NCBI GenBank assembly: GCA_030649165.1
Contig: JAUSGG010000116.1
Span: forward strand, 1-64,000
Direction of reading: 5' to 3'
Length of the DNA stretch: 64,000 nucleotides
DNA from: Armatimonadota bacterium
GTDB lineage: Bacteria; Armatimonadota; UBA5829; JAUSEB01
Positions within the stretch are counted from its first letter, which is position 1. Each line of letters opens with the position of its first letter. Below the pieces are notes generated by a model. That model saw only the letters and a program-made list of their open reading frames with translations. It was not told where the DNA came from and searched no databases. Shown here piece by piece: positions 1 to 64,000 of the stretch. The position numbers and the translations under genes are program-made.

Positions 1-7
1 GGGGGTG

Positions 8-736
8 TCAAAGATCACAGAATAGGTTATGCAGGAACTCATGTTGCTTTGGAGCAAGCTCGACCGAAGATATATGCCAACCGAACACCCCAAAAAGATG
101 AACAGCAGCGTCTAAGGCAAGGTCGGCAGACTTAGCCCCTACATCCTCGGTTCTCTGCGTCAGCTTGTACTCTAGATCATCCTTGGGCGCGATGTGGAAT
201 TCCTCCATCGTGAATTTTGGGTCCCACAACATATGGTTCTTCACACCTATCATCTGGATGGTGACCGACGCTGCGTCATCGAATACGACTTTCCCGGCGA
301 GTCTGGCCGCAAACTCAAAAACCTGAGTTGCAGCGTATAAGCTCTTCAGCCACGAAACCAACCCTATGGGGTTGGGGCCTTGTGGCACACCTATATCTTT
401 GATCGCCCTCCTAACCGTTGCGTCCTCATACTGAGGGAGTGAACAACGCTGGACGAACTGCCCACTTCGATACAATCGCCAACACTCAATATCTCCGCTA
501 TAGCCGCCGAACGAGCTGGCCCAGTAGTGGCCTGCCCAATCATCTCCTTGATCGTCTTTGCCACTCTCGTATATCCGCGGGTAACTCTTGACTCTGCACG
601 ACTCCACAAGCTCTCGGCAGCGGTGGAGAGAGGGTATACGGTCTTTCTTAAAGGCTTCCGGGCTGATGACAACTCGCCAATGTGGCACTTTTCTCACCGC
701 TGCCAGTGCGTCGTCAAAGCTGGTTATCTCGTCCAT
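8..736 (-). CDS. Hypothetical protein, partner of AlbA_2 gene
   Basis: A complete 242-aa ORF that I do not recognise. It has no signal peptide or membrane segment and is rich in Trp, Tyr and charged residues, so it is probably cytoplasmic. A GGGAGG ribosome-binding site precedes the ATG at 736 and overlaps the end of the upstream gene, whose stop lies 3 bp away, so the two are translationally linked. It is the last gene of a five-gene minus-strand block made of toxin-antitoxin-like genes and an AlbA_2 protein. Its function can only be guessed from that context; it may be a partner or effector of the AlbA_2 protein. The gene is certain, the role unknown. Confidence 0.75.
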   Translation of the reverse strand: MDEITSFDDALAAVRKVPHWRVVISPEAFKKDRIPSLHRCRELVESCRVKSYPRIYESGKDDQGDDWAGHYWASSFGGYSGDIECWRLYRSGQFVQRCSLPQYEDATVRRAIKDIGVPQGPNPIGLVSWLKSLYAATQVFEFAARLAGKVVFDDAASVTIQMIGVKNHMLWDPKFTMEEFHIAPKDDLEYKLTQRTEDVGAKSADLALDAAVHLFGVFGWHISSVELAPKQHEFLHNLFCDL

Positions 737-739
737 CTC

Positions 740-1342
740 TCACATTCCTCCCAATTGTTGTTCGAATAACTTGGCGTCAGACTCCGCTGCCTCCATTCGG
801 ACGCCCGCTCGGCCTAGTCTTTCTACAAGACGACGGACGGATTTCTCGACAGCCATGTCTAGTATCTCCCTCATCTCCGTCTGGGATTTCACCTTACACG
901 TTTCCGGAATTCGGTGCGAGCGCGTGTAGATCGCTGACTCGGACAGAACGTTCCCATAGTTCTTCTTGCACACGACCGGCATCTCGTCAAACGGGTGGAC
1001 TACTATCACAATGTAATCCTTGCCCTCGGTACTATTCTCGAAATCTACCGTCAAACGGACGTAGGGGTCCGCATACTTGTTAACGAACGCTTGGACGTTG
1101 TCGGCGTCGTAGCTCTCAAGGTGATCGGCGGTGATTCCATCCAGCTTGAGCCGCTGGCCGTCCTTCACGACACCTATGAGAATTACGCCACCGTCCCTAG
1201 TGTTTGCCATCCCCATTGCGGCCCTGGCGATATCTGCCTTGTACTCATCCCACGCGACAGAACTCTTAACCTCGACGGACCTGACTTCGTGGTCCATCTG
1301 CCCGGAAATCATCTTGTCCACCAAACTGCCGAAGTCTGGCAT
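740..1342 (-). CDS. AlbA_2 (Schlafen-type) domain protein
   Basis: A 200-aa protein whose first ~130 residues match the Schlafen AlbA_2 fold: EVKSSV near residue 25, then ARAAMGMANTRDGG and ILIGV, the conserved helix and glycine-rich strand of this family. AlbA_2 proteins are predicted nucleic-acid binding or processing proteins, and many also carry a C-terminal HTH. Here the C terminus is a charged helix of about 60 residues with no clear wHTH, so the protein is shorter than typical AlbA_2 regulators. It lies 73 bp downstream of an antitoxin gene and 3 bp upstream of an unknown 242-aa gene, and the same transcript probably carries them. Domain assignment is fairly sure; whether it regulates or acts in defence is open. 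Confidence 0.7.
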   Translation of the reverse strand: MPDFGSLVDKMISGQMDHEVRSVEVKSSVAWDEYKADIARAAMGMANTRDGGVILIGVVKDGQRLKLDGITADHLESYDADNVQAFVNKYADPYVRLTVDFENSTEGKDYIVIVVHPFDEMPVVCKKNYGNVLSESAIYTRSHRIPETCKVKSQTEMREILDMAVEKSVRRLVERLGRAGVRMEAAESDAKLFEQQLGGM

Positions 1343-1415
1343 AGCGTTCGCATCCTCTCTATGCTTTCAAACTCGCCCGTCGTCCCGAAGGAAGCAACTC
1401 ACCACGTATCTCCTC

Positions 1416-1580
1416 TTACGACCGAAACTCCTTTGCCGTCCGCACCGCCTCATCCAACTCAAGCGCGTCCTCCAGGTCTTCCAGATGCTCCAACAGAGCC
1501 CTGTAGGTGGGGATGTCCAGCATCACCGCTGTCTTTCGACCGCGCTTATCGACAACGTATCGCTCTCCACGTTTCGGCAT
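1416..1580 (-). CDS. Orphan Phd/RelB-like antitoxin
   Basis: A 54-aa protein beginning MPKRGERYVVDKRGRKTAVM, followed by LDIPTYRALLEHLEDLEDAL. The short beta-rich N terminus plus acidic amphipathic helix is typical of Phd/YefM or RelB-type antitoxins that bind DNA and neutralise a RelE/ParE toxin. I chose the ATG at 1580 because AGAGGG lies just upstream; the frame stays open to 1670 but without a better site. No RelE/ParE toxin follows. The next 73 bp hold only a 12-codon frame and then the AlbA_2 gene, so the antitoxin looks orphaned, or it has been recruited as a regulator of the operon. Confidence 0.6.
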   Translation of the reverse strand: MPKRGERYVVDKRGRKTAVMLDIPTYRALLEHLEDLEDALELDEAVRTAKEFRS

Positions 1581-1674
1581 ATCGACACCCTCTTTCGTAT
1601 GCAGCGGCAAGGTCGAAAGGCGCCAACCTATCGACACTGGGCCAGGAAGCTCGCAGCCATAACTATTCACCCTG

Positions 1675-2079
1675 TCACCTGATGAACCTTACGCCGCACA
1701 ACTTCTTCCGGGCGAGCGCTTCGAACTCGTGATGGTCGCACGTCCACACTTCAACGCCCAGGCGGTTAGCCAGCGCAATGCACATACAGTCGGCGAGGGA
1801 TACACGCGAGTGGAGGGCCTTGATGTTTCCCGCATCCTGCCAGAGATCGGTATCCAGGTCCTCGCGAACGAAGATTCCCGCCATCACCAGCCGGTCGATC
1901 ACTTCCTTCGCGCGGTCCTCCCCTGCCCTTCGCACAAGATCATAGTAGACCTCGCACAGGTTGACCGCGTGGACGATACACGTGTTGTTCTTGTCCGAGA
2001 GCAGGGAATCTACAACTTCGCCGCCGGGCTCCCGGCGCAGCAGCGCGATCAGCGCGCAGGCGTCGAGAACAAGTATCAC
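1675..2079 (-). CDS. PIN-domain toxin (VapC family)
   Basis: A 134-aa PIN-domain ribonuclease, the usual length for a VapC toxin. The four acidic metal ligands are visible: D6 in VLDAC, E43 in LCEVYYD, D97 in SLADC and D115 in TCDHHEF. Such toxins cleave RNA (tRNA, rRNA or mRNA) in the cytoplasm with Mg2+. It starts at a GTG that overlaps the stop of the upstream HTH gene by 4 bp (GTGA), the coupling expected of an antitoxin-first module. All catalytic residues are present, so the toxin looks active and the pair intact, unlike the other toxin-antitoxin genes in this window. Confidence 0.9.
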   Translation of the reverse strand: MILVLDACALIALLRREPGGEVVDSLLSDKNNTCIVHAVNLCEVYYDLVRRAGEDRAKEVIDRLVMAGIFVREDLDTDLWQDAGNIKALHSRVSLADCMCIALANRLGVEVWTCDHHEFEALARKKLCGVRFIR

Positions 2080-2384
2080 TCGTCCGACCCCGCGGCGCGC
2101 CGGAACTTGGCATCTTCAAGCTCGGCTTCTTTTCGCTTCGCCTTGAGAAACTCTTCAGTCCCGAAGCCTGGTATGTCCGCGCATATCCCCAGCGCTGAGA
2201 TTCGTTCCGCCGTGGGGATTGGAGACCTGCCGGATAGGAACCATTCAAGATCGGTCTCCACAACGCGCCAGGACCTGCCCAACTTGCGCCCCGGAATCTT
2301 GCCCTTGCGCAGGTATTCCCGAACCGTCAAGGGCTTTACCTGAAGCTTCTCCGCAACCTGCTCGACTGTAAGAATGCGCGCCAT
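2076..2384 (-). CDS. MerR/excisionase-type HTH antitoxin
   Basis: A 102-aa protein with an N-terminal excisionase/MerR-like helix-turn-helix: LTVEQVAEKLQVKPLTVREY, then KGKIPGRKLGRSWRV, the classic helix-wing pattern. The C-terminal ~45 residues are charged and helical and probably wrap the PIN toxin. HTH proteins of this type are known PIN-toxin antitoxins and autorepressors. The ATG at 2384 has a TAGGTGA ribosome-binding site, and it is the first gene of the minus-strand block, directly below an AT-rich promoter region. The toxin start overlaps its stop. Antitoxin function is inferred from this arrangement. Confidence 0.8.
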   Translation of the reverse strand: MARILTVEQVAEKLQVKPLTVREYLRKGKIPGRKLGRSWRVVETDLEWFLSGRSPIPTAERISALGICADIPGFGTEEFLKAKRKEAELEDAKFRRAAGSDE

Positions 2385-2391
2385 TGTTACT

Positions 2392-2455
2392 CACCTACAT
2401 ATAGCTTATATATCCATAGTATATAGTATATATTCAGGTACTGCAAACCGTATAA
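2392..2455 (-). promoter_or_regulatory. AT-rich promoter/operator of the TA block
   Basis: A 60-bp stretch of alternating T and A with several TATATA repeats, sharply more AT-rich than the surrounding ~60% GC DNA. It sits immediately upstream of the HTH antitoxin ATG. It is the only plausible promoter for the five-gene block, and its near-palindromic repeats make it a likely autorepressor operator. No single -35/-10 pair can be picked with confidence. Confidence 0.45.
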
Positions 2456-2578
2456 TGATATTACATCGTGTGAGAGGCATTCCGCAATGGCGTCGTTGGC
2501 CGAGACAAATCCGTACCTCAAAGACCGCTACAGGGGGTGACTTCGGCTTCAGAAAACAAGCCGAAGCATAGAGTGCGC

Positions 2579-2712
2579 AGGATTCTCGGCAAAAGCGGAT
2601 TCCTCGTTCCTCCTATGAAAGCGCCCCGTTTCGGGATTTCCGGGTTGGGACCCGAAGCTGTCCGCTATAGCATGCGTATGCCGCCCAACCCTCAAATCCC
2701 GAAACAACGGGG
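2579..2712. repeat. Dispersed hairpin element B, copy 1
   Basis: A long imperfect hairpin with arms 2628-2649 and 2684-2705 around a 34-nt spacer. The left arm reads TTTCGGGATTTCCGGGTTGG; the right arm ends CAAATCCCGAAAC. The same arms and flanking GATTCT...GTTCCTC...GAAAGCGC text recur at 61917-62042 with a different spacer, so this is a dispersed repeat with conserved pairing. No coding content. Confidence 0.75.
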
Positions 2713-2869
2713 CTCCACATAGGCCGCTTTCTTTCCGAAATAACCCCGCCGGCGGGGTCGGTTGCTCGGAATGACATTCCACTGACGCTCGTGGATTGTA
2801 CCGGGTCAAAGGCCACTATCCCTTTCCCCATTTCGTCCTTTCGTGCTTTCGTGATCAAGCCCGCGCGCC

Positions 2870-3021
2870 TTTTCTTGGTAAGAGTTCAGGAATGGGTAGA
2901 ATTGTATCACCCTCACCCTAACCCTCTCCCGTCAAGGGAGAGGGGATTACGCTCATCTTCTTCCGAGGACGGAGGAATAACGACCGACAGTCTACCTAAT
3001 CGTGAACAGTTACTTTCCTTG
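2870..3021. mobile_element. IS66-type MITE, family A, copy 1
   Basis: A 136-bp non-coding element at 2878-3013, bounded by GTAAGAGTTCAG and GTGAACAGTTAC, with flanking 8-bp direct repeats TTTTCTTG (2870-2877) and TTTCCTTG (3014-3021), 7 of 8 matching. Inside is a palindrome of the CCCTAACCCTCTCCC...GGGAGAGGGG type. It differs from the copy at 58802-58937 at only 3 positions. Ends starting GTAA plus 8-bp target duplication are the hallmark of IS66-family transposition, so I call it a MITE moved in trans. The right duplication overlaps the -35 box of the next operon. Confidence 0.85.
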
Positions 3022-3048
3022 ACAACCACACCCGCCGGTTGGTATAAG
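3019..3048 (+). promoter_or_regulatory. Sigma70-type promoter of GxGYxYP-like operon
   Basis: TTGACA (3019-3024), an 18-bp spacer and TATAAG (3043-3048). Transcription would start near 3055 and leave a leader of about 70 nt before the GGAGG of the first gene. The TTG of the -35 box is part of the 8-bp target duplication of the MITE upstream. Confidence 0.7.
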
Positions 3049-3127
3049 GATGTGTTCGCGTTCAGCCGCGCCCTGCACTTCCCTCCCCTGGTCCGCGCTG
3101 ACGCTGTGCAACTTGCCGGAGGTAATG

Positions 3128-5611
3128 ATGCCCGCTGGAACTTTGCCCCTGATGCTCGCGTTGGCCGGTCTTGCGCTCGTGTCGTGCGCGGCCCGGGCGG
3201 AAACGCCGGAACAGATTGTCGCCCAACGTCGAGCGATGGCCCCGAAGCCGTATCAATGGACCGTGCCAAGGTCGAACGAGCCAAAGGGCCGGTTGACCGT
3301 TCTCCGTGTCTGCCCCGACTCGGTCGAGATGATCATCGCGTTGGCCGCGCTGCAGGGGATAGTCAACCGCGACGAGCCGAAGCTGTACCTCGGCCTGGAC
3401 AAGACGCTGGCCTGGCTGGAGTATCACGGCGGTAAAATCACGATTAAGGTCGAACTCGACGAATTCCGGATTTTCGAGAAGTTCAAGGACCACGTCAAAG
3501 GGATTGTCGTTTACGACACGTCGCTCGATGCGCTCACGAATATAGCGATCACTTACGCCGGCGTCGAAGACCTCATTCCGGCTGAACCCGAGCTTGCCGA
3601 AACGCTTTCCAAGAGATTCGGCTGGAAGATAGTCCACGACCTGCGCGGACGCTGGCAGACCCGCCTCGATGCCTATCAGTGGGCTTACGACAACCTCTTC
3701 CCAAGGTGCACAAAGCACGCGCTGATGCACTACAACCACAACTACCGGACGCTTGAGGGCGACAAGTCGATCATGGAGCCGCAGGCGCAGAAGCTCGGTT
3801 ACGGCGTGGATTATCTCGTGGAGTTCAGGATTTTCACCTGGCACATAGCCACCGATCCCGTTCCGGGCGAGATGGACCTCGCGATCAAGATAATGGAGAG
3901 CGTGCCGTTCTACACTCCGGTGTTCGGCCGCACCAGCATCAACGCAAGCTACCCTGAGCCGTATTTCGTCTGTTTTGCGGCCAAGTACGCGAACCTCCAC
4001 ATCCCCTTCTCCACCGGCAACGTTAGTGTGCTCTCAGGAGCGCGCATCCCGGACAAAGCTCTCAAGCAGAAGAAGCTGCCGGTGCGCGACCTGGGTCCTG
4101 ACAAGATATACATCGCGTTCATGAGTTCCGAACACGACAATATGGAGCACGTCATCGGCGGCGGCCCGCCGTGGCACAGGCTGGGCATGGAGACGGACGA
4201 CCCGTATCGGATTTGGTGGTCTGATCCCTGGCGCGGGAAGGTCCCCGTCGGCTGGGCGCTGGGTCCCCTGCTCTCCGAGATGGCGCCCACGACCTTCGCC
4301 CATTTCGCCGCCACGAAAACCGACAACGACTACCTGATGGCGTCGCTCACCGGCCTGTGCCTGACGAGCCTTCCGGACTACGGGGCCGCTTATCCGAAGG
4401 ACCAGGAGGACCTTCTCGCCGGATACGCGAAGCTCACCGCCGGCTACATGAAGCGTTTCGGCTGGACGATGATCAACCCCTGGTCGCCGCCCGGCAACCT
4501 GCGTACGTTCATCAAGAACATCCCGGGGCTTGAAGGGCTGCTTGAAGGCTACTGTATGAGGCAGGGAATGACCTACGACAAGGCAAGCTATTCGCTCGAC
4601 GGCGTTCCGGTGTTCCACACGGTGACAAATGGCATCAGCGGAACGGAGCGGTCGCGTCCTATTGGCGAGGAGAACAAGCGAAAGGCCAAAGAGATGGCCA
4701 AGTGGCTGACGTCACTCGACATAAAGGAGCCGCCCGGATTTGCGCACGCTTTCGCAATAGGCTGGGACTTCGGCCCGACCAATCTCAAGATGGCCGCCGA
4801 TCTTCTTCCGCCGGAATACGTGATAGTTCGCCCGGACGAGCTTGCCGCGCTGTTCAAGAGATACAAGGGGAGACGCGCGGAGCTGAAGTCGGTGACGCCC
4901 GGAGTCAGGCCGAAGGGAGTCGTCACTGAGACGCCCAGCGGAGAGGATGGGCTGATCATCGACACAGGCAGGATCAAGGTCGAGATTCCGTGGGGGACCC
5001 GTCCGCGGGAGCCGATAAAGCGCGTGATGGGCGTGGACGGCAAATGGCGCTGCGGCGGGAACCTGATGCTCTACAATCCGAAAAGTCTGGCCGTCAAGAG
5101 CTTCTCCTGTGAGCGACTGGCAAGTTCCGACAAGATCAGGGAATACCAGCTTACGTATACTTACAGCAACGGCGGCTCAGCGATATTCCGGCTCAAGGCA
5201 ATCGCCGGGAGGCCGTATTTGCTCGTTGAGGAACAGTCCGATTCGGCCGATCTGCCATCGTGGGAGTTCGATTACTACAGGGATTTCGAGCCCGACTTGT
5301 TCGTGACGGACGCCGGCCAGGGTTCGCCGGACTATGGAAGGACTGACACTCTTGGCATGCTGCCCTGGTCCCGCTGGATACTGGCCTGTAGAAGCGGTGG
5401 GAAGGACCGGGACCTGATGGGCGTCTTCGTGTATTCATGGGCTGACTGGAACAGCGGCGACGGCACATTCCGCAGCCGGACGCCAGGGCTGTACATCGAG
5501 TTCTACCATCACAGGGCCGGCGCTCGCAAGTTCGCAATCGCGGCGCTGGACAAGACCGAGCAGGACGCGCCCATGCATATCTGGAAGGAGCTTAACGGGG
5601 AAGGGTTATAG
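3128..5611 (+). CDS. Secreted GxGYxYP-like family protein, paralogue 1
   Basis: First of four tandem paralogues; 827 aa from the second of two adjacent ATGs (GGAGG 6 bp upstream; the first ATG is too close). The signal peptide ends VSCAARAE, and LVSC is a possible lipobox, so it may be a lipoprotein, unlike its sisters. The N-terminal half has LQGIVNR near residue 76 followed by a D-x-x-x-W-L stretch, as in GxGYxYP-family N domains. The central part has SSEHDNMEH (around 331) and NDYLMASLTG...YP where canonical members have S-D-G-D-N and G-x-G-Y-x-Y-P. The last ~230 residues, after a KSVTPG linker, are beta-rich. The family is a putative glycoside hydrolase group of unknown substrate. Family call is moderate. 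Confidence 0.7.
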   Translation: MPAGTLPLMLALAGLALVSCAARAETPEQIVAQRRAMAPKPYQWTVPRSNEPKGRLTVLRVCPDSVEMIIALAALQGIVNRDEPKLYLGLDKTLAWLEYHGGKITIKVELDEFRIFEKFKDHVKGIVVYDTSLDALTNIAITYAGVEDLIPAEPELAETLSKRFGWKIVHDLRGRWQTRLDAYQWAYDNLFPRCTKHALMHYNHNYRTLEGDKSIMEPQAQKLGYGVDYLVEFRIFTWHIATDPVPGEMDLAIKIMESVPFYTPVFGRTSINASYPEPYFVCFAAKYANLHIPFSTGNVSVLSGARIPDKALKQKKLPVRDLGPDKIYIAFMSSEHDNMEHVIGGGPPWHRLGMETDDPYRIWWSDPWRGKVPVGWALGPLLSEMAPTTFAHFAATKTDNDYLMASLTGLCLTSLPDYGAAYPKDQEDLLAGYAKLTAGYMKRFGWTMINPWSPPGNLRTFIKNIPGLEGLLEGYCMRQGMTYDKASYSLDGVPVFHTVTNGISGTERSRPIGEENKRKAKEMAKWLTSLDIKEPPGFAHAFAIGWDFGPTNLKMAADLLPPEYVIVRPDELAALFKRYKGRRAELKSVTPGVRPKGVVTETPSGEDGLIIDTGRIKVEIPWGTRPREPIKRVMGVDGKWRCGGNLMLYNPKSLAVKSFSCERLASSDKIREYQLTYTYSNGGSAIFRLKAIAGRPYLLVEEQSDSADLPSWEFDYYRDFEPDLFVTDAGQGSPDYGRTDTLGMLPWSRWILACRSGGKDRDLMGVFVYSWADWNSGDGTFRSRTPGLYIEFYHHRAGARKFAIAALDKTEQDAPMHIWKELNGEGL

Positions 5612-5645
5612 GGTTCTAAGGGTCTATGTCGTCATAGGAGGGGAA

Positions 5646-8132
5646 ATGCGTATTCGTTTGGCGTGGGTCGCGATCATCTTGGTTCTGTCTTTATGCCTGG
5701 CGGGGGCGGCGGCTGCCGTCAGTTCATCGGACGTTGTGGCAAAACGCCGGGCCATGATGGCGGAGAAGCCTTACAGTTCCACGGTTCCCAGGGCGAACGA
5801 GCCTGTGGGCCAGTTGACTGTCCTCAGGATTCCGCCGGATGATCCCGATATGCGGTTTGCGCTTGCGTCGCTGCAGGGAATTGTCAACCGCGACCAGCCC
5901 AAGCTTTACCTTGGCATCGACAAAATCCTTGCCTGGACTGAATACCACAGCGGGAAAATCAAGGTCAAGATCGAGCCGGACTTGTACAAGATCTTCGATA
6001 TGTACAAGGACAAGGTGAAGGGAATGGTTCTCTACGACAACTTACAGGAGGCGGAATGCAACATCGCGATAACTTACGCGGGAATAGAGGACCTGATACC
6101 GGTCACGCCGGGGCTTGTCGATACCTTTTCGGCAAGGTACGGCTGGAAGGTGGTCCACGACCTTCGCGGCCGCTGGAACGACAGATTGGAAGCTTACAAG
6201 TGGTCGTACGAGAACCTCTTCCCTCGCTGTACCAAGTTTGCGCTGATGCACTACGATTACCGTGTGACGGCTGACAGCCGAACACAGACAGAGGAGAATT
6301 TCAAACTCGAAGGTCCTGGCCATTTGATTGCCGCCACCGCTGATTACACAGTGGCCTTCAAACTGTTTGTGTGGTACATCGGCAACCGCCCGCTGCCCGG
6401 CGAGATGGAACTGGCGAACAAGATAATGGAAAGCGTTCCGTTGTACACGCCGGTCTTGGGCGCAAGCGGCGGAAGTATGTACGACGAGCCGGCCCTGGTC
6501 AGTTACGTTGCAGGCTTTGCAAACCTGCACATACCTCTCTATTCCTACAATTTGAGCGTCCTGTCAGGTGTGCGGATACCAAGCGAACAGCTTCGACAGA
6601 AACCCCATTCGCCCGCGCGCGACCTGGGGCCGAACAAGGTGTACATAGCGTTTACCAACTCGGAGCACGACAATATGGGCCACGTCATAGGCGGAGGGCC
6701 GCCGTGGGATGTTCTGGGTTTTGAGACGGACGACCCCTACCGCATTTGGTGGTCCGATCCGGAGAGAGGGAGAGTTCCCATAGGATGGCCGATCGGACCG
6801 CTGTTGTCTGAACTGGCTCCCAGCATATTGGCGCGACTTGTCAAAACGGCAACGGACAACGATGTCTTTATGGCGGCGCTTTCGGGAATCTGTTTGACCG
6901 ATATACCGAACTTCGGGTCCGTCTATCCGAGGCGCCAGGACGAATTGTTGGAGGGATACGCCAAACTGTCCGGGCAGTATATGAAACGCCTTGGGTGGAC
7001 TATGGTCAACCCGTGGGCGCCTCCGGGAAACCTTCGAGCTTTCATCAAGGGCATTCCGGAGCTGCAAGGCGTTTTCGAAGGGTATACGGGCAGAATATCG
7101 GGCAACTACGAAAGAGCGAACTACCTGATGAACGGCGTGCCTGTTTTCCACGCCCTGAACCACGGAATCGCTGGCGAAGGCCGTACCGAGGGCATTTCCG
7201 ACTCTTACGCTCGACGAGCCAAGATACTGGTCAACCAGATAAAGGCGATCAAGACGGACGAGCGTCCCGCTTTCATGCATATCTGGACCATCGGTTGGGA
7301 CTATAGCCCCACAATTCTGAGGATGGTAGTAGATCAGCTTCCGGCCGAATACGTCGTCGTCAGGCCGGATGAATTGGCTGCTCTATATAAGAGATACAAA
7401 GGAAGCGGCGCCGAGTTGAAGTCGGTGACACCCAAACCCAAGCCTTCGGGCGTCGTGACCGAAACCCCGAACGGCGATGAAGGGCTTATGGTGGACACCG
7501 GCAAGATAAAGGTGGAGATCGGCTGGGGCGCGACTCCGCAGGCTCCGATCAAGCGGGTGATGGGCGTCGACGGCAAGTGGCGGTGCGCCGGCAACCTGTA
7601 CCAATATAACAGCATGTCCGTCAACGTCACCAAGGCCACTTATGAGAAGGTCAAGCACACAGGCTCCCGAAAGGAATACCAGCTTACTTATTTGTACAGC
7701 AACGGCGCATTGATGAAACTCAGGCTTACGGCTGTCGCGGGCCGCCCGTATATTCTGATCGACGACGAGTCCAATGGCGGCGATATCCCCTCCTGGAGCC
7801 TGAACCTTTACCCCGACTTTGAGCCGGACAGACTTTACACAGACACCGGCGAACAGCAGATCGCTTATGGCGGCACGGATGCGCTGGGAGAGCTGCCCTG
7901 GCGATCCTGGATGCTTGCGGGAAGGGCCGACAGCCGGGACCTGATCGGGTTCTACACCGTCTCGTGGGCAGACTGGGACAACGGAAACATCCTTCTTTGG
8001 CGATTGGCCCAGTCGATCTATCTGGAGAACTACCATCAGAGGGCCGGCCTGAAAAGGTTCGCCGTCGCCGCGCTCGACAAGAACGATCCGAAGTCCATCA
8101 AGAAGGTCTGGAAGGAACTGAATGGGAGATAG
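5646..8132 (+). CDS. Secreted GxGYxYP-like family protein, paralogue 2
   Basis: 828 aa, starting at an ATG with AGGAGGGG upstream, 34 bp after paralogue 1, so the same operon. The signal peptide ends GAAAAVSS with no lipobox. The architecture matches paralogue 1: LQGIVNRDQPKLYLGIDK, a SEHDNMGH centre, NDVFMAALSG...VYP, GWTMVNPWAPP, then a beta-rich C-terminal domain from about residue 605. It has an extra stretch near residue 220 (DSRTQTEENF). The ending WKELNG is the family's normal C terminus. Divergence between paralogues is substantial at protein level, which argues against a very recent duplication. Predicted exported hydrolase or glycan-binding protein. Confidence 0.7.
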   Translation: MRIRLAWVAIILVLSLCLAGAAAAVSSSDVVAKRRAMMAEKPYSSTVPRANEPVGQLTVLRIPPDDPDMRFALASLQGIVNRDQPKLYLGIDKILAWTEYHSGKIKVKIEPDLYKIFDMYKDKVKGMVLYDNLQEAECNIAITYAGIEDLIPVTPGLVDTFSARYGWKVVHDLRGRWNDRLEAYKWSYENLFPRCTKFALMHYDYRVTADSRTQTEENFKLEGPGHLIAATADYTVAFKLFVWYIGNRPLPGEMELANKIMESVPLYTPVLGASGGSMYDEPALVSYVAGFANLHIPLYSYNLSVLSGVRIPSEQLRQKPHSPARDLGPNKVYIAFTNSEHDNMGHVIGGGPPWDVLGFETDDPYRIWWSDPERGRVPIGWPIGPLLSELAPSILARLVKTATDNDVFMAALSGICLTDIPNFGSVYPRRQDELLEGYAKLSGQYMKRLGWTMVNPWAPPGNLRAFIKGIPELQGVFEGYTGRISGNYERANYLMNGVPVFHALNHGIAGEGRTEGISDSYARRAKILVNQIKAIKTDERPAFMHIWTIGWDYSPTILRMVVDQLPAEYVVVRPDELAALYKRYKGSGAELKSVTPKPKPSGVVTETPNGDEGLMVDTGKIKVEIGWGATPQAPIKRVMGVDGKWRCAGNLYQYNSMSVNVTKATYEKVKHTGSRKEYQLTYLYSNGALMKLRLTAVAGRPYILIDDESNGGDIPSWSLNLYPDFEPDRLYTDTGEQQIAYGGTDALGELPWRSWMLAGRADSRDLIGFYTVSWADWDNGNILLWRLAQSIYLENYHQRAGLKRFAVAALDKNDPKSIKKVWKELNGR

Positions 8133-8136
8133 TTGG

Positions 8137-9882
8137 ATGGATATTTCGGCGCGGGTTATGCTGATTGCGTTTCTTTGTTTGTATGTGGTCGGGGCCGCGG
8201 CTGCCGTCAGTTCAGCGGATATCGTCGCGAAACGCCGCGCAATGCTGGCGAGCAAGCCTTACACCTCGCTCGTCCCCCGGAGCAATGAGCCTGTCGGAAA
8301 GCTGACAATCCTGCGGGTTTGGCCGGACGAGATTGACATGAGGCTTGCCCTTGGCGCCCTGCAGGGACTGGTCAACCGCGATCGACCCAGGATATATATA
8401 GGTCTCGATAAGCCTCTGTACTGGCTCGAGTACCACGGCGGCAAAGTCTGGCCCGAGATCGAGTACGACGTTTTCAAAGTGTTCGAGACTTACAAGGAAC
8501 GGGTCAAGGGTTTGGTCATATACGACTCGTCCGTTGACGGTCTCGGCAGCATCGCGGTTACGTATGCCGGAATAGAGGACCTGATACCGGCGACCCCAGA
8601 GCTTGCCGAGAGGCTATCCGCTAGATTTGGATGGAAGGTCGCGCACGACCTTCGCGGCCGTTGGCAAAACCGCCTGGAAGCTTACCAGTGGGCCTATGAG
8701 AACCTCCTTCCGAGGTGCAACAAGTATGCGCTCATGCACTTCAACCACGGCTACCAGCCGAGAGATCCGACCCAGTGGAGCGAGGCCGGCCAGCAGATCG
8801 GCTTCAACGTCGACTATGCCGTGGCGTTTCGTCTTTTTGTATGGCACATCGGGCACGAGCCGGTCCCCGGCGAGATGGATCTGGCCGTCAAGATAATGGA
8901 GAGCGCGCCCCTGTTTACGCCGGTGGTCGGGGCGAGCACGGGGCTGAACATGTACCCGGAGCCGTACCTCGTCTGTTTTATCGCGAAGTACACGAACCTT
9001 TTCATACCGTTTGGCCCTTCCAATGTAAGTGTGTTGTCGGGCGCGCGAATACCTGATCGGCTGCTCAAGCGCAATCAACCACTGCCCGCGCGTGATTTGG
9101 AGGCCGACAAGGTCTACGTAGCTTTCACCAACTCCGAACACGACAACATGGAGCATCTGATCGGCGGAGGCCCGCCGTGGCAGGTGACCGGAATCGAGAC
9201 CGACGACCCGTACAGAATGTGGTGGTGTGATCCCCAGAGGGGCAAAGTCCCGATGGGATGGCCGATAGGCCCACTGCTCTGCGAGTTGTCCCCGGCCACG
9301 CTGGCGCACTTTGTGATGACCGCGACGGACAACGATTACTTCATGGCGTCGCTGACGGGACTTGCCCTGACCAGCATACCGGACTTCGCGACCGCATACC
9401 CGCAAGCCCAGGAAGAGATTGTCGCGGAGTACGCCAGGATGACGGCGAAGTATCTGAAGCGTTTGGGATGGACCATGGTGCACGCGTGGTCACCCCCCGA
9501 CAAGATTGGGCCATTTGTCAAGAGCTTTCCGGGCCTCGAGGGCGTTCTGGAAGGCTATGGAACGTGGCCCGATATGACGTATGATAAAGCCAACTACCTT
9601 ATCAAGGGAGTTCCAGTTTTTCACTCTTTGACGACAGGCAGCCCCTCAACGAGGCGCGACCGCCCGATCGCTGATGACTACAAGCGAAAGGCAAGAGCGC
9701 TCGCGCGGGAGATTACGTCTGTTAAGATCGACGAGAGGCCGGCATTCATGCACGCTTTTACTATCGGCTGGGACTACGGCCCCACAATACTGAAGATGGT
9801 GGCGGATCAACTCCCGCTTGACTACGTCATCGTGCGTCCCGACGAGTTGGCCGCCTTATACAAGAAACACAAAGAAAAATGA
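8137..9882 (+). CDS. GxGYxYP-like paralogue 3, lacks C-terminal domain
   Basis: 581 aa from the ATG at 8137 (GGGAG 8 bp upstream); the frame opens at 8122, but that ATG lies inside the preceding gene. The signal peptide (VVGAAAAVSS) and all N-terminal and central motifs are conserved: LQGLVNRDRP, NSEHDNMEH, NDYFMASLTG...AYP. It stops after DELAALYKKHKEK, exactly at the linker where the other three paralogues continue with a beta-rich domain of about 230-245 residues. The stop is followed by a clean ribosome-binding site for paralogue 4, so the domain is deleted rather than frameshifted. It is probably a functional one-part protein that may work with its sisters. Confidence 0.7.
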   Translation: MDISARVMLIAFLCLYVVGAAAAVSSADIVAKRRAMLASKPYTSLVPRSNEPVGKLTILRVWPDEIDMRLALGALQGLVNRDRPRIYIGLDKPLYWLEYHGGKVWPEIEYDVFKVFETYKERVKGLVIYDSSVDGLGSIAVTYAGIEDLIPATPELAERLSARFGWKVAHDLRGRWQNRLEAYQWAYENLLPRCNKYALMHFNHGYQPRDPTQWSEAGQQIGFNVDYAVAFRLFVWHIGHEPVPGEMDLAVKIMESAPLFTPVVGASTGLNMYPEPYLVCFIAKYTNLFIPFGPSNVSVLSGARIPDRLLKRNQPLPARDLEADKVYVAFTNSEHDNMEHLIGGGPPWQVTGIETDDPYRMWWCDPQRGKVPMGWPIGPLLCELSPATLAHFVMTATDNDYFMASLTGLALTSIPDFATAYPQAQEEIVAEYARMTAKYLKRLGWTMVHAWSPPDKIGPFVKSFPGLEGVLEGYGTWPDMTYDKANYLIKGVPVFHSLTTGSPSTRRDRPIADDYKRKARALAREITSVKIDERPAFMHAFTIGWDYGPTILKMVADQLPLDYVIVRPDELAALYKKHKEK

Positions 9883-9899
9883 GGACTATAGGAGGAGCA

Positions 9900-12449
9900 A
9901 TGTCCATTGGCCTCGCTGCGCTGATCTTGATCTTGTCTGTGTATTTGCCTGGGGCGGCGGCCGCCGTCAGCTCACCTGACGTCGTGGCAAAACGCCGGGC
10001 TATGATGTCGGAGAAGCCGTATTCGTTCACCGTGCCCCGGTCGAACGAGCCGGTCGGTCAGATAATCGTTTTACGCATATGGCCGGATCAGGTCGACCTG
10101 CGATTTGCGCTCGCCGCGCTGCAGGGGATAGTGAACCGCGACCAGCCGAAGCTGTACATCGGCTTCGATAAGACGCTGAGCTGGCTGGAGTATCACAGCG
10201 CCAAGATATGGGTCAAGGGCGAACGCGACCCGTACAGGATATTCGACATGTATAAAGACCGCGTCAAGGGCCTGGTCGTCTACGACCCCAAGTTCGACGC
10301 GAGCAGCAATGTCGCCATCACCTATGCCGGGATCGAGGATCTGCTGCCGGTAACTCCGGAGCTTGCCGAGGCTTTTTCGTCCAAGTACGGCTGGAAAGTG
10401 GTCCACGATCTGCGCGGAAAATGGACCAACCGCCTCGATGCGTACAAATGGTCGTACGAAAATCTCTTTCCCAAGTGCACGAAGTTCGCGCTGATGCACT
10501 TCAACCACGGCTTCCGCGTAGACGTGCCCGAGTTCGACTTGGAAGGGCCGGGGCATCACATCGCCCAGTCAGTGGACTACGCGGTCGCGTCGCGGATGTT
10601 CGTTTGGCATATCGGCAACAAGCCCCTCCCGGGCGAGCTTGAGTTTGCGGGAAAAGTGATGGAGAGTGTGCCTTTCTACACGCCCGTGGTCGGGGGCAGC
10701 AGCGGAGCGGACATGTTCGATGAGCCGGCGCTTGTCTGTTTTGTGGCCTCCTACGCGAATTTACACATACCATTTTACGCCTGCAATGTCACCGTGCTCT
10801 CGGGGGTACGCATCCCCGACCGAATGCTCCGGCAGAGGCGCCATCCTATGCGCGATCTCGGGCCGGACAAGATCTACGTGACGTTCACCAACTCGGAGCA
10901 CGACAATATGGGGCACGTCATCGGCGGGGGTCCGCCGTGGGAGAGACTTGGGTTCGAAACCGACGATCCGTATCGAATATGGTGGTGCGATCCCTGGCGC
11001 GGCAGGGTTCCTATCGGCTGGCCGATAGGTCCCCTTCTCTCCGAACTCGCTCCGACCACATTGGCGCAGCTTGTGACCACGGCAACGGAGAACGACTACT
11101 TCATGGCGGCGCTGACAGGGATTTGCCTGACCAGTCTCCCGGATTTTGCTTCGGCATACCCTCAGGATCAGGAAGACCTGGCGGCGGGTTACGCGAAACT
11201 GACGGGGAGTTACATGAAGCGTCTCGGCTGGACCATGGTTAACCCCTGGGCGCCTCCGGGGAACCTTCGCACGTTCGCCAAGAACATTCCTGGGCTCGAA
11301 GGCCTCTTCGAGGGCTATGGGATGAGAGGCGGAATGACTTACGAGAAAGCCAACTATATGCTGGATGGCGTCCCAGTATTCCACGCCCTCACGAATGGCG
11401 TTCCCGGAGGAGGCCGCGAAGTCTCCATAGCCAACGAGTATGGTCGAAGATCGAAGACACTTGCCAATTGGATCAAGGACGTGAAGGTTACGGAGCGACC
11501 GGGCTTTATCCACGCCTGGACTATCGGCTGGGACCTTGGCCCAACAACGCTCAAGATGTCCGCCGACATGCTGCCGTCGGAATACGTAGTCGTGCGGCCG
11601 GACGAATTCGTGGCGCTGTTCAAGAAGTACAAAGGCGGCAAAGCCGAGCTGAAGTCGACTGGACCGAAGGTGAAACCCTCCGGCGTGGTCACTGAGACGG
11701 CAAATGGGGACACAGGGCTGATTGTCGACACGGGGAAGATCAAGGTGGAGATCGGCTGGGGTGAAAAAGCGCAGGCCCCGATACGCCGGGTGATGGGCGT
11801 CGACGGCAAGTGGCGGTGCGGCGGGACTCTTCTTACGCACAACCCGTGGGGACGCTCGGTGACATCGTTCACGTGTCAGAGGACCAAATCCTCAGACGCG
11901 GAAAAAGAGTACCTGCTGTCATACTCCTACGATGACGGCGGCTCCATTCGGTTGAAGGCGCGCGCGATCGCTGGGAGGCCGTATGTGCTCTTCGAGGAAG
12001 AGATCAACCAGGGAGATATTCCCTCGTGGAGCCTGGACCTCTACCCCGATTTCCAGCCTGATACGCTGTACACAGATACGAAGACCCACGCGATCACGTA
12101 CGCCGGAGTGGAAGTCTATGGCGGCCCGCCGTTCTACGGATGGATACTGGGAGGCAACAGGAATTGCAGAGACCTGATCGGTCTTTACACCTGCTCGTGG
12201 CTGGACTGGGACAGCGGAGATTGCACGCTTTGGCGCAGAGAAAAGTCGGCGTATCTGGAATTCTACCACCAAAGGAAGGGATTCAAGAAATTCGCCGTCG
12301 CAGCGTTAGATAGGAACGACAAAGAGGCTCCGACGCGGCTTTGGAAGGAGTTGAACGGGAGCCCGGAACGCCACTACAAATCGAACAGCTTGACTCCCAC
12401 CGCCAATGTAAAGCCGTTGAAGTTGAACCCCGCCAGCTTGCTGAAGTAG
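9900..12449 (+). CDS. GxGYxYP-like paralogue 4 with antisense-derived tail
   Basis: 849 aa from the ATG at 9900, which has GGAGGAG just upstream; the frame opens at 9879 without a site. It has a signal peptide (LPGAAAAVSS), LQGIVNRDQPKLYIGFDK, NSEHDNMGH, NDYFMAALTG...AYP and a full C-terminal beta domain. Where the other full-length copies end at or just after WKELNG, this one reads on for about 30 residues. That tail lies over the 3' end of the convergent beta-barrel gene (12374-12904), giving a 76-bp tail-to-tail overlap. The original stop was probably lost by a deletion between the two genes. The main domains should be unaffected. Confidence 0.7.
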   Translation: MSIGLAALILILSVYLPGAAAAVSSPDVVAKRRAMMSEKPYSFTVPRSNEPVGQIIVLRIWPDQVDLRFALAALQGIVNRDQPKLYIGFDKTLSWLEYHSAKIWVKGERDPYRIFDMYKDRVKGLVVYDPKFDASSNVAITYAGIEDLLPVTPELAEAFSSKYGWKVVHDLRGKWTNRLDAYKWSYENLFPKCTKFALMHFNHGFRVDVPEFDLEGPGHHIAQSVDYAVASRMFVWHIGNKPLPGELEFAGKVMESVPFYTPVVGGSSGADMFDEPALVCFVASYANLHIPFYACNVTVLSGVRIPDRMLRQRRHPMRDLGPDKIYVTFTNSEHDNMGHVIGGGPPWERLGFETDDPYRIWWCDPWRGRVPIGWPIGPLLSELAPTTLAQLVTTATENDYFMAALTGICLTSLPDFASAYPQDQEDLAAGYAKLTGSYMKRLGWTMVNPWAPPGNLRTFAKNIPGLEGLFEGYGMRGGMTYEKANYMLDGVPVFHALTNGVPGGGREVSIANEYGRRSKTLANWIKDVKVTERPGFIHAWTIGWDLGPTTLKMSADMLPSEYVVVRPDEFVALFKKYKGGKAELKSTGPKVKPSGVVTETANGDTGLIVDTGKIKVEIGWGEKAQAPIRRVMGVDGKWRCGGTLLTHNPWGRSVTSFTCQRTKSSDAEKEYLLSYSYDDGGSIRLKARAIAGRPYVLFEEEINQGDIPSWSLDLYPDFQPDTLYTDTKTHAITYAGVEVYGGPPFYGWILGGNRNCRDLIGLYTCSWLDWDSGDCTLWRREKSAYLEFYHQRKGFKKFAVAALDRNDKEAPTRLWKELNGSPERHYKSNSLTPTANVKPLKLNPASLLK

Positions 12450-12904
12450 TCGTAGCGCGCTTCCAGATAGAACCGCTCGTTGAACAGGATGCCGACAGTG
12501 GCGTTGGCGTTGAGCCCGACCTTGTTCTCGTCAATGCCCTGGCTTGGGACGTCGACCGTGCCGTAGTAAGGCCCTGCCTTCAAGATCACGTAAGGCCGTG
12601 CCTTGTCCGACCCTGACAGTCCTCGTTCCAAACCGACGTTCAGCGCGTACAGAGTCGCGTCGCCGTCGCCGGACGACTGGAACATCCCGAGGGTTACCAT
12701 CGGCGTCCATCTGTCCTCCTCTTGCGGAGTGATAACTTGCAGGCCGAATCCGTTCCATGAGTCGCCAAAGACGTCTTTGGTCGTGGAATTGCTCGGAAGG
12801 AATACCTGATACGCCACTCCCACCGGGGTTTTCGTATCATCCTTTGCATAGACGGTCCCACACGTCGCGAACAAGACAATTGCGATTGCCGCGATATATC
12901 GCAT
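12374..12904 (-). CDS. Small outer-membrane beta-barrel protein
   Basis: 176 aa with a signal peptide (MRYIAAIAIVLFATCGTVYA) and alternating hydrophobic strands ending in YLEARYDYFSKLAGFNFNGF and TLAVGVKLFDL. A terminal strand of alternating aromatic/hydrophobic residues is typical of eight-stranded outer-membrane barrels and related acyloxyacyl-hydrolase-like folds. The start is supported by GGGAGG 9 bp upstream. No enzymatic residues are recognised. Its 3' end overlaps the tail of paralogue 4 on the opposite strand. It indicates a diderm envelope. Confidence 0.65.
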   Translation of the reverse strand: MRYIAAIAIVLFATCGTVYAKDDTKTPVGVAYQVFLPSNSTTKDVFGDSWNGFGLQVITPQEEDRWTPMVTLGMFQSSGDGDATLYALNVGLERGLSGSDKARPYVILKAGPYYGTVDVPSQGIDENKVGLNANATVGILFNERFYLEARYDYFSKLAGFNFNGFTLAVGVKLFDL

Positions 12905-13121
12905 TTACATCAGCCTCCCTTGGAAATGGTCCATTGACGACAGCGCCAGCTCTGCATTGTACCCGCAATCCGTTATACCCAAACGACCATACATTCAGTC
13001 CGGCAAGCGACCTCGCGCAAGGAATATCTCCGACGGACAGCGAACAGATTACTCGACATTGGTTGTCACCGCGCCCTATTTCAAGAATGCCAGAACGGAA
13101 ATCGCAGGTAGTCCGGCCTTG

Positions 13122-15029
13122 ATGAAGCTTCTCCTAAAGTACCCCGGTATCGTTATATGCTCGTTCCTGGTCGCCGCCGCGTTTGGCGTCTACAGCCAGG
13201 TCCTTCGGCACGATTTCGTGAACTACGACGATCCCATCTACGTTACCAAGAACCGACACGTTCAGGCGGGACTGACGCGGGAAAGCGTGACCTGGGCCTT
13301 CACCGACATCAAAAACTCTAACTGGCATCCGTTGACCTGGATGTCGCATATGCTGGACTGGCAGCTATACGGAAAGGACCCTAAAGGTCATCACCGCACG
13401 AGTCTTCTGATTCACATCCTGAGCGCCCTTCTGCTCTTCGCGGCGCTGAGCCGGATGACCGGCGCAGTCTGGCGAAGCGGGTTCGTCGCGGCGATGTTTG
13501 CGCTGCATCCTCTGCACGTCGAGTCGGTGGCCTGGGTTGCCGAGCGCAAGGACGTGCTTAGCGGGCTCTTCTGGATGCTGACTCTCCTCCTGTACGCGCA
13601 ATACGCCAGGCGGCCTGGAGTAGTCTGGTATTGCCTGGTATTTCTTTCCTTTGCGCTGGGTCTGCTGGCGAAGCCCATGATGGTAAGTCTGCCGCTAGTC
13701 TTGCTGCTGCTGGACTATTGGCCGCTGAGAAGGCTGGACGTCCCGAAGCGCGTCCCAGCGCTCGTCCTGGAGAAACTGCCCCTGCTGGCGCTGTCGTGCG
13801 CGTCGTGCGTTGTAACAATAATGGCGCAGCGGGCGGGAGGGGCAGTGCCGCCCTCGGAGGTCATACCTCCCGGCATTCGAGTAGGAAACGCGGCTGTCTC
13901 ATACGTGGCCTACATCTGGAAATGTGTATGGCCGACAAATATGGCGGTTTACTACCCGCATCCCGGACACACGCTCTCCCAAGGGTTGGCGGCGCTGGCG
14001 GCATTGGGGCTTCTCGCCGTCACTGCCGCGTCAGTGGCATGCGCATGGAAACGCCAATACGTGCTCGTCGGATGGCTCTGGTATCTGATCACGCTCGTGC
14101 CGGTGATCGGCCTGGTGCAGGTCGGCGGCCAGGCTATGGCGGACCGCTATACCTACCTCACCCTCACCGGATTGTTCATCGCTGCCGCGTGGGGTGTATC
14201 GGACCTTATCGCGCCCCGCCGTCCCGCGCAGACCGTGAGCGTCGTGCCTGGAGTTCGGAAATCCAACAAGAAGAAGTTCGTTCCAAGGGATGTGCCAGCG
14301 GCGCCCGCGCCGCCCAATGCGGTGGCCGCGGCCCTTGCGGCGGTAGTTCTCATCGCCGCGGCATTCGGCGCGCACAAGCAGGCGGGCTACTGGAGCGACA
14401 GTATCGCCCTCTTCGATCACGCGGCGAAGGTAACGACGAGTAACGCTCTGGCGTATCTGAACCTCGCCAACGCGCAGCTAGCCAAAGAAGATTACTCCGC
14501 CGCTCTGGCCAACTACGAACGCTCTCTCGATATCAAGCCGGACGTGCCTAAGACGCTGAACAACTCGGGGAACGCCCTTGGCGCTTTAGGACGCCAGGAT
14601 GAGGCGGTTGAGAGGTACCGGCAGGCTCTGGAACTGGAGCCGGAGTTTGCCGAGGCGCACGCAAACCTGGGTATCGCTTTGGTCAACTTGCGCAGGTTCG
14701 ACGAGGCTATCACGGAGTTCAACAAAGCCCTCGGCATCAATCCGAATATCGTGGAAGCCCACGTCAACCTTGGTGTCGCGCTCGGCGCGAAAGGCCTGCT
14801 CGATTCGGCTATGGAGGAGTTTTCCAAAGCCGTCGAGATAGACCCGAACAGCGTGGACGCGCACTCCAACCTGGCTATGGGCTACTACAATAAGCGAGAC
14901 TACGGCAGGGCGTGGGAGGAAGTCCATGCATGCCGCGGGCTCGGCGCTGAGATCAACCCAGAGTTCATCAAGGCGCTTTCCCAAGCGCTGCCCGACCCTC
15001 AGCAAGCCGGTCCGGCCACTGAGCGCTAG
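13122..15029 (+). CDS. TMTC-like polytopic membrane protein with TPR repeats
   Basis: 635 aa from the ATG at 13122 (weak ribosome-binding site, but the first residues form the first membrane helix). The N-terminal ~440 residues hold about ten hydrophobic segments, with NYDDPIYVTKN, NWHPLTWMSHMLDWQLYG and HPLHVESVAWVAERKDVLSG, conserved signatures of bacterial GT-C/TMTC-like proteins. The acidic pair in YDDP sits where GT-C glycosyltransferases keep catalytic acids. A basic linker (KSNKKKF) and one more helix lead into about five TPR repeats (YLNLANAQLAKEDYSAALAN onward). It may glycosylate exported proteins. Its stop is 1 bp from the stop of the convergent gene at 15031. Confidence 0.8.
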   Translation: MKLLLKYPGIVICSFLVAAAFGVYSQVLRHDFVNYDDPIYVTKNRHVQAGLTRESVTWAFTDIKNSNWHPLTWMSHMLDWQLYGKDPKGHHRTSLLIHILSALLLFAALSRMTGAVWRSGFVAAMFALHPLHVESVAWVAERKDVLSGLFWMLTLLLYAQYARRPGVVWYCLVFLSFALGLLAKPMMVSLPLVLLLLDYWPLRRLDVPKRVPALVLEKLPLLALSCASCVVTIMAQRAGGAVPPSEVIPPGIRVGNAAVSYVAYIWKCVWPTNMAVYYPHPGHTLSQGLAALAALGLLAVTAASVACAWKRQYVLVGWLWYLITLVPVIGLVQVGGQAMADRYTYLTLTGLFIAAAWGVSDLIAPRRPAQTVSVVPGVRKSNKKKFVPRDVPAAPAPPNAVAAALAAVVLIAAAFGAHKQAGYWSDSIALFDHAAKVTTSNALAYLNLANAQLAKEDYSAALANYERSLDIKPDVPKTLNNSGNALGALGRQDEAVERYRQALELEPEFAEAHANLGIALVNLRRFDEAITEFNKALGINPNIVEAHVNLGVALGAKGLLDSAMEEFSKAVEIDPNSVDAHSNLAMGYYNKRDYGRAWEEVHACRGLGAEINPEFIKALSQALPDPQQAGPATER

Positions 15030-15030
15030 C

Positions 15031-17394
15031 TCATCCTCTCTTCTTGATCCCAATATAATCAATCGGCTCCCAGGACGACTTCGGCTTCGGCGGCGCGCCA
15101 TCGACGGATATCGTCAGCTCACCATCGCCGCTGAGTCCCTTCAGGTAGACCACGCCCGTTTCATCATTGTACGACCAGTTGCCGGCCGGCAACTCCTGCC
15201 CGTTCCACAGCACGCTCTTCGGCGCGCGGAAGCTGGTGAATACGTCCACCTCGCCGGTCTTGATCAGGGCAGCTCGCCATTCTCCCGCGGCCGCGTCGTA
15301 ACTCATCTTCGTGATCTCCGTTCCCGTGAACGGGTCGAGCCGCACCGGGCAAATCCCGCCGTAGCGTCTCAGGATGAAATCGAAGCAGATAAGCGTATAC
15401 GCCTGCACTTCCTGAGGGCCTTCCTCGACGAAGCGCATACTATGAGCGGTGAGTCTGTGTGGTTCGTCCCAATACATCATCCGCAGAGTGTCGCTAAGCT
15501 GATAATAGCAGGTTTCGGCGGCCGGCTCAGACTGCAAGCAGCCGTAGCCCAACACGTCGGTCGGAGCATTGACGCTGCTCCATCGCGTGGTTGTATTCGC
15601 GCAAATCCGATCGGCGGCTTCCCAGCGTCCGACGCTTCGCAGGCCGATGGCCATAGCCGAACTGCTCTGCGAGTTATCAAACTTCAGACCGGCGGCGTAC
15701 TTTTCTAACTGATCGGCTATAACGATTGCTTCTTTGTCGCGCCCCATCAGGTTCAACACCCAGAGCAGATACCCCAGTTCGCGGTCCCGCAGCCGGAGCC
15801 GCGCGGCGAAGAAGTTGTCGATCATCCTGTTCGTCACCTCCCGCGCTTCCTTGTCGCCGGGATAGCGATATGAATACGTGGCCAGACCGAGAAGCGGATA
15901 CGTGCCGACGTACGACATGCTCATGTCCGCATCCTCGAAGTCCACGTTTTCATATATTTCGATCTTATCGGCAAATGAGGTCGAGCCGCAATTGATATCA
16001 GCGAGTTTCAGAGCCGCCCGCTTGCCGGGAGGTAGCCCGATGGAAAGAACCGTCGATGTGTCGGCCTGGTGAATAACGCCATCCGGCCTTTGCTTCACTT
16101 TCACAGATTCCGCGGCGGGGCCGGCAAGCCTGAGTATGTTGCAGTTCTCCAGCGCCGGTTGTTCCGAATAGAGGATCGCAACCTTCTCGAACTGTTTGAT
16201 CCGGTTGAACGGCGATTTATAGTAGCGATCGCAGTCTCGCAGGGTGAACTTGGCGGTTACATCCCGCAGGCCGGACGCTCCAACGTTGGACACTTCGACG
16301 TTGGCGGTCACGCGCCCGCGCAATATATTGAAATCAAACCTGGCCGAGACACGGTCATCATTCGCCTCGATCCGCAGTCGGGATACACCTTTCTTTGGCT
16401 TATCGTAGTCTATGCTGTATTTCGCCGGCTTACGGAAGTCGATTGTGTGTTCGGATCCATCCGGAGTCGCGTAGGAGACGATGAAGTCCGCTATGGAAGC
16501 GAGAAGACCGTGGTTCTCGTAAACGCTCGGATGAATGTGGACGTGCGGATCGTCCGCCAGGTTGCCCATTACGTGGATGACGCCGGTGTCGATGGAGTAT
16601 TCGCCCGGTTTCAGGAAAATGTTCGCCATCACCGGCTGGTTACCGACCTTCCTCACCGGGGCGCCTGCCTTGCAGTGCTTGACGATGAAATCCCGCAGTC
16701 CTTTGCCGTAAAGCTCCATCATGGTCGGGTAGTTGCCGAGCGACCACAGCAGTTCGCCTTCGTCTTCGAGCCAGTAGTTGTAGTGCTCGGGATGAGCAGC
16801 GTTATACGCGCAGACGGAGCCGCCGATATCCGGGTTCCAGTGTGGGACCAGACCGCGCTCCAGAGGAGTCGCGCGGACAAGGGCTTTTGCGGCCATCGCG
16901 TGTTGTTTAGCGAATCTGTTCGGGAGCGGCGTCTCCACGGCCCATCTCAGTATCTCCATGACGCCCGGCTTTTCCGACGCGAACCGAAGAACCAAATCAG
17001 CGCCGCACCATGTGGGAAGGCCCATCTTAGCGAGAGGAACCTTGTGCGTTCCTCCGCCCGAACCCTTGAGGAGCGGGATCGATTGGGTGTTGTTCTCCAG
17101 CGGCACGGCTATGAGTTCCCAGTTCACGCCCGGCGAGACCTCGCCGAATTCCACTACGAACGAGTCTTTCGAATAATCCGCGCACCGGATACAGTGCGAG
17201 AGAGAGTGGACCTTGTTCTCGCCGGGGACTCGTATGGTCGACTTGACGCCGTCGAAGGTAATCAGTTCCCGCGAGTCGCCGCCGCAGTGGTACATATCCC
17301 TGGCCTGCCACCAGGTGTGCGTAGCGCAACTGGCCGAAAGCGCGGAGACGATGAATGTCATTGCGATGGGAAACAGAATGTAGAAATTACGCAT
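15031..17394 (-). CDS. Large secreted protein of unknown function
   Basis: 787 aa with an N-terminal signal peptide (hydrophobic core IAMTFIVSALSASC, cleavage near residue 23). No catalytic motif is certain. The first ~430 residues look beta-rich (WWQARDMYHCGGD, PHWNPDIGGSVCAYN, HVHIHPSVYENHG). The middle (about 500-690) is helical with paired Arg/Leu helices resembling an alpha/alpha-toroid (RELGYLLWVLNLMGRDKEA). The last ~90 residues form a small beta domain. This layout resembles secreted polysaccharide-active proteins, but I do not assign a family. It lies 30 bp downstream of the creatininase-like gene in the same operon, at the end of the glycan-degradation cluster. Confidence 0.6.
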   Translation of the reverse strand: MRNFYILFPIAMTFIVSALSASCATHTWWQARDMYHCGGDSRELITFDGVKSTIRVPGENKVHSLSHCIRCADYSKDSFVVEFGEVSPGVNWELIAVPLENNTQSIPLLKGSGGGTHKVPLAKMGLPTWCGADLVLRFASEKPGVMEILRWAVETPLPNRFAKQHAMAAKALVRATPLERGLVPHWNPDIGGSVCAYNAAHPEHYNYWLEDEGELLWSLGNYPTMMELYGKGLRDFIVKHCKAGAPVRKVGNQPVMANIFLKPGEYSIDTGVIHVMGNLADDPHVHIHPSVYENHGLLASIADFIVSYATPDGSEHTIDFRKPAKYSIDYDKPKKGVSRLRIEANDDRVSARFDFNILRGRVTANVEVSNVGASGLRDVTAKFTLRDCDRYYKSPFNRIKQFEKVAILYSEQPALENCNILRLAGPAAESVKVKQRPDGVIHQADTSTVLSIGLPPGKRAALKLADINCGSTSFADKIEIYENVDFEDADMSMSYVGTYPLLGLATYSYRYPGDKEAREVTNRMIDNFFAARLRLRDRELGYLLWVLNLMGRDKEAIVIADQLEKYAAGLKFDNSQSSSAMAIGLRSVGRWEAADRICANTTTRWSSVNAPTDVLGYGCLQSEPAAETCYYQLSDTLRMMYWDEPHRLTAHSMRFVEEGPQEVQAYTLICFDFILRRYGGICPVRLDPFTGTEITKMSYDAAAGEWRAALIKTGEVDVFTSFRAPKSVLWNGQELPAGNWSYNDETGVVYLKGLSGDGELTISVDGAPPKPKSSWEPIDYIGIKKRG

Positions 17395-17424
17395 GGTATT
17401 GTAGAAATCCTTTCCAGATTGCTC

Positions 17425-18267
17425 TTATTCCGTCCGGCTTTCCCGCCGCCACAGTCCCTCTTGAAGCCCTTTTCCGTGTCCGAGGTACAAATCGAAGTTC
17501 TCGATCCGGTGTGTGACTTCCTTTACCGCCACGTCAACCGCCTTGTCGAGGATCTTCTGGCCGAACTCTGCCGTGGAATCACGGGGATCGATGCGCCAGA
17601 TTGTGCCGATATCCGGCTCGCCTCTCGGCGGTATGAGGTCGAGGTTCACGGTCTCCGGATACAGGGCCATCATGTGCGAGGTTTCCCAGCCGCCCGCGTG
17701 GTCTCCCGCGCCGGGGTAAGCATCCTCCACCAGCAGATAATCGACAAAAGCCCAGGCGAGCATCCCTTCGAACTTCATCAGCCTTCGCTGGTTGAACTGT
17801 GACGCAACCGCACGGGCGTGGTCGATCAGCGGGTAGTGCCCCACGACGAAGACACCGACCAGGAACCCGAGCGATTCGACCTCGCAAAGGATGTGCAGGA
17901 GCAGCTTGTGGTAGTTGATGATCTGCTCCGTGCCCGAAAACGGCTGTCGGTCAGGGCCGAAGTTCTCCGGCGGCAGCTCCATCTTCTCCGCGATCAGATG
18001 CCGGTCCTGCCCGCTCACCTCTATGATCGACTCAGACCTGCTCTCGCCGTAGTACAGCGGCGGAAAGATGAGTCCCCCACCCTTCCGCGCACAGCGAATG
18101 GCAATCCCCTCGGCCTGAAGGGCATCGGCCCCGACCGCGTTTTGCGCGCCGTGCCATTCGAGCGTCCCCAGCGGTATGTACGCGGCCGGGAACTCCTTCC
18201 GTCTCGCGACGATCTGCTCCGGGCGGAGCATGTGGTATCTGACTTCAGGTTGTCGGGTGTCTGACAT
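17425..18267 (-). CDS. Creatininase-family amidohydrolase
   Basis: 280 aa from the ATG at 18267, chosen for GGAGG 6 bp upstream; the frame extends to 18348. Family signatures: GTLEWHGAQNAVGADAL (metal ligands E, H, D) near residue 45, VFVVGHYPLIDHA in the centre, and GDHAGGWETSHMM (second metal region). Creatininase-family enzymes are metal-dependent amidohydrolases; characterised members open creatinine or formamide-type rings. In the first motif the usual second histidine of HGxH is replaced (HGAQ), so ligand geometry may differ. It sits among secreted glycan-active genes but has no signal peptide, so it is probably cytoplasmic catabolism of an amide or lactam product. Confidence 0.8.
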   Translation of the reverse strand: MSDTRQPEVRYHMLRPEQIVARRKEFPAAYIPLGTLEWHGAQNAVGADALQAEGIAIRCARKGGGLIFPPLYYGESRSESIIEVSGQDRHLIAEKMELPPENFGPDRQPFSGTEQIINYHKLLLHILCEVESLGFLVGVFVVGHYPLIDHARAVASQFNQRRLMKFEGMLAWAFVDYLLVEDAYPGAGDHAGGWETSHMMALYPETVNLDLIPPRGEPDIGTIWRIDPRDSTAEFGQKILDKAVDVAVKEVTHRIENFDLYLGHGKGLQEGLWRRESRTE

Positions 18268-18593
18268 TGTGCCTCCGGCTTGAAATTCAGCGGTTACTAC
18301 TTCTGGAAGGCAGTGGTACGATGGAGGGAGAATCGAACCGCACCCCATCTATTCTATGGCAAGCGCAGGCACATGGTCAATGGTTTCACCGTCTATGGGA
18401 GTAGTCTCCCCATGCGCGTCTCGGCTATGGACAACCTACACCGCTTGAGCCGAACGCTGTGCATCAACTTCATAAACTCCAGTGACGCAACTTACAGCGA
18501 GGACCACTGGCACGACGTTACTATCCGATCGACGGCGATGAAGAAGTCGGACTTACGGTGCTCACGCGAGCAAGACGCAGGTAGAAACTCGAC
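18268..18593. other. Intergenic gap upstream of creatininase gene
   Basis: 326 bp between two minus-strand genes. It must hold the promoter of the creatininase operon, but no clear -35/-10 pair, hairpin or RNA gene stands out. A T-arm-like string near 18320-18340 does not fold into a tRNA. Confidence 0.4.
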
Positions 18594-19763
18594 TTACTCT
18601 GCTGGGGGCCGAGGGTTCCATTCCCAGTGGGGCGGAAGAATCCGGCCAGTCAGAAAGTCGCGCCACCATTCTCTCATCGAATCGAGCGACCACTGCCAAT
18701 CCATGTGCCATCTGAAAGCCCTGTCGATCCGTCCCTTGGCGAAGCCAGGCTTGCCTGTCCTATCGGCTGGTTGTGGCGGGATGGCCCCGATCTGGTCTAA
18801 CTCATTCCAAAGGCACTCGAACCAGGCGTACTTGGCCAGGATATCGTGTGGAAATCCAGACAGCTTCCTCCCCAATCGCATACGACGCCATATGACCGAC
18901 GTATTCTCCCCTGGTGTATAGTGAACAAGAGCATTTCTAGTCTCATAGAAATCCGATGCCCAGGCTTCGAGGACGCTACACGGCACCGTAATTATTCTGT
19001 GGTTAAGTTTATACTTTCTTTTCCACCGGTTGGGCAACTTGAGGCTATGAGTAGTTTGACCTACGTGCTTCACAAAGTCTTGACAACCTTTGCAGTTGGG
19101 AATCAGGGCATCGATCGCCATGCATAACATTATCAGACGCGACTCCTCCGTAAAGTGCCCGTGAGTAGTTTGCGAGTAGAAGAACCATTCCAGCGTGCGC
19201 CAGACAGAGACCGACCGCTTCTGAGGCAACATGATCGTACGTGAAAGTGCAAGAAGCAGAGGATCAAGAAGTCTAAACGCATACCTATGCAAATGGTCCG
19301 GAGGTTTAATACGGAAACCATCTATGATGCCGACCGCGAGATCCGTGCCGAAGTGTCCTTTAATGCGATCTTCGGGTTTGCGCGGGAAGTGGTACAACGT
19401 GAAGTGTTCGGCTGACGGACAGGTTGGCACGAAGTCGTACAAGTAAGGCTGCTTGATTGCACCAACATACGCAGCAGCAAACAGAATGTGCTGTGCTCTG
19501 AGAAATTCCCGCGATTCCGCCCTGGTCAGTCGCTCGTCCGGAGGTGAATCCGTCTTGTAGGAGACACATGTGACAGGAGCCGGTTCGTCATTATGAGTAC
19601 GAAAGGCTCCCGCGTACTTGTCCAGCGTTTCCGGGGGATGCTCGGTCGGCAGGTTTCGATCCTTCATCTTCTCATAGGGCCAGAATACGACCTTGCCGAC
19701 CTTCACCTCTTCATGAAGTTCCAGCCATGGCAGGAATGCCACGGGCTTAAGTGTGTTTGCCAT
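18594..19763 (-). CDS. HEPN (Apea-like) domain protein
   Basis: 389 aa, no signal peptide. The region from about residue 205 to 290 reads as an Apea-like HEPN domain: EESRLIMLCMAIDALIP, then FYETRNALVHYTPG, where R-N-A-L-V-H fits the R-x4-H catalytic motif of HEPN ribonucleases. The N-terminal ~170 residues and the Trp-rich C terminus are unassigned. HEPN proteins of this type act in RNA cleavage, often in defence or stress. It starts 6 bp after the GH20 stop with no strong ribosome-binding site, suggesting translational coupling in a sugar-catabolic operon, an odd place for it. HEPN call moderate, function unknown. Confidence 0.55.
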   Translation of the reverse strand: MANTLKPVAFLPWLELHEEVKVGKVVFWPYEKMKDRNLPTEHPPETLDKYAGAFRTHNDEPAPVTCVSYKTDSPPDERLTRAESREFLRAQHILFAAAYVGAIKQPYLYDFVPTCPSAEHFTLYHFPRKPEDRIKGHFGTDLAVGIIDGFRIKPPDHLHRYAFRLLDPLLLALSRTIMLPQKRSVSVWRTLEWFFYSQTTHGHFTEESRLIMLCMAIDALIPNCKGCQDFVKHVGQTTHSLKLPNRWKRKYKLNHRIITVPCSVLEAWASDFYETRNALVHYTPGENTSVIWRRMRLGRKLSGFPHDILAKYAWFECLWNELDQIGAIPPQPADRTGKPGFAKGRIDRAFRWHMDWQWSLDSMREWWRDFLTGRILPPHWEWNPRPPAE

Positions 19764-19769
19764 AGTTGT

Positions 19770-21644
19770 TCACTTAATAAAACTCGGCGTCGTGACCCGC
19801 CGATACGGAACCCACACGTGCTCCACGGGCTGCGGCAGGAACCGCAGCGGCTCCTGCTCTAACTCAGGTATTTCCGCAATCTCGCCGTTCAGGTAGGAGT
19901 TGACTCGGTACAGCGCGGTCTCCAGCCGCGCGAGGAGCCCGCCGTAACGCTGCTCGATCACCTCGAGGCCAAACGGCTTGAACGTCGCAAGCCACATATC
20001 ACGGTAGCATTTCCAAAGCGCGTCCACGGATTTTCGCAGACTCGCCAGATCGCCCTCCGCGAGTTCTCGCAGCCGCGCCTTATCGCCCGCGAGGTAGGCC
20101 GCGCGAAGGTCTCGGCGGAGGTGGGTCTTGAGCGACAGCGCCCGTGCTATGGCCGCCGGGTACCGCAGACGCTCCGCGAGACCGCCCCTCTCCGCCGCCG
20201 ACTCCAACTCCCCCGCCAGTTCGCTGTAATAGGCGCGCAAGTCGAAGTCTTCCAACTGCGGGTCCATGAGGCCGAGCATCAGATCCTGGTAGAGCAGCCA
20301 TTTGCTGTGGTTGCTGAACGACTCCGTGCCATCGGTCCGAAATGCGAAATAGTCGATCTTACTCGCCTCAACGAAGCCGTCCATCTCCGCCCCGCACGAC
20401 CCGCGGAAGTTGCGTTTGACCTGTTCCATATCCACCTCGTCGGCGTAGCCAAACTCGGCGAAAAGCTGCATGGCCGGCAGAGCCGAATAGTAATCAGCCT
20501 CGGTCCCGTCATCGCCCCACAGGCTGATCATCGCCTCGCGCACACCCTTCCCTCGTGCAGCGGTCATACCCGCGCTGACAGTCTTAAACGACCATTGCAG
20601 CGCGGCCCACAGTCGCACGTGCGTCCAGGCGCTGCAGGAAAACAGGGGCTCGCAGCCCAACTCGCGATAACGGTCGATCCACTCCTCGTAGAACTCCACG
20701 TCTCCGTGGTAGTAGTCCCAGTATACGAGGTCCACATCCTTCGGTATACGCTCCGCAAAACCCTCCGGAAACACCGTTTTGCTATCGTAGTATTCAATCG
20801 AGGGACTGGCAAAGCAGAAATACATATCGCCCCAGATCATCGGGCGCAGCCCCCGCGCCGCGCAGATGTCGCGCATCCGCCGGATATGGTCGTTCAACAT
20901 CTCCAATTGGCTCACATCGCCATGAGCCTTCCAATGTCTACCTCTGCCGAGCCCAAATGACTCATCCATGCCGATGTTAATACGCCTGGACCGGAATGGG
21001 GCGCTAGCGGCGGAGATCATCTTCTCCAGCAGCGCGTAGGTCCGTTCGTCCGCGGTCAACAGCACGCCGTCGTCGTCCTGCAACTCGCGGTACGCCGGCC
21101 ATTGGAATATCTGATCGAGGTGTCCCAGCGTCTGGATGCAGGGAATCATCTCGATGCCCAGCGCGTAGGCATAGTCGTCGATCTCCTTCAACTCATCGTA
21201 CGTGTACCTGCCGCGCATATATCCGAAGAACGGCTCGCCGGGGACCTCGTACGTGTCCTCGGTATAGAGATGCATCATGTTGATGCCCATCAGCGCGCAT
21301 CGGCGCAGGAAGTCTTTGGCCGTGGCAACCGTGAGCACGCCGTTGCGCGAGCAGTCGATCATAACCCCCAGCGTATCGAATCGGCAGGTCTCCTCGAAGC
21401 TGACGGCATCCAGATCATCCGCGCCCAGCAGACGGCCTAGTGCGCGGTACGCGTCGATCCTGCGCCCGTAATTGATGTGCACGCCCGCTTCGGTACGACT
21501 GACCCGCGGACCGTGGAGCGTCGAGTCCGCTGTGAAAGTCATAGGCGCGCCGGTCCCAAAGCGGTCCGGGAAATCCAACACGATAGCCGCAAGTCCATCG
21601 CGCAACTCGGCGGGCGCTGTTTGAAGCTTGACTGATAGCTTCAC
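19770..21644 (-). CDS. Glycoside hydrolase family 20 (exo-beta-hexosaminidase-like)
   Basis: 624 aa, GTG start with AAGGAG 6 bp upstream, overlapping the previous stop region (TAAGGAG). The catalytic barrel is clear: DTLGVMIDCSRNGVL (about 90), LMGINMMHLYTEDTYEVPGE, GIEMIPCIQTLGHLDQIFQW, and NIGMDESFGLGRG with the D-E pair that is the substrate-orienting and acid/base pair of GH20. It resembles cytoplasmic GcnA-type enzymes, which release terminal N-acetyl-hexosamine from oligosaccharides. There is no signal peptide, so it should act on imported or cytosolic sugars. It lies in an operon with a propeller protein and three DUF4838 genes. Confidence 0.88.
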   Translation of the reverse strand: MKLSVKLQTAPAELRDGLAAIVLDFPDRFGTGAPMTFTADSTLHGPRVSRTEAGVHINYGRRIDAYRALGRLLGADDLDAVSFEETCRFDTLGVMIDCSRNGVLTVATAKDFLRRCALMGINMMHLYTEDTYEVPGEPFFGYMRGRYTYDELKEIDDYAYALGIEMIPCIQTLGHLDQIFQWPAYRELQDDDGVLLTADERTYALLEKMISAASAPFRSRRINIGMDESFGLGRGRHWKAHGDVSQLEMLNDHIRRMRDICAARGLRPMIWGDMYFCFASPSIEYYDSKTVFPEGFAERIPKDVDLVYWDYYHGDVEFYEEWIDRYRELGCEPLFSCSAWTHVRLWAALQWSFKTVSAGMTAARGKGVREAMISLWGDDGTEADYYSALPAMQLFAEFGYADEVDMEQVKRNFRGSCGAEMDGFVEASKIDYFAFRTDGTESFSNHSKWLLYQDLMLGLMDPQLEDFDLRAYYSELAGELESAAERGGLAERLRYPAAIARALSLKTHLRRDLRAAYLAGDKARLRELAEGDLASLRKSVDALWKCYRDMWLATFKPFGLEVIEQRYGGLLARLETALYRVNSYLNGEIAEIPELEQEPLRFLPQPVEHVWVPYRRVTTPSFIK

Positions 21645-21653
21645 CTTCTCTCC

Positions 21654-23144
21654 TTAGTCCATCCAAAATGAGTACAGTTGCGCGTTGGTGATCTTGAACT
21701 CCAGCGCCACGGCTTGGCCGGCCAATGGAGACAAATCCACCGCAACCGGCGCGACGACCGCGTCGATTCCCTGCACGTCGGCCGTCGCGCCTTCAATCGG
21801 CGTTCCATCCGGTCGAAGAAGACTGACGCCGACCCGGCCAAATGGCGCATGCGCGTTGACGTGCAGCGAGCTTCCCTCCACCAGCACGGGCTTCGTGCGC
21901 AGAGTCCCTGTCGCAAAGGTTCCCTCCATCCCGGCGAACCGATCCAACTTCGTAGTCCCGATCCCCACGCCCGCCAGAGGCAGGATCCCTCTCTCTTTGC
22001 CGTTGTCCGGCCCCTGGTGTATCCCGCTGTGCAGGTAGCTCCGTCCGGCATAGTAGATGCGCAAATCGTCGCCGACGCAGTGGGGAGGATTCGTCGCCAA
22101 GGAGTTGTTGAACCGGTCCCACGAGCCGACTCCTCCCACCGGGATGAAGGCCGAACGGTCGCTCAGCCGCTGGAAGTGAACGCTGTCGCGGCTGACCGCC
22201 AACTGAATCTCCAGGTAGACGTGCTCCGCGTAGCTGTGCAGAACCTGGACCATGCCGATGTAGATGCCCTCGTAGGGAAACACGCTCAGGCCGTAGACTT
22301 CATCACCGGGACCGTCCCGCGCATCCGCCGACATCACGATTTGCCCCTCGGCAGGCTCCCATTCCAGGAAGTCATCGCTCTCTGACCGCCGCACCGCGCG
22401 GCCATCGTTATGAGCAAAGCGAGGGTCATTCTTGTAACGCTCGACCATGTCAGCGTTGTAGTGTTTGCCGCGGCCGAATAGCACGAACCGGTTGGTGACC
22501 GGGTCGCGGAACCAGTGCGTCGCGCCGTCCGCGGTATTGAAAGCGACCGGACCCTCGATTGCCTCCCAATGTACACCGTCAGGACTGTACGCCACCCCCA
22601 GCGCCCTAAGCTGACCGGGGTTGGTCTTGCTCTCGTTGGGCCCGTGGTAGTTCCATTTCAGATAAAGAAACCCCATCTTATACCGGCGGGAAGGATCACT
22701 CTCCTGCTCGTCCTTGAAAACGCCGAAAATCTCCTGGAACGGGTCGTCTCCTTCCGTCCAGTTCGGGTTCCAGACCGAGACGATATGGCTCGGCCTGCCA
22801 TCCACTAATACCGCGTCGAGTTTGGGCCGTCGCCAGGTAACGCCGTCGTCGCTGACGAAGTAGAAGGTCCCTCCTCCCGCGAGCCGGTTTACGTTCGCGA
22901 GGCTCGGCGCGCCGACAACGCTGTGGCACCATGCCTTGTAGATGCCCTCCCCTTTGTCGTACATGATCGAGCCGAAAGTCATGTAGCCGCTCGGCTCCCA
23001 CGGCTCTTCCGGCCGGATAACCGGATTCGCCGGATGCTTTACGACCGGGCAAACGCGCCGCGTGACACCCTCCGACGCGGCAATCAGATAGTCATCAAGA
23101 AAAAGCTGATGGTTGTTACCAATACTATACGGCTCAGAATCCAA
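21654..23144 (-). CDS. Five-bladed beta-propeller glycosidase-like protein
   Basis: 496 aa without signal peptide. It begins at a TTG (23144) with GGAGG 8 bp upstream; no ATG fits. The N terminus LFLDDYLIA...PANPVIRPEEPWE and repeated FYFVSDDGVTWRRPKL, VAYSPDGVHWEAIEG and LAVSRDSVHFQRLSD blades are the Asp-box-like repeats of GH32/GH43-type propellers. It is homologous to the protein at 40937-42316. The last ~100 residues form a beta-sandwich. This group is uncharacterised but always sits in carbohydrate clusters. Neighbours are a DUF4838 gene 39 bp upstream and GH20 9 bp downstream, so one operon. Confidence 0.7.
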   Translation of the reverse strand: MDSEPYSIGNNHQLFLDDYLIAASEGVTRRVCPVVKHPANPVIRPEEPWEPSGYMTFGSIMYDKGEGIYKAWCHSVVGAPSLANVNRLAGGGTFYFVSDDGVTWRRPKLDAVLVDGRPSHIVSVWNPNWTEGDDPFQEIFGVFKDEQESDPSRRYKMGFLYLKWNYHGPNESKTNPGQLRALGVAYSPDGVHWEAIEGPVAFNTADGATHWFRDPVTNRFVLFGRGKHYNADMVERYKNDPRFAHNDGRAVRRSESDDFLEWEPAEGQIVMSADARDGPGDEVYGLSVFPYEGIYIGMVQVLHSYAEHVYLEIQLAVSRDSVHFQRLSDRSAFIPVGGVGSWDRFNNSLATNPPHCVGDDLRIYYAGRSYLHSGIHQGPDNGKERGILPLAGVGIGTTKLDRFAGMEGTFATGTLRTKPVLVEGSSLHVNAHAPFGRVGVSLLRPDGTPIEGATADVQGIDAVVAPVAVDLSPLAGQAVALEFKITNAQLYSFWMD

Positions 23145-23183
23145 TCAACACACCTCCAGCAAGACCTGCCAACCTTATAAACC

Positions 23184-25994
23184 TCACTTCACCATCAGCT
23201 TAATAGACTTCCACAAACCGCCGAGCGCTCCGGGGTCATCGACACGGACCGCCAGTAGATTCGCCTTGCCCGGCCTGATCACTTTGGTCACGTCAAGGGC
23301 GAACGGCGTCCCCGCGCCTACCCCTATCGGAAGATTCTGTTCTCCCAAATATTGGTCGTTCAGCCAGACCTTCGCCCAATCGTCCGCCGCCCCGACCACA
23401 ACGAAGACCTTCTTGCCCGGCTCAATGGCCGGAGCGGTGAAATGCTTCCGGTACCAGGCCGCGCCGTTGTAGTCGACACCCTGTTCCTCCCAGAACTTTG
23501 CGATCTGGATGCTTCGCCACTTCGAATCGTTGAAACCTGTCGCATACCACTTTCCGCTGATGCCCTTGTTCCGATGGTCAATCGCAAACTTCCACCCGGT
23601 CTTGGGGAAGTCGAATATCTCGGTCATCGTCTTGCGCATCTCGGTGAAGGTTTCCGCGTCCGAATAGCCCGGCATTTCGGCAGCCTTATAGTTCGGCATC
23701 CCAGCCGGCGCGGGGTTTTCGTGCTGCTTGATTGCCGCGTCTACGTCTATTACAGAGTAAACCGGCGCCAGCGGCGGCCAATAACCGTCGTCTCCGGAAT
23801 ACTTCTTCTGGGGCTCCTCAAGCGCGATCCGGTGTTTGCGCAGATAGGCAATGCCGGCTCCATGGTCGATCAGCCTGTTGAGACTCTGAGCAATCCAACC
23901 GTATTTCGCGTCGTGCTCGAAACGACACTGGGCGTATGCGAACGCGTCCGACACCATCTTTACCCGATCGGCGAAACGCTTCTGAGAGGCGGGCAGATCG
24001 GCCACCGACTTCTCCGCCCTGGCGAGGCAGCCGGCCAATTCAGTCCAGAACTCATGTCTGATACCCGCTCTCGGATACCAATTGGAGCTTGGGCGCTCCA
24101 AGGCGTAGAAACGTTCCGCCATCAGCCAATACTCGCGCATCTCCTTCGCCGCCGGGCCATAATACTCCCGGAAGAACTCCTCCAGCGCGAGATCGACGTC
24201 CACATTCACGTCCCACACCAGCCTGCCCGATATGTAGTGGTTCAATCCCTGCGTGATGAATAGAGGCTGGTTCTCCAGCATCAGAAAAGTGCCGCCCAGG
24301 TCACGAAACGCCGGAATGTCTTCGCGCATCTTGTGGACCATCGACCATGGGCCCAGGTACGAAACCTGGCCGAAATAATCGTAGTAACCGAATTGCGGCA
24401 GCAGCTTACCCCAACCTTTCACCAGTTCGTAGAAGTGATGGTTCAGACTGCTGGTGGGGTCGTTCCACGGGCGGCTGTGATCGTAGACCCACATCATATC
24501 GCAGATGATCCCAGCGTGACGAGGGTGAGGTTTGGCGGTCTTCGGCAGTTCGATCTGCAGGCCGTAGACGAGAATGCCGAGGTATTTGTCCTTGAACTGC
24601 GGCTCCAGCCGGTCGTGTATCTCCTTGGAGAAATGCAGGAGGCGGTCGGCGGCTTGCATGCCGTCTTCTCTGGTCTGGCCATACTTCTTGTCCAGCGCCA
24701 GACAGCGGTCGCACAGGCACATGGGGCTATAGTCATTGGGATCCAGTGACGCGACTATGGCGTTAGGATCGCTCTTGAAATGGTTGTTGATGTTCTTGGC
24801 GACGATCTCGATCACGTCCGGGTTGGTGGAGCAAAAATTCGAGCTTGCCTTCCACCGGATATTGCCCTTGCCGTCGCGCGCGTAGTATTCCGGGAACTTG
24901 TCGAACGGGTAGATGCCTGGGTGTATGTGACCTTCCCAGCAGTGGCCGAAGCTCATGCGGCCATAGTTGACAACGGCGCGATTGCGCGCGTCCCAGAGCG
25001 GCGAGCGGCCCCAACTCACTCCGGAGCAGGATGACCACACCGATCCATGCGCCTCGTTGAGCTTCGGCAAGCGAACGGTCTTGTCCTTGGGAATGGGGAC
25101 CTCTTCACCCAGCGCGTTTGGCTGGAACCAGTGACAACCGAGGTGGTCGGTCAGCAGGCCGTAAATGCCGTTTCGCAGGCCCAGCGGTGTGGGCGATTCG
25201 ATAATCACGTTCCGGCCCTCTGTCCGCAGTCGATAGGCGTCATACAGACCTTTTGCCGCGGCGCCAAGATCGGCCTTCCGCAGGATGATAGCCGGACCCT
25301 CAGCCTTCGTCTTTACGGGCATTTCAGCGCCTGATTGCAGTTTCACAACGCGCTGCAGATCGCCAATTACCTCGTCTTTCGACGCAGGCTCCGATTCCAG
25401 GATGATGGTGTAGTCCGTCTTTCCGGCAGAGGCCAGCATCAAAGCCGGTATCGGACGGTTCGCCTTGCGCCAGGCCAGCTCTGCCTCGATACTGCTCAGT
25501 GCGCGGGGAGCGTAAGTGGCGACCACACGGCCCGCCTCAGTGATCTTCTCCAAACCGTCGGCGCGCATATCCACAGGGTCGCGGCCCTGCACGGCAATGT
25601 ACAAGTCCCGTTCCACTCTTCCATTGACGCTTGTGCTTCCGGTCAGGATTTGCCGTTTCAGCGCCGTAGGCGCGGTAAAACGCCACTGCCAGATCACGCT
25701 CTTCCCCGGAGCGACTGTGCGGGCGAATCCCGCTCCCGCGAAACCGATTGGTCGGCAGGCGTTCAAACGGGCGGACAGTTTCAACGACCTTGGGCCTTCG
25801 TTGACGAATTGCGTACGGGCCAGAATACGCCCCGGACGGGTTTTGTCCGGCGCGCTCGTCGTATAGACCTTGAGGTCGCGGTAGCGGCGAAGTGGCGGCA
25901 TCCGGCCGGCCCCAAACGCGCTGGGCGCGATTGATGCCGCTGCCAGCAGCACGATGAAACCCACGAAGCGCTTGCATCTGAATGACGAATACAT
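23184..25994 (-). CDS. Secreted DUF4838 / alpha-glucuronidase-like protein, 936 aa
   Basis: Starts at the ATG 25994 behind AAGGAGAG; the frame opens at 26039 but that start would precede the signal peptide (FVGFIVLLAAASIAPSAFGAG). After about 110 residues of beta-sandwich comes an alpha-glucuronidase N-terminal-like domain (TDYTIILESEPASKDEVIGD), LRNGIYGLLTDHLGCHWFQP, then the DUF4838 region with PMCLCDRC (a C-x-C-x-x-C motif). The C-terminal ~150 residues are a galactose-binding-like jelly roll (WYATGFNDSKW, VWLNDQYLGEQ). The family is a putative polysaccharide hydrolase group related to GH67 folds; its substrate is unknown. Third of three DUF4838 genes in the operon and the most divergent. 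Confidence 0.8.
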   Translation of the reverse strand: MYSSFRCKRFVGFIVLLAAASIAPSAFGAGRMPPLRRYRDLKVYTTSAPDKTRPGRILARTQFVNEGPRSLKLSARLNACRPIGFAGAGFARTVAPGKSVIWQWRFTAPTALKRQILTGSTSVNGRVERDLYIAVQGRDPVDMRADGLEKITEAGRVVATYAPRALSSIEAELAWRKANRPIPALMLASAGKTDYTIILESEPASKDEVIGDLQRVVKLQSGAEMPVKTKAEGPAIILRKADLGAAAKGLYDAYRLRTEGRNVIIESPTPLGLRNGIYGLLTDHLGCHWFQPNALGEEVPIPKDKTVRLPKLNEAHGSVWSSCSGVSWGRSPLWDARNRAVVNYGRMSFGHCWEGHIHPGIYPFDKFPEYYARDGKGNIRWKASSNFCSTNPDVIEIVAKNINNHFKSDPNAIVASLDPNDYSPMCLCDRCLALDKKYGQTREDGMQAADRLLHFSKEIHDRLEPQFKDKYLGILVYGLQIELPKTAKPHPRHAGIICDMMWVYDHSRPWNDPTSSLNHHFYELVKGWGKLLPQFGYYDYFGQVSYLGPWSMVHKMREDIPAFRDLGGTFLMLENQPLFITQGLNHYISGRLVWDVNVDVDLALEEFFREYYGPAAKEMREYWLMAERFYALERPSSNWYPRAGIRHEFWTELAGCLARAEKSVADLPASQKRFADRVKMVSDAFAYAQCRFEHDAKYGWIAQSLNRLIDHGAGIAYLRKHRIALEEPQKKYSGDDGYWPPLAPVYSVIDVDAAIKQHENPAPAGMPNYKAAEMPGYSDAETFTEMRKTMTEIFDFPKTGWKFAIDHRNKGISGKWYATGFNDSKWRSIQIAKFWEEQGVDYNGAAWYRKHFTAPAIEPGKKVFVVVGAADDWAKVWLNDQYLGEQNLPIGVGAGTPFALDVTKVIRPGKANLLAVRVDDPGALGGLWKSIKLMVK

Positions 25995-26043
25995 CGATCT
26001 CTCCTTCAGTATCGCGGAATCGTAAATCGCGAAAGGCACAGAA

Positions 26044-26112
26044 CTCCTCTATCCCTCCCGATTCTATCCCTCCGCGTACCCTACCTATCCCTCCAGGTAC
26101 CCTACCTGGAGG
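26044..26112. repeat. Spacer repeat with 10-bp hairpin below DUF4838 gene 2
   Basis: Repeated CTATCCCTCC units followed by a perfect hairpin (arms CCTCCAGGTA 26090-26099 and TACCTGGAGG 26103-26112, 3-nt loop). It lies 10 bp past the stop of the 808-aa gene on the minus strand, where a terminator or RNA-processing hairpin would sit, but no T-tract follows. The same text recurs at 28632-28692 behind the sister gene. Confidence 0.7.
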
Positions 26113-26122
26113 ACAAGCCCAA

Positions 26123-28549
26123 TCACTTCACGTACAAAAACGGTCTCTCGTAAATGCCGTCCGCCCCTACATAGGGGTTTGCCTCAAGCACGCGCACGGC
26201 TATCACGTTCTTCCCGGCTTTGATGTACGGGCTGACCCCGATGTCCATCTCCTGAGGCAGCAGCCAGGGTATTGTGTACTCACTTCGTCCCGCATACCGG
26301 CCATTGACCCAGACCCACGCTTGACTCACAAACCCCGGAAGGAACAACCTGGCCTCCTTGCCGTTCGGTACTGCCGGCAAATCGACCGTAAACCTGTACC
26401 ATCCAATGCCCGTATATGGATACCCCTCACGGCTCATCGTAGGCAGGCCGTCTTCATCCTTCAGCTTCTGGTTCTGCCAGCCCGCGCTGGTTGAACAAAG
26501 CTGCCATTTGGAATCATTATAGTCGGGCTCCATCCAGCGATCCGAACGTCCGACATCATGCTTATCCGTACTGAACCGAGCCATTTCGGGCAGCGCAGCG
26601 AGCATCTCCATCGACGCCAGACGTTCCATGCGTTCAACCTGGGTGGGCATGCCTGCATAGTCAAAGCCCCACGTGCCGGCAAACTTGCTCACCCGCTGCA
26701 TCTCCTTCTTTGGCCCCTGCATCTCACGCATCAGCCTGGCGGCATCCCGGAATCGAAGCTCCCGCTGCGCTTGAAGGAAATCCATATACATCCGCAGATG
26801 ATCGAACTGAAGCCGCTCCATTCGCACGTGCAGTTTGTCCGTATCGGAGACAGCCGCCGCCTCCGCGCGCGCCATATCGCCGGCCAGTTGGGCGATCAAC
26901 TGGGGTTTATACACGGATTGCAGTATGCTGACGTTTGAGCTGTGATACGGCCCGTCATCAAATGCCGCTTCCAGCTTATTGTAGTAGTCCCGCATCGGCA
27001 CGGCGGCGGGACCGAACCACTTGCTGTAGAAATCGTTAAGGACTGCCTTCATGTCAGCCTTGGTGTTCCATTCCAGAGCGAAGCGCGCCACGTAGGAGGC
27101 GATAGCATTGTGCATCAGGTCCGAGCAGTCAAGGTCGTGGAAGCCTATTGCGCCCGCTTCTTTCATAAGCGGAATTGTCCTGATCGCGCGCCGGGTCATC
27201 GGCGTGACCGTGCCTGTAGTGTTCACCAGCGAATAGTTGTAGCCGTATATCCACACCTTGTCGCTCAGCTTGCACCACTGTTTCAAGTAGTTGTATTGCT
27301 GGCGGTTTTGCCAGCACCTGGGGTCGTCGTACCCGTGCATCGAGCATGCAAGAATATCCGCGAACATCACCGTCAGATTGCGATGCTTGTTGAATTCCGG
27401 GCCGACTTCCGGCGGCGGGTAGCGGTTAAAGTATCCGTTGCTCGCAATGAGGTAGCCAGGATACTTTTCGGCAACTGCATCCAGCAGCTTGTTTACGAAG
27501 TAGAAATACTCCTGCGAGGTCGTGTACTCTGTCGTCGGCCCATAGGCCATTCCATCCGGGAATCGGTTTGAAATCTTCAGGCATAGTTCGCACACGCAGA
27601 TGGGAGCGCCATCCGCGGGGGCAAAACAGGATACCCGCTGGCCGTATTTCACCGGTTCCTCGAATCTCTTTAAGATCTCTTCCAGTAGGCGAGGCTGGCC
27701 GGCATACTTGGGATCGTTCCGACGAAGCTCATCCGCCGTGCACGCCTCGTTGGGGTTGCGCGTTCCATCGGGCTGCAGCGCAAACCATTCAGGATGGGCC
27801 TTAATCTGGTCTTTCGGCAAAATGTTTCCAACCGTTCCATCGGCAACCATGCCAAACCAGCCTACGGTTCTCGGGTTCATCCGGTTATGGAGAAGCCACA
27901 TGTAAAGCTGAACTCCGCCCTCATCATCGGTGGCTATGCCGTAAGCGCGCACGGGAAAATCCGGATGCTCCTCCACAGATAATTCAGGAACTCTCAGAGT
28001 AGCCGATTTCGGCACGACCTCACCATACTCGCCAGGCATAAACCATCGAACGCCCAGGCGATTGAGGAGATCGTAAACCGCATACCGAGTGCCGAGATAC
28101 ATCTCATCCGACGTGATAGAATCGTATGCCAGGGGACATCTTTGTTTGTCGGTCCGCTCGTCTCCGACTCTGGTATCATTGCCCGCCACGACCAGCGTGT
28201 CTCCCTTGCAGTGGATTACGTAGCCTTCCTCGCGCAGATTTGTGGTAATGCCGTCCGGGATCTTCAGGCCCTCGATGGCGTCGGTCAGACGGCTTCGGCC
28301 AACCAGGATCTTCGGGCCGCTCGGAAGGTCATTGGCGGCGTCGGTATAGATCGGCAATTCGGCGCCGCTGATCCTTACCACGTAACTCCGAAGCTCATCA
28401 GCGGCGGCTTTCGCGTTATGGCTGGGCTTTTCGGCAATAACAATACTGCAGGCGGATTTACCGTCTTTGACCAGCGTGAATTGGGGTTCGGCGGCCGCGC
28501 CGGTGACCGATCCCGCTACCAGCAGCACAATGCAGAGAATCCACTTCAT
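26123..28549 (-). CDS. Secreted DUF4838 protein, 808 aa, paralogue 2
   Basis: The ATG at 28549 follows GGAGG by 9 bp and gives MKWILCIVLLVAGSVTGAAAE, a clean signal peptide. Domains: alpha-glucuronidase N-terminal-like fold (FTLVKDGKSACSIVIAEKPS; KILVGRSRLTDAI), RYAVYDLLNRLGVRWFMPGE, DUF4838 core with ICVCELC (C-x-C-x-x-C) and SQEYFYFVNKLLDAVAEKYP, then a jelly-roll carbohydrate-binding-like domain (WYRFTVDLPAV, AWVWVNGRYAGRSEY). Predicted to be exported and to bind or cleave an acidic or deoxy polysaccharide; no activity is shown. Exactly the same length as the sister at 28705. Confidence 0.8.
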   Translation of the reverse strand: MKWILCIVLLVAGSVTGAAAEPQFTLVKDGKSACSIVIAEKPSHNAKAAADELRSYVVRISGAELPIYTDAANDLPSGPKILVGRSRLTDAIEGLKIPDGITTNLREEGYVIHCKGDTLVVAGNDTRVGDERTDKQRCPLAYDSITSDEMYLGTRYAVYDLLNRLGVRWFMPGEYGEVVPKSATLRVPELSVEEHPDFPVRAYGIATDDEGGVQLYMWLLHNRMNPRTVGWFGMVADGTVGNILPKDQIKAHPEWFALQPDGTRNPNEACTADELRRNDPKYAGQPRLLEEILKRFEEPVKYGQRVSCFAPADGAPICVCELCLKISNRFPDGMAYGPTTEYTTSQEYFYFVNKLLDAVAEKYPGYLIASNGYFNRYPPPEVGPEFNKHRNLTVMFADILACSMHGYDDPRCWQNRQQYNYLKQWCKLSDKVWIYGYNYSLVNTTGTVTPMTRRAIRTIPLMKEAGAIGFHDLDCSDLMHNAIASYVARFALEWNTKADMKAVLNDFYSKWFGPAAVPMRDYYNKLEAAFDDGPYHSSNVSILQSVYKPQLIAQLAGDMARAEAAAVSDTDKLHVRMERLQFDHLRMYMDFLQAQRELRFRDAARLMREMQGPKKEMQRVSKFAGTWGFDYAGMPTQVERMERLASMEMLAALPEMARFSTDKHDVGRSDRWMEPDYNDSKWQLCSTSAGWQNQKLKDEDGLPTMSREGYPYTGIGWYRFTVDLPAVPNGKEARLFLPGFVSQAWVWVNGRYAGRSEYTIPWLLPQEMDIGVSPYIKAGKNVIAVRVLEANPYVGADGIYERPFLYVK

Positions 28550-28631
28550 TATGAACAACCTCCAATATCTCCCAATACAGTGGTTACTGCCATCCATGAT
28601 CGGGCGCGATATGTCATCGCGTCCGAAACAG

Positions 28632-28692
28632 AACTCCTCTATCCCTCCAGGTACCTTACCTCCTCTATCCCTCCAGGTACCTTACCTGGAGG
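28632..28692. repeat. Spacer repeat with 10-bp hairpin below DUF4838 gene 1
   Basis: Two tandem copies of CTCTATCCCTCCAGGTACCT, the second completing a perfect hairpin (arms 28670-28679 and 28683-28692). It is the same element as at 26044-26112 and lies 12 bp past the stop of the upstream paralogue. The conserved location suggests that gene and hairpin were duplicated together or that the hairpin separates cistrons. Confidence 0.7.
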
Positions 28693-28704
28693 ACAAAGAC
28701 CGAG

Positions 28705-31131
28705 TCACTTCACATACAGAAACGGCCTCTCGTATATCCCATTGGCCCCGAAATACTCCTGAAGACTCAGGACTCGCAGGGCAATGACATTCTTGCCCGG
28801 CTTCAGATACGGGCTGATATCGGCATCCATCTCATGCGGGCGCAAGAACCCCGTCTGGTAATCATTTCGCCCAACGTAATGGCCGTTCACCCACACCCAC
28901 GCCTCGTTAGTCACAGCCGGGCAGAACAAGTGCGCCTGTTTACCCTGTGCCGCCGTCGGAACGTCGAGCATAAAACGATACCAGGCCACACCCTTGTACG
29001 GATGGCCGTCCGTAGTGACCGACGGCAAGCCATCATCGTCCTTGAGGTCCTGGTCCTGCCAGCCGGAATCGACCTTGGCGGTCTGCCATTTCCGGTCGTT
29101 GTAGTCGGCCTCCATCCAACGTTCTGAACGGCCAACGTCGTTCTTGTCGAAACGGAACCTGGCAGTTTCCGGCAGCGGCGCCAGCATTTCCATCCTCGCC
29201 AACCGGTCCATGCGCTCCGCCTCCCAGTCCATCCCATAAGGGGTCTGGTTCCAGCCCATGTGCTTGCTGATCTTGCGCATCCGCAACTTCAGAGCGAGCA
29301 TTTGCCGCATCATTACGGCCGCGTCCCGGAAACGGCATTCCTGCTTCGTATGCAGCGAGTCCACGTACAACCGCAGATGGTCATACATGAGCCGCTCCAC
29401 GCGGACATGCAGTTTCTCCGTGTCCGTGTCGGCGGCGGCCTCCGCCCGCGCCATATCATCGGCCAACTGAGCCATCAGCTTCGGGTCGTAGATAGCGGGC
29501 AGAACAACGTCCTCGTGTCCGTGGCACGGAGTGGCATCGAACGCGTTCTGCAGCGTCTCGTAGTAGTTGCGCATAGGAACTGCCGCGGGACCAAACCACT
29601 TGCTGTAGAAGTCATCGAGGACCGCGTCGAGGTTGACCTTTGTATTCCACTCAAGAGCGAACCTCGCCACATAAGTGGGTATGCCCAACTGTAATATGTC
29701 GATCCAATCCTGATCGCAGAAGCCGATCGAACCGGCCTCTTTGACCAAAGGGATGTTGGTCCGTATGCGCTTCACCATCGGAGTAAGCGTTCCCTTGGTC
29801 ACCAGCATTGTGTAGTTATAGTTATAGCACCACACTTTGTCGCTGAGCCGGCTCCACCGCTTGAGGAAGTTGTACTGCTGGCGGTTCTGCCAGCACTTGG
29901 GGTCGTTGAAGCGATGAAGAGTGCAGCCGGTGATGTCGGCGAACATGATCGTCAGATTCCGATACCGATTGAATTCCGGGCCCACCTCAGGAGGATTGCA
30001 GCGGTTTGCATACCCATTCGTGGCGATGATGTGCCCCGGATACTTCTTTCCCATCGCGTCTAATAACCCGTTGACGAAGAAGAAGTACTCTTGCGAAGTA
30101 AGATACCCCGGAACGAGGTCTTCACCCGTGGAAAAACGGGTGGACTTTTGCCTGCACAGGTCACATTCACAGGTGGGCGTGCCGTCGTCGGGGGAGAACG
30201 ACGTGACCCTGTGACCGTGTTCCACGTCTTTGCCTATCCACTCCATCAATGGGTCGAGAAGACGCGGCCGGCCGGCGTATTTCGGATCGTTCCTGCGCAA
30301 CTCGTCGCTCATGCACGGCATTCCTGCCAGTCGGGTTCCATCCGGCTGCAGGGCGAACCATTCCGGATAGACCTTCACCCTATCTCTGGGCATAATATTG
30401 AAGATGGAGCCGTCCCCGGGGAGTCCGAACCAGAACTCACTGCGGGGGTTCATCCGGTTACGGACCATCCACAACTCGCGAGCGTCCGTCATGGCCTGTC
30501 CGTCCGCTCCACACGCGAAGAAAGAGCGCATCGGAAAGTCAGGACGTTCGATCAGTGAGAGTTCGGGAATCCGCAGATTGGCGGACTTGGGAACGACTTC
30601 GCCATACTCCCCAGGCATGAACCAGCGCACTCCCAGGCGATTCAGCAGATCACACACGGCATAGCGGGTCCCGAGATACATGGCATTGCCGATGCTTGCG
30701 ACACACGGATTCGTGCATCTGGGTGGGGACTCAGGAGAATCTCCCACCTCCGTATCGTTGCCGGCCAGTACCAATGTATCGCCGGTAGAGCGGACTATGT
30801 AACCTTCCTCACGGAAGGCCGGGGTGATGCCTTCAGGAATCTTCAAGTCGGGAATGGCGTCGGTGAGACGGCTGCGACCAACCAATATCCTGGACCCAGT
30901 CGGGATATTCGCGTCGGCGTCTGTGTAGATTTCCAGCCTCGCGCCGCTGATCTTCTCTATGGATGTCTGGAGTTCTTTCGCGCCGAGTCTCGCGTTATCG
31001 CTCGGCTTCTCAGCAGTGACGATGCAGCACGCCGGCTTACCGTTCTTAACGAGCGTGAAGGTCGCGGCAGACGCTGCGGCGACCATGAGCAAGAAAGCTA
31101 AGATAGTGAATCCGCGGAGCAACCATTTCAC
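28705..31131 (-). CDS. Secreted DUF4838 protein, 808 aa, paralogue 1
   Basis: I place the start at a GTG (31131): it aligns with the ATG-AAA-TGG start of the sister gene, has GGGGG at the matching distance, and gives exactly the same length. The frame also opens at an upstream TTG. The signal peptide is KWLLRGFTILAFLLMVAAAS. It has the same domain order as the sister: glucuronidase-like N domain (FTLVKNGKPACCIVTAEKPS), GVRWFMPGEYGEVVPKSANL, DUF4838 core with TCECDLC, and a C-terminal jelly roll ending GIYERPFLYVK. First gene of the minus-strand cluster that continues to 18594. Gene duplication is clear. Confidence 0.8.
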   Translation of the reverse strand: MKWLLRGFTILAFLLMVAAASAATFTLVKNGKPACCIVTAEKPSDNARLGAKELQTSIEKISGARLEIYTDADANIPTGSRILVGRSRLTDAIPDLKIPEGITPAFREEGYIVRSTGDTLVLAGNDTEVGDSPESPPRCTNPCVASIGNAMYLGTRYAVCDLLNRLGVRWFMPGEYGEVVPKSANLRIPELSLIERPDFPMRSFFACGADGQAMTDARELWMVRNRMNPRSEFWFGLPGDGSIFNIMPRDRVKVYPEWFALQPDGTRLAGMPCMSDELRRNDPKYAGRPRLLDPLMEWIGKDVEHGHRVTSFSPDDGTPTCECDLCRQKSTRFSTGEDLVPGYLTSQEYFFFVNGLLDAMGKKYPGHIIATNGYANRCNPPEVGPEFNRYRNLTIMFADITGCTLHRFNDPKCWQNRQQYNFLKRWSRLSDKVWCYNYNYTMLVTKGTLTPMVKRIRTNIPLVKEAGSIGFCDQDWIDILQLGIPTYVARFALEWNTKVNLDAVLDDFYSKWFGPAAVPMRNYYETLQNAFDATPCHGHEDVVLPAIYDPKLMAQLADDMARAEAAADTDTEKLHVRVERLMYDHLRLYVDSLHTKQECRFRDAAVMMRQMLALKLRMRKISKHMGWNQTPYGMDWEAERMDRLARMEMLAPLPETARFRFDKNDVGRSERWMEADYNDRKWQTAKVDSGWQDQDLKDDDGLPSVTTDGHPYKGVAWYRFMLDVPTAAQGKQAHLFCPAVTNEAWVWVNGHYVGRNDYQTGFLRPHEMDADISPYLKPGKNVIALRVLSLQEYFGANGIYERPFLYVK

Positions 31132-32131
31132 GGCAACAACCCCCTGCGGCAAACGATCCGCCCACCGATTGACGACACGCAGCGTTTATCGGAGCAAGGA
31201 GGGACCCCCATGTTACGATGGCGGAATGCTCCATTCGTGGACGACCGATTACCTGTTCAACGCCGGGGAGCCGCTGCCCTTCATGGCCCCGCGCGAAGGA
31301 GTACACCAGCAGTGACGGAACGGTCAACGCGGGCTTGACCTGCCGGATTTGGAGAGGTCGAGACGGCCTCAACACCCGCTCCAGGAGACTTAACCACAGA
31401 CGAACACAGATAGAGGTTGATCGTTGGGAGTCGAGGGAGTCGCGGATGCTTCGAGAGTGGCTCCAAACGTGGTGAAAAAGCAGTGAAAACGCACCGAAAT
31501 ACATGCGAAACTGCGCAAAACCGCATGGGTTTTGGCGGATACTGACTGACTATTCACGGCTATCGGGTGGTTTCCGAAAACGCCATTTCCGCGTTCTCCG
31601 GGCCTCTGGGACCCAAAATGACCTGAAGGCGCAGGAGTTTCGCCAGCGAAGATGAACGTTATATGGCCTTGAGCTTTCACCTATCATCTTTTGACCGCCA
31701 TTCGCCGCAAGTCTTATTCAGTTGTCAAAGATATTCGTTTTGCACGGATTCAGCTTTCAGGAAACCGCCGATGAACGCTGATGGACGCGGATGCTGGTTG
31801 GCGGTTGGCGGTTGACGGTTCGTGGTCCCTCACTAATCACGAACCACGAACCACTGTCCGCTGACCACTAATAGTGAATAGACGACGGGGGATTGGGATT
31901 TGTTCCCGGGTGGCGGAAGTGTTTTTCGGAAGAGTTTTTGGGAGGGGGAGAGGGGGGTCAGAGTCGGAGGAGTCGACAGAGCGCGAGGCCGGGGAACCAT
32001 TCACAGCAGGGGCACTGGATAGGGCTCTGACCCCGTTGTTCAGTCTACCGCGACTATTCCGCTGTCGGCTCATTCCGGGACATCATAATCCGTTCCCACG
32101 TCACCGTGACATCTTGTCCCCGAACTGCTTC
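31132..32131. other. 1-kb non-coding stretch
   Basis: No frame here has coding character. It holds low-complexity text: an AACCACAGACGAACACAGAT-type string near 31392, GAGTCG-rich patches (31426-31440, 31961-31979), and an imperfect inverted run of CACGAACCACGAACCAC near 31820-31860. A 30-codon frame ending at 31315 lacks a convincing start and homology. It must contain the promoter of the minus-strand DUF4838 cluster, which I could not locate. Confidence 0.5.
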
Positions 32132-32160
32132 TTGACACGCCTCTCGTCTGGCCGGATAAT
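32132..32160 (+). promoter_or_regulatory. Sigma70-type promoter of TPR-MBL gene
   Basis: TTGACA (32132-32137), a 17-bp spacer and GATAAT (32155-32160): a near-consensus promoter. The start would lie near 32167, leaving a leader of about 70 nt. It shows that the fusion gene has its own transcription unit. Confidence 0.7.
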
Positions 32161-32237
32161 GTGGCTGAACTCGTTTTCCTATCCAGGCTGTCAGGAACAG
32201 TGGTACATACGCCCCGTGCCACTCGGAGGCTAGAGCG

Positions 32238-34190
32238 ATGGTAAATCAGTTGATGAAGAAGGTAACACGACTCAGAAGGCAGATCGACGCGGCGTGGGAG
32301 GCCGACAATTATTGGGAGCTGATAGACCTTTACAATAACCTGGCAGCCATTGGCAGTGCCAATCTTCGCGGAGAGGACTCTCACCACCGCGGCTACGCAT
32401 ACAACGAGCTTGGTAATTATGATAAGGCCATCGAATGCTACCACAAGGCGCTGGATACATCTGACTACAAAACCCCCGGCGGCACCTGGAACGACATGGG
32501 GCTGGCTTATGCCAACAAGGGCGACTACGGTGAGGCGATTAAGTGCTACCAAAAGGCACTGGATGTCCACGATTACGACGCCCGCGGTGACACTTTAAAC
32601 AATATGGGGATGGCCTACGCCTACAAGGGTGACCACGACAAGGCAATGGAGCGCTATCAAGAGGCGCTGAAGGCAACCGGCTACGACACCCCCGGTGACA
32701 CCTGGCATAATATGGGCTGGATTTATGCTGACAAGGGGGATCACGATAACGCTATCAAGTGCTATAAGAAAGCGTTGAAAATGGCATGTGCTGGCAATAT
32801 CGGTATGACCTATTATAACCTCGGCTTGTCCTATAAGGAAAAAAGGAACTATCCTGACGCGCTTACTGCTTTCAAAAAGGCATCCAAGAAGTTCACAAAA
32901 GCAGAACGTGTCTCCGAGGCCGAATACGCCGAAGCACAGGCGGAGACCGTCAAACTGGCGCAGAGCGCAGGGGCGGAGGCCGCAGAGACAATGTATCCAG
33001 CCCTCTCGGCGGTTCGCTCGCGTATGACAAAGGAACGTGACCTCTACGACCCGCTCGAGGAGCTTCTAAGCTCGGAGGGCGAAACGACATTGGCCGTGAA
33101 AGCGTACGTCCGCCGCGCCGAGCGAGGTGATAGAAAGCTTCCACCAGATGCCCTCGTATTCCTGAAGGGTTGGAGTTCATCCGAGCCGATCCTAGCCGAA
33201 GGCGCTGAGAACAAGGAATCTCTTCTTGGCGGCGGGATGTTCTTCCGCTGGGAAAACAAGGGCCTTGTGGTAGATCCAGGCATCGACTTTGTGTCAAACT
33301 TTCATAGATCCGGGTACCTCATCCATGACGTTGACGGCATAGTGGTGACCCACGATCATGTAGATCACACCCTCGACCTCGCAGCACTGGACGACCTTGT
33401 GTTCAAGATGTTGGGTCACGAGGATTCTAACCGAAGACGTTACTGCCTTTTCTGTGCCGGCCTGCGGCACAGCCTGAAATGCAAGGACAGGTATTGCTAT
33501 GATGGAGAATTTCGCGGAGGGGACGAGGACAGAGAACGCGTCCACACCAGTCCTTGCATCCCCGGCATCTCCATCCAATGTTTTCGGACAAGCCATGACG
33601 ACGAGAATCCCGATACCTTTGGCTTTGTATGTAGAATGAAGAATGCACGTCGCAAGGTTGAGGTTGGAGTCACGTCGGACACGAGCTATTCCGATCCACT
33701 GACACGTAAGCTCGCCAAGTGTGACATTATCGTCGCCAACATTGCCCAACCCGACTCCAAGGAATACAATGATGCCAAATACCTTAACTCTTCCCACCTT
33801 GGGCTCAATGGCACTCGTGAGCTCATCAAGGGAACCAAGGCGCAGGTATATGTCATCACTGAGTTTTGGGCCGGACTCGGCGACATGCGCGTGCCCTTAT
33901 GCCAGAAGCTGGCTTACGATCTCAAGCGGATCGACGGCGTGGAGGGCAAGTGCATAATCCCTGCGGATATCGGCATGACCATTGATCTTGACTTCACCGG
34001 AGACGGAAAACCCAACATAAGGATGGCTTGCAGCTCGTGCAGTTCAAAGGAATCACTGCAATTGTTTCCTTGTCGTGACATCATTGTTGTAAGACCCGAC
34101 AGACAATATGGGCCGATTCGGTACCTATGCCCTGACTGTGCCCGCCGCCTTACGCTTCCTTCGCACGAACCCGGTTCCAAGTGTACCTAA
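32238..34190 (+). CDS. TPR / metallo-beta-lactamase fusion protein
   Basis: 650 aa, cytoplasmic, ATG with CGGAGG 8 bp upstream. Residues 1-260 are about five TPRs (NELGNYDKAIECYHKAL and similar), closely alike. After a helical linker comes a metallo-beta-lactamase fold (about 320-590) with all usual ligands: THDHVDH (H372, H374, D376, H377), H453 in TSHDDE, D481 in TSDTSY, and H520 in SSHLG. The TSH...FGF, SDT and SHL pattern is closest to RNase Z/UlaG-like hydrolases. The last ~50 residues hold CSSC and CPDC pairs, a possible zinc knuckle. Codons are less GC-rich than those of the neighbours. It stands alone with its own promoter, so it could be a nuclease or phosphodiesterase controlled by a TPR-bound partner. 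Confidence 0.85.
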   Translation: MVNQLMKKVTRLRRQIDAAWEADNYWELIDLYNNLAAIGSANLRGEDSHHRGYAYNELGNYDKAIECYHKALDTSDYKTPGGTWNDMGLAYANKGDYGEAIKCYQKALDVHDYDARGDTLNNMGMAYAYKGDHDKAMERYQEALKATGYDTPGDTWHNMGWIYADKGDHDNAIKCYKKALKMACAGNIGMTYYNLGLSYKEKRNYPDALTAFKKASKKFTKAERVSEAEYAEAQAETVKLAQSAGAEAAETMYPALSAVRSRMTKERDLYDPLEELLSSEGETTLAVKAYVRRAERGDRKLPPDALVFLKGWSSSEPILAEGAENKESLLGGGMFFRWENKGLVVDPGIDFVSNFHRSGYLIHDVDGIVVTHDHVDHTLDLAALDDLVFKMLGHEDSNRRRYCLFCAGLRHSLKCKDRYCYDGEFRGGDEDRERVHTSPCIPGISIQCFRTSHDDENPDTFGFVCRMKNARRKVEVGVTSDTSYSDPLTRKLAKCDIIVANIAQPDSKEYNDAKYLNSSHLGLNGTRELIKGTKAQVYVITEFWAGLGDMRVPLCQKLAYDLKRIDGVEGKCIIPADIGMTIDLDFTGDGKPNIRMACSSCSSKESLQLFPCRDIIVVRPDRQYGPIRYLCPDCARRLTLPSHEPGSKCT

Positions 34191-34303
34191 CTCCACGTAG
34201 CAGTGCCCGTTGCGTCTCCACTTCTATGCTGCGGCGCGACCTCAAGGGGACAAGCTGCCGCCGCTCTGCCCAAGTCGAGAGTTGAGGGTTGAGGGACCGG
34301 ATT

Positions 34304-34412
34304 CCTATGCGGGAACTGGCTTCCCGCGTGTGTGTCAGCTTGGGCGGTCTGCGAACACGGGTGTGCGCGTTTGCATACGCCAGGCTGATCAATGTCGTTC
34401 CCGCACGATAGA
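34304..34412. repeat. Inverted-repeat fragment (GCGGGAAC...GTTCCCGC)
   Basis: TATGCGGGAACTGGCTTC near 34305 and GTTCCCGCACGATAG near 34397 form an inverted pair. The same two strings occur at 50467-50528 around a shorter core. They resemble inner parts of the IS66-type element termini found at 34543 and 46698, so this is probably a degraded element. Confidence 0.5.
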
Positions 34413-34543
34413 AGTTCATGATATCCGCCACGATAATAAATCCGATCCCCCCTCACCCCAGCCCTCTCCCGCCCAGGGGGAGAGGGGGAAGGTGGCGCAT
34501 GTTCCGTTACCTGGATAGCGTTCCCGCAAAACTGAACTGTTAC
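34413..34543. mobile_element. IS66-type MITE family D, left end lost
   Basis: Shares most of its text with the complete element at 46698-46846 (CCACGATAA..ATCCGATCCCC, then ACCTGGATAGC). The right end reads as GTAACAGTTCAG on the minus strand, the expected IS66-type terminus. The left end is replaced by the neighbouring inverted-repeat fragment, so no target duplication is visible. Confidence 0.55.
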
Positions 34544-34584
34544 AAGAACGACTACTTCGTCCGCCGCTAAAATCGGTCGCTGTG

Positions 34585-34734
34585 GGGGTGTTGAAAAAAG
34601 CTGACGCGCGACTCCAGCGTCATTTCCGAACGGCCCGAGAGACCTCCTTGTGAGCACAACCGAGGGGCCGAAAAAGCAGATTCTTCGTCGTTCCTCCTCA
34701 GAATGACGTCATGACGGCCTTTTTTCAACAGCCC
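34585..34734. repeat. 150-bp inverted-terminal element C
   Basis: Bounded by GGGTGTTGAAAAAAG and, on the other strand, GGGCTGTTGAAAAAAG. The interior holds AAGCAGATTCTTCGTCGTTCC, related to text in element B at 2591-2612. No frame is coding and no target duplication is evident. It ends 23 bp before the -10 box of the nitrilase gene. Probably a MITE of another family. Confidence 0.65.
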
Positions 34735-34756
34735 AACTGTTCCGTATTCTCTGCCA

Positions 34757-34765
34757 TGATATAAT
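34757..34765 (+). promoter_or_regulatory. Extended -10 promoter of nitrilase-family gene
   Basis: TG-A-TATAAT, a perfect extended -10 element, 36 bp before the start codon. No good -35 box is visible, which extended -10 promoters can tolerate. Confidence 0.6.
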
Positions 34766-34801
34766 CGTAGCAGCCTCAGCCACACGTGAAAGGGGAAAAC
34801 G

Positions 34802-35803
34802 ATGAAGCACATTCTTACAGTTCTGGCGGTGATTGCGGGTCTTGGTCTTATGGCCGGCTCGATTTGGGCGGAGGACCAGGCTGCGAAGCCGGCGGCGAGC
34901 GCTGCTGACCCCAGCAAGCTTGTTGTTGCGCTTTTGCAGATGGAATCCATCGGAGAGGATCAGGCTGCCAATCTGAAGAAGGCGGACGAGTTTTGTCGCA
35001 ACGCCGCTCACATGGGGGCGGATGTTGCTCTTATGCCGGAGATGTGGAACGTCGGCTACGCGGACTATCCCGGCAAGACCCGCGAATCACGCGATAAGTG
35101 GGCGGCAAAGGCCGTGGCTCGTGACAGCGATTACGTGCGCCATTTCGTCTCGCTGGCGAAGGAGCTGAATATGGCCATCGTGGTTACCTATCTGGAGAAA
35201 TGGCCGGGCGCGCCGAGGAACTCGGCTACCATGATCGACCGGCGCGGCAAGGAGTTGTTTACCTACGCGAAAGTCCACACGTGCGATTTCGTCAAGCGTG
35301 AGGCCGCATGCACGCCCGGCGATGGCTTCAAGGTTGCGGAGTTGGACACGGCAAAGGGGAAGCTCACTGTGGGCGTCATGATTTGCTACGACCGTGAGTT
35401 TCCCGAGAGCGCGCGAATCTTGATGCTCAAGGGAGCGGAGTTAATCCTGACTCCCAACGCCTGCACGCTGGATGACCTGAAGGTCGATCAGTTCAAGATT
35501 CGCGCGTACGAGAATGCGCTTGCAGTGGCTATGACAAATTACGCGGCCCCGCACCCTGGATGCGCGGGGCGCTCAGTCGCATTCGGCGCAAAGGGCCGGT
35601 CCATTGTGGAAGCTCCAGGAAGCGAGGGTATTTACCTGGCCAACGTCGACGTTGCTGAAGTGCGGGACTTCCGGAAACGCACAATATGGGGCGCCGCATT
35701 TCGCAGACCACAGGGTTACAAGGAGCTTACCAAGGATAGGAAGCCGGCAGTATTTGAGCGCAACAACGCTTTCGGGGAGAAGTTCGTGCAGGGCGAGCGG
35801 TAA
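34802..35803 (+). CDS. Exported nitrilase-superfamily hydrolase
   Basis: 333 aa with a signal peptide (MKHILTVLAVIAGLGLMAGS, cleavage near WAE) followed by an Ala-rich linker, then a carbon-nitrogen hydrolase domain. The catalytic triad is intact: E80 in LMPEMWN, K157 in YAKVHT, C195 in MICYDREFPE. These enzymes hydrolyse amides, nitriles or carbamoyl groups. Nearly all are cytoplasmic, so a signal peptide is unusual and points to a periplasmic amide substrate. The start is supported by AGGGG 6 bp upstream. It is monocistronic, flanked by repeats. Confidence 0.85.
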   Translation: MKHILTVLAVIAGLGLMAGSIWAEDQAAKPAASAADPSKLVVALLQMESIGEDQAANLKKADEFCRNAAHMGADVALMPEMWNVGYADYPGKTRESRDKWAAKAVARDSDYVRHFVSLAKELNMAIVVTYLEKWPGAPRNSATMIDRRGKELFTYAKVHTCDFVKREAACTPGDGFKVAELDTAKGKLTVGVMICYDREFPESARILMLKGAELILTPNACTLDDLKVDQFKIRAYENALAVAMTNYAAPHPGCAGRSVAFGAKGRSIVEAPGSEGIYLANVDVAEVRDFRKRTIWGAAFRRPQGYKELTKDRKPAVFERNNAFGEKFVQGER

Positions 35804-35920
35804 TTCTTAGGGTCATAGGGTTCTGAGGGGGCGGGAGGGATTCGGGGCCTCCCGAGCGGTGAGCCGTTTGCCGACCTGCCCGTAGCAGCCAACGGATAAG
35901 CTTAAGATACGGCCTGAACC

Positions 35921-35980
35921 TCCCCCTAACCCCCTCCTAAGAGGAGGGGGAACTCCCTCTCCTTTTAGGAGGGGATTTGG
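35921..35980. repeat. REP-like palindromes
   Basis: CCCCCTAACCCCCTCCT pairs with AGGAGGGGG, followed by a second CTCCCTCTCCTTTTAGGAGGGG hairpin. The same consensus appears at 2910-2948, 34450-34487, 38704-38740, 40703-40775, 40838-40870, 46758-46792, 46890-46927, 50537-50570 and 58836-58869, always between genes. It is a REP-like family, and several copies lie inside the IS66-type MITEs. Confidence 0.7.
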
Positions 35981-36009
35981 CTCGTTGATCGGCCCGTGAC
36001 ATACTATAT

Positions 36010-36035
36010 CGGCCGGGGGCGCGTGCCCCCGGCCG
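36010..36035. terminator. Duplicated gdhA-type hairpin
   Basis: Perfect 11-bp arms (CGGCCGGGGGC / GCCCCCGGCCG) around a 4-nt loop, 29 bp beyond the stop of the gdhA fragment on the minus strand. It matches the hairpin beyond the real gdhA at 37021. There is no clear T-tract. Confidence 0.55.
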
Positions 36036-36063
36036 TGTGTTTAGCTTTGTTAAGGATTTGGGC

Positions 36064-36132
36064 TTAAACCCAGTCCCTCACCTGCATGGCTTCCGCTACT
36101 TGCTGAATCGCCACCATGTATGGGGTGGCGAC
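36064..36132 (-). pseudogene. Remnant of a second gdhA 3' end
   Basis: On the minus strand these 69 bp encode [18 protein letters not shown] and a TAA, against [18 protein letters not shown] at the end of the intact gdhA (37075). The similarity runs on through about 55 bp of 3' DNA, including the hairpin, and stops upstream in the HEPN pseudogene region. It is the tail of a duplicated, otherwise deleted glutamate dehydrogenase gene. Confidence 0.85.
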
Positions 36133-36197
36133 GATTATCCACTTAACGGCCGTCGGACAGGTTGAACCTTTCGGCAAATGGTTCTTGTCGACTCGGC

Positions 36198-36587
36198 CTA
36201 GCCGCTGTGAATCCGCTCCGAGGCCCAGGCGAACACAGCTTCAGCGATGCCAAGAGCCTCTCGGTAGTCGCTTTTCGAGGCGGGCTCCGCTTCACCGGGG
36301 TATCTGAAGGTTGTGGCGTATTCGGTGAGTTGCGCCGCTGCCAAAAGCTCAACTGGGCGAGACATAGATGGCGGCAAGAGGTCGACCAACCTCTCGATGC
36401 TGTGCACTTTGGGAAATGCTATGCGTTCCATTACCAGTACGGCTTACACGCCCCTCTCCACGGCTTGCTGGGCGTGAAAACACAGTTGCTCGTACATGGC
36501 TCTTCTGGGCAAAGGGACTCGCGCCATCTCAATATCTGCCTCGGCGTAGCGCAGCCACACTTCCGCGGAGCCGGCATCATGCGGCAT
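36198..36587 (-). pseudogene. HEPN toxin gene broken by an in-frame stop
   Basis: The frame from the ATG at 36587 reads MPHDAGSAEVWLRYAEADIE...CFHAQQAVERGV and stops at TAA 36444-36446. The same frame then continues AVLVMERIAFPKVHSIERLV to a proper stop at 36198. Intact HEPN domains of the MNT-partner type have HAQQAxEKALKA here, so an AAA lysine codon has become TAA. The full length (129 codons plus stop) and the 11-bp overlap with the nucleotidyltransferase are normal for the HEPN/MNT module. The toxin (a putative RNase) is therefore probably inactive; only a 47-aa stub is made. Confidence 0.85.
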
Positions 36588-36891
36588 ATATCTCCCTGCC
36601 CTCCTCCAGAATCGTTCGGTAGATGAGGCCGATGTTGTCTCGGTGTTTGGCCAAGTCCGTTGGAGTAGCAACCAGTACGTCCACCGCCAGAGGTATGCCG
36701 AAAAGCTGAGTGTGGATGAATTGCGCCGTGTGGCGGCGATGCGTGCCATCAGGCATAACGACCAGGAGATCCACGTCGCTGTCCGGTCCCATTTCCCCCC
36801 TTGCGGCGGAACCGAACAGTATTATTCGCAGCGGGCGAACCGCCTCGACGATCCGGCGCGTCAGTTCCCAGAGTTCCTTCACTTCGGCCAT
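36577..36891 (-). CDS. MNT-family nucleotidyltransferase antitoxin
   Basis: 104 aa with the minimal nucleotidyltransferase signature FGSAARGEMGPDSDVDLLVV: the G-S motif and the D-x-D metal pair, with a third acid likely at VDVLV. In HEPN/MNT modules the MNT protein neutralises the HEPN RNase, in some systems by AMPylating it. Its gene overlaps the HEPN pseudogene by 11 bp. With the toxin broken, this antitoxin may be a leftover; it shows no damage itself. The module lies between two copies of the gdhA 3' end. Confidence 0.85.
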   Translation of the reverse strand: MAEVKELWELTRRIVEAVRPLRIILFGSAARGEMGPDSDVDLLVVMPDGTHRRHTAQFIHTQLFGIPLAVDVLVATPTDLAKHRDNIGLIYRTILEEGREIYAA

Positions 36892-37020
36892 AGCTTATCG
36901 CCTCAAACCACGTGCACTCACAACAGTAGTATAGAGGATTGTGGGTTTTCGTCAAGATAATGGAGGGATCGCTCGCCAGTTCCAGGCAGGGTCGTTGTGT
37001 GCGGCTGGCGGAGATAGTAT

Positions 37021-37046
37021 CGGCCGGGGACTCTCGCCCCCGGCCG
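37021..37046 (-). terminator. gdhA hairpin terminator
   Basis: 9-bp GC arms (CGGCCGGGG / CCCCGGCCG) located 29 bp beyond the gdhA stop on the minus strand. It lacks a strong T-tract, so it may terminate weakly or protect the 3' end. Confidence 0.55.
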
Positions 37047-37074
37047 TGTGTTTAGCTTTGTTAAGGATTTGGGC

Positions 37075-38340
37075 TTAAACCCAGCCCCTCACCTGCATGG
37101 CTTCCGCCACTCGCTGTATGGCTACCATATATGCGGCAGTGCGCATATCGACCTCGTGGCCGCGGGCCATATCGTACACGTCGCGGAAAGCCTTGGTCAT
37201 CTTCCGATCCAGCTTCTCGTGGACCTCGCTCTCCTCCCAATACAAACCGTAGACGTTCTGGACCCACTCGAAGTAGGACACAGTCACGCCGCCGGCGTTG
37301 CAGAGGAAGTCGGGGATCACGAAGATGCCTTTCTTGTAGAGGATATCATCGGCTTCCGGCGTCATCGGGCCGTTCGCCAGCTCTTCTACGATCTTCGCGC
37401 GGATTCTCGAAGCGTTGCTCGATGTGATAACTCCCTCCAGGGCGGACGGCGCAAGCACGTCCACGCTGAGTTCGAGCAGGTCTTCGTTGGAGATGGGCCG
37501 GGTTCCGGGGAAGTTGACGACGGAGCCGGTTCGCAGCTTGTAGTCAACCAGAGCCACTGGATCGAGGCCGTCTTCCGAATAGACTCCGCCTCTCGTGTCG
37601 CTCACCGCAATAATCCGCATGTTGTAGAGCTGCTTGTTCAGCAGGGCCGCGAACTGGCCGGCATTGCCGAACCCCTGAATCGCGCAGGTTGCGCCGTTCA
37701 TGTCGATGCCGAGGTTTTTCGCGGCCTCGCGCACGGTGTAGGCGCCGCCGCGAGCGGTAGCGTCACCGCGGCCTTCGGATCCTCCCACGCTCAGCGGCTT
37801 CCCGGTGATGACGCCGGGGCTGTAGAAACCCGCGAGCTTGCTGAACTCGTCCATCATCCAGCCCATGATCTGAGGCGTGGTGTAGACGTCCGGAGCAGGG
37901 ATGTCCTTCCCGGGGCCGATGATGCGGCCGATCGCGTCGATGTACGCGCGGCTGAGTCGCTCAAGCTCCATTGTGGACATCGTCTTGGGGTTGCAGATAA
38001 CCCCTCCCTTTCCACCGCCCAAGGGACTGTCAACCACCGCGCACTTCCAGGTCATCCACGCGGCAAGCGCGCGGACTGTGTCGATGGTCTCCTCGGGGTG
38101 GAATCGGATGCCGCCCTTGTTGGGTCCTCGGGCATCGTTGTACTGGACGCGGAAACCTTTGAATACCTTTATCGTTCCGTCGTCCATTTTCACCGGCAAG
38201 GAAACGTGGAGTTCCCTCATCGGTTCGCGGAGTACAGCGTGTACCCCTGCGTCCAGGCCAAGCTTCTTTGCGGCCTTGTCGAGTTGCGTCTGCGCAATCT
38301 CGAATGGGTTCTGCTTCACCGCAGCAACCATTCCTGCCAT
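37075..38340 (-). CDS. gdhA: Glutamate dehydrogenase (Glu/Leu/Phe/Val family)
   Basis: 421 aa, full length for hexameric NAD(P)-glutamate dehydrogenases. The substrate domain shows [20 protein letters not shown] and [16 protein letters not shown] (catalytic and glutamate-binding lysines); the dinucleotide domain has [14 protein letters not shown]. The enzyme interconverts glutamate with 2-oxoglutarate plus ammonium in the cytoplasm. The ATG at 38340 has AGGAGG 8 bp upstream. It is transcribed alone from a strong promoter through a leader with an intrinsic terminator (see that feature), so expression is probably attenuated. A fragment of a second gdhA tail lies 1 kb downstream. Confidence 0.92.
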
Positions 38341-38507
38341 AGGTCATTCCTCCTATCGAATTGTATTTGCGGGCAACCCATCGACAGCCACTGTGCTGCA
38401 AAACAAAAAAGCCCCTGGGGATATAATGATTTATCCCAAGAGGCCTCTACGCCGGTTGTGCTTCCGCGCACAATTGCCCGAAATGCGGCAACTACATCGT
38501 TGCAGAC
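38341..38507 (-). ncRNA. gdhA leader RNA with stem-loops and intrinsic terminator
   Basis: About 167 nt of untranslated leader. From the 5' end it has two adjacent perfect hairpins: TTGCC...GGCAA (38474-38491) and TTGTGC-GCGGAA-GCACAA (38456-38473). Then comes a 13-bp terminator stem with one mismatch (38411-38443) followed by a U-run (38403-38410), and about 60 nt to the ribosome-binding site. This is the layout of a riboswitch or attenuator that controls gdhA by premature termination. I do not recognise it as a known class; no T-box or glutamine-riboswitch consensus is evident. Confidence 0.65.
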
Positions 38508-38513
38508 AGTCTA

Positions 38514-38542
38514 TTTATACAGGCCAGGATCGGGTGTGTCAA
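38514..38542 (-). promoter_or_regulatory. Consensus sigma70-type promoter of gdhA
   Basis: On the minus strand TTGACA (38537-38542), a 17-bp spacer and TATAAA (38514-38519). This is the best promoter in the window and places the transcript start near 38507, at the head of the leader RNA. Confidence 0.8.
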
Positions 38543-38767
38543 GGGGTTTCTTGGGGGGAGTCGGAGGAGTCGGAGGGAGGGGGGAGAGTCGAGCTAGTCG
38601 AGGGAGGAGACCTCGCGGTCGCAGGGGGTGCGGGGTCAGGAGACCTGCGCACAGCGGGGAGACCCGCGCACAGCGGGGACGGATGGGACTGGATAGACGC
38701 AACCCCTCCCTAACCCTCCCCTAAATGGGGAGGGGATTACCCTCGTCGTCAACAGGCAACCACTCGG
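38543..38767. repeat. GAGTCG-rich spacer plus REP-like palindrome
   Basis: Contains GGAGTCGGAGGAGTCGGAGG-type text at 38556-38600 and a CCCTCCCTAACCCTCCCC palindrome at 38704-38740. Similar GAGTCG runs occur near 31430, 31965, 39795-39830 and 52510-52535. No coding content. Confidence 0.6.
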
Positions 38768-39742
38768 TCAATCGTCCGGTTCGCCGTCGTCGGAGATATC
38801 GTCCGTGCGGCCTTCGAAGAGTGGAGCGATGTAGAGGGATATGAGCTGGGATTTGGCGTCGGAGACGTTCAGTGGCTGGCAGCCGACCTGGCGCAGCGCG
38901 CGGTTGCCCGCGGGATCGTCTTCGCCGTACGAGCAGATCAGGAGTTCCCTGCCCCGTTCGCGGGCGAAAAGGCACTCTTTCTCCATAACGCCGCCTGAGC
39001 GGACCTCGCACGCGATGACGACGTCCGCGAGTCCGAAGACCATACGGTCGCGCAGGCGGCTGTTCGCGCCGATCCAATGGTCTCCAAGCCTGAACTGCGA
39101 GACTACCAGATCGCGCTCCGGGTCGAATTGTGGGTCCCAAATCCTGGCCATGGTGACCGGCTGCCAGTCCAACAACCCGTGGAACGCGCTGATTATCCCG
39201 CGGTCCAGTACGATAACAATCGGCGCGCCGCGCTTCTTGGCGGTCAGGACCATAAGCTGGTACGGTTGGTTATTGTGACCGGTGACGAGGGTGAGTCCCT
39301 CATCGATCAGCAAATTGGCGATGTCCCTGGCCGCCGCGGAACCGCGCTCCGTTATCGTCGCCGAGTTGATGATGGCGAAGCGGCGTTCCTGCAACAGGTT
39401 CAGATTGCCGTAAGCGTATATCACCGGCGGCAGATGGAACTGATACGCTTTGAGCGAAGCCGGGTAAAGGTTGTCGCGGACCGTTATGACGTGAATGCCA
39501 AGCCCCGCGACCTTTTCGGCGAGTTCGCGTGTTTCCTCGCGCAATGCGGGAGCGTTTTCACAGATGAACTCAGCGGCGGATTGAGAAACGCCGTAGCATT
39601 TTCTGAGATCTTCGACGGCGCACGCAAGCACGTCCGGCCCGGAATCCGTGCGGGTGAGTGTCTTATAGACTCCGCGCGGACCGAGGCCGGGAACGCGGCT
39701 CAGGAGCAGGGCAAGCTCCGCAACGGTCATATCCGTCGACAT
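38768..39742 (-). CDS. Divergent DprA/Smf-like protein
   Basis: 324 aa from the ATG at 39742 (GGAGG 6 bp upstream; the frame opens at 39781). The N-terminal ~75 residues resemble the DprA SAM/HhH-like domain (LALLLSRVPGLGPRGVYKTL). The Rossmann core follows, with YPASLKAYQFHLPPVIYAYG before it, as in DprA, and NSRLRDRMVFGLADVVIACE matching the R-N-R-x-I-x-x-L region. The usual G-S-R and G-x-A-x-G-I-D signatures are replaced by INSAT and TGHNNQPYQ. DprA loads RecA on single-stranded DNA during transformation; this protein may have lost or changed that role. There is no winged helix at the C terminus. Confidence 0.65.
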   Translation of the reverse strand: MSTDMTVAELALLLSRVPGLGPRGVYKTLTRTDSGPDVLACAVEDLRKCYGVSQSAAEFICENAPALREETRELAEKVAGLGIHVITVRDNLYPASLKAYQFHLPPVIYAYGNLNLLQERRFAIINSATITERGSAAARDIANLLIDEGLTLVTGHNNQPYQLMVLTAKKRGAPIVIVLDRGIISAFHGLLDWQPVTMARIWDPQFDPERDLVVSQFRLGDHWIGANSRLRDRMVFGLADVVIACEVRSGGVMEKECLFARERGRELLICSYGEDDPAGNRALRQVGCQPLNVSDAKSQLISLYIAPLFEGRTDDISDDGEPDD

Positions 39743-39883
39743 GTTGCGCCTCCGAGGTATGAGGTTCGGCGTTGGGCGCAAGGGTTCCTTCTGGGAGGAG
39801 TCGGACGAGTCGGAGGAGTCGAGGGAGTCCGAGGATGGGGAACGGACGGGGTGGGTGGAATCGTCGGTCGGAGGGGGACGTCG

Positions 39884-40312
39884 TTACTCGCAGCGGATTG
39901 CGATGGTGGGCCAGGCGTGGGCCGCGACGATGACCCAGATGCCCATCATCAGCCCGAACAGAATCGAAACCAACGCCAGCGGCTGCGAGCTTATCCGCGC
40001 GGCGGACGTTTCCGGGAACAGGGGCAGGACCAGGAAGCGGGTGAAAAGCCAGATGGCCAGGCCATAGACGAGGCCAACACCTATCGCCGGACCTACTGCT
40101 ATCTTGCCGCACACACCCGACGTGAAAAGCCCTCCGAGAACGCCGCACAGGCAAAGGACCACGGCAGTCCCGAGCGGCGCAAGGACAAGCGACGCGACCG
40201 CGGTCACGAGTCGCAACGCAGCGCCTCCGGTGGCAGCCGACGCCACCGCAATACATATCAGCAGTGCCAATCCGGACACCGCGCCCCCAAGCATTCCCAA
40301 AAAGAATCGCAT
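39884..40312 (-). CDS. Small polytopic membrane protein
   Basis: 142 aa from the ATG at 40312 (GAGGTGG upstream at rather long spacing; the frame opens at 40360). It is almost wholly hydrophobic, with four membrane helices: residues about 5-30, 35-65, 75-100 and 115-140. No family motif is recognised. It lies upstream of the DprA-like gene on the same strand, 141 bp away, and diverges from the DUF1540 gene. Function unknown. Confidence 0.6.
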   Translation of the reverse strand: MRFFLGMLGGAVSGLALLICIAVASAATGGAALRLVTAVASLVLAPLGTAVVLCLCGVLGGLFTSGVCGKIAVGPAIGVGLVYGLAIWLFTRFLVLPLFPETSAARISSQPLALVSILFGLMMGIWVIVAAHAWPTIAIRCE

Positions 40313-40462
40313 AGGTTGATGTTTCCACCTCAAAATCGAGGACTCCACTATTGTACCCATTTCCTGTTAGCCTCACTCCAGTCTCCGTTTAGTGGGCGGT
40401 CCAGCAGGGTACGAAGATTTTTGTCGGAGATAACTACGGCTACGGATGAGGAGGTGAAGGGT

Positions 40463-40669
40463 ATGGAGTACAGCGGCCAGCCGATGAGCCAGGCCGGCGA
40501 TATGGGACGCGTGGTAATGTGTTCAGCAAAAGACTGCGCCTACAACCAGGCGGCGAAATGCGTAGCGGAATCGGTGCACGTCAACAGACACCAGGACCAC
40601 GCGGATTGCAATACTTACACTAACAATCGTCACCCGGCGCAGATGACCGAGGAGAAGGAAGGTATGTAG
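40463..40669 (+). CDS. DUF1540 domain protein
   Basis: 68 aa; ATG with GGAGG 8 bp upstream. The pattern C-SAKD-C-AYNQAAK-C...AD-C-NTY matches DUF1540, a short four-cysteine domain likely to bind a metal. Such proteins are small, cytoplasmic and of unknown function. Divergent from the membrane protein gene at 40312. A perfect motif match makes the gene solid despite its size. Confidence 0.85.
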   Translation: MEYSGQPMSQAGDMGRVVMCSAKDCAYNQAAKCVAESVHVNRHQDHADCNTYTNNRHPAQMTEEKEGM

Positions 40670-40687
40670 AGCGCTGAGGACTGAGTT

Positions 40688-40921
40688 CTGAGCGCTGAGT
40701 AACCTCCCCCTAACCCCCTCCTGGAAGGAGGGGGGATTTGCGCTCCCTCTCCTTTTAGGAGAGGGCTGGGGTGATGTCCGCAACCGCCAAACGTATTGAT
40801 AAATGCCCGCTTGTTGCAGTGCTGAGCGCTGAGTAACCTCCCCCTAACCCCCTCCTATGAGGAGGGGGAATTTGCCTGGTTTCGCCGACAACCGTATTGA
40901 TAAATGCCCGCTTGTTGCAGT
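40688..40921. repeat. Tandem duplication upstream of propeller gene
   Basis: Two direct copies (about 40688-40820 and 40822-40921) that begin CTGAGCGCTGAGTAACC and end CGTATTGATAAATGCCCGCT then TGTTGCAGT. Copy 1 carries two REP-like hairpins, copy 2 one. The second copy ends 16 bp before the start codon of the next gene, so the duplication doubled part of its upstream region. Confidence 0.75.
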
Positions 40922-40936
40922 AGAATCTTCGTTGTT

Positions 40937-42316
40937 ATGAGAATACCTGTCGGCATCCCCCAGTTCTTTTTCGATGATACTCTTATAGCTGACCAGCGCC
41001 GGCTGGTGCGACGATGGCTTCCGGCGAGCGTTTTCGCGAACCCGGTGGTCGAACCCGACCGCCCGTGGGAGGGTCGGATAGTCGCCATGCTGGGGGCGGT
41101 ACTCCCGGAGTCCGACGGCGGTTTCCGGATGTACTACGCCGGCTTCACCCCGGGCGCGCTGCCGTTCACCAGAAGCCTGGTGTGCTTCAGCGAGGACGGA
41201 TTCCATTGGCGAAAACCGGAGTTGGGAATCCTGGATTGGAACGGCGACTTCGCAAACAACCTCGTCCTGTCCCCGGAGTGGCACACCGATAGTCCCTGCG
41301 TCATACACGACACGGATGACGAGCAGTTCCCGTACAAACTGATCGCCTTCCAGTGCGACGATCCAAGCCGCTTCTACAAGAGCCCGAACTGCGGAATGTA
41401 CGGTTGGAAGAGCTCCGACGGCCTGCGCTGGACAAAGTTTCCGGGCCAGCTTCTGCGGGCCGGCGACCGGTCCGGGATGATGACCACGAAACCAAACGGC
41501 AAGTTTTCCCTGTACACTCGCCGTTACGACATGTTCGAGCGAATCGGAGTGCGGGCCATCTTTCGCAGCGAGAGCGACGATTTCGTGACGTGGACAGACC
41601 CTGAGCTCGCGCTGGCTCCCGATCTGAACGACGAGCCGGACGTCGAGTTCTACGGCATGAGCGTGTTCGAGCGAAATGGATGGTATCTCGGCCTTCTGGA
41701 ATACTGGAAACGGCAAATCGACATAGCCGAAATCCACCTGGCGTTCAGCAGAGACGGCAAAACGTGGATGCGGCCATACCCGCGAGCGCCTTTCATTGCC
41801 AACGCGTGCTATTGGAACAAAGCCAGTATGAACTGCGCCAACAACGGGCCGATCTTGATCAATGAACAGATGGTCTTTTACTTCGGCGGCAGGCCGATAG
41901 CGCACAACTACGACTCCGCGCACCAGTACGGCGCGATAGGGTACGCGTCGCTGCCGATCGACCGCTTTTGCGCAATAGAGGGCGCGGGCGACGGACAGTT
42001 GACGACAGCGCCTCTCGAATGGCCGGACGCTGAGCTGATCCTCAATGCCGATACGCGCGAATCCTTTGCGTCTCACCCATTGGCTATCGACGGCGAGATC
42101 ACTGTCGAAGTCCTTGGCGCGGGGGGCGATCCCCTACCCGGCTGGAACGGCGACCAACGGGCGATCTTCAGTGGGAACACCCACTGCCGCTGCCGGATAT
42201 TCGACGGAACCGTGCGGTGGCCTTCCGGCCAGGGGCTTCGCGAGATGCGAGGTAGGACGATACGATTGCGATTCCACCTGAGGCACGCGCGGCTGTTTAC
42301 CATCGAAGCGCGCTGA
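40937..42316 (+). CDS. Five-bladed beta-propeller glycosidase-like protein 2
   Basis: 459 aa from the ATG at 40937, which aligns with the start of its homologue at 23144; no clear ribosome-binding site. The N terminus FFFDDTLIA...FANPVVEPDRPWE and blades VCFSEDGFHWRKPEL, GWKSSDGLRWTKFPG, FRSESDDFVTW and LAFSRDGKTWMRPYP are the propeller repeats. The last ~100 residues form a beta-sandwich ending RLRFHLRHARLFTIEA, as in the homologue. No signal peptide. It precedes the large GH42-like gene by 65 bp on the same strand, so they are likely co-transcribed and act on the same sugar. Confidence 0.7.
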   Translation: MRIPVGIPQFFFDDTLIADQRRLVRRWLPASVFANPVVEPDRPWEGRIVAMLGAVLPESDGGFRMYYAGFTPGALPFTRSLVCFSEDGFHWRKPELGILDWNGDFANNLVLSPEWHTDSPCVIHDTDDEQFPYKLIAFQCDDPSRFYKSPNCGMYGWKSSDGLRWTKFPGQLLRAGDRSGMMTTKPNGKFSLYTRRYDMFERIGVRAIFRSESDDFVTWTDPELALAPDLNDEPDVEFYGMSVFERNGWYLGLLEYWKRQIDIAEIHLAFSRDGKTWMRPYPRAPFIANACYWNKASMNCANNGPILINEQMVFYFGGRPIAHNYDSAHQYGAIGYASLPIDRFCAIEGAGDGQLTTAPLEWPDAELILNADTRESFASHPLAIDGEITVEVLGAGGDPLPGWNGDQRAIFSGNTHCRCRIFDGTVRWPSGQGLREMRGRTIRLRFHLRHARLFTIEAR

Positions 42317-42381
42317 GGCAAGGAAATCGGCAAATCCGCGGCGAAGAATCAGTCAGACAACTCCCCCGGAGGTTACGTCGT

Positions 42382-45300
42382 ATGCCACGCGCCATTCACG
42401 CCTTGCGATATCTGTGTCTTGTGTCCGCTGTCTGTCTGCTCGCATCGACTGCCGCGACCGCGGGACAGTTGGACCGGCTTTACACCTGCCGCAAAGTGGC
42501 GGCCGCGCCGAAGATAGACGGCGTCATCGACCCAGAGGAATGGGCCGGAACCGACGAAGCGAGCGGCTTCACGGTGACGACCTCGGACGCGCCTGCTCCG
42601 ACTGACTCAACCTTCCGCATTGGCTACGACTCGAAACGCCTTTATTTCTCTATGCGGTGCGACGAGCCGAACAAGCAAGGTGTGCTTGCCAAGGCGAAAA
42701 CCCGTGACGGCGACGTGTACTTTGACGATTCCATCGAGCTTGCGCTCGATCCGGCGCACGAACACATGGCGCTGACTAAGTTCATGGTCAACTCGCTTGG
42801 CGCACTGTTCGATTACCAATCCGGCTTCGGACCATGGGACGCGGATGCGGAGGTGGCGGCTGGGGGAGGAGACGGCTTCTGGTCGGTGGAACTGGCCATT
42901 CCTTTTTCTGAACTTGGCCGCGGCACACCCAGGCATGGCGAAGTGTGGGGACTGAACGTATTCCGCGAAAGGTATGCCGGCGGTAAACTCGAACTGCTTA
43001 ACTGGGCAAATGCTTATGGCGTCTTCACATGGCCGAATAATCTGGCTCACTTGGTCTTCCAGGACGGAAACCGGGACCTTCCCGCCAATCCCCAACTTCA
43101 TCCGACCTCGTGGCTCAACCTGACACCTGAGCTTGCGCGCCACCCGATGTTCGAAGGACGCCCGTGGAGCATGAAAGAGGCGGAGTTGGACCAGGAGCAA
43201 TCGTTGAGGTCCAGCTTTGAGACGCCGCACGTGGACATGGCCGGTCCGTTCCAGGAAAGACCTATACGGGCGCTGGCGTTCGTGAAAATGCGCGACTGGG
43301 GCGGCGATTGGATCGTGACGGACACGAGGATGCGCGACTTCGTGGAGCTGGCGCAGAGGTTTAACGTCGAGCCGGTCGCGGTGATGATGACGGATAACGG
43401 GATTTTCGGCGCCAAGGCCGGGCAGCGCCGTATGCGCGCGCTGATGATGGAACAATACGATGTTTACCTGTTCGTCAACTGCTCGCCCAAGGACATTCCG
43501 GCGGACGCCGGCGGCGGGATTGCCAAGCGCGTAAACGCCGGGGCCGGGATTATGTGCGTCGGAAACGGCGTCGAATGGATTTCCGAGCGCGGAACCCCTA
43601 CCGAAGATCGAACGAGCATCGCGTCCGCGTTTCCGGTCAAATCCCTGGCGAACTACGACCGGCTTATCAGGGCCGGGACGAGCGGCGTGACGGATGGAGC
43701 GTATCCTCTCCTGGCGACCTATGGCATCGGAACGGGACGCGGAGCGGCAATGCTCCCGCGCGGTGACGTTCACGCCCTGACGCCCTCGCTGGACTTCTCC
43801 CAAACGAATCTGGTGGACTATGAATACTGGATCGGCCTGGCCGGCGCTGCAACGACCTGGCTTGCCGGGCGCGCGGCGCCGGTCCGCATAACCATTCCGG
43901 ATGGGCTCAGTCTCCGGCGTACAGACCTTCCCTCTAATTCCAGTATCACCTTCTCCGGAGACGGCCAGGCAACCGCGGAGGTGTTCGTCCGCGATTCGAG
44001 CGGAAAACGTGTGCGCGTTTTGCGGCGGGATTTGACGGTAGACGCCGGCGCTATGACCCTTGGAGTGACGATACCTGTTTTGGCGCAGGGCGATTACTAC
44101 CTGGAGGTCCGAGCGCTGAAAGGCAAATCGGTCGCCGGCTTCGCCGCCGCAAAGCTGACGATCGGGGGAGCAGATCGAATCAGACAGGTTGAGGTCGATC
44201 GGGAGTTTTTCGAGCGCGGGGAGACGATCACAGGCTCAGTCAGCCTTGCCGACTTGTCGGATCTTCGCGGCGTCATGGTCCAGGCGGATTTGGTTACAAG
44301 CGACGACCGTGTTCTCGCCCGAACCGACTACCGCCGCGGTTCGTCGGGGAACTTGAGGTTCGCGTTCAAAGCGGGTGACGACACCACACCCTCGATGCGC
44401 GTGCGCGTCTCCGTTTTCGACCTGCTCGGACTGGTCCAATCCAAGAGCGGGGAGTTCGGCGTCCCGGACCGCAAGCGCGGCGAGTTCAACTTCATTATGT
44501 GGGACACGCACCCTGACCCTCTCGGCGTTTACTCCGCGCGAAATATGAGCCGCGCGGGGTTCAACGTGTTTCTGCAGTGGCCGCCGAGCCCGACGGCTGT
44601 CCGCGCGGGCTGGTCGGCAGCCCCCTATACCACGCGCATTACGAACCAAGTGGACGCGGCCGGAAACGGAATTCCGGGATGCTGGAACGACGAAGAGTTC
44701 GCCGCGAAAGAAGTTGCCCGCGTCGTTGGCACACAGGCCGAGGTTCGCAAATACGGCGTATTCTGCTATTCGCTGGGGGATGAAAACGACACCTTCCACG
44801 GCTGCCTGAACCCAAAGTGTCTTGACGCCTATCGCGCGTTCCTGAAAAAGCAGTACGGCGCGATTGAGGCGTTGAACGCGTCATGGGGCGCGAGCTACAG
44901 GTCATTCGACGAGGTCCAGATGCTGCGCGGCGATGATTTTCGCAACGAAGACGAAGCGTTTCAGAGCGGCAACTATCCGCGATGGTTCGACCGCCAGCTC
45001 TTTATGCGGCGCGCCTACGCCGGCGTGTGCGCCCGATTCGCGGCCGGGTTCCGCAAACAGGACCCCAAGGCAATCACGGGTTTCGAGGGGGCCGGGGTGT
45101 TCGGCGACGACCCTGACGCTATTCTGGACGCGGTCGGCATGTGGAACACATACGCGAGCGTGTTCGACGATATTCTGCGGACTCTCACGCCCCGGCATGT
45201 GATTCGCGGGAACTGGATGGGGTACGCGAAGGACGCTGACGGCGAGGCGTACGTCGCGTGGCGCGCCATCTGTATGGGGGCCAACAGCCTTTGGTGGTGG

Positions 45301-46656
45301 CGGGACGATGGGATCGGGCTCTACCGCGGGTTGCTGCGGCCCACTCTCGATCTCTACCCGGCTGTCCAGACTCTCGCCAATGAGATGAAGCCGATCCGTA
45401 ACGGCCTCGGAAAGCTGTTGATCAACGCTCGGACGGAGAACGACGGGGTGGCCGTTCTGTATTCGGTCGAATCGGCCCTCGGCGCGCAAATCCCATCCGA
45501 GGCTCCCTTCGGCCAGGCCGTGGCCGCGCATACCGGGGCGATTGGCGCGCTGAAGGACGCCGGCGTTCAGTTTAAGTACGTGACGCCGCGACGGATTGCC
45601 GCGGGCGCGCTGAACGGGGTCCGAGTCCTGTTCCTGCCTCGAACGATCGCTATGGACCCGAAGACCGCGGCGGCGATACGGTCGTTCGTCCAAGAGGGCG
45701 GCACGTTGATCGCGGACGTTCGCCCGGCGACCTTCGATCACCATCTGAAGGCTCTGCCGCGCGGCGCTTTGGACGACGTGTTCGGCGTGAGGCAATCGAC
45801 ACGAGGTCGCATGGTCCGTTTGGCCGGCCCCGTCTCGCTGAGATTCCGGAACCAAACGCTGCATTTGCCCGTAATCCGGAGCTATGCCGACGCCGACTGC
45901 GCCCGCGCGGGGGCGCGGGTGTGCGGATGGACTGGCGGAACGCCGGTATTGCTCGTCCACCAATTCGGCAAAGGAAACGCCGTTCTGCTGAACTTCAATA
46001 TCGCCTGCTACGCGGCGGCGCGGAACCGGCCCGATGCAGTGAATCTTCGCGCTCTGATCCTATCGGCATGCGAACTCAACAACACCCGGCCCCGCGTTTC
46101 CATAACCTCGGAGTCCGGAAAGCCCGTTCTGATGATGGAATGCAACTTCTGGAGATCGGGGGCGGCGCAGATTATGTCGCTTCGGAAGGACATGTTCGGA
46201 GTGGACTGGGCCATTCCTCTCGGCGGAACCGGAGCAGCGGAGACTGTTATTGTCAGGCTGCCGTCGCCGAAAGTGGTTTACGATCTACGAAATGGCAAAT
46301 GCCTCGGCCGCGTCTCCGTGGTCAAGGCAACGCCGCGCACCGGATACGCCAACTTCTACGGGCTGTTCGACGCGCCGCTGACAACCGCGAAGGTCACCTG
46401 CGGCGCCAGGCCAAGTCAGGGGGGAACGGCCCTGAAAGCCTCCGTCACGTCGTGCGGGTCGGAAACCGCCGCGCTGTTGTATCTCGTCGATCCGAGCGGA
46501 GCGAGTCCCGCGTGGTCAAAAAGAGTCGTTTTGCTCGGAAAGGACGGCGCGACGGCGTCGTGGCAGTTGCCGGTGGGGGCGGCAGGACGATGGACTGTCG
46601 AGGCCACGGAGTTGTTCACCGGGCGGACGGTCAAGGCTGTGGTCGTTACGCCGTAA
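42382..46656 (+). CDS. Giant CBM9 / GH42-like secreted enzyme
   Basis: 1424 aa; ATG with GGAGG 9 bp upstream; signal peptide (LCLVSAVCLLASTAATA). Residues about 35-240 are a CBM9-like sugar-binding domain (APKIDGVIDPEEWAG, DDSIELALDP). After middle beta domains, a GH42-type barrel starts near 710 (FNFIMWDTHPDPLGVYSARN), with a probable acid/base E801 in SLGDEND, Trp-rich SLWWWRDDG and a possible nucleophile E902 in TGFEGAG. A flavodoxin-like beta-galactosidase trimerisation-like domain follows (VLYSVESAL, VQEGGTLIADV). It is far longer than a usual GH42 (650-700 aa). Predicted to cleave beta-linked galacto-oligosaccharides or related glycans outside the cytoplasm. Confidence 0.75.
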   Translation: MPRAIHALRYLCLVSAVCLLASTAATAGQLDRLYTCRKVAAAPKIDGVIDPEEWAGTDEASGFTVTTSDAPAPTDSTFRIGYDSKRLYFSMRCDEPNKQGVLAKAKTRDGDVYFDDSIELALDPAHEHMALTKFMVNSLGALFDYQSGFGPWDADAEVAAGGGDGFWSVELAIPFSELGRGTPRHGEVWGLNVFRERYAGGKLELLNWANAYGVFTWPNNLAHLVFQDGNRDLPANPQLHPTSWLNLTPELARHPMFEGRPWSMKEAELDQEQSLRSSFETPHVDMAGPFQERPIRALAFVKMRDWGGDWIVTDTRMRDFVELAQRFNVEPVAVMMTDNGIFGAKAGQRRMRALMMEQYDVYLFVNCSPKDIPADAGGGIAKRVNAGAGIMCVGNGVEWISERGTPTEDRTSIASAFPVKSLANYDRLIRAGTSGVTDGAYPLLATYGIGTGRGAAMLPRGDVHALTPSLDFSQTNLVDYEYWIGLAGAATTWLAGRAAPVRITIPDGLSLRRTDLPSNSSITFSGDGQATAEVFVRDSSGKRVRVLRRDLTVDAGAMTLGVTIPVLAQGDYYLEVRALKGKSVAGFAAAKLTIGGADRIRQVEVDREFFERGETITGSVSLADLSDLRGVMVQADLVTSDDRVLARTDYRRGSSGNLRFAFKAGDDTTPSMRVRVSVFDLLGLVQSKSGEFGVPDRKRGEFNFIMWDTHPDPLGVYSARNMSRAGFNVFLQWPPSPTAVRAGWSAAPYTTRITNQVDAAGNGIPGCWNDEEFAAKEVARVVGTQAEVRKYGVFCYSLGDENDTFHGCLNPKCLDAYRAFLKKQYGAIEALNASWGASYRSFDEVQMLRGDDFRNEDEAFQSGNYPRWFDRQLFMRRAYAGVCARFAAGFRKQDPKAITGFEGAGVFGDDPDAILDAVGMWNTYASVFDDILRTLTPRHVIRGNWMGYAKDADGEAYVAWRAICMGANSLWWWRDDGIGLYRGLLRPTLDLYPAVQTLANEMKPIRNGLGKLLINARTENDGVAVLYSVESALGAQIPSEAPFGQAVAAHTGAIGALKDAGVQFKYVTPRRIAAGALNGVRVLFLPRTIAMDPKTAAAIRSFVQEGGTLIADVRPATFDHHLKALPRGALDDVFGVRQSTRGRMVRLAGPVSLRFRNQTLHLPVIRSYADADCARAGARVCGWTGGTPVLLVHQFGKGNAVLLNFNIACYAAARNRPDAVNLRALILSACELNNTRPRVSITSESGKPVLMMECNFWRSGAAQIMSLRKDMFGVDWAIPLGGTGAAETVIVRLPSPKVVYDLRNGKCLGRVSVVKATPRTGYANFYGLFDAPLTTAKVTCGARPSQGGTALKASVTSCGSETAALLYLVDPSGASPAWSKRVVLLGKDGATASWQLPVGAAGRWTVEATELFTGRTVKAVVVTP

Positions 46657-46689
46657 ACAAAGCAGCGTCGAACCGCCGCACTCCAAAGA

Positions 46690-46854
46690 GGCGCTCCGTG
46701 AGAGTTCAGTTCTACGGGAAGTTTATGAGATCCACCACGATAACATATCCGATCCCCCATCACCCCAGCCCTCTCCCGCCCAGGGGGAGAGGGCCGGCGC
46801 ATGCTCCATTACCTGGATAGCCATTCCCGCAAGACTGAACTGTCTCGGCGCTCC
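46690..46854. mobile_element. IS66-type MITE, family D, complete copy
   Basis: A 149-bp element at 46698-46846 with ends GTGAGAGTTCAG and (minus strand) GAGACAGTTCAG, flanked by perfect 8-bp duplications GGCGCTCC (46690-46697 and 46847-46854). It contains a REP-like palindrome, no coding frame. A partial copy lies at 34413-34543. Confidence 0.85.
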
Positions 46855-47001
46855 ACACTCGTAAGAGTTCAGAAATGGAGAGAAAATTCACCCTCACTCT
46901 AACCCTCTCCCTCAAGGGAGAGGGGATTACGCTCGCGTTCTCCCCGGGGGTGAGCAGCGAAGAGAGTCGTACTCACCAAGCCTGAACTCTTACCCACACT
47001 C
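46853..47001. mobile_element. IS66-type MITE, family A, copy 2
   Basis: 133 bp at 46861-46993 with perfect 12-bp inverted ends GTAAGAGTTCAG / CTGAACTCTTAC and perfect 8-bp target duplications CCACACTC (46853-46860 and 46994-47001). The interior is more diverged than in copies 1 and 3, so this is an older insertion of the same family. It lies 14 bp from the family D element. Confidence 0.9.
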
Positions 47002-47072
47002 GCTCGACTCCCGCAAGTGCGTATGTTATTATCTTTGAGAGCTTTTCACATCGGCCCCCAGGAGGACCCGCG

Positions 47073-48212
47073 ATGCCTGAGACAAGAGTCCCGTTTTACG
47101 GGCACGTTCGTCAGTACCACAATCTGAAAGAAGAGATCGATAGGGCCATCACCGATGTGCTCGAAAGCGGCACGTACGTCATGGGGCCAAGGATGAAGCA
47201 GTTCGAGAGCGAACTCGCGGGTTATATGGGCGCCAAGTACGCCCTCGGCGTCAACTCCGGCACGGACGCGCTCCTTCTCGTTTTCAAAGCGCTGGGTATT
47301 GGGCAGGGCGACGAGGTGATAACCACATCCAATACGTTTTTCGCAACGGCGGAGGCGATATGGCTGGTGGGCGCGACGCCGGTGTTCGTAGACTGCGAGC
47401 CGGGCACGCGCAACATCGACCCGACGCTCGTGGAAGAGAAGATAACACCGCACACGAAAGCCATCTGCCCGGTGCATCTTTACGGTCAGCCCGCCAATAT
47501 GCTCGCGCTGGCGGAAATGGCGAAGAAGCACGGTCTTCTGATGGTCGAGGATTGCGCGCAGGCCATCGGCTCGAAGGGCGACACGTTCAAGATCGGCGAG
47601 TTGAGCGACGCTGTCTGCATGAGCTTCATTACGGCCAAGAACCTGGGCACATTCGGCGACGGCGGGGCGGTCGTGACCAACCGGGACGACATCGCAACCA
47701 CCATCAACAAGATGCGCAATCACGGCTCGGACCGGAGGTCGTATCACAGCGTTGGCTACAACAGCCGTCTGGACGAAATCCACGCCGCCATTCTCAGTGT
47801 CAAACTGAAACACATCGACGAGTGGAACGATTTGCGAATCGCCCGCGCCCGCGATTATACGGAGTTCCTGACCGGAACCGGCCTTCGTCTGCCGCAGACG
47901 AAGCCTGGCTACCGGCACGTATTTCACCTTTACGTGATCGAGACCCCGCGCAGGAACGATTTGCAGGCGTATCTGAAGGAGCGCGGCGTGATCGCGCTGA
48001 CCAACTATCCCGTCGCAATCCACCAGCAGGAAGGCTTTCCGTTCGGCCTCGGCGACCCGCACCCGGTCCTGCCCGAAACGGAAAAGAACGCCGCCGAGTG
48101 CCTTTCGCTGCCGCTCTACCCGGAGCTGACGCGGGGTGAGGCGCAGATCGTTGCCGATGCCGTCCTCGCCTGGGAGGCCGGGCGCGCCCCGACCGTCGTT
48201 GCGAAAGCATAG
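47073..48212 (+). CDS. DegT/DnrJ/EryC1/StrS-type sugar aminotransferase
   Basis: 379 aa, normal length, ATG behind AGGAGG. PLP-enzyme landmarks: GVNSGTDALLL, TTSNTFFATAEAI, PVHLYGQP, LMVEDCAQAIG and SFITAKNLGTFGDGG with the Schiff-base K189. This family transfers an amino group to keto-sugars for cell-surface or secondary-metabolite sugars. The next genes are a permease and a Gfo/Idh/MocA oxidoreductase, which often supplies the keto-sugar substrate, so the aminotransferase and oxidoreductase may make an amino sugar together. Confidence 0.88.
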   Translation: MPETRVPFYGHVRQYHNLKEEIDRAITDVLESGTYVMGPRMKQFESELAGYMGAKYALGVNSGTDALLLVFKALGIGQGDEVITTSNTFFATAEAIWLVGATPVFVDCEPGTRNIDPTLVEEKITPHTKAICPVHLYGQPANMLALAEMAKKHGLLMVEDCAQAIGSKGDTFKIGELSDAVCMSFITAKNLGTFGDGGAVVTNRDDIATTINKMRNHGSDRRSYHSVGYNSRLDEIHAAILSVKLKHIDEWNDLRIARARDYTEFLTGTGLRLPQTKPGYRHVFHLYVIETPRRNDLQAYLKERGVIALTNYPVAIHQQEGFPFGLGDPHPVLPETEKNAAECLSLPLYPELTRGEAQIVADAVLAWEAGRAPTVVAKA

Positions 48213-48241
48213 GAACGTGTAACCTGGCTGTTTAATGGTAA

Positions 48242-48267
48242 GGTGTCAGGGGCCGGCGCCTGACACC
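48242..48267. terminator. Hairpin between aminotransferase and permease genes
   Basis: 9-bp arms GGTGTCAGG (48242-48250) and CCTGACACC (48259-48267) around an 8-nt loop. No T-tract. It may be an mRNA-processing hairpin or a dispersed repeat; it lies just above the permease ribosome-binding site. Confidence 0.5.
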
Positions 48268-48283
48268 CGATGCTAGGAGGACG

Positions 48284-49321
48284 ATGAGTATTCTCAGATT
48301 GCAGATTCACAGAAGAACTTGCGTGGCGGTCGTTGTGTTCGTGCCCCTTTTTGCGCTGCTATTCCAGTATAGGATTCTTGGTTTGCTGAATAAGCTTGGG
48401 GCACATGTCACTCCGATAGGGACCAAATTTCCGATCGTTCTCGATTTCCAGCGCGCTCCAAGACTGCTACTCCCCTTCTATCATACCCTGGACTACATTA
48501 ACTCAATATGGTTCAGCACGTTGCTCGGGCTTTTCATTGGTGGGGCAGTGATCGCGTTCCTGCAGGGATTTGTGCGGCGCCGGCTTAACGGAAATGGATT
48601 AAGCCAGCACATTGCGGGTGTGCTGTTTGGGCTGCCCAACATGTTCTGCACCTGCTGCGCGGTTAACATCATCCCGGGGCTGCGCAGAACTGGGGCAGGG
48701 CTGGGACCAACTCTAGCCTGCTTCGTGACCGCGCCCGCTCTGAACATCGTCGTCATCATCCTGGCATTCGAGTTGCTGCCGGTCAAACTGGCCCTGGCGA
48801 GGCTTCTTCTCGGGGTGCTGGCGGCGGTTGGGGCTACCTATTTCGTGGCGATGCTTTACCCGGAGAGACCGAGGGAAGTCACACCGCCAGAGATCCAAGC
48901 AGATGAATCCATCGGAAGCATGCTCCGAGGCTGGCTCGGCCATACATGGGGCATTGCGAGGACAGTGGTTCCAGCGCTACTCGTGGGGTTTCTCATCATC
49001 GGTCTATTCAAAACGCTCTTCCCGCCGGAGACCATCGCCAGGCATTTTGGCGGCGGATTTCTGTCCACCGTTCTGGCTTCCGCGGTCGGGACTGTACTGA
49101 TGGTTCCGAGCTTCACGGAGGTTCTGTGGGTCGGAGAGATGACCAAGCATGGGATGGAACCAGGCCCGGCGGTGGCATTGCTGATCACTCTGCCCGCGGT
49201 CAGCTTCCCGTCGCTGTGGGTCTTGGGAAGGGTGGTCAAGTCGCGGAAAGTGGCTGTATCTCTTGGAATCTTCGTTCTGATATTGGGCGTAATAGGTGGG
49301 GTTATTTCCTCAATGATCTGA
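48284..49321 (+). CDS. Permease, ArsP/DUF318 type
   Basis: 345 aa with about eight membrane helices, ATG behind AGGAGG. Cys-rich MFCTCCAVNIIPGLRRTG in the first half and TVLMVPSFTEVLWVGEM in the second mark the two-repeat permease family of COG0701/ArsP_1. Some members export organoarsenicals; the substrate here is unknown. The CTCC cluster could bind thiophilic metals. It sits between sugar genes without any arsenic-resistance partner, so its link to them may be only positional. Confidence 0.75.
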   Translation: MSILRLQIHRRTCVAVVVFVPLFALLFQYRILGLLNKLGAHVTPIGTKFPIVLDFQRAPRLLLPFYHTLDYINSIWFSTLLGLFIGGAVIAFLQGFVRRRLNGNGLSQHIAGVLFGLPNMFCTCCAVNIIPGLRRTGAGLGPTLACFVTAPALNIVVIILAFELLPVKLALARLLLGVLAAVGATYFVAMLYPERPREVTPPEIQADESIGSMLRGWLGHTWGIARTVVPALLVGFLIIGLFKTLFPPETIARHFGGGFLSTVLASAVGTVLMVPSFTEVLWVGEMTKHGMEPGPAVALLITLPAVSFPSLWVLGRVVKSRKVAVSLGIFVLILGVIGGVISSMI

Positions 49322-49339
49322 TAATACGTGATACCCGAT

Positions 49340-49373
49340 CCGATGGTCCGGGGTTTGTACCCCGGACCATCGG
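49340..49373. terminator. Perfect 15-bp hairpin after permease gene
   Basis: Arms CCGATGGTCCGGGGT and ACCCCGGACCATCGG around a 4-nt TTGT loop, 18 bp beyond the permease stop. There is no T-tract. Outer ATACGTGA strings (one on each strand) make it look like a small inverted-repeat element of about 75 bp rather than a simple terminator. Confidence 0.6.
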
Positions 49374-49426
49374 AAGAAAGATGCCGGCCTTCACGTATCA
49401 TGCCACACATTGAAGGAGGACTACTG

Positions 49427-50458
49427 TTGTCTGAGAAAGCTTATACCGTCGTAATAGCAGGCCTGGGCAAACGCGGCAAGGTCCACGCGGACGTTTTCCA
49501 TAGGAACTCGCGTTTCCAGGTTGTTGGCCTGAGCGATATTGACAAGGAACGGATGGCCGCCGCGGCGGAGTTGTGCGGGTCGCCTGAACTCTTCGAGGAC
49601 GCGGGCGAGATGCTGAAAGCGACGAAGCCGGACGTGTTCTGCTTCTGCACGCCGCCGACGGTCAGGCTGCCGCTGGTTCGGCTGGGAGTCGAAGCGGGCG
49701 TCAAGCTGATCGCTTATGAGAAGCCGATGGCGACCTCCATGAACGAGGCGCTGGAGATTCACGACCTGCTGCGCGGCTCAGGCGTGAAGTCAGTGCAGAG
49801 CCATCAGCGCAAGTACAACATTCAGTTCCGCAAGACGAAAGAAGTCATCGACAACGGAGCGCTTGGGCGAATCCACACAGTCTACGCGCACGCGACGGGC
49901 TGGATGATGCACATGGCCACCCACTTGGCCGATTACCTGCGCTGGTTCAACGGCGAGGGGGAGGTTCAATGGGTTGTTGGCCAGGCGCACGGACGCGAGA
50001 AGCTTACCGACAGCCATCCTTCCCCCGATTACCTGTGCGGTTTTCTTCAGTTCGCAAACGGAGTCCGCGGTATTATAGAGATGGGCAGCCTTGCGCCGGA
50101 CGTGCCTGAGGTCGATTACTGGTGGCGCAAGGTCCGCATCGGAGCGCAAGGGACGGAAGGGTTCGCGGAGTGCCTGGTGGGCGGCGGTTGGCGGGCTGTT
50201 ACAGCGAGCCGCGGACGGGAAGGCTCAGACGAAGGAACCTGGGACGCGGAGAGCGAGCAGGTCCCTTACATTGCGGACATCGCCCTTTGGCTCGACGGGG
50301 TGAAGGTTCACCCGTGCGACGGCGAAGGCGGCTTTAAGGACCAGGAGATCATGTGCGGGCTGATCCGCTCCACGGTCGAGCGTAGGCGTATCGACTTTCC
50401 GCTCGGCCCAGGGGAGCCGGAGTTGGACGCGCTGGCGCGGGCGCTGCCGGAGGAGTAG
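49427..50458 (+). CDS. Gfo/Idh/MocA-family oxidoreductase
   Basis: 343 aa from a TTG at 49427 with GGAGG 7 bp upstream; the frame opens at 49328, but that part lies in the hairpin element. The Rossmann motif TVVIAGLGKRGKVHADVF starts at residue 6. The NAD-proximal CFCTPPTVRLPLV and IAYEKPMATS (the conserved E-K-P) follow, then the substrate domain with HMATHLADYLRWF, whose histidine is the expected catalytic position. Such enzymes oxidise or reduce sugars, inositols or sugar nucleotides. It may feed the DegT aminotransferase two genes upstream. Confidence 0.85.
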   Translation: MSEKAYTVVIAGLGKRGKVHADVFHRNSRFQVVGLSDIDKERMAAAAELCGSPELFEDAGEMLKATKPDVFCFCTPPTVRLPLVRLGVEAGVKLIAYEKPMATSMNEALEIHDLLRGSGVKSVQSHQRKYNIQFRKTKEVIDNGALGRIHTVYAHATGWMMHMATHLADYLRWFNGEGEVQWVVGQAHGREKLTDSHPSPDYLCGFLQFANGVRGIIEMGSLAPDVPEVDYWWRKVRIGAQGTEGFAECLVGGGWRAVTASRGREGSDEGTWDAESEQVPYIADIALWLDGVKVHPCDGEGGFKDQEIMCGLIRSTVERRRIDFPLGPGEPELDALARALPEE

Positions 50459-50466
50459 CGCGGTTT

Positions 50467-50573
50467 TGCGGGAACTGACTTCGACGAGGTCCGGCAACTG
50501 GTTCTACAACGCCGTTCCCGCACGATAGGACGTCGACCTCCCCTAACCCCCTCCCAAATGGAGGGGGGATTTG
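50467..50573. repeat. Inverted-repeat fragment plus REP-like palindrome
   Basis: GCGGGAACTGACTTC (50469) with GTTCCCGCACGATAG (50514) repeats the pair at 34304-34412; a CCCCTAACCCCCTCCC palindrome (50537-50570) follows. It is the 3' neighbour of the oxidoreductase gene and ends at the miaB promoter. Confidence 0.55.
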
Positions 50574-50575
50574 GC

Positions 50576-50584
50576 TGGTATAAT
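50576..50584 (+). promoter_or_regulatory. Extended -10 promoter of miaB
   Basis: TG-G-TATAAT, an extended -10 element. The start point would be near 50591, almost at the first ATG (50594), so the mRNA may be nearly leaderless or translation may begin at the second ATG (50615). Confidence 0.5.
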
Positions 50585-50593
50585 CGTATTAGG

Positions 50594-51964
50594 ATGAATC
50601 GTAGCAATGATAAGATGAACCAATCCGGGACGTTTGCAGTCCTGACCTGGGGCTGCCAGATGAATGTAGATGATTCCGAGCAAATCTCTAACATTCTTAT
50701 ACAGATGGGCTACCGGCAGGCCGCAAGCGAGATCGATGCCGACGTCATAATGCTCAATACGTGCTCGGTGCGCAGCAAGCCGGAGCAGAAGGTCCGAAGC
50801 AAGCTCGGCGAACTGCGGGAGCTGAAGGAACAGAAACCTGACCTGATCATCGGTGTGTGCGGATGCATGGCGCAGAAAGAGGGCGAGGCGCTGCGCAGAC
50901 GCGCGCCGCACATAGACATGGTGATCGGAACGGCGAACCTCGATCGAATTCCCGAGCTCATCAGCGAAGTCCGGCACAGGAGGCATCCTTTGGCGGCCTT
51001 GTCGCTGCCGAGAGGCGCCAATGACGAAGCCCGCCTGCCCGGTCGGCTGGCGGATAGGGAACCTCTGGGCATGAAATCGTTTGTGCCGATTATGTACGGG
51101 TGCGACAACTTCTGCTCCTACTGCGTAGTGCCTTACGTAAGGGGAAAGGAGCGCAGCCGCGGCCCGGAAGACGTAGTAGATGAGGTCCGGCTGCTTGCGG
51201 AACGAAGCGTCAAAGATGTGACCCTGCTCGGCCAGAACGTCAACAGCTACGGCAACACTCTGGATAGAGACATCGACTTCGCCGACCTCCTGGCGCTGAT
51301 CAACCAGGTTCCGGGCATCGAGCGAATTCGGTTCATGACGTCTCACCCGAAGGACTTGTCCGACAAGCTGATACGCGCAATTGCCGATCTGCCGAAGGTC
51401 TGCGAGCACCTGCACCTGCCGATCCAGTCGGGCGATGACGAGATACTCCGAGCTATGCGTCGGGGTTACACAGCGGCGCAGTACGTGCGTCTGGTCGAGA
51501 AGCTTCGAGCGGCAGTACCCGACATAGTCTTAACGACGGACCTCCTGGTCGGATTTCCCGGTGAGACGGAGGAGCAGTTCGAGAACACGCTTCGTATCGC
51601 GGAGAAGGTCCGGTTTGATTCGGCTTTTATGTTCGCGTTCAACCCTATGAAGAATACTGCCGCGGCGGCCATGCCGTCTCAACTCGCGCCTGGCGTGAAG
51701 AACGCGCGCCTCCGCAGGCTGATCGAGGTCCAAAACAAGATCACCGTGGAGATCAACCGGTCGCGTGTGGGTCATACCTATGAGGTCCTGGTCGAGGGAA
51801 TTAGTCAGAAGGAGTCGACAAAGGTGACGGGGCTTACCCGCGGAAACAAGACGGTCAACCTCAAAGGAGACGAGTCGCTGATAGGCAAGCTAATCAGGGT
51901 CCGTGCCGTGGAAGGACATTTGTGGGGATACGGGGGGGAAGGGTCTCAGGGTTATAGGGTTTAG
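50594..51964 (+). CDS. miaB: tRNA-2-methylthio-N6-dimethylallyladenosine synthase
   Basis: 456 aa from the ATG at 50594. Three cysteines of the N-terminal iron-sulfur cluster are in TWGCQMN, NTCSVR and GVCGCMAQ. The radical-SAM motif is YGCDNFCSYCVVPYVRG. QNVNSYG, HLHLPIQSGDD and DLLVGFPGETEEQF are typical MiaB signatures, and the C-terminal TRAM domain (about 370-440) follows. The enzyme adds a methylthio group to i6A37 in tRNA, using two 4Fe-4S clusters and SAM. The C-terminal tail reads into GGGTTATAGGG-like repeat DNA, so the last ~10 residues are probably not conserved. Confidence 0.92.
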   Translation: MNRSNDKMNQSGTFAVLTWGCQMNVDDSEQISNILIQMGYRQAASEIDADVIMLNTCSVRSKPEQKVRSKLGELRELKEQKPDLIIGVCGCMAQKEGEALRRRAPHIDMVIGTANLDRIPELISEVRHRRHPLAALSLPRGANDEARLPGRLADREPLGMKSFVPIMYGCDNFCSYCVVPYVRGKERSRGPEDVVDEVRLLAERSVKDVTLLGQNVNSYGNTLDRDIDFADLLALINQVPGIERIRFMTSHPKDLSDKLIRAIADLPKVCEHLHLPIQSGDDEILRAMRRGYTAAQYVRLVEKLRAAVPDIVLTTDLLVGFPGETEEQFENTLRIAEKVRFDSAFMFAFNPMKNTAAAAMPSQLAPGVKNARLRRLIEVQNKITVEINRSRVGHTYEVLVEGISQKESTKVTGLTRGNKTVNLKGDESLIGKLIRVRAVEGHLWGYGGEGSQGYRV

Positions 51965-51987
51965 GGGTTCAAGTATAGGAGAACGAT

Positions 51988-52506
51988 ATGCAGGTAGAGA
52001 CGCCGACTTATTGCGCGAGACATCCTAAGGAGGAGACAGCGGTTCGCTGCGCATCTTGCGAGACGCCCATTTGTCCCAAGTGCATGGTGTCCACGCCGGT
52101 GGGCATGAAATGCCGGGACTGCGCGTCGAACAGGCAGTCGGTCCTCTATCAGGTCAGGCCGGAGAGGTTTGCGCTTGCAGGGATTGTCTCGCTGATCGCG
52201 GGAGCGGGGGCGGCGTTTCTTGGGGCAATCGGCTTTTTCGTGATCTTTGTCGGAACAGCTTACGGATATTTCGCGGGTTCGCTCATCCTGAAGGCCTCCG
52301 GCATGAAACGTGGCACGAAACTGGAGGTTCTGGCCGGAGCGGGTATGGTCATCGGAGCTCTGGCGATGAAGGTTTTGTCTCTGATAGCGATTGGAAAGCC
52401 CGGGGCTGTGTCAGCGATCAGCCTTAGATTCGTCCTTGACCCATTTTTCCTCATAGCGGTGGCGATCTCGACGGCGTGCGCGGTGTCGAAGATAAGGTAT
52501 TTGTAA
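51988..52506 (+). CDS. B-box zinc finger membrane protein
   Basis: 172 aa; ATG behind AGGAGAA. Residues 1-50 hold a B-box-type zinc finger: YCARHPKEETAVRCASCETP, then ICPKCMV and CRDCA, with paired Cys/His ligands. Three or four membrane helices follow (from about residue 60). This is a common bacterial arrangement of unknown function, with the zinc finger on the cytoplasmic side. It lies 23 bp after miaB and is probably co-transcribed. Confidence 0.8.
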   Translation: MQVETPTYCARHPKEETAVRCASCETPICPKCMVSTPVGMKCRDCASNRQSVLYQVRPERFALAGIVSLIAGAGAAFLGAIGFFVIFVGTAYGYFAGSLILKASGMKRGTKLEVLAGAGMVIGALAMKVLSLIAIGKPGAVSAISLRFVLDPFFLIAVAISTACAVSKIRYL

Positions 52507-52534
52507 GGGAATCGGGAGAGTCGAGAGAGTCGGA

Positions 52535-55500
52535 TCACGGAAGGGTTCGGCAAATCGCGATATCGGTTGCGCGGATGACCCTTTGCAAGTTGGATTCCTC
52601 GTCCCTTCGGCACGAGACGATGCCTGTGACCATCACGTAGCTTCCGTCGGGCGGCAGGTCCAGCCCAGGCACAATGACCGCATCCAGGAGCGCGTATGAC
52701 CCATCGTCAAGTCTGAACCTATCAACGATCGCGTTGCTGACTCGTCCACCCGTTTTCACCAGAAGACCCAGGTTATTCAGACCGCTGCCGCCGGCGACAC
52801 CGGCCTGGGCGCCCACCGCTCCGCCACCAAGACTCATATTGCTCATACCGACCGGAGAGACGATCTGCGCCGTCTGCAAGTCGGTGAGGAACACGGCGTC
52901 GACCACGCGCTCTCCCGTGTCCAAAGTGGACATGGGTCCGCTGGCGCGAACAATCCGGTTCACCGACATCCCGTGAAAGGGTTTCCTGACCAGTATACCG
53001 CTGGACCGGCTTACGGCCTCGACGTAGAAACAATCCCCGAAATCCGCGGTAACCGCCCCTTCTACGCTCACTTCCACTCCATCCGAGGCGGCTTTCGCCG
53101 CGTATATGCTGCATGGCGTGGCGCCGGTGTAGACCACGCTTGTGTCGCCGTCGCCGCTCGGTAGAGGCGACTGGTTCCCCGCGTTATCCCGGGCCACCAA
53201 GGCGAAGTAATAGGTGTCGTGTCCGGAAACATCTATAAAACTGAAAGCTCCGCCGTTGCCGTTCTGGGGAGCACATGAAGCAGCCGTCCACACTCCCCCC
53301 AATCCTTTTTTGTACCAGAGCCGCACTTGCTCCAACCCACTCGTTGGATCCGACGCACCCGCATAGGAAACAACAACGGGAACGGCCTCAGCAGTCGGGG
53401 AGCAAGCCGCGGCGCCGGGAATCGGGAGAGTCTGGTCCAGGACGATGCTGTCTTGGAAAACCTCAGAAACGTTGCCCACCACATCGCTGTAGGTGACATA
53501 GACGCGCTTGACACCGTCGCCGGCGGAAAGCTGCAGCGCCTTTGAGGTACTGTACGGCTGCCAATCCGTCCAAGACACGTTGTCCTGGCTGAGCTTCATC
53601 CGGTACAATCCGCTGCCCGCGTCGGCGGCGGAAAGCTCAAGCGAGACGGAAGTATCCGTGGTCCATTCCGTTCCCTGGTTGATGACGACCCCGCCCACGG
53701 GCGGAGTGGTATCGACCGTCACGCCGTCGCTGGAAGGTGACCACCCGCCGGCATTACCGTTCAGGTCCACGCTTTGCGCCTGGCAGTAATAGGTTGTCCC
53801 GTCCTGTCCCGTAATCGTTTTCGAAAGAGCGCCGCCGACGCTGCCGGCGAAAACATCGCTGCCTCCGGGGGAAGTACCTATCCGGCAGTTGTAGCCGGCC
53901 ACGCCGGAGCCGATGTCCTCAGCCGGCTCCCAGATAAATGTGACAGAGGAGCTTGAGTACGGGCCTTCCGGGGCAGGTATGCCCGGAATCCCGGAAGGTG
54001 GAGTACTCCCGGCCACTGTAATGCTCCGATCGAGGCCGGGGATATCAAAATCCTCCCAGATCGGATTCTGATCTACGCCAACGATACCGGGCCAGAAAAC
54101 GCGACCACGGATCGGCGCGCTTTCCGGGCTGTATAGTCCCAAACCGAAATGGAGCGACGTAGGCCCCTGCCAGAAACTGCTGCCGGTCGTACTGCCCATT
54201 TGCTGGCGAGTCAATACCTCACCCGCGTCTCTTATGTCATCGTAGTCCTTATCGATCCATATCTGGACCACTGCGCCAATGGCGTCGCCATTGATTCTGA
54301 CTCCGCCGACCTCCCGCGGAGGAGAGAGATTCACCAACAACCAGTGGCCGGTCCACGCGCCCTCGTTTCTCCACAGTTCGTCCATGGCGTCTGAGGCCAC
54401 CGGGCCCTGTATGGTGAACAAATCCAGTTTGCCATCGCTGTCATAATCGATGAAACAACAGCCCCAGGTGTCCGCGTGGCTGCCGTTATCCAGGTTCTCG
54501 GCGGCTGTAACATCGGTAAAGCCCGGAAGACCGCTCTCGACCAGGTTGTTCCTGAGAAGCCGTCCCCGAAACTTGCTGAGCAAATTGTCTCTGTAAGGCC
54601 CGGGGCCGAAGGCATAGCGCGTAACATAGACGTCCTGGTCGCCGTCGTTGTCATAATCCCCGGCAGCGATGCACCGATATTGCTGCGCGGCTCCGGTATC
54701 CATCGTCTGAGGCAGAAGACTGCTGGCGTTGGTGAAAGCGCCGTTCCTGTCGTTATGCCAGAGCCGAAGCGCGCCGGCCGCCTGGAAATGACTGACGCGC
54801 GCCTCCAGCAGGTCCAGATATCCGTCGTTGTCGTAATCGAACCAGTAGACGCCGCATCCGTGAAGCGCGTCACCCTGCTCAAGGTTGGTTAGATTGACGC
54901 CTGTGCTCGATTGGTAGTTGTGCTGGTCGGTCGGGTTTGCCACGATGTATCTGTGTTTGTCACCCGGACCGCCCTGCCAAAAAGCATTGCACTTGCAGCG
55001 GTATGTTGCCGCGAAGAAGTCCGGGTACCCGTCGTAGTTGTAATCCGCGGCCCCCACCCCATCCGTGTTGCGAAACTGACGATTTGGAGCTAAATGGGGG
55101 CAGTACTGGTTTGCGCGGGTAAGCCCAAGGTCGTTCGAAATGTCCGTGGTCTTGATCTCGCTGGGAGTGGATACGTTCTTAACCAGCCAGTCTTTCCCGT
55201 ACCATTCGGGAGTTGTTCCTACTCCCAGATCGCCAAGACGCCCTCTGCCCAGGTAGACATCCGGTTTGCCGTCTCGGTTAATGTCGGCGATAGCTACACC
55301 GTAGGTCGCGTTCTGGTTGGTCGTCAGCGTCTCGACGCCGGACTGATTGGTGTAGGGGACGTCCCACCCTGAGAGGTCGAAGACTGGGCCCAAGAGAGGT
55401 TGTCCGGCAGAGAATCCGGTCACCCTTATGATGCGGTCAGTGGGATGCCCGACGGAGTTGGACCTGGAGTCCCAGAGCGAGCCCGCCCCGTTGCCGAAGA

Positions 55501-55801
55501 CGAGCACGTCTCGAATGCCGTCACCGTCGAAATCCACCCACGCCGTGGGCCCAAAGCTCCTGCCGGCGCCGTTCGGATCCACCGTAGCCGGAACATTGCC
55601 GATCAATCTGAAGCTTCCGCCACCGTCGTTGTGGTAGATGGTCAGACCGATGATCAAGTCCGCGCGGCCGTCCTTGTCATAATCGACACACGCCCCGCCG
55701 GCCCCCGTCCTGGGAAAAGCGGCGGCGACGTTGAAACCTGCGTCGCTTGGCGCACAAATAACGAAGAACGCGATGAGGCAGAACAATAATCGCGTGAACA
55801 C
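52535..55801 (-). CDS. Giant secreted FG-GAP/VCBS repeat protein
   Basis: 1088 aa from a GTG with AAGGAG 6 bp upstream; signal peptide ends APSDAG. Residues about 30-480 hold seven calcium-loop FG-GAP repeats (DYDKDGRADL, DFDGDGIRDV, DINRDGKPDV, DYNYDGYPDF and so on), probably an integrin-like propeller. An ASPIC/UnbV-like stretch follows, then three beta-sandwich Ig/FN3-like domains (about 610-890). The last ~185 residues are a module, with GGGAVGAQAGVAGGSGLNNL and GLLVKTGGRV, shared with the protein at 62181. Likely a cell-surface adhesin or matrix protein. Monocistronic. Confidence 0.85.
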   Translation of the reverse strand: MFTRLLFCLIAFFVICAPSDAGFNVAAAFPRTGAGGACVDYDKDGRADLIIGLTIYHNDGGGSFRLIGNVPATVDPNGAGRSFGPTAWVDFDGDGIRDVLVFGNGAGSLWDSRSNSVGHPTDRIIRVTGFSAGQPLLGPVFDLSGWDVPYTNQSGVETLTTNQNATYGVAIADINRDGKPDVYLGRGRLGDLGVGTTPEWYGKDWLVKNVSTPSEIKTTDISNDLGLTRANQYCPHLAPNRQFRNTDGVGAADYNYDGYPDFFAATYRCKCNAFWQGGPGDKHRYIVANPTDQHNYQSSTGVNLTNLEQGDALHGCGVYWFDYDNDGYLDLLEARVSHFQAAGALRLWHNDRNGAFTNASSLLPQTMDTGAAQQYRCIAAGDYDNDGDQDVYVTRYAFGPGPYRDNLLSKFRGRLLRNNLVESGLPGFTDVTAAENLDNGSHADTWGCCFIDYDSDGKLDLFTIQGPVASDAMDELWRNEGAWTGHWLLVNLSPPREVGGVRINGDAIGAVVQIWIDKDYDDIRDAGEVLTRQQMGSTTGSSFWQGPTSLHFGLGLYSPESAPIRGRVFWPGIVGVDQNPIWEDFDIPGLDRSITVAGSTPPSGIPGIPAPEGPYSSSSVTFIWEPAEDIGSGVAGYNCRIGTSPGGSDVFAGSVGGALSKTITGQDGTTYYCQAQSVDLNGNAGGWSPSSDGVTVDTTPPVGGVVINQGTEWTTDTSVSLELSAADAGSGLYRMKLSQDNVSWTDWQPYSTSKALQLSAGDGVKRVYVTYSDVVGNVSEVFQDSIVLDQTLPIPGAAACSPTAEAVPVVVSYAGASDPTSGLEQVRLWYKKGLGGVWTAASCAPQNGNGGAFSFIDVSGHDTYYFALVARDNAGNQSPLPSGDGDTSVVYTGATPCSIYAAKAASDGVEVSVEGAVTADFGDCFYVEAVSRSSGILVRKPFHGMSVNRIVRASGPMSTLDTGERVVDAVFLTDLQTAQIVSPVGMSNMSLGGGAVGAQAGVAGGSGLNNLGLLVKTGGRVSNAIVDRFRLDDGSYALLDAVIVPGLDLPPDGSYVMVTGIVSCRRDEESNLQRVIRATDIAICRTLP

Positions 55802-55987
55802 GAGGGACTCCTTGAACGCGATCCAGCAAAGGACGATGAAGAGCCTGTTAAGAGCCGTGGGTGGCTATCTTGTTTATACATCAGTGGCCGGATTTTGTCA
55901 ATACTGAGGCACGCAGCCCCGGCAGTTGAAACCACGGCAACGACAACGCAAAGTCGGCCTGCGCCGACTCGGCACTGGGTCTCGGAA

Positions 55988-56686
55988 TCAGTACTTATAG
56001 CCGATGCCGAACAGGAAATGGGTGGCGACGTTCGTCACATTCGCATGGCCGTCCGCAACGTTAACGCGAGCGTAGGCCGCCGTGAGTTTGCCTTCCAAAC
56101 TGCCAAAGAAATGCCCGGATATGTCGAAACGCTTGCCGATTGCGACCTGCACGGCAGGCCCCGACAGGTAATAGCCCTTGTTGAAAATCCCGTTGTCCTC
56201 TGGAAACTTCTGGCCGCGGATGGCGCTCTCCGGATGTGTGATCACGACTCCGCCCCCGATGCGGTAGATGATCCCGTTCTTCTCACGGGCTTTGTTGAGC
56301 ATGAACATATTGAAGCCGTGCGATATGCTGAAATTCTGTATCTCCGCGGGGCGGTTGACAAGGTAGAGCTTGTGGTGAATCCACTCGATCTCGGTCGCCT
56401 TGTCGCCTCTCCACATTCCAAAGCGCCAGCCATAGTAGATCGGGCTTTCGAAGGCACTCGTCCTGTACTTGGCGTCGAAGGACAAATCCGGCTGACCCGA
56501 TTGCTCGACCTTCAGCGAGGTCCTGAAGTTGTAGGCCGTACCTCCGTAGAACTCTATGGTGTTCGTCTTCTCCCGGGGATCGGGATCGGTAGACGAGACA
56601 TCCGCCGCGCTCAAGGCCGCCCCCGCTACCGACGCGAGCGCGAGAGTCAAAATGATAAATCGACGGGTTTTCGCAATGTAGCTCAT
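55988..56686 (-). CDS. Outer-membrane beta-barrel protein
   Basis: 232 aa from the ATG at 56686 (weak ribosome-binding site; the frame opens at 56752). Signal peptide FIILTLALASVAGAALSA. Alternating strand pattern with many aromatic residues (IEFYGGTAYNFRTSL, IIYRIGGGVVITHPES) and a C-terminal THFLFGIGYKY, whose aromatic end fits an outer-membrane barrel. Size and motifs resemble acyloxyacyl-hydrolase/PagL-like barrels, but no catalytic residues can be fixed. It may modify lipid A or simply be structural. Confidence 0.6.
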   Translation of the reverse strand: MSYIAKTRRFIILTLALASVAGAALSAADVSSTDPDPREKTNTIEFYGGTAYNFRTSLKVEQSGQPDLSFDAKYRTSAFESPIYYGWRFGMWRGDKATEIEWIHHKLYLVNRPAEIQNFSISHGFNMFMLNKAREKNGIIYRIGGGVVITHPESAIRGQKFPEDNGIFNKGYYLSGPAVQVAIGKRFDISGHFFGSLEGKLTAAYARVNVADGHANVTNVATHFLFGIGYKY

Positions 56687-56838
56687 CTGTCCATGCCTAC
56701 TGGCAAGCAAGCTTTGCATCGTTTTTACCCAGGCCGGGCGTTCTTGAACCACAGCGTCACCCTACATTACTAACCCCCAGCGCCCGATAATATTACCTGG
56801 TCTGCCAATTTCTGACATCCACGCTGGGCGACGGAGTT

Positions 56839-58326
56839 ATGCCTGAAGCACCGATAGCTAACGCAGCCGAACCGAAGTGTGAGAGCACAGCTAACACGCC
56901 TACCAAACGTGTTCTGATGGCCGGCAGAATATGCGCCCGCCACAGGATCGCGGCCTACGCCGGCGGATTTGCCGTTGGGGCGCTGAGTTACGTTGCGTAC
57001 CATTGGATAAACACAGTCGAGTTTCTCGCCGCTCCGCGGAGCATAATGGAGAGAATCTCAACTTACGAGATTCTCAAGCTTCATCCCCTCAGCTTCGTGC
57101 TCTGGCAAAGCGCCGCGGTCATCGTAACGTGCGCGATTCTTTACCTATGGTCGCGAATACGGCGCCTCCGGCAGATTATCGAACAGGCAGCAAACATTGA
57201 CGGCCTTACGGGAATGTGCAGCCACAGAATGCTGCAGGAGGTCCTGGAGACCGAGGTCACCAGGGCGTACAGATACGGCAGAACACTGTCGGTAGTGATG
57301 TTCGACATCGACGACTTTAAGACGGCCAACGAGCAGTTCGGCCACCCTGACGGGGACCAGCTTCTGTGTCGCTTCGCGGAAGTCGCCATCGCGTCAATAC
57401 GCGGGGTGGACACGGTCGCGAGGTACGGCGGTGATGAGTTCGTCCTGGTATTGCCGGAAACAACGGACAAGGCCGCCGCGTTGGTGGCCGAAAGGGTCCG
57501 CATGCTCGTTGAAAGGGCGGCTGAGCACAAAGCGGCGAGAGGCGCTCCGGCCTGCACGGTCAGCGCCGGCATAGCGTCTCTAGCCCCCAATCTAAAAACC
57601 AGGCACGCGCTTCTGCTTGCCGCGGACATCGCGCTCTACCATGCCAAGTGCGAGGGCAAGAACAAAGTCGTCACCTACACGCCCGAGCTGAACAAGACAT
57701 ACCGCACGAGCTCTTCGCGTCTTCAGTCGCTGCTGGTAGATGACAGTTTCGGCGCCATAGAGGCGCTGAGCGCGGCGGTGGACGCCAAAGACCACAGCAC
57801 GCGGGGCCATTCCGAATCAGTGACAGTCTACGCCGTCGAGCTTGGCAGCAGGCTCGGCCTGTCCGATCCCGAATTGGAGAACCTCAGGGCATCCGCGCTC
57901 CTTCACGACATCGGCAAGATCGGCATGCCCGACTCCATTCTCAAAAAGCCGGGCGGTCTGGACCAGGGCGAGTGGGAAGTCGTCGAGAGCCACACGGTCG
58001 TAGGGTCGCAGATACTGGAGAAGATCCACCAGTTGAAATCGATAATCCCTGGTGTAAGGCATCACCACGAGCGGTTCGACGGAATGGGATACCCCAACGG
58101 ACTCCTCGGCGCGCAGATACCGCTTCTGGCGCGCATCATATCCCTCGCGGACGCTTATGACGCAATGGTCTCCGAAAGAAGCTACCGCAAAGCGATGACC
58201 AAACAGCAGGCGATCGAGGAGATCGAAAGATGCGCCGGCACGCAGTTCGACCCGCAGTTGGTGAAGCTGTTCGTAAGCCTGGTCAGCGAGCGCGACGAGA
58301 CGGAAGATAAGGAACGGGCGGCGTAG
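56839..58326 (+). CDS. GGDEF / HD-GYP c-di-GMP regulator
   Basis: 495 aa. Two membrane helices (about 37-60 and 85-105) anchor it in the inner membrane. The GGDEF domain (about 118-280) keeps FDIDDFKTANEQFGHPDGDQ and the RYGGDEFV catalytic loop, so it can probably make c-di-GMP. The HD-GYP domain (about 305-480) keeps LLHDIGKIGMP and RHHHERFDGMGYP, so it can probably degrade it. A protein with both domains intact may switch activity by signal. No sensor domain precedes them apart from the short periplasmic loop. Monocistronic. Confidence 0.9.
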   Translation: MPEAPIANAAEPKCESTANTPTKRVLMAGRICARHRIAAYAGGFAVGALSYVAYHWINTVEFLAAPRSIMERISTYEILKLHPLSFVLWQSAAVIVTCAILYLWSRIRRLRQIIEQAANIDGLTGMCSHRMLQEVLETEVTRAYRYGRTLSVVMFDIDDFKTANEQFGHPDGDQLLCRFAEVAIASIRGVDTVARYGGDEFVLVLPETTDKAAALVAERVRMLVERAAEHKAARGAPACTVSAGIASLAPNLKTRHALLLAADIALYHAKCEGKNKVVTYTPELNKTYRTSSSRLQSLLVDDSFGAIEALSAAVDAKDHSTRGHSESVTVYAVELGSRLGLSDPELENLRASALLHDIGKIGMPDSILKKPGGLDQGEWEVVESHTVVGSQILEKIHQLKSIIPGVRHHHERFDGMGYPNGLLGAQIPLLARIISLADAYDAMVSERSYRKAMTKQQAIEEIERCAGTQFDPQLVKLFVSLVSERDETEDKERAA

Positions 58327-58413
58327 GTGGTTGTTGGTTGTTAGTTGTTGGTTGTTGGTCGGCGTGCACGGGTACCCGGAAACTATACCGGTTTTGCCAA
58401 TAGGCGTTGACAA

Positions 58414-58488
58414 TCAGGCGAGGTCGAGGGGGGTTCCGCCATAGAGGAATGCGGACACAAGGATATTGGTGTCAAGAACGACCCTCAC
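58414..58488 (-). pseudogene. PIN toxin cut to 24 residues
   Basis: Starts at a GTG overlapping the antitoxin stop (GTGA) and reads MRVVLDTNILVSAFLYGGTP then LDLA and TGA. This is the first strand and first catalytic aspartate of a PIN toxin (normally about 140 aa). The rest is gone; the following DNA is unrelated. The gene is a remnant without activity. Confidence 0.85.
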
Positions 58489-58736
58489 TTGTGGTGTCGC
58501 CTGGTCTTGTGCACGATGTCTTCGACCTCCGACGACGACGGGGGTCTTGCCGGGGGATTGTGGCGGACACGCTCAATGATCTCACGGAGACTGGGCTGTC
58601 TTTCCTTTGAGGCCCGTCTGTAGATGACGTTCGAGCCGCTTACGACCACTTCGAGAGACTCTCCGGGCAATACCTGTCCGCGAACCTCCTCCGGCAGCTT
58701 GACCGTGAAATCCGACCTGATACGCACTGATTTCAT
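58485..58736 (-). CDS. AbrB-type antitoxin
   Basis: 83 aa from the ATG at 58736 (GAGG at 9 bp; the upstream ATG at 58745 has none). N-terminal swapped-hairpin AbrB/MazE fold: VRIRSDFTVKLPEEVRGQVL, then PGESLEVVVSGSNVIYRR. The charged C terminus would bind the PIN toxin. It is intact although its toxin is truncated, so it is probably an orphan repressor. Confidence 0.8.
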   Translation of the reverse strand: MKSVRIRSDFTVKLPEEVRGQVLPGESLEVVVSGSNVIYRRASKERQPSLREIIERVRHNPPARPPSSSEVEDIVHKTRRHHK

Positions 58737-58756
58737 TACTGTCATCCTCTACGGTT

Positions 58757-58762
58757 ATTATA
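58757..58762 (-). promoter_or_regulatory. Extended -10 promoter of AbrB antitoxin
   Basis: On the minus strand TG-G-TATAAT, the same extended -10 element as at miaB. It places the transcript start near 58750, about 14 nt before the start codon. Confidence 0.5.
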
Positions 58763-58793
58763 CCATCAATCCGCGGTCGGCGAGCAAGCTTGC

Positions 58794-58945
58794 CAGCGTC
58801 GGTAAGAGTTCAGGAATGGGTAGAATTGTATCACCCTCACCCTAACCCTCTCCCGTCAAGGGAGAGGGGATTACGCCCGTCTTTTTCCGAGGACGGAGGA
58901 ATAACGACCGACAGTCTACCTAATCGTGAACAGTTACCAGCGTCG
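58794..58945. mobile_element. IS66-type MITE, family A, copy 3
   Basis: 136 bp at 58802-58937, with ends GTAAGAGTTCAG and GTGAACAGTTAC, flanked by perfect 8-bp target duplications CAGCGTCG (58794-58801 and 58938-58945). It matches copy 1 at 133 of 136 positions, so both moved recently. It lies between the antitoxin promoter and the 3' end of the FAD gene. Confidence 0.9.
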
Positions 58946-58957
58946 CGACCACCGGAG

Positions 58958-60304
58958 CTATCCATGACCAATCCGCGCGGCGACTTCTCTTGCGGCGACG
59001 AGGCCTGAGGCGGAGGCTTGGACCAGACCTCTTGTGATCCCCGCGCCGTCTCCGATGCTGAAGAGGTTCTGCACCACGGTCTCCAGGGATGGAGAGACCT
59101 CCAGGCGAGAGGAGTAGAACTTCACTTCCACACCGTAAAGCAGCGTGTGGCGGCCTCCGACGCCGGGGGCCAGCTTATCCAGGGCGGCGATCATCTCCAG
59201 TAAGCCGGCCATGTGGCGGTACGGCAGGACGAAACTCAGGTCGCCCGGCACCGCGCTTTCCAGAGTCGGCCGCACGACCCCCTTGGCAATCCGGCTCTCC
59301 GTCGAGCGATGCCCGCTTTGCAAATCCCCAAGCCTCTGCACGATAACGCCGCCGCTCAAGAGGTTGGCCAAGGTCGCCAGATAGCGGCCGTAGGTGATGG
59401 GCTCGTGGAACGGTTCGGTGAAGTTGGTGGACACGAGCAGCGCGAAATTCGTGTTCTCGGTCTTTTTCCTAGCGTAGCTGTGGCCGTTGACGCTCATCAC
59501 GCCGTCGCTCTTCTCCAGGACGACTTCACCGTGCGGACAGACGCAGAACGAGCGGACGCGATCATCGAACGCGCGCGAATTGAACAGCAATTTGGGCTCG
59601 TAGACCTTGCTGGTGATGTCTTCCATCACCGCCGCCGAGGTCTCGACGCGCACTCCCACGTCGACGGGGTTGATCACAGTCTTCAACCCCAGCCGCCGCG
59701 CCTCCGACGCCAGCCAGTCGGCCCCTTCGCGCCCCGGAGCCACTATGACGCACTCAGCCTCGACCACTTCTCCGGAGGTCGTCTCGATACCTGTGATCCT
59801 CGAATCCTTGGTGAGCAGAGAGGCGACGGCGGTGTCAGTGTGAATATCGATCTTGTCGCGGACCGTATCCCGCATCCGGCGGAGTATCTCGGGGCACGCG
59901 TCGGTCCCCATGTGGCGGATTTGGGAAGGGATCAGCCTGAGGTCAGCGAGAATGGCCTTTCTCCTGAGCTCCTCCAGATCGTCTTCGTTGGTCCCGTATA
60001 CCTTGTCGGGGGCGCCGAAGTCGATATAGATACCGTCCACCTCGTGGATCAAAGCCTGCAGCGTGTTCACGGGCAGGAAATTGCCAAGCTGACCTCCCAC
60101 GTCGGGGGAAAGCGTCAGTTTGCCGTCCGAGAAAGCGCCGGCTCCGCCCCAGCCCGACAAGAGCGACTTCTGTCTCGTGCGCTCGTCTATATCCGGGCCT
60201 TTCTCGAACATGGCCGCGCGTATGCCCTCGCGCTTGCTCAATTCGAGGGCGCTGAATATGCCCGCGGGGCCTGCCCCGATTATCACCACGTCGTATCTGC
60301 TCAA
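58958..60304 (-). CDS. FAD-dependent oxidoreductase
   Basis: 448 aa from a TTG at 60304 that overlaps the stop of the SRPBCC gene by 4 bp (TTGA). Starts SRYDVVIIGAGPAGIFSALE, the dinucleotide-binding fold; GREGADWLA and the C-terminal LFSIGDGAGITRGLVQASAS are the matching FAD contacts. GWGGAGAFSDGKLTLS in the first quarter is typical of the uncharacterised FAD-dependent dehydrogenases of COG2509. Cytoplasmic. Translational coupling with the START-fold gene suggests a shared hydrophobic or quinone-like substrate, but none is known. Confidence 0.8.
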   Translation of the reverse strand: MSRYDVVIIGAGPAGIFSALELSKREGIRAAMFEKGPDIDERTRQKSLLSGWGGAGAFSDGKLTLSPDVGGQLGNFLPVNTLQALIHEVDGIYIDFGAPDKVYGTNEDDLEELRRKAILADLRLIPSQIRHMGTDACPEILRRMRDTVRDKIDIHTDTAVASLLTKDSRITGIETTSGEVVEAECVIVAPGREGADWLASEARRLGLKTVINPVDVGVRVETSAAVMEDITSKVYEPKLLFNSRAFDDRVRSFCVCPHGEVVLEKSDGVMSVNGHSYARKKTENTNFALLVSTNFTEPFHEPITYGRYLATLANLLSGGVIVQRLGDLQSGHRSTESRIAKGVVRPTLESAVPGDLSFVLPYRHMAGLLEMIAALDKLAPGVGGRHTLLYGVEVKFYSSRLEVSPSLETVVQNLFSIGDGAGITRGLVQASASGLVAAREVAARIGHG

Positions 60305-60750
60305 GATGCTTCGACCTTCTTCTTTATGGCGGCCAACATGTTGTCGACGTTTTCCTTCATTTTCTTGGCGATCAGGCCCTTGATCAGGGGGCCGATCAGC
60401 GGGATGTCGTATTCGAAGTCGATGACCGACACGAACTCGGTGCCGCCGTTTTTGGGAGTGAACGTCCACGAGCCGCGGTAGCTGTGGTAATCGCCCCGGA
60501 CCAGCTTGAAAGTGCAGTTCCTGGCCTGGTCGTCCCAGATGTCTTCTTCCACCCACTTGATGGTGGTCTTGAACTCTCTAACTATCCCCACCCACTCTAC
60601 GACGGTACGGGCGCCGTCGTCGCTACGTTCGAGAACGGTCACGCTCTTGACGTCCGGCATGAACTCAGGGAACGATTCGATATCCTTGGCGAGGGAGTAC
60701 ACGCGATCGATGTCTCCATCGATCGTAACTGAGCTTTCGACTCTAGGCAT
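60301..60750 (-). CDS. SRPBCC (START-like) lipid-binding protein
   Basis: 149 aa; ATG behind AAAGGA. Sequence VESSVTIDGDIDRVYSLAKD and SFPEFMPDVKSVTVLER mark the RatA/COQ10 branch of the SRPBCC superfamily, which binds quinones, polyketides or other hydrophobic ligands in a deep cavity. The C-terminal helix (LIKGLIAKKMKENVDNMLAA) is typical. Its stop overlaps the start of the FAD gene, so the two proteins probably cooperate. Confidence 0.85.
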   Translation of the reverse strand: MPRVESSVTIDGDIDRVYSLAKDIESFPEFMPDVKSVTVLERSDDGARTVVEWVGIVREFKTTIKWVEEDIWDDQARNCTFKLVRGDYHSYRGSWTFTPKNGGTEFVSVIDFEYDIPLIGPLIKGLIAKKMKENVDNMLAAIKKKVEAS

Positions 60751-60795
60751 CAGGCGTCCTTTCGGGTGGTTGTTAGTTGTTAGTCCCCGACGTTC

Positions 60796-61410
60796 TCACA
60801 TTCTCCGCATCAGGCCGACGACCTTACCGATGATGGCGACATCGGCGTAGATCATCGGCTGCATTTCGGAATTGGCCGGCTGGAGGCGTATCTCCCCGTG
60901 CTCTTTGTAGAACCGTTTGACGGTCGCCTCGTTATCGACCTGGGCCACTACCGTGTCTCCGTTGTCGGCAACAGGCTGCCTGCGCACGATAACGTAGTCC
61001 CCGTCGCGAATGCCGTCCTCGATCATGCTGTCGCCCTTGACCTGCAGCATGAAGCCTTCCTCTCCGCTCAGGAAATCCTGGGGCACGGGGAAGACATCTT
61101 CTATATCTTCGACCGCAAGAGTCGGCTTTCCTGCGGCAACCCGGCCCACTATCGGCAAGTTCAACAGCTTCCTGGGCTTGAACGGAGCCATGGCCCCGGA
61201 AACGATCTTGATCGCCCTGGTAAGGACGGCGTCGCGCCTGATAAGACCTTTTTCCTCCAGGTTCTTCAGATGCGCGTGAACGGTCGAGCTCGAACTGAGG
61301 TTTACTGCTTCGCCGATCTCGCGGACAGTAGGCGGATAACCGTGCATCTCTATGTGCTGCGAGATGTACTCCAGTATCTGCCTCTGTCTGTACGTAAGCC
61401 CGCTTTGCAT
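60796..61410 (-). CDS. lexA: LexA SOS repressor
   Basis: 204 aa from the ATG at 61410 (GGAGG 9 bp upstream; the frame opens at 61446). N-terminal winged helix (YPPTVREIGEAVNLSSSSTV), then the S24 peptidase domain: cleavage site A93-G94 in VAAGKP, catalytic S128 in KGDSMIEDG and K165 in ATVKRF. It represses DNA-damage genes until RecA* triggers self-cleavage. It starts 22 bp after archease and probably shares its promoter; no SOS box can be named without the lineage consensus. Confidence 0.93.
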   Translation of the reverse strand: MQSGLTYRQRQILEYISQHIEMHGYPPTVREIGEAVNLSSSSTVHAHLKNLEEKGLIRRDAVLTRAIKIVSGAMAPFKPRKLLNLPIVGRVAAGKPTLAVEDIEDVFPVPQDFLSGEEGFMLQVKGDSMIEDGIRDGDYVIVRRQPVADNGDTVVAQVDNEATVKRFYKEHGEIRLQPANSEMQPMIYADVAIIGKVVGLMRRM

Positions 61411-61432
61411 TTGCTCACACCTCCCGTGAATG

Positions 61433-61855
61433 TCAGACGTCCACAATAGCCTGCACCCGATACTCCGGGCCGATTCTTTCGACTTTCATCCCGTGATACG
61501 TGACTGCCTTTACCCCGGACCCAAGCCATTCGATGTCCGGGCCAAACGGACGTGCATCTACGTCGGCCTCAAGCTTTCCGTTGGCTATGCCGCGCACATG
61601 AAAATCTACCGGTAGAAGCCTCTCGACTTCAAACATGAAGAGCAATTCCCTGAGCCAGGCGTGCAAAAGTGCGACTTCATCCTCTCCGCTCACCTCGACT
61701 CTACATTGTCCGGTAGCCTCGTATCGCTCCAGGTCCGCCATCAGTGAGAACATGCCGTACGCGGCGCTCTCAAACGCCGATTCCAGCGTTTCGCCGAAGG
61801 CGTACACACCTTTGTCAGCGGTGTGTTCCAAGTAGCCGAACCGATGTTCGTTCAT
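61433..61855 (-). CDS. Archease
   Basis: 140 aa, full length. FGYLEHTADKGVYAFGETLE at the N terminus, GEDEVALLHAWLRELLFMFE and VKAVTYHGMKVER are the archease signatures, with the metal-binding aspartate in HTADKG and the C-terminal acidic residues. Archease activates the RNA ligase RtcB in tRNA or RNA repair. No rtcB is in the window. Pairing with lexA may tie RNA repair to DNA damage. Confidence 0.9.
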   Translation of the reverse strand: MNEHRFGYLEHTADKGVYAFGETLESAFESAAYGMFSLMADLERYEATGQCRVEVSGEDEVALLHAWLRELLFMFEVERLLPVDFHVRGIANGKLEADVDARPFGPDIEWLGSGVKAVTYHGMKVERIGPEYRVQAIVDV

Positions 61856-61916
61856 CGTCTTAGAGTGTAGCGGATAGTTGCGCGGGTGTCAAGAGGTTTT
61901 TGCGGCTTTTGTGCTG

Positions 61917-62042
61917 AGAGGATTCTACGTTCCTCATAAGAAAGCGCTGGTTTCGGGATTTCCGGGTTGGGATGGAAAGCTCTTCTTTAACCCTAGAGGT
62001 ACGACGCCCAACCCTCAAATCCCGAGACACCGGAACCGCAAG
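61917..62042. repeat. Dispersed hairpin element B, copy 2
   Basis: Hairpin arms at 61950-61971 and 62007-62028 (TTTCGGGATTTCCGGGTTGG and CCCAACCCTCAAATCCCGAG), with a 35-nt spacer unrelated to that of copy 1 (2579-2712). It lies in the 325-bp gap between archease and the beta-helix gene, where nothing else is seen. Confidence 0.75.
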
Positions 62043-62180
62043 TCTTGGTCCATTGTAGGGTATCGAGGGAGGAACAAGCAATCGACAATCATTACAGACT
62101 CTCGCGTAATGTCGGCGATATCTACCAATTCCTGGACTGATGACCTCACTGTCCCTGCTCGCCGGCGCAGGGAGCACGGG

Positions 62181-64000
62181 CTATCGTATCAGGACAATGT
62201 CCGATTGTTCCCGGACTCTGACCAGCCGATGCAGTTCGAGGCCGACCGTTTCGCAGGATGATATGCCTGTAACCCCGACATAGTCCCAGCTTGGATCGAC
62301 CGTCACGCCCGTGGGCAAGAGGCATTTGACGTCGGCTACGGAACCGTCGTCTATCATAAACCAATCGGGCACGGCGGGCGGCGCCGGTTGGATTTGCGCT
62401 ATCCGTCCGAACGTTCTAACGAGCAATCCGATATTGGTCAGCCCGGTCCCGCCGACAACTCCCGGAGCAAGAGCGCCGACAGGCCCGCCGCCCAGACGAT
62501 CACCGGGCATACCGACCGGCGGCGGAACCGGGTTGTCGCGCAAGTTGGCCGTAATCGAGGCCGATGTTATGGAGCGTTCCCCGCCCGAAGTCGCAAGTCT
62601 TCCGATCACCGTCGGCTTGTCTCCTCGTGAGACCTGATCGGCGGAATCGACGCGAATCCCGGCGGTCTGATCTTCGCATTCGATGTAGAAGAACCCGTTA
62701 AAGCCGGCTGTCACGACTCCATCTTGGACCTTCACGAGCGTGTCCTCAGACATGAACCTTGCTCGCCTCACGTCCGTCTCGACAGGGTTTTGAGTCGGAT
62801 ACCCGATTACCACTATGTCGGACGCGTCGTCGTCGCGCATTTTGAGAACTCTGATGATCGACCCATCACCCAGCCTGGCGCAACTACTGACGCCGACAAC
62901 CGCCGCGAATACCCCGGTCTGGAGTTCGGCGGGCAACTGCGCGGAGCCGACGCTCACTCGGACTCCCTGGTGTCCGGCGTCGGTAGGCATCCCGGAGCCG
63001 TCATCGACGTAGAAGGCTCCGGGAATAACGTCGGTCACGCGGCCGAATATGCGGACGAGCAGGCCGATGTTGGGCAGTCCGCTTCCGCCCGTAACGCCGC
63101 GCTGACCGGCTCCTGTGATCGGATTGTACAGCGCATCACCGCCGCCCAGAGTCCTGATGCTCACCCCAAGCGGATTGACGGTCCCACTTCCGTTCTGAAC
63201 GGCGGTTTCGGCCTCTATGTATCGCTCGCCATCGGGATTCGTCCTCATAACTCCCGCCACGTTGGCCCTCATGCCCACAGCAAGCCCGTGCGCGGACTTT
63301 TCGACGCAAATGCCGCAGTCTCGAATGTCGGTCTCTATGTAGAACAGATTGGGGAACGCCGCCGAAACGATTGCGCCGGGGATGTTCACGCGAGAGTCGT
63401 CGCCGGCGCGCCTCGCTTCGCCTATATTGGTCGCTTCAAGCGAGAACTCGTCCGCGCCGATATCGACAACGCCGCCCTGAATTCTCGGATCGCCGTCCAT
63501 ATCGAACGACGGAAGGCATCGAGCCGTGTTCGTGCCGGCGTCTACGCACGGTGACACCGATGTAAGGTGGTAATCGCCGCCGGTTCTGTTCGCAAAGAGC
63601 GGATCGGCGGAGATGTCGCCCGCTCCGGCCGAGACGCCCTGGTAATCATAGACGGAGTTTCCATAGACGCAGTTGTTGTTCAATGTTGGGGAACCGCCGC
63701 TGCGGTAGATTCCGCGTGTGTTAAAGCACACCGCATTGTTGGCGAAAACAGGTGACCCATAATAACAGTACACCCCTCCGCCGTTGCCTGTCGCCACATT
63801 GCCGGAAATCGTGTTGCTCCCAATCGCCGGGCTTGAATATTCACAATATACGCCTCCACCCGAAGACGCGCTGTTGCCGGAGAGCACGTTGCTCACAATC
63901 CGAGCCGCGGAGTAGTAAAGGTAAACAGCGCCGCCCTTGGATGTCGCCACATTGCCGGTCAGCTTGTTCCCACTTATCACAGGAGATGACGTCCCGCAGT
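62181..64000 (-). CDS. Beta-helix surface protein, 5' end outside window
   Basis: 606 codons in the window; the frame stays open to the edge (CGTSSP before [10 protein letters not shown]), so the N terminus is missing. The first ~175 residues are right-handed parallel beta-helix turns ([19 protein letters not shown] and similar), ending [20 protein letters not shown], a common end of such domains. Two copies of a ~200-residue module follow, each with [18 protein letters not shown] or [18 protein letters not shown], then a DDGS strand and a VGVSSC or VTGISSC strand. The same module ends the FG-GAP protein at 52535. Probably a secreted surface protein. Confidence 0.8.

Follow-up and report, generated by a model that had tools for sequence, protein, structure and literature searches.

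A rare bacterial family of TPR-linked hydrolases of the RNase Z/YhfI type with a glutamate at the seventh metal-ligand position

The gene and its surroundings

The gene under study encodes a protein with tetratricopeptide repeats (TPR), a metallo-beta-lactamase (MBL) domain and C-terminal cysteine pairs. It lies in the window, i.e. the whole stretch of 64,000 nucleotides that was analysed, and starts with ATG (Table 1). A preliminary description of the locus had presented it as a solitary gene with a near-consensus promoter, placed between non-coding, repeat-rich stretches. The analysis bears out the solitary position, the promoter sequence and the non-coding flanks. The putative promoter ranks first among 9 candidates in the region (1.9 expected in shuffled sequences). 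The upstream spacer (31153-32237, 1085 bp) contains dispersed repeats with 47 partial copies elsewhere in the genome. The GC content of the gene (0.533; GC3 0.628) is lower than that of the six neighbours measured (0.56-0.61; GC3 0.68-0.78).

Upstream, on the opposite strand (23184-31152, -), three tandem paralogues are found that we take from reading of their open reading frames to be DUF4838-like; two of them (26123-28597 and 28705-31152) are 59% identical over 807 aa. The downstream neighbour, read in the same manner, is presumably a nitrilase-like secreted hydrolase. Rfam and tRNA scans of the 64-kb window returned no match. No defence gene lies beside the window gene and, as far as the open reading frames of the window can be read by eye, no trypsin-like or caspase protease gene does either.

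Table 1. Features of the gene and its promoter region (window positions)
Feature	Position	Strand	Basis
Sigma-70-like promoter TTGACA-N17-GATAAT, putative	32132..32160	+	11/12 consensus positions
GGAGG, ribosome-binding-site-like, 8 nt upstream of ATG	32225..32229	+	sequence
TPR-MBL-Cys protein, 650 aa	32238..34190	+	ORF call; homologues of equal layout in other phyla
Five TPR units, aa 44-223, with a period of exactly 36 aa (108 nt)	32367..32906	+	Pfam, repeats, AF2
MBL-fold hydrolase domain, about aa 305-586	33150..33995	+	Lactamase_B_2, AF2, Foldseek to 1zkp/YhfI (TMt up to 0.79-0.80)
GGG motif, aa 331-333, signature of the family before the MBL core	33228..33236	+	family alignment
HxHxDH metal motif H372/H374/D376/H377	33351..33368	+	conserved in active members
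H453, metal-ligand position	33594..33596	+	family and paralogue alignments
D481, bridging metal-ligand position	33678..33680	+	family and paralogue alignments
H520, motif-IV His, not seventh metal ligand	33795..33797	+	joint alignment with MBL paralogues
E542, seventh-ligand position normally His	33861..33863	+	Glu in 40/40 site-keeping family rows; His in 8/8 paralogues
C-terminal C598xxC601...C631xxC634 module	34029..34139	+	four Cys conserved in subfamily; AF2

Domain layout

TPRs, an MBL hydrolase and terminal cysteine pairs had been proposed to share this single open reading frame, and the proposal is borne out by Pfam, by AF2 structure prediction and by the conserved cysteines. Pfam TPR_1 matches five stretches of the protein (E=1.8e-37), and Lactamase_B_2 matches above its family cut-off (E=1.6e-12). 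The tandem helical hairpins of 34-36 aa that define TPR proteins were recovered by Pfam, AF2 and the fold search, with block pLDDT values mostly of 93-98 over the helices of this region. The earlier count of about five repeats was accurate, but the units are not near-identical, since amino acid identity between the 36-aa units is only 25-53%.

In the AF2 model of the full protein, which was built with 26 homologues (mean pLDDT 84.6), a helical solenoid extends to about residue 295 and is followed by the MBL domain and then the cysteine module. The arrangement of the TPR and MBL parts relative to each other is undefined because of a pTM of 0.58; the MBL part modelled alone reached a pTM of 0.80. 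A loop inside the MBL domain (408-438) is of low confidence (pLDDT < 50). The two cysteine pairs, CSSC (598-601) and CPDC (631-634), are present as described and conserved in relatives, all four residues being kept in 22 rows of the window's subfamily. AF2 predicts strands and then a helix beginning at the second CxxC pair, and the module is probably a small zinc-binding domain.

The N-terminal arm diverges faster than the enzyme, as seen in the relatives L023 and L024 (identity 0.52 for the N-terminal vs 0.79 for the C-terminal part) and L032 and L048 (0.54 vs 0.80). Recent duplication of TPR units is also apparent in relatives, with neighbouring units up to 92% identical in L048. Fast divergence together with recent unit copies would be expected if the arm reads changing partners. 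Faster divergence is, however, a frequent trait of TPRs that needs no sensing role to explain it, and TPRs can be plain scaffolds.

Fold class

When the full model was compared with the PDB by Foldseek, the best non-TPR matches were 1zkp and YhfI, followed by an annotated arylsulfatase (8gyg), Apyc1, PNGM-1, ELAC1 and RNase Z. The MBL part alone gave YhfI, 1zkp, the arylsulfatase, RNase Z, PNGM-1, ELAC1 and Apyc1 as the highest matches and PhnP as a lower one. The best non-TPR matches are all RNase Z-clan enzymes (TMt 0.75-0.80 for 1zkp). The protein had been called RNase Z/UlaG-like; the first half of this label agrees with the structural comparison, while the name UlaG is absent among the 50 best matches listed. 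Since solved structures are matched weakly at the level of sequence profiles (best E 1.7e-6), the substrate class is deduced from the fold. YhfI, yeast PDE1, Apyc1 and RNase Z have been grouped as class II phosphodiesterases with two zinc ions and an HxHxDH motif (PMC9117128), which makes a phosphodiester the most likely substrate.

Other libraries were less specific. An NCBIfam scan of the window protein returned only generic TPR or weak MBL matches, a PHROGs search led mainly to a generic metal-dependent hydrolase family, and a fold search of BFVD was dominated by giant-virus TPR proteins and uninformative on the MBL part.

The metal site

All expected metal ligands of such a hydrolase had been reported as present, namely H372, H374, D376, H377, H453, D481 and H520. 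In an HHalign comparison with a single PhnP-like paralogue, ligand positions one to six could be aligned (94% probability), but the alignment ended before motifs IV-V. For this reason, a joint MAFFT alignment was made of 26 family members and eight PhnP/RNase Z/arylsulfatase-type MBL proteins, the latter taken from the window's genome and three relatives. Here, the first six residues align with the usual MBL ligands, so that the superfamily pattern HxHxDH...H...D is found on an MBL fold. H520, by contrast, aligns with the motif-IV His (HLGxxG in the family; HFN, HMG or HLD in most paralogues). At the seventh-ligand position, all eight paralogues have a His, mostly within '..TH(L/F)S', and the window protein has E542. 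The seven residues named at the outset are all conserved in active relatives and six of them are usual ligands, but the seventh-ligand role belongs to a position where His has given way to Glu.

This exchange is uniform throughout the family. In a 44-row alignment, position 542 is Glu in all 40 rows that keep the site and reach the position; L065, with HxDxDH, is counted among the 40, L057 ends before residue 542, and L037, L042 and L068 are degenerate. The GGG motif occurs in every row reaching its position, except the degenerate L068. A loss of the metal ligands across the family, which would have spoken against an enzyme, is confined to two degenerate WOR-3 members and one distant member. 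In the WOR-3 pair (L037 and L042), the changes H372R, D376E, H453Y, H520S or R and E542K are found in combination, and this joint loss of HxHxDH, H453, H520 and E542 argues, on sequence grounds, that E542 belongs to the metal site.

Both WOR-3 genes (L037:1662-3851 and L042:8789-10969) retain the TPR-MBL-Cys layout with the four cysteines and the TPR arm while the metal site is lost. Their products are possibly pseudoenzymes.

A superfamily review describes MBL ligand sets as normally limited to His and Asp; it adds that the sets of iron oxidoreductases are more acidic and that the iron-dependent oxidoreductase CmlA clusters among phosphoesterases (PMC7785958). Measured against His/Asp-only sets, the Glu is unusual and could signify another metal and another chemistry. 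It is conceivable that the protein, instead of being a zinc hydrolase, is an enzyme or sensor that depends on Fe or Mn, with a TPR arm that passes on a redox or oxygen signal. The carboxylate that E542 adds to the site would be in line with this, given the association of acidic sets with iron and the precedent of CmlA. The fold and the remaining motifs nevertheless match phosphodiesterases, and a Pfam scan found no flavodoxin or other redox domain in the window protein; an Fe/Mn enzyme is quite improbable. Whatever the metal, the replacement of the seventh-ligand His by Glu within the RNase Z/YhfI clan offers a handle on metal and substrate specificity.

Family and distribution

Homologues of the same TPR-MBL-Cys layout, the search for which had been proposed, were found in other phyla. 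A single-protein scan of the genome contig collection gave no relatives; an alignment query then yielded 39 loci in genome contigs and two in viral contigs. After duplicate removal, the family comprises 43 relatives in at least 11 bacterial groups. An MBL model matched 25 of 26 members scanned, and a given TPR model matched up to 20. The window's subfamily, in which all four cysteines are conserved, forms a 21-row clade with a support of 100/100 and contains members from Armatimonadota, Verrucomicrobiota, Bacteroidota, Planctomycetota, Sumerlaeota, WOR-3, Thermodesulfobacteriota and Bacillota. No description of this family was found in searches of the literature, which covered TPR-MBL fusions and a link to TPR-S conflict systems, or in the curated libraries consulted, in agreement with the initial statement that no characterised protein of this layout is known. 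The best name at present is that of an undescribed family of TPR-linked RNase Z/YhfI-type hydrolases with a Glu-substituted site. Members can be recognised by the pattern GGG...HxHxDH...H...D...HLGxxG...E; generic models label them just 'MBL' and 'TPR'.

Several members deviate from the common layout. The N-terminus of the Firmicutes proteins L028, L045 and L047 is shorter and of a different kind, with cysteines of its own. L026 (8054-12546) is without a TPR arm and overlaps a gene for a protein of 1095 aa, which by eye we take to be PfkB/HAD-like and for which no Pfam family was found at E 0.1. L068 (9179-10714, Coatesbacteria), as read by eye, combines TPRs and a degenerate MBL domain with a STAS-like domain in one protein. 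The Pontibacter copy (L041:8568-10648) is split over three open reading frames by a frameshift, as a pseudogene or through a sequencing error.

The gene is rare and usually solitary, being present in 0.3-3% of genomes per group. Matches were found in 8/291 genomes of Armatimonadota (the window's own among them), 9/392 of Planctomycetota, 2/388 of the Verrucomicrobiota sample, 2/342 in the order of Rufibacter and 1/391 in the class of the Lachnospiraceae match. Cultured relatives include Rufibacter hautae and Brevifollis gellanilyticus. In the tree, the Armatimonadota members L023 and L024 fall into a starred group of six rows, together with Verrucomicrobiota and Planctomycetota. The gene has probably been transferred horizontally, individual cases being unsure because MAG bins can hold foreign contigs.

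Distribution also bears on the question whether the protein might be an ordinary metabolic or signal-turnover hydrolase, such as a cyclic-nucleotide phosphodiesterase, whose TPRs just oligomerise or localise it. A few relatives have a signalling neighbour (at L055, from reading of the sequence, presumably a receiver/HD-GYP/TPR-like protein) or the STAS-like N-terminus of L068, as would suit such an enzyme. The closest folds, YhfI and Apyc1, cleave cyclic nucleotides as well (PMC9117128). A core function, on the other hand, would be expected phylum-wide rather than in so small a fraction of genomes, and a loss of the active site with the TPR arm kept, as in WOR-3, is unusual for a metabolic enzyme. 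An everyday hydrolase of this sort is therefore unlikely.

Gene neighbourhoods

The solitary clade has no conserved gene context. Its neighbours vary by genome and are mostly metabolic or structural genes. A consistent embedding in a known housekeeping pathway, which the preliminary description had named as counter-evidence, was not seen among the neighbours of the relatives.

Outside the solitary arrangement, some gene orders recur. A three-gene Firmicutes/prophage cassette (L028:7512-10234, L036:9866-12137, L045:9497-12352 and L047:9524-12177) consists of the MBL gene of the family and genes for proteins of about 140 aa and about 186 aa. In L056 (6607-11746) and L065 (2979-9098), a radical SAM gene precedes a long TPR-like MBL gene of the family and then a cyclase-like gene with DGGW prenyltransferase/squalene-cyclase-like repeats, an order common to Aquicultor and a Calditrichaeota MAG. 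Directly downstream of the Planctomycetes members L060-L064 (L060:7177-8805, L061:6402-7919, L062:7863-9182 and L064:1240-2982) lies a gene for a membrane protein that, by our reading, is presumably DUF445-like.

A role in defence had been suggested as possible, and some neighbourhoods point in this direction. The neighbours of L036 include one TIR protein of ThsB type (E 5.7e-103) and another that is SpbK-like; this is the one locus with clearly defence-like neighbours. Two copies were found in viral contigs of IMG/VR, one beside serine recombinases (L028) and one beside an integrase (L029), and a homologous subtilase adjoins both Bacteroidota members (L033 and L041). MBL nuclease-protease pairs have been described in immunity (PMC12799240). 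Together with the patchy, transferred distribution, these observations would fit an anti-phage or conflict effector. Such a protein would detect a signal of infection through its TPR arm or a partner and then set free the MBL domain, which would act as a nuclease or as a toxin that destroys nucleotides, by analogy with the MBL nucleases of Hachiman, AVAST and canu that are gated by proteolysis. Yet neighbours in the solitary clade are mostly ordinary genes, and the window gene itself has no defence gene at its side. For the queries tried, 72,556 plasmids and 50,697 phage records contained no family match, and two further viral scans returned just the same two contigs. No PADLOC family covers the protein either, the search giving weak TPR cross-hits and one PDC-M48B match at 0.016 over 37 residues, and no whole-protein model. 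A defence role is not established by these data, and an anti-phage effector appears doubtful, if possible.

Proposed function

Layout, fold class, a conserved site with the His-to-Glu exchange, family breadth and patchiness are established here. Of the initial interpretation, a TPR-linked hydrolase of RNase Z/YhfI type is upheld by the fold search and the conserved site, and gating by the TPRs is what we infer. The reading that we prefer, and consider about evenly poised between right and wrong, is a partner-gated, single-gene metallo-phosphodiesterase or nuclease of the RNase Z/YhfI/PhnP clan with Glu542 in its site. Such a protein would be a soluble, probably cytosolic, regulated hydrolase encoded by a single gene. 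Its C-terminal half would act as a binuclear MBL enzyme that cuts a phosphodiester, be it a cyclic or linear nucleotide or a nucleic acid, and the second metal would be held partly by Glu542 instead of the usual His. The N-terminal TPR solenoid would bind a protein or peptide and thereby gate or direct the enzyme, and the terminal cysteine module, as a putative zinc-binding domain, may help to dock the substrate. A gene that spreads horizontally and is kept by few strains would suggest a conditional role, in stress or conflict, and not a housekeeping one.

A bolder version, put forward tentatively and rather unlikely to be correct, is a horizontally spread family of TPR-guided effectors in which the rebuilt site confers a new metal or substrate specificity and the fast-evolving TPR array serves as sensor in a stress or anti-phage system of one gene. 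If this were true, relatives would have added partners to the solitary enzyme, namely the companions in the three-gene Firmicutes cassette and the subtilase in Bacteroidota, and two deep lineages would have added the radical SAM and cyclase-like pair. The solitary TPR-enzyme layout, the fast-diverging arm and the patchy transfer make it reasonable to consider a conditional or immune function for the family.

Relation to known systems

The closest known enzymes are YhfI and Apyc1 (PDB 6kns/6knt, 1zkp and 7u2s), which give the best fold matches, share HxHxDH and are matched weakly at the profile level. Each of these entries consists of one MBL domain of about 245-270 aa, whereas the window protein also has a TPR arm, a C-terminal cysteine module and a Glu in the seventh-ligand position.

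RNase Z/ELAC1 and PhnP belong to the same clan, and the window protein aligns with PhnP-like paralogues at six of the seven ligand positions and at the motif-IV His; the motif-V His of these enzymes is replaced by Glu in the window protein. An assignment to RNase Z proper (TIGR02651) was rejected on account of a score of 23.3 against a cut-off of 292.95 bits and of the motif-V change. The UlaG family, an RNase-fold phosphoesterase relative that uses Mn (PMC3219644), has no TPR arm.

Among immune systems, HamM, the Avs1-type proteins and CanC are MBL hydrolases of patchy distribution, with TPR domains in some canu loci; they are ComEC-type nuclease-like and lie beside trypsin-like or caspase proteases (PMC12799240). 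The window gene differs in that it stands alone and its best fold matches are YhfI and RNase Z, and the proteases next to L033 and L041 are subtilases, not trypsin or caspase relatives. Inserts that block the active site and carry protease cut sites are a further mark of those nucleases; in the window protein, the low-confidence loop at 408-438 lies inside the MBL domain. Because of the different best fold match and the missing trypsin or caspase partner, the protein is not filed with those nucleases, although it may work by analogy with gated MBL nucleases.
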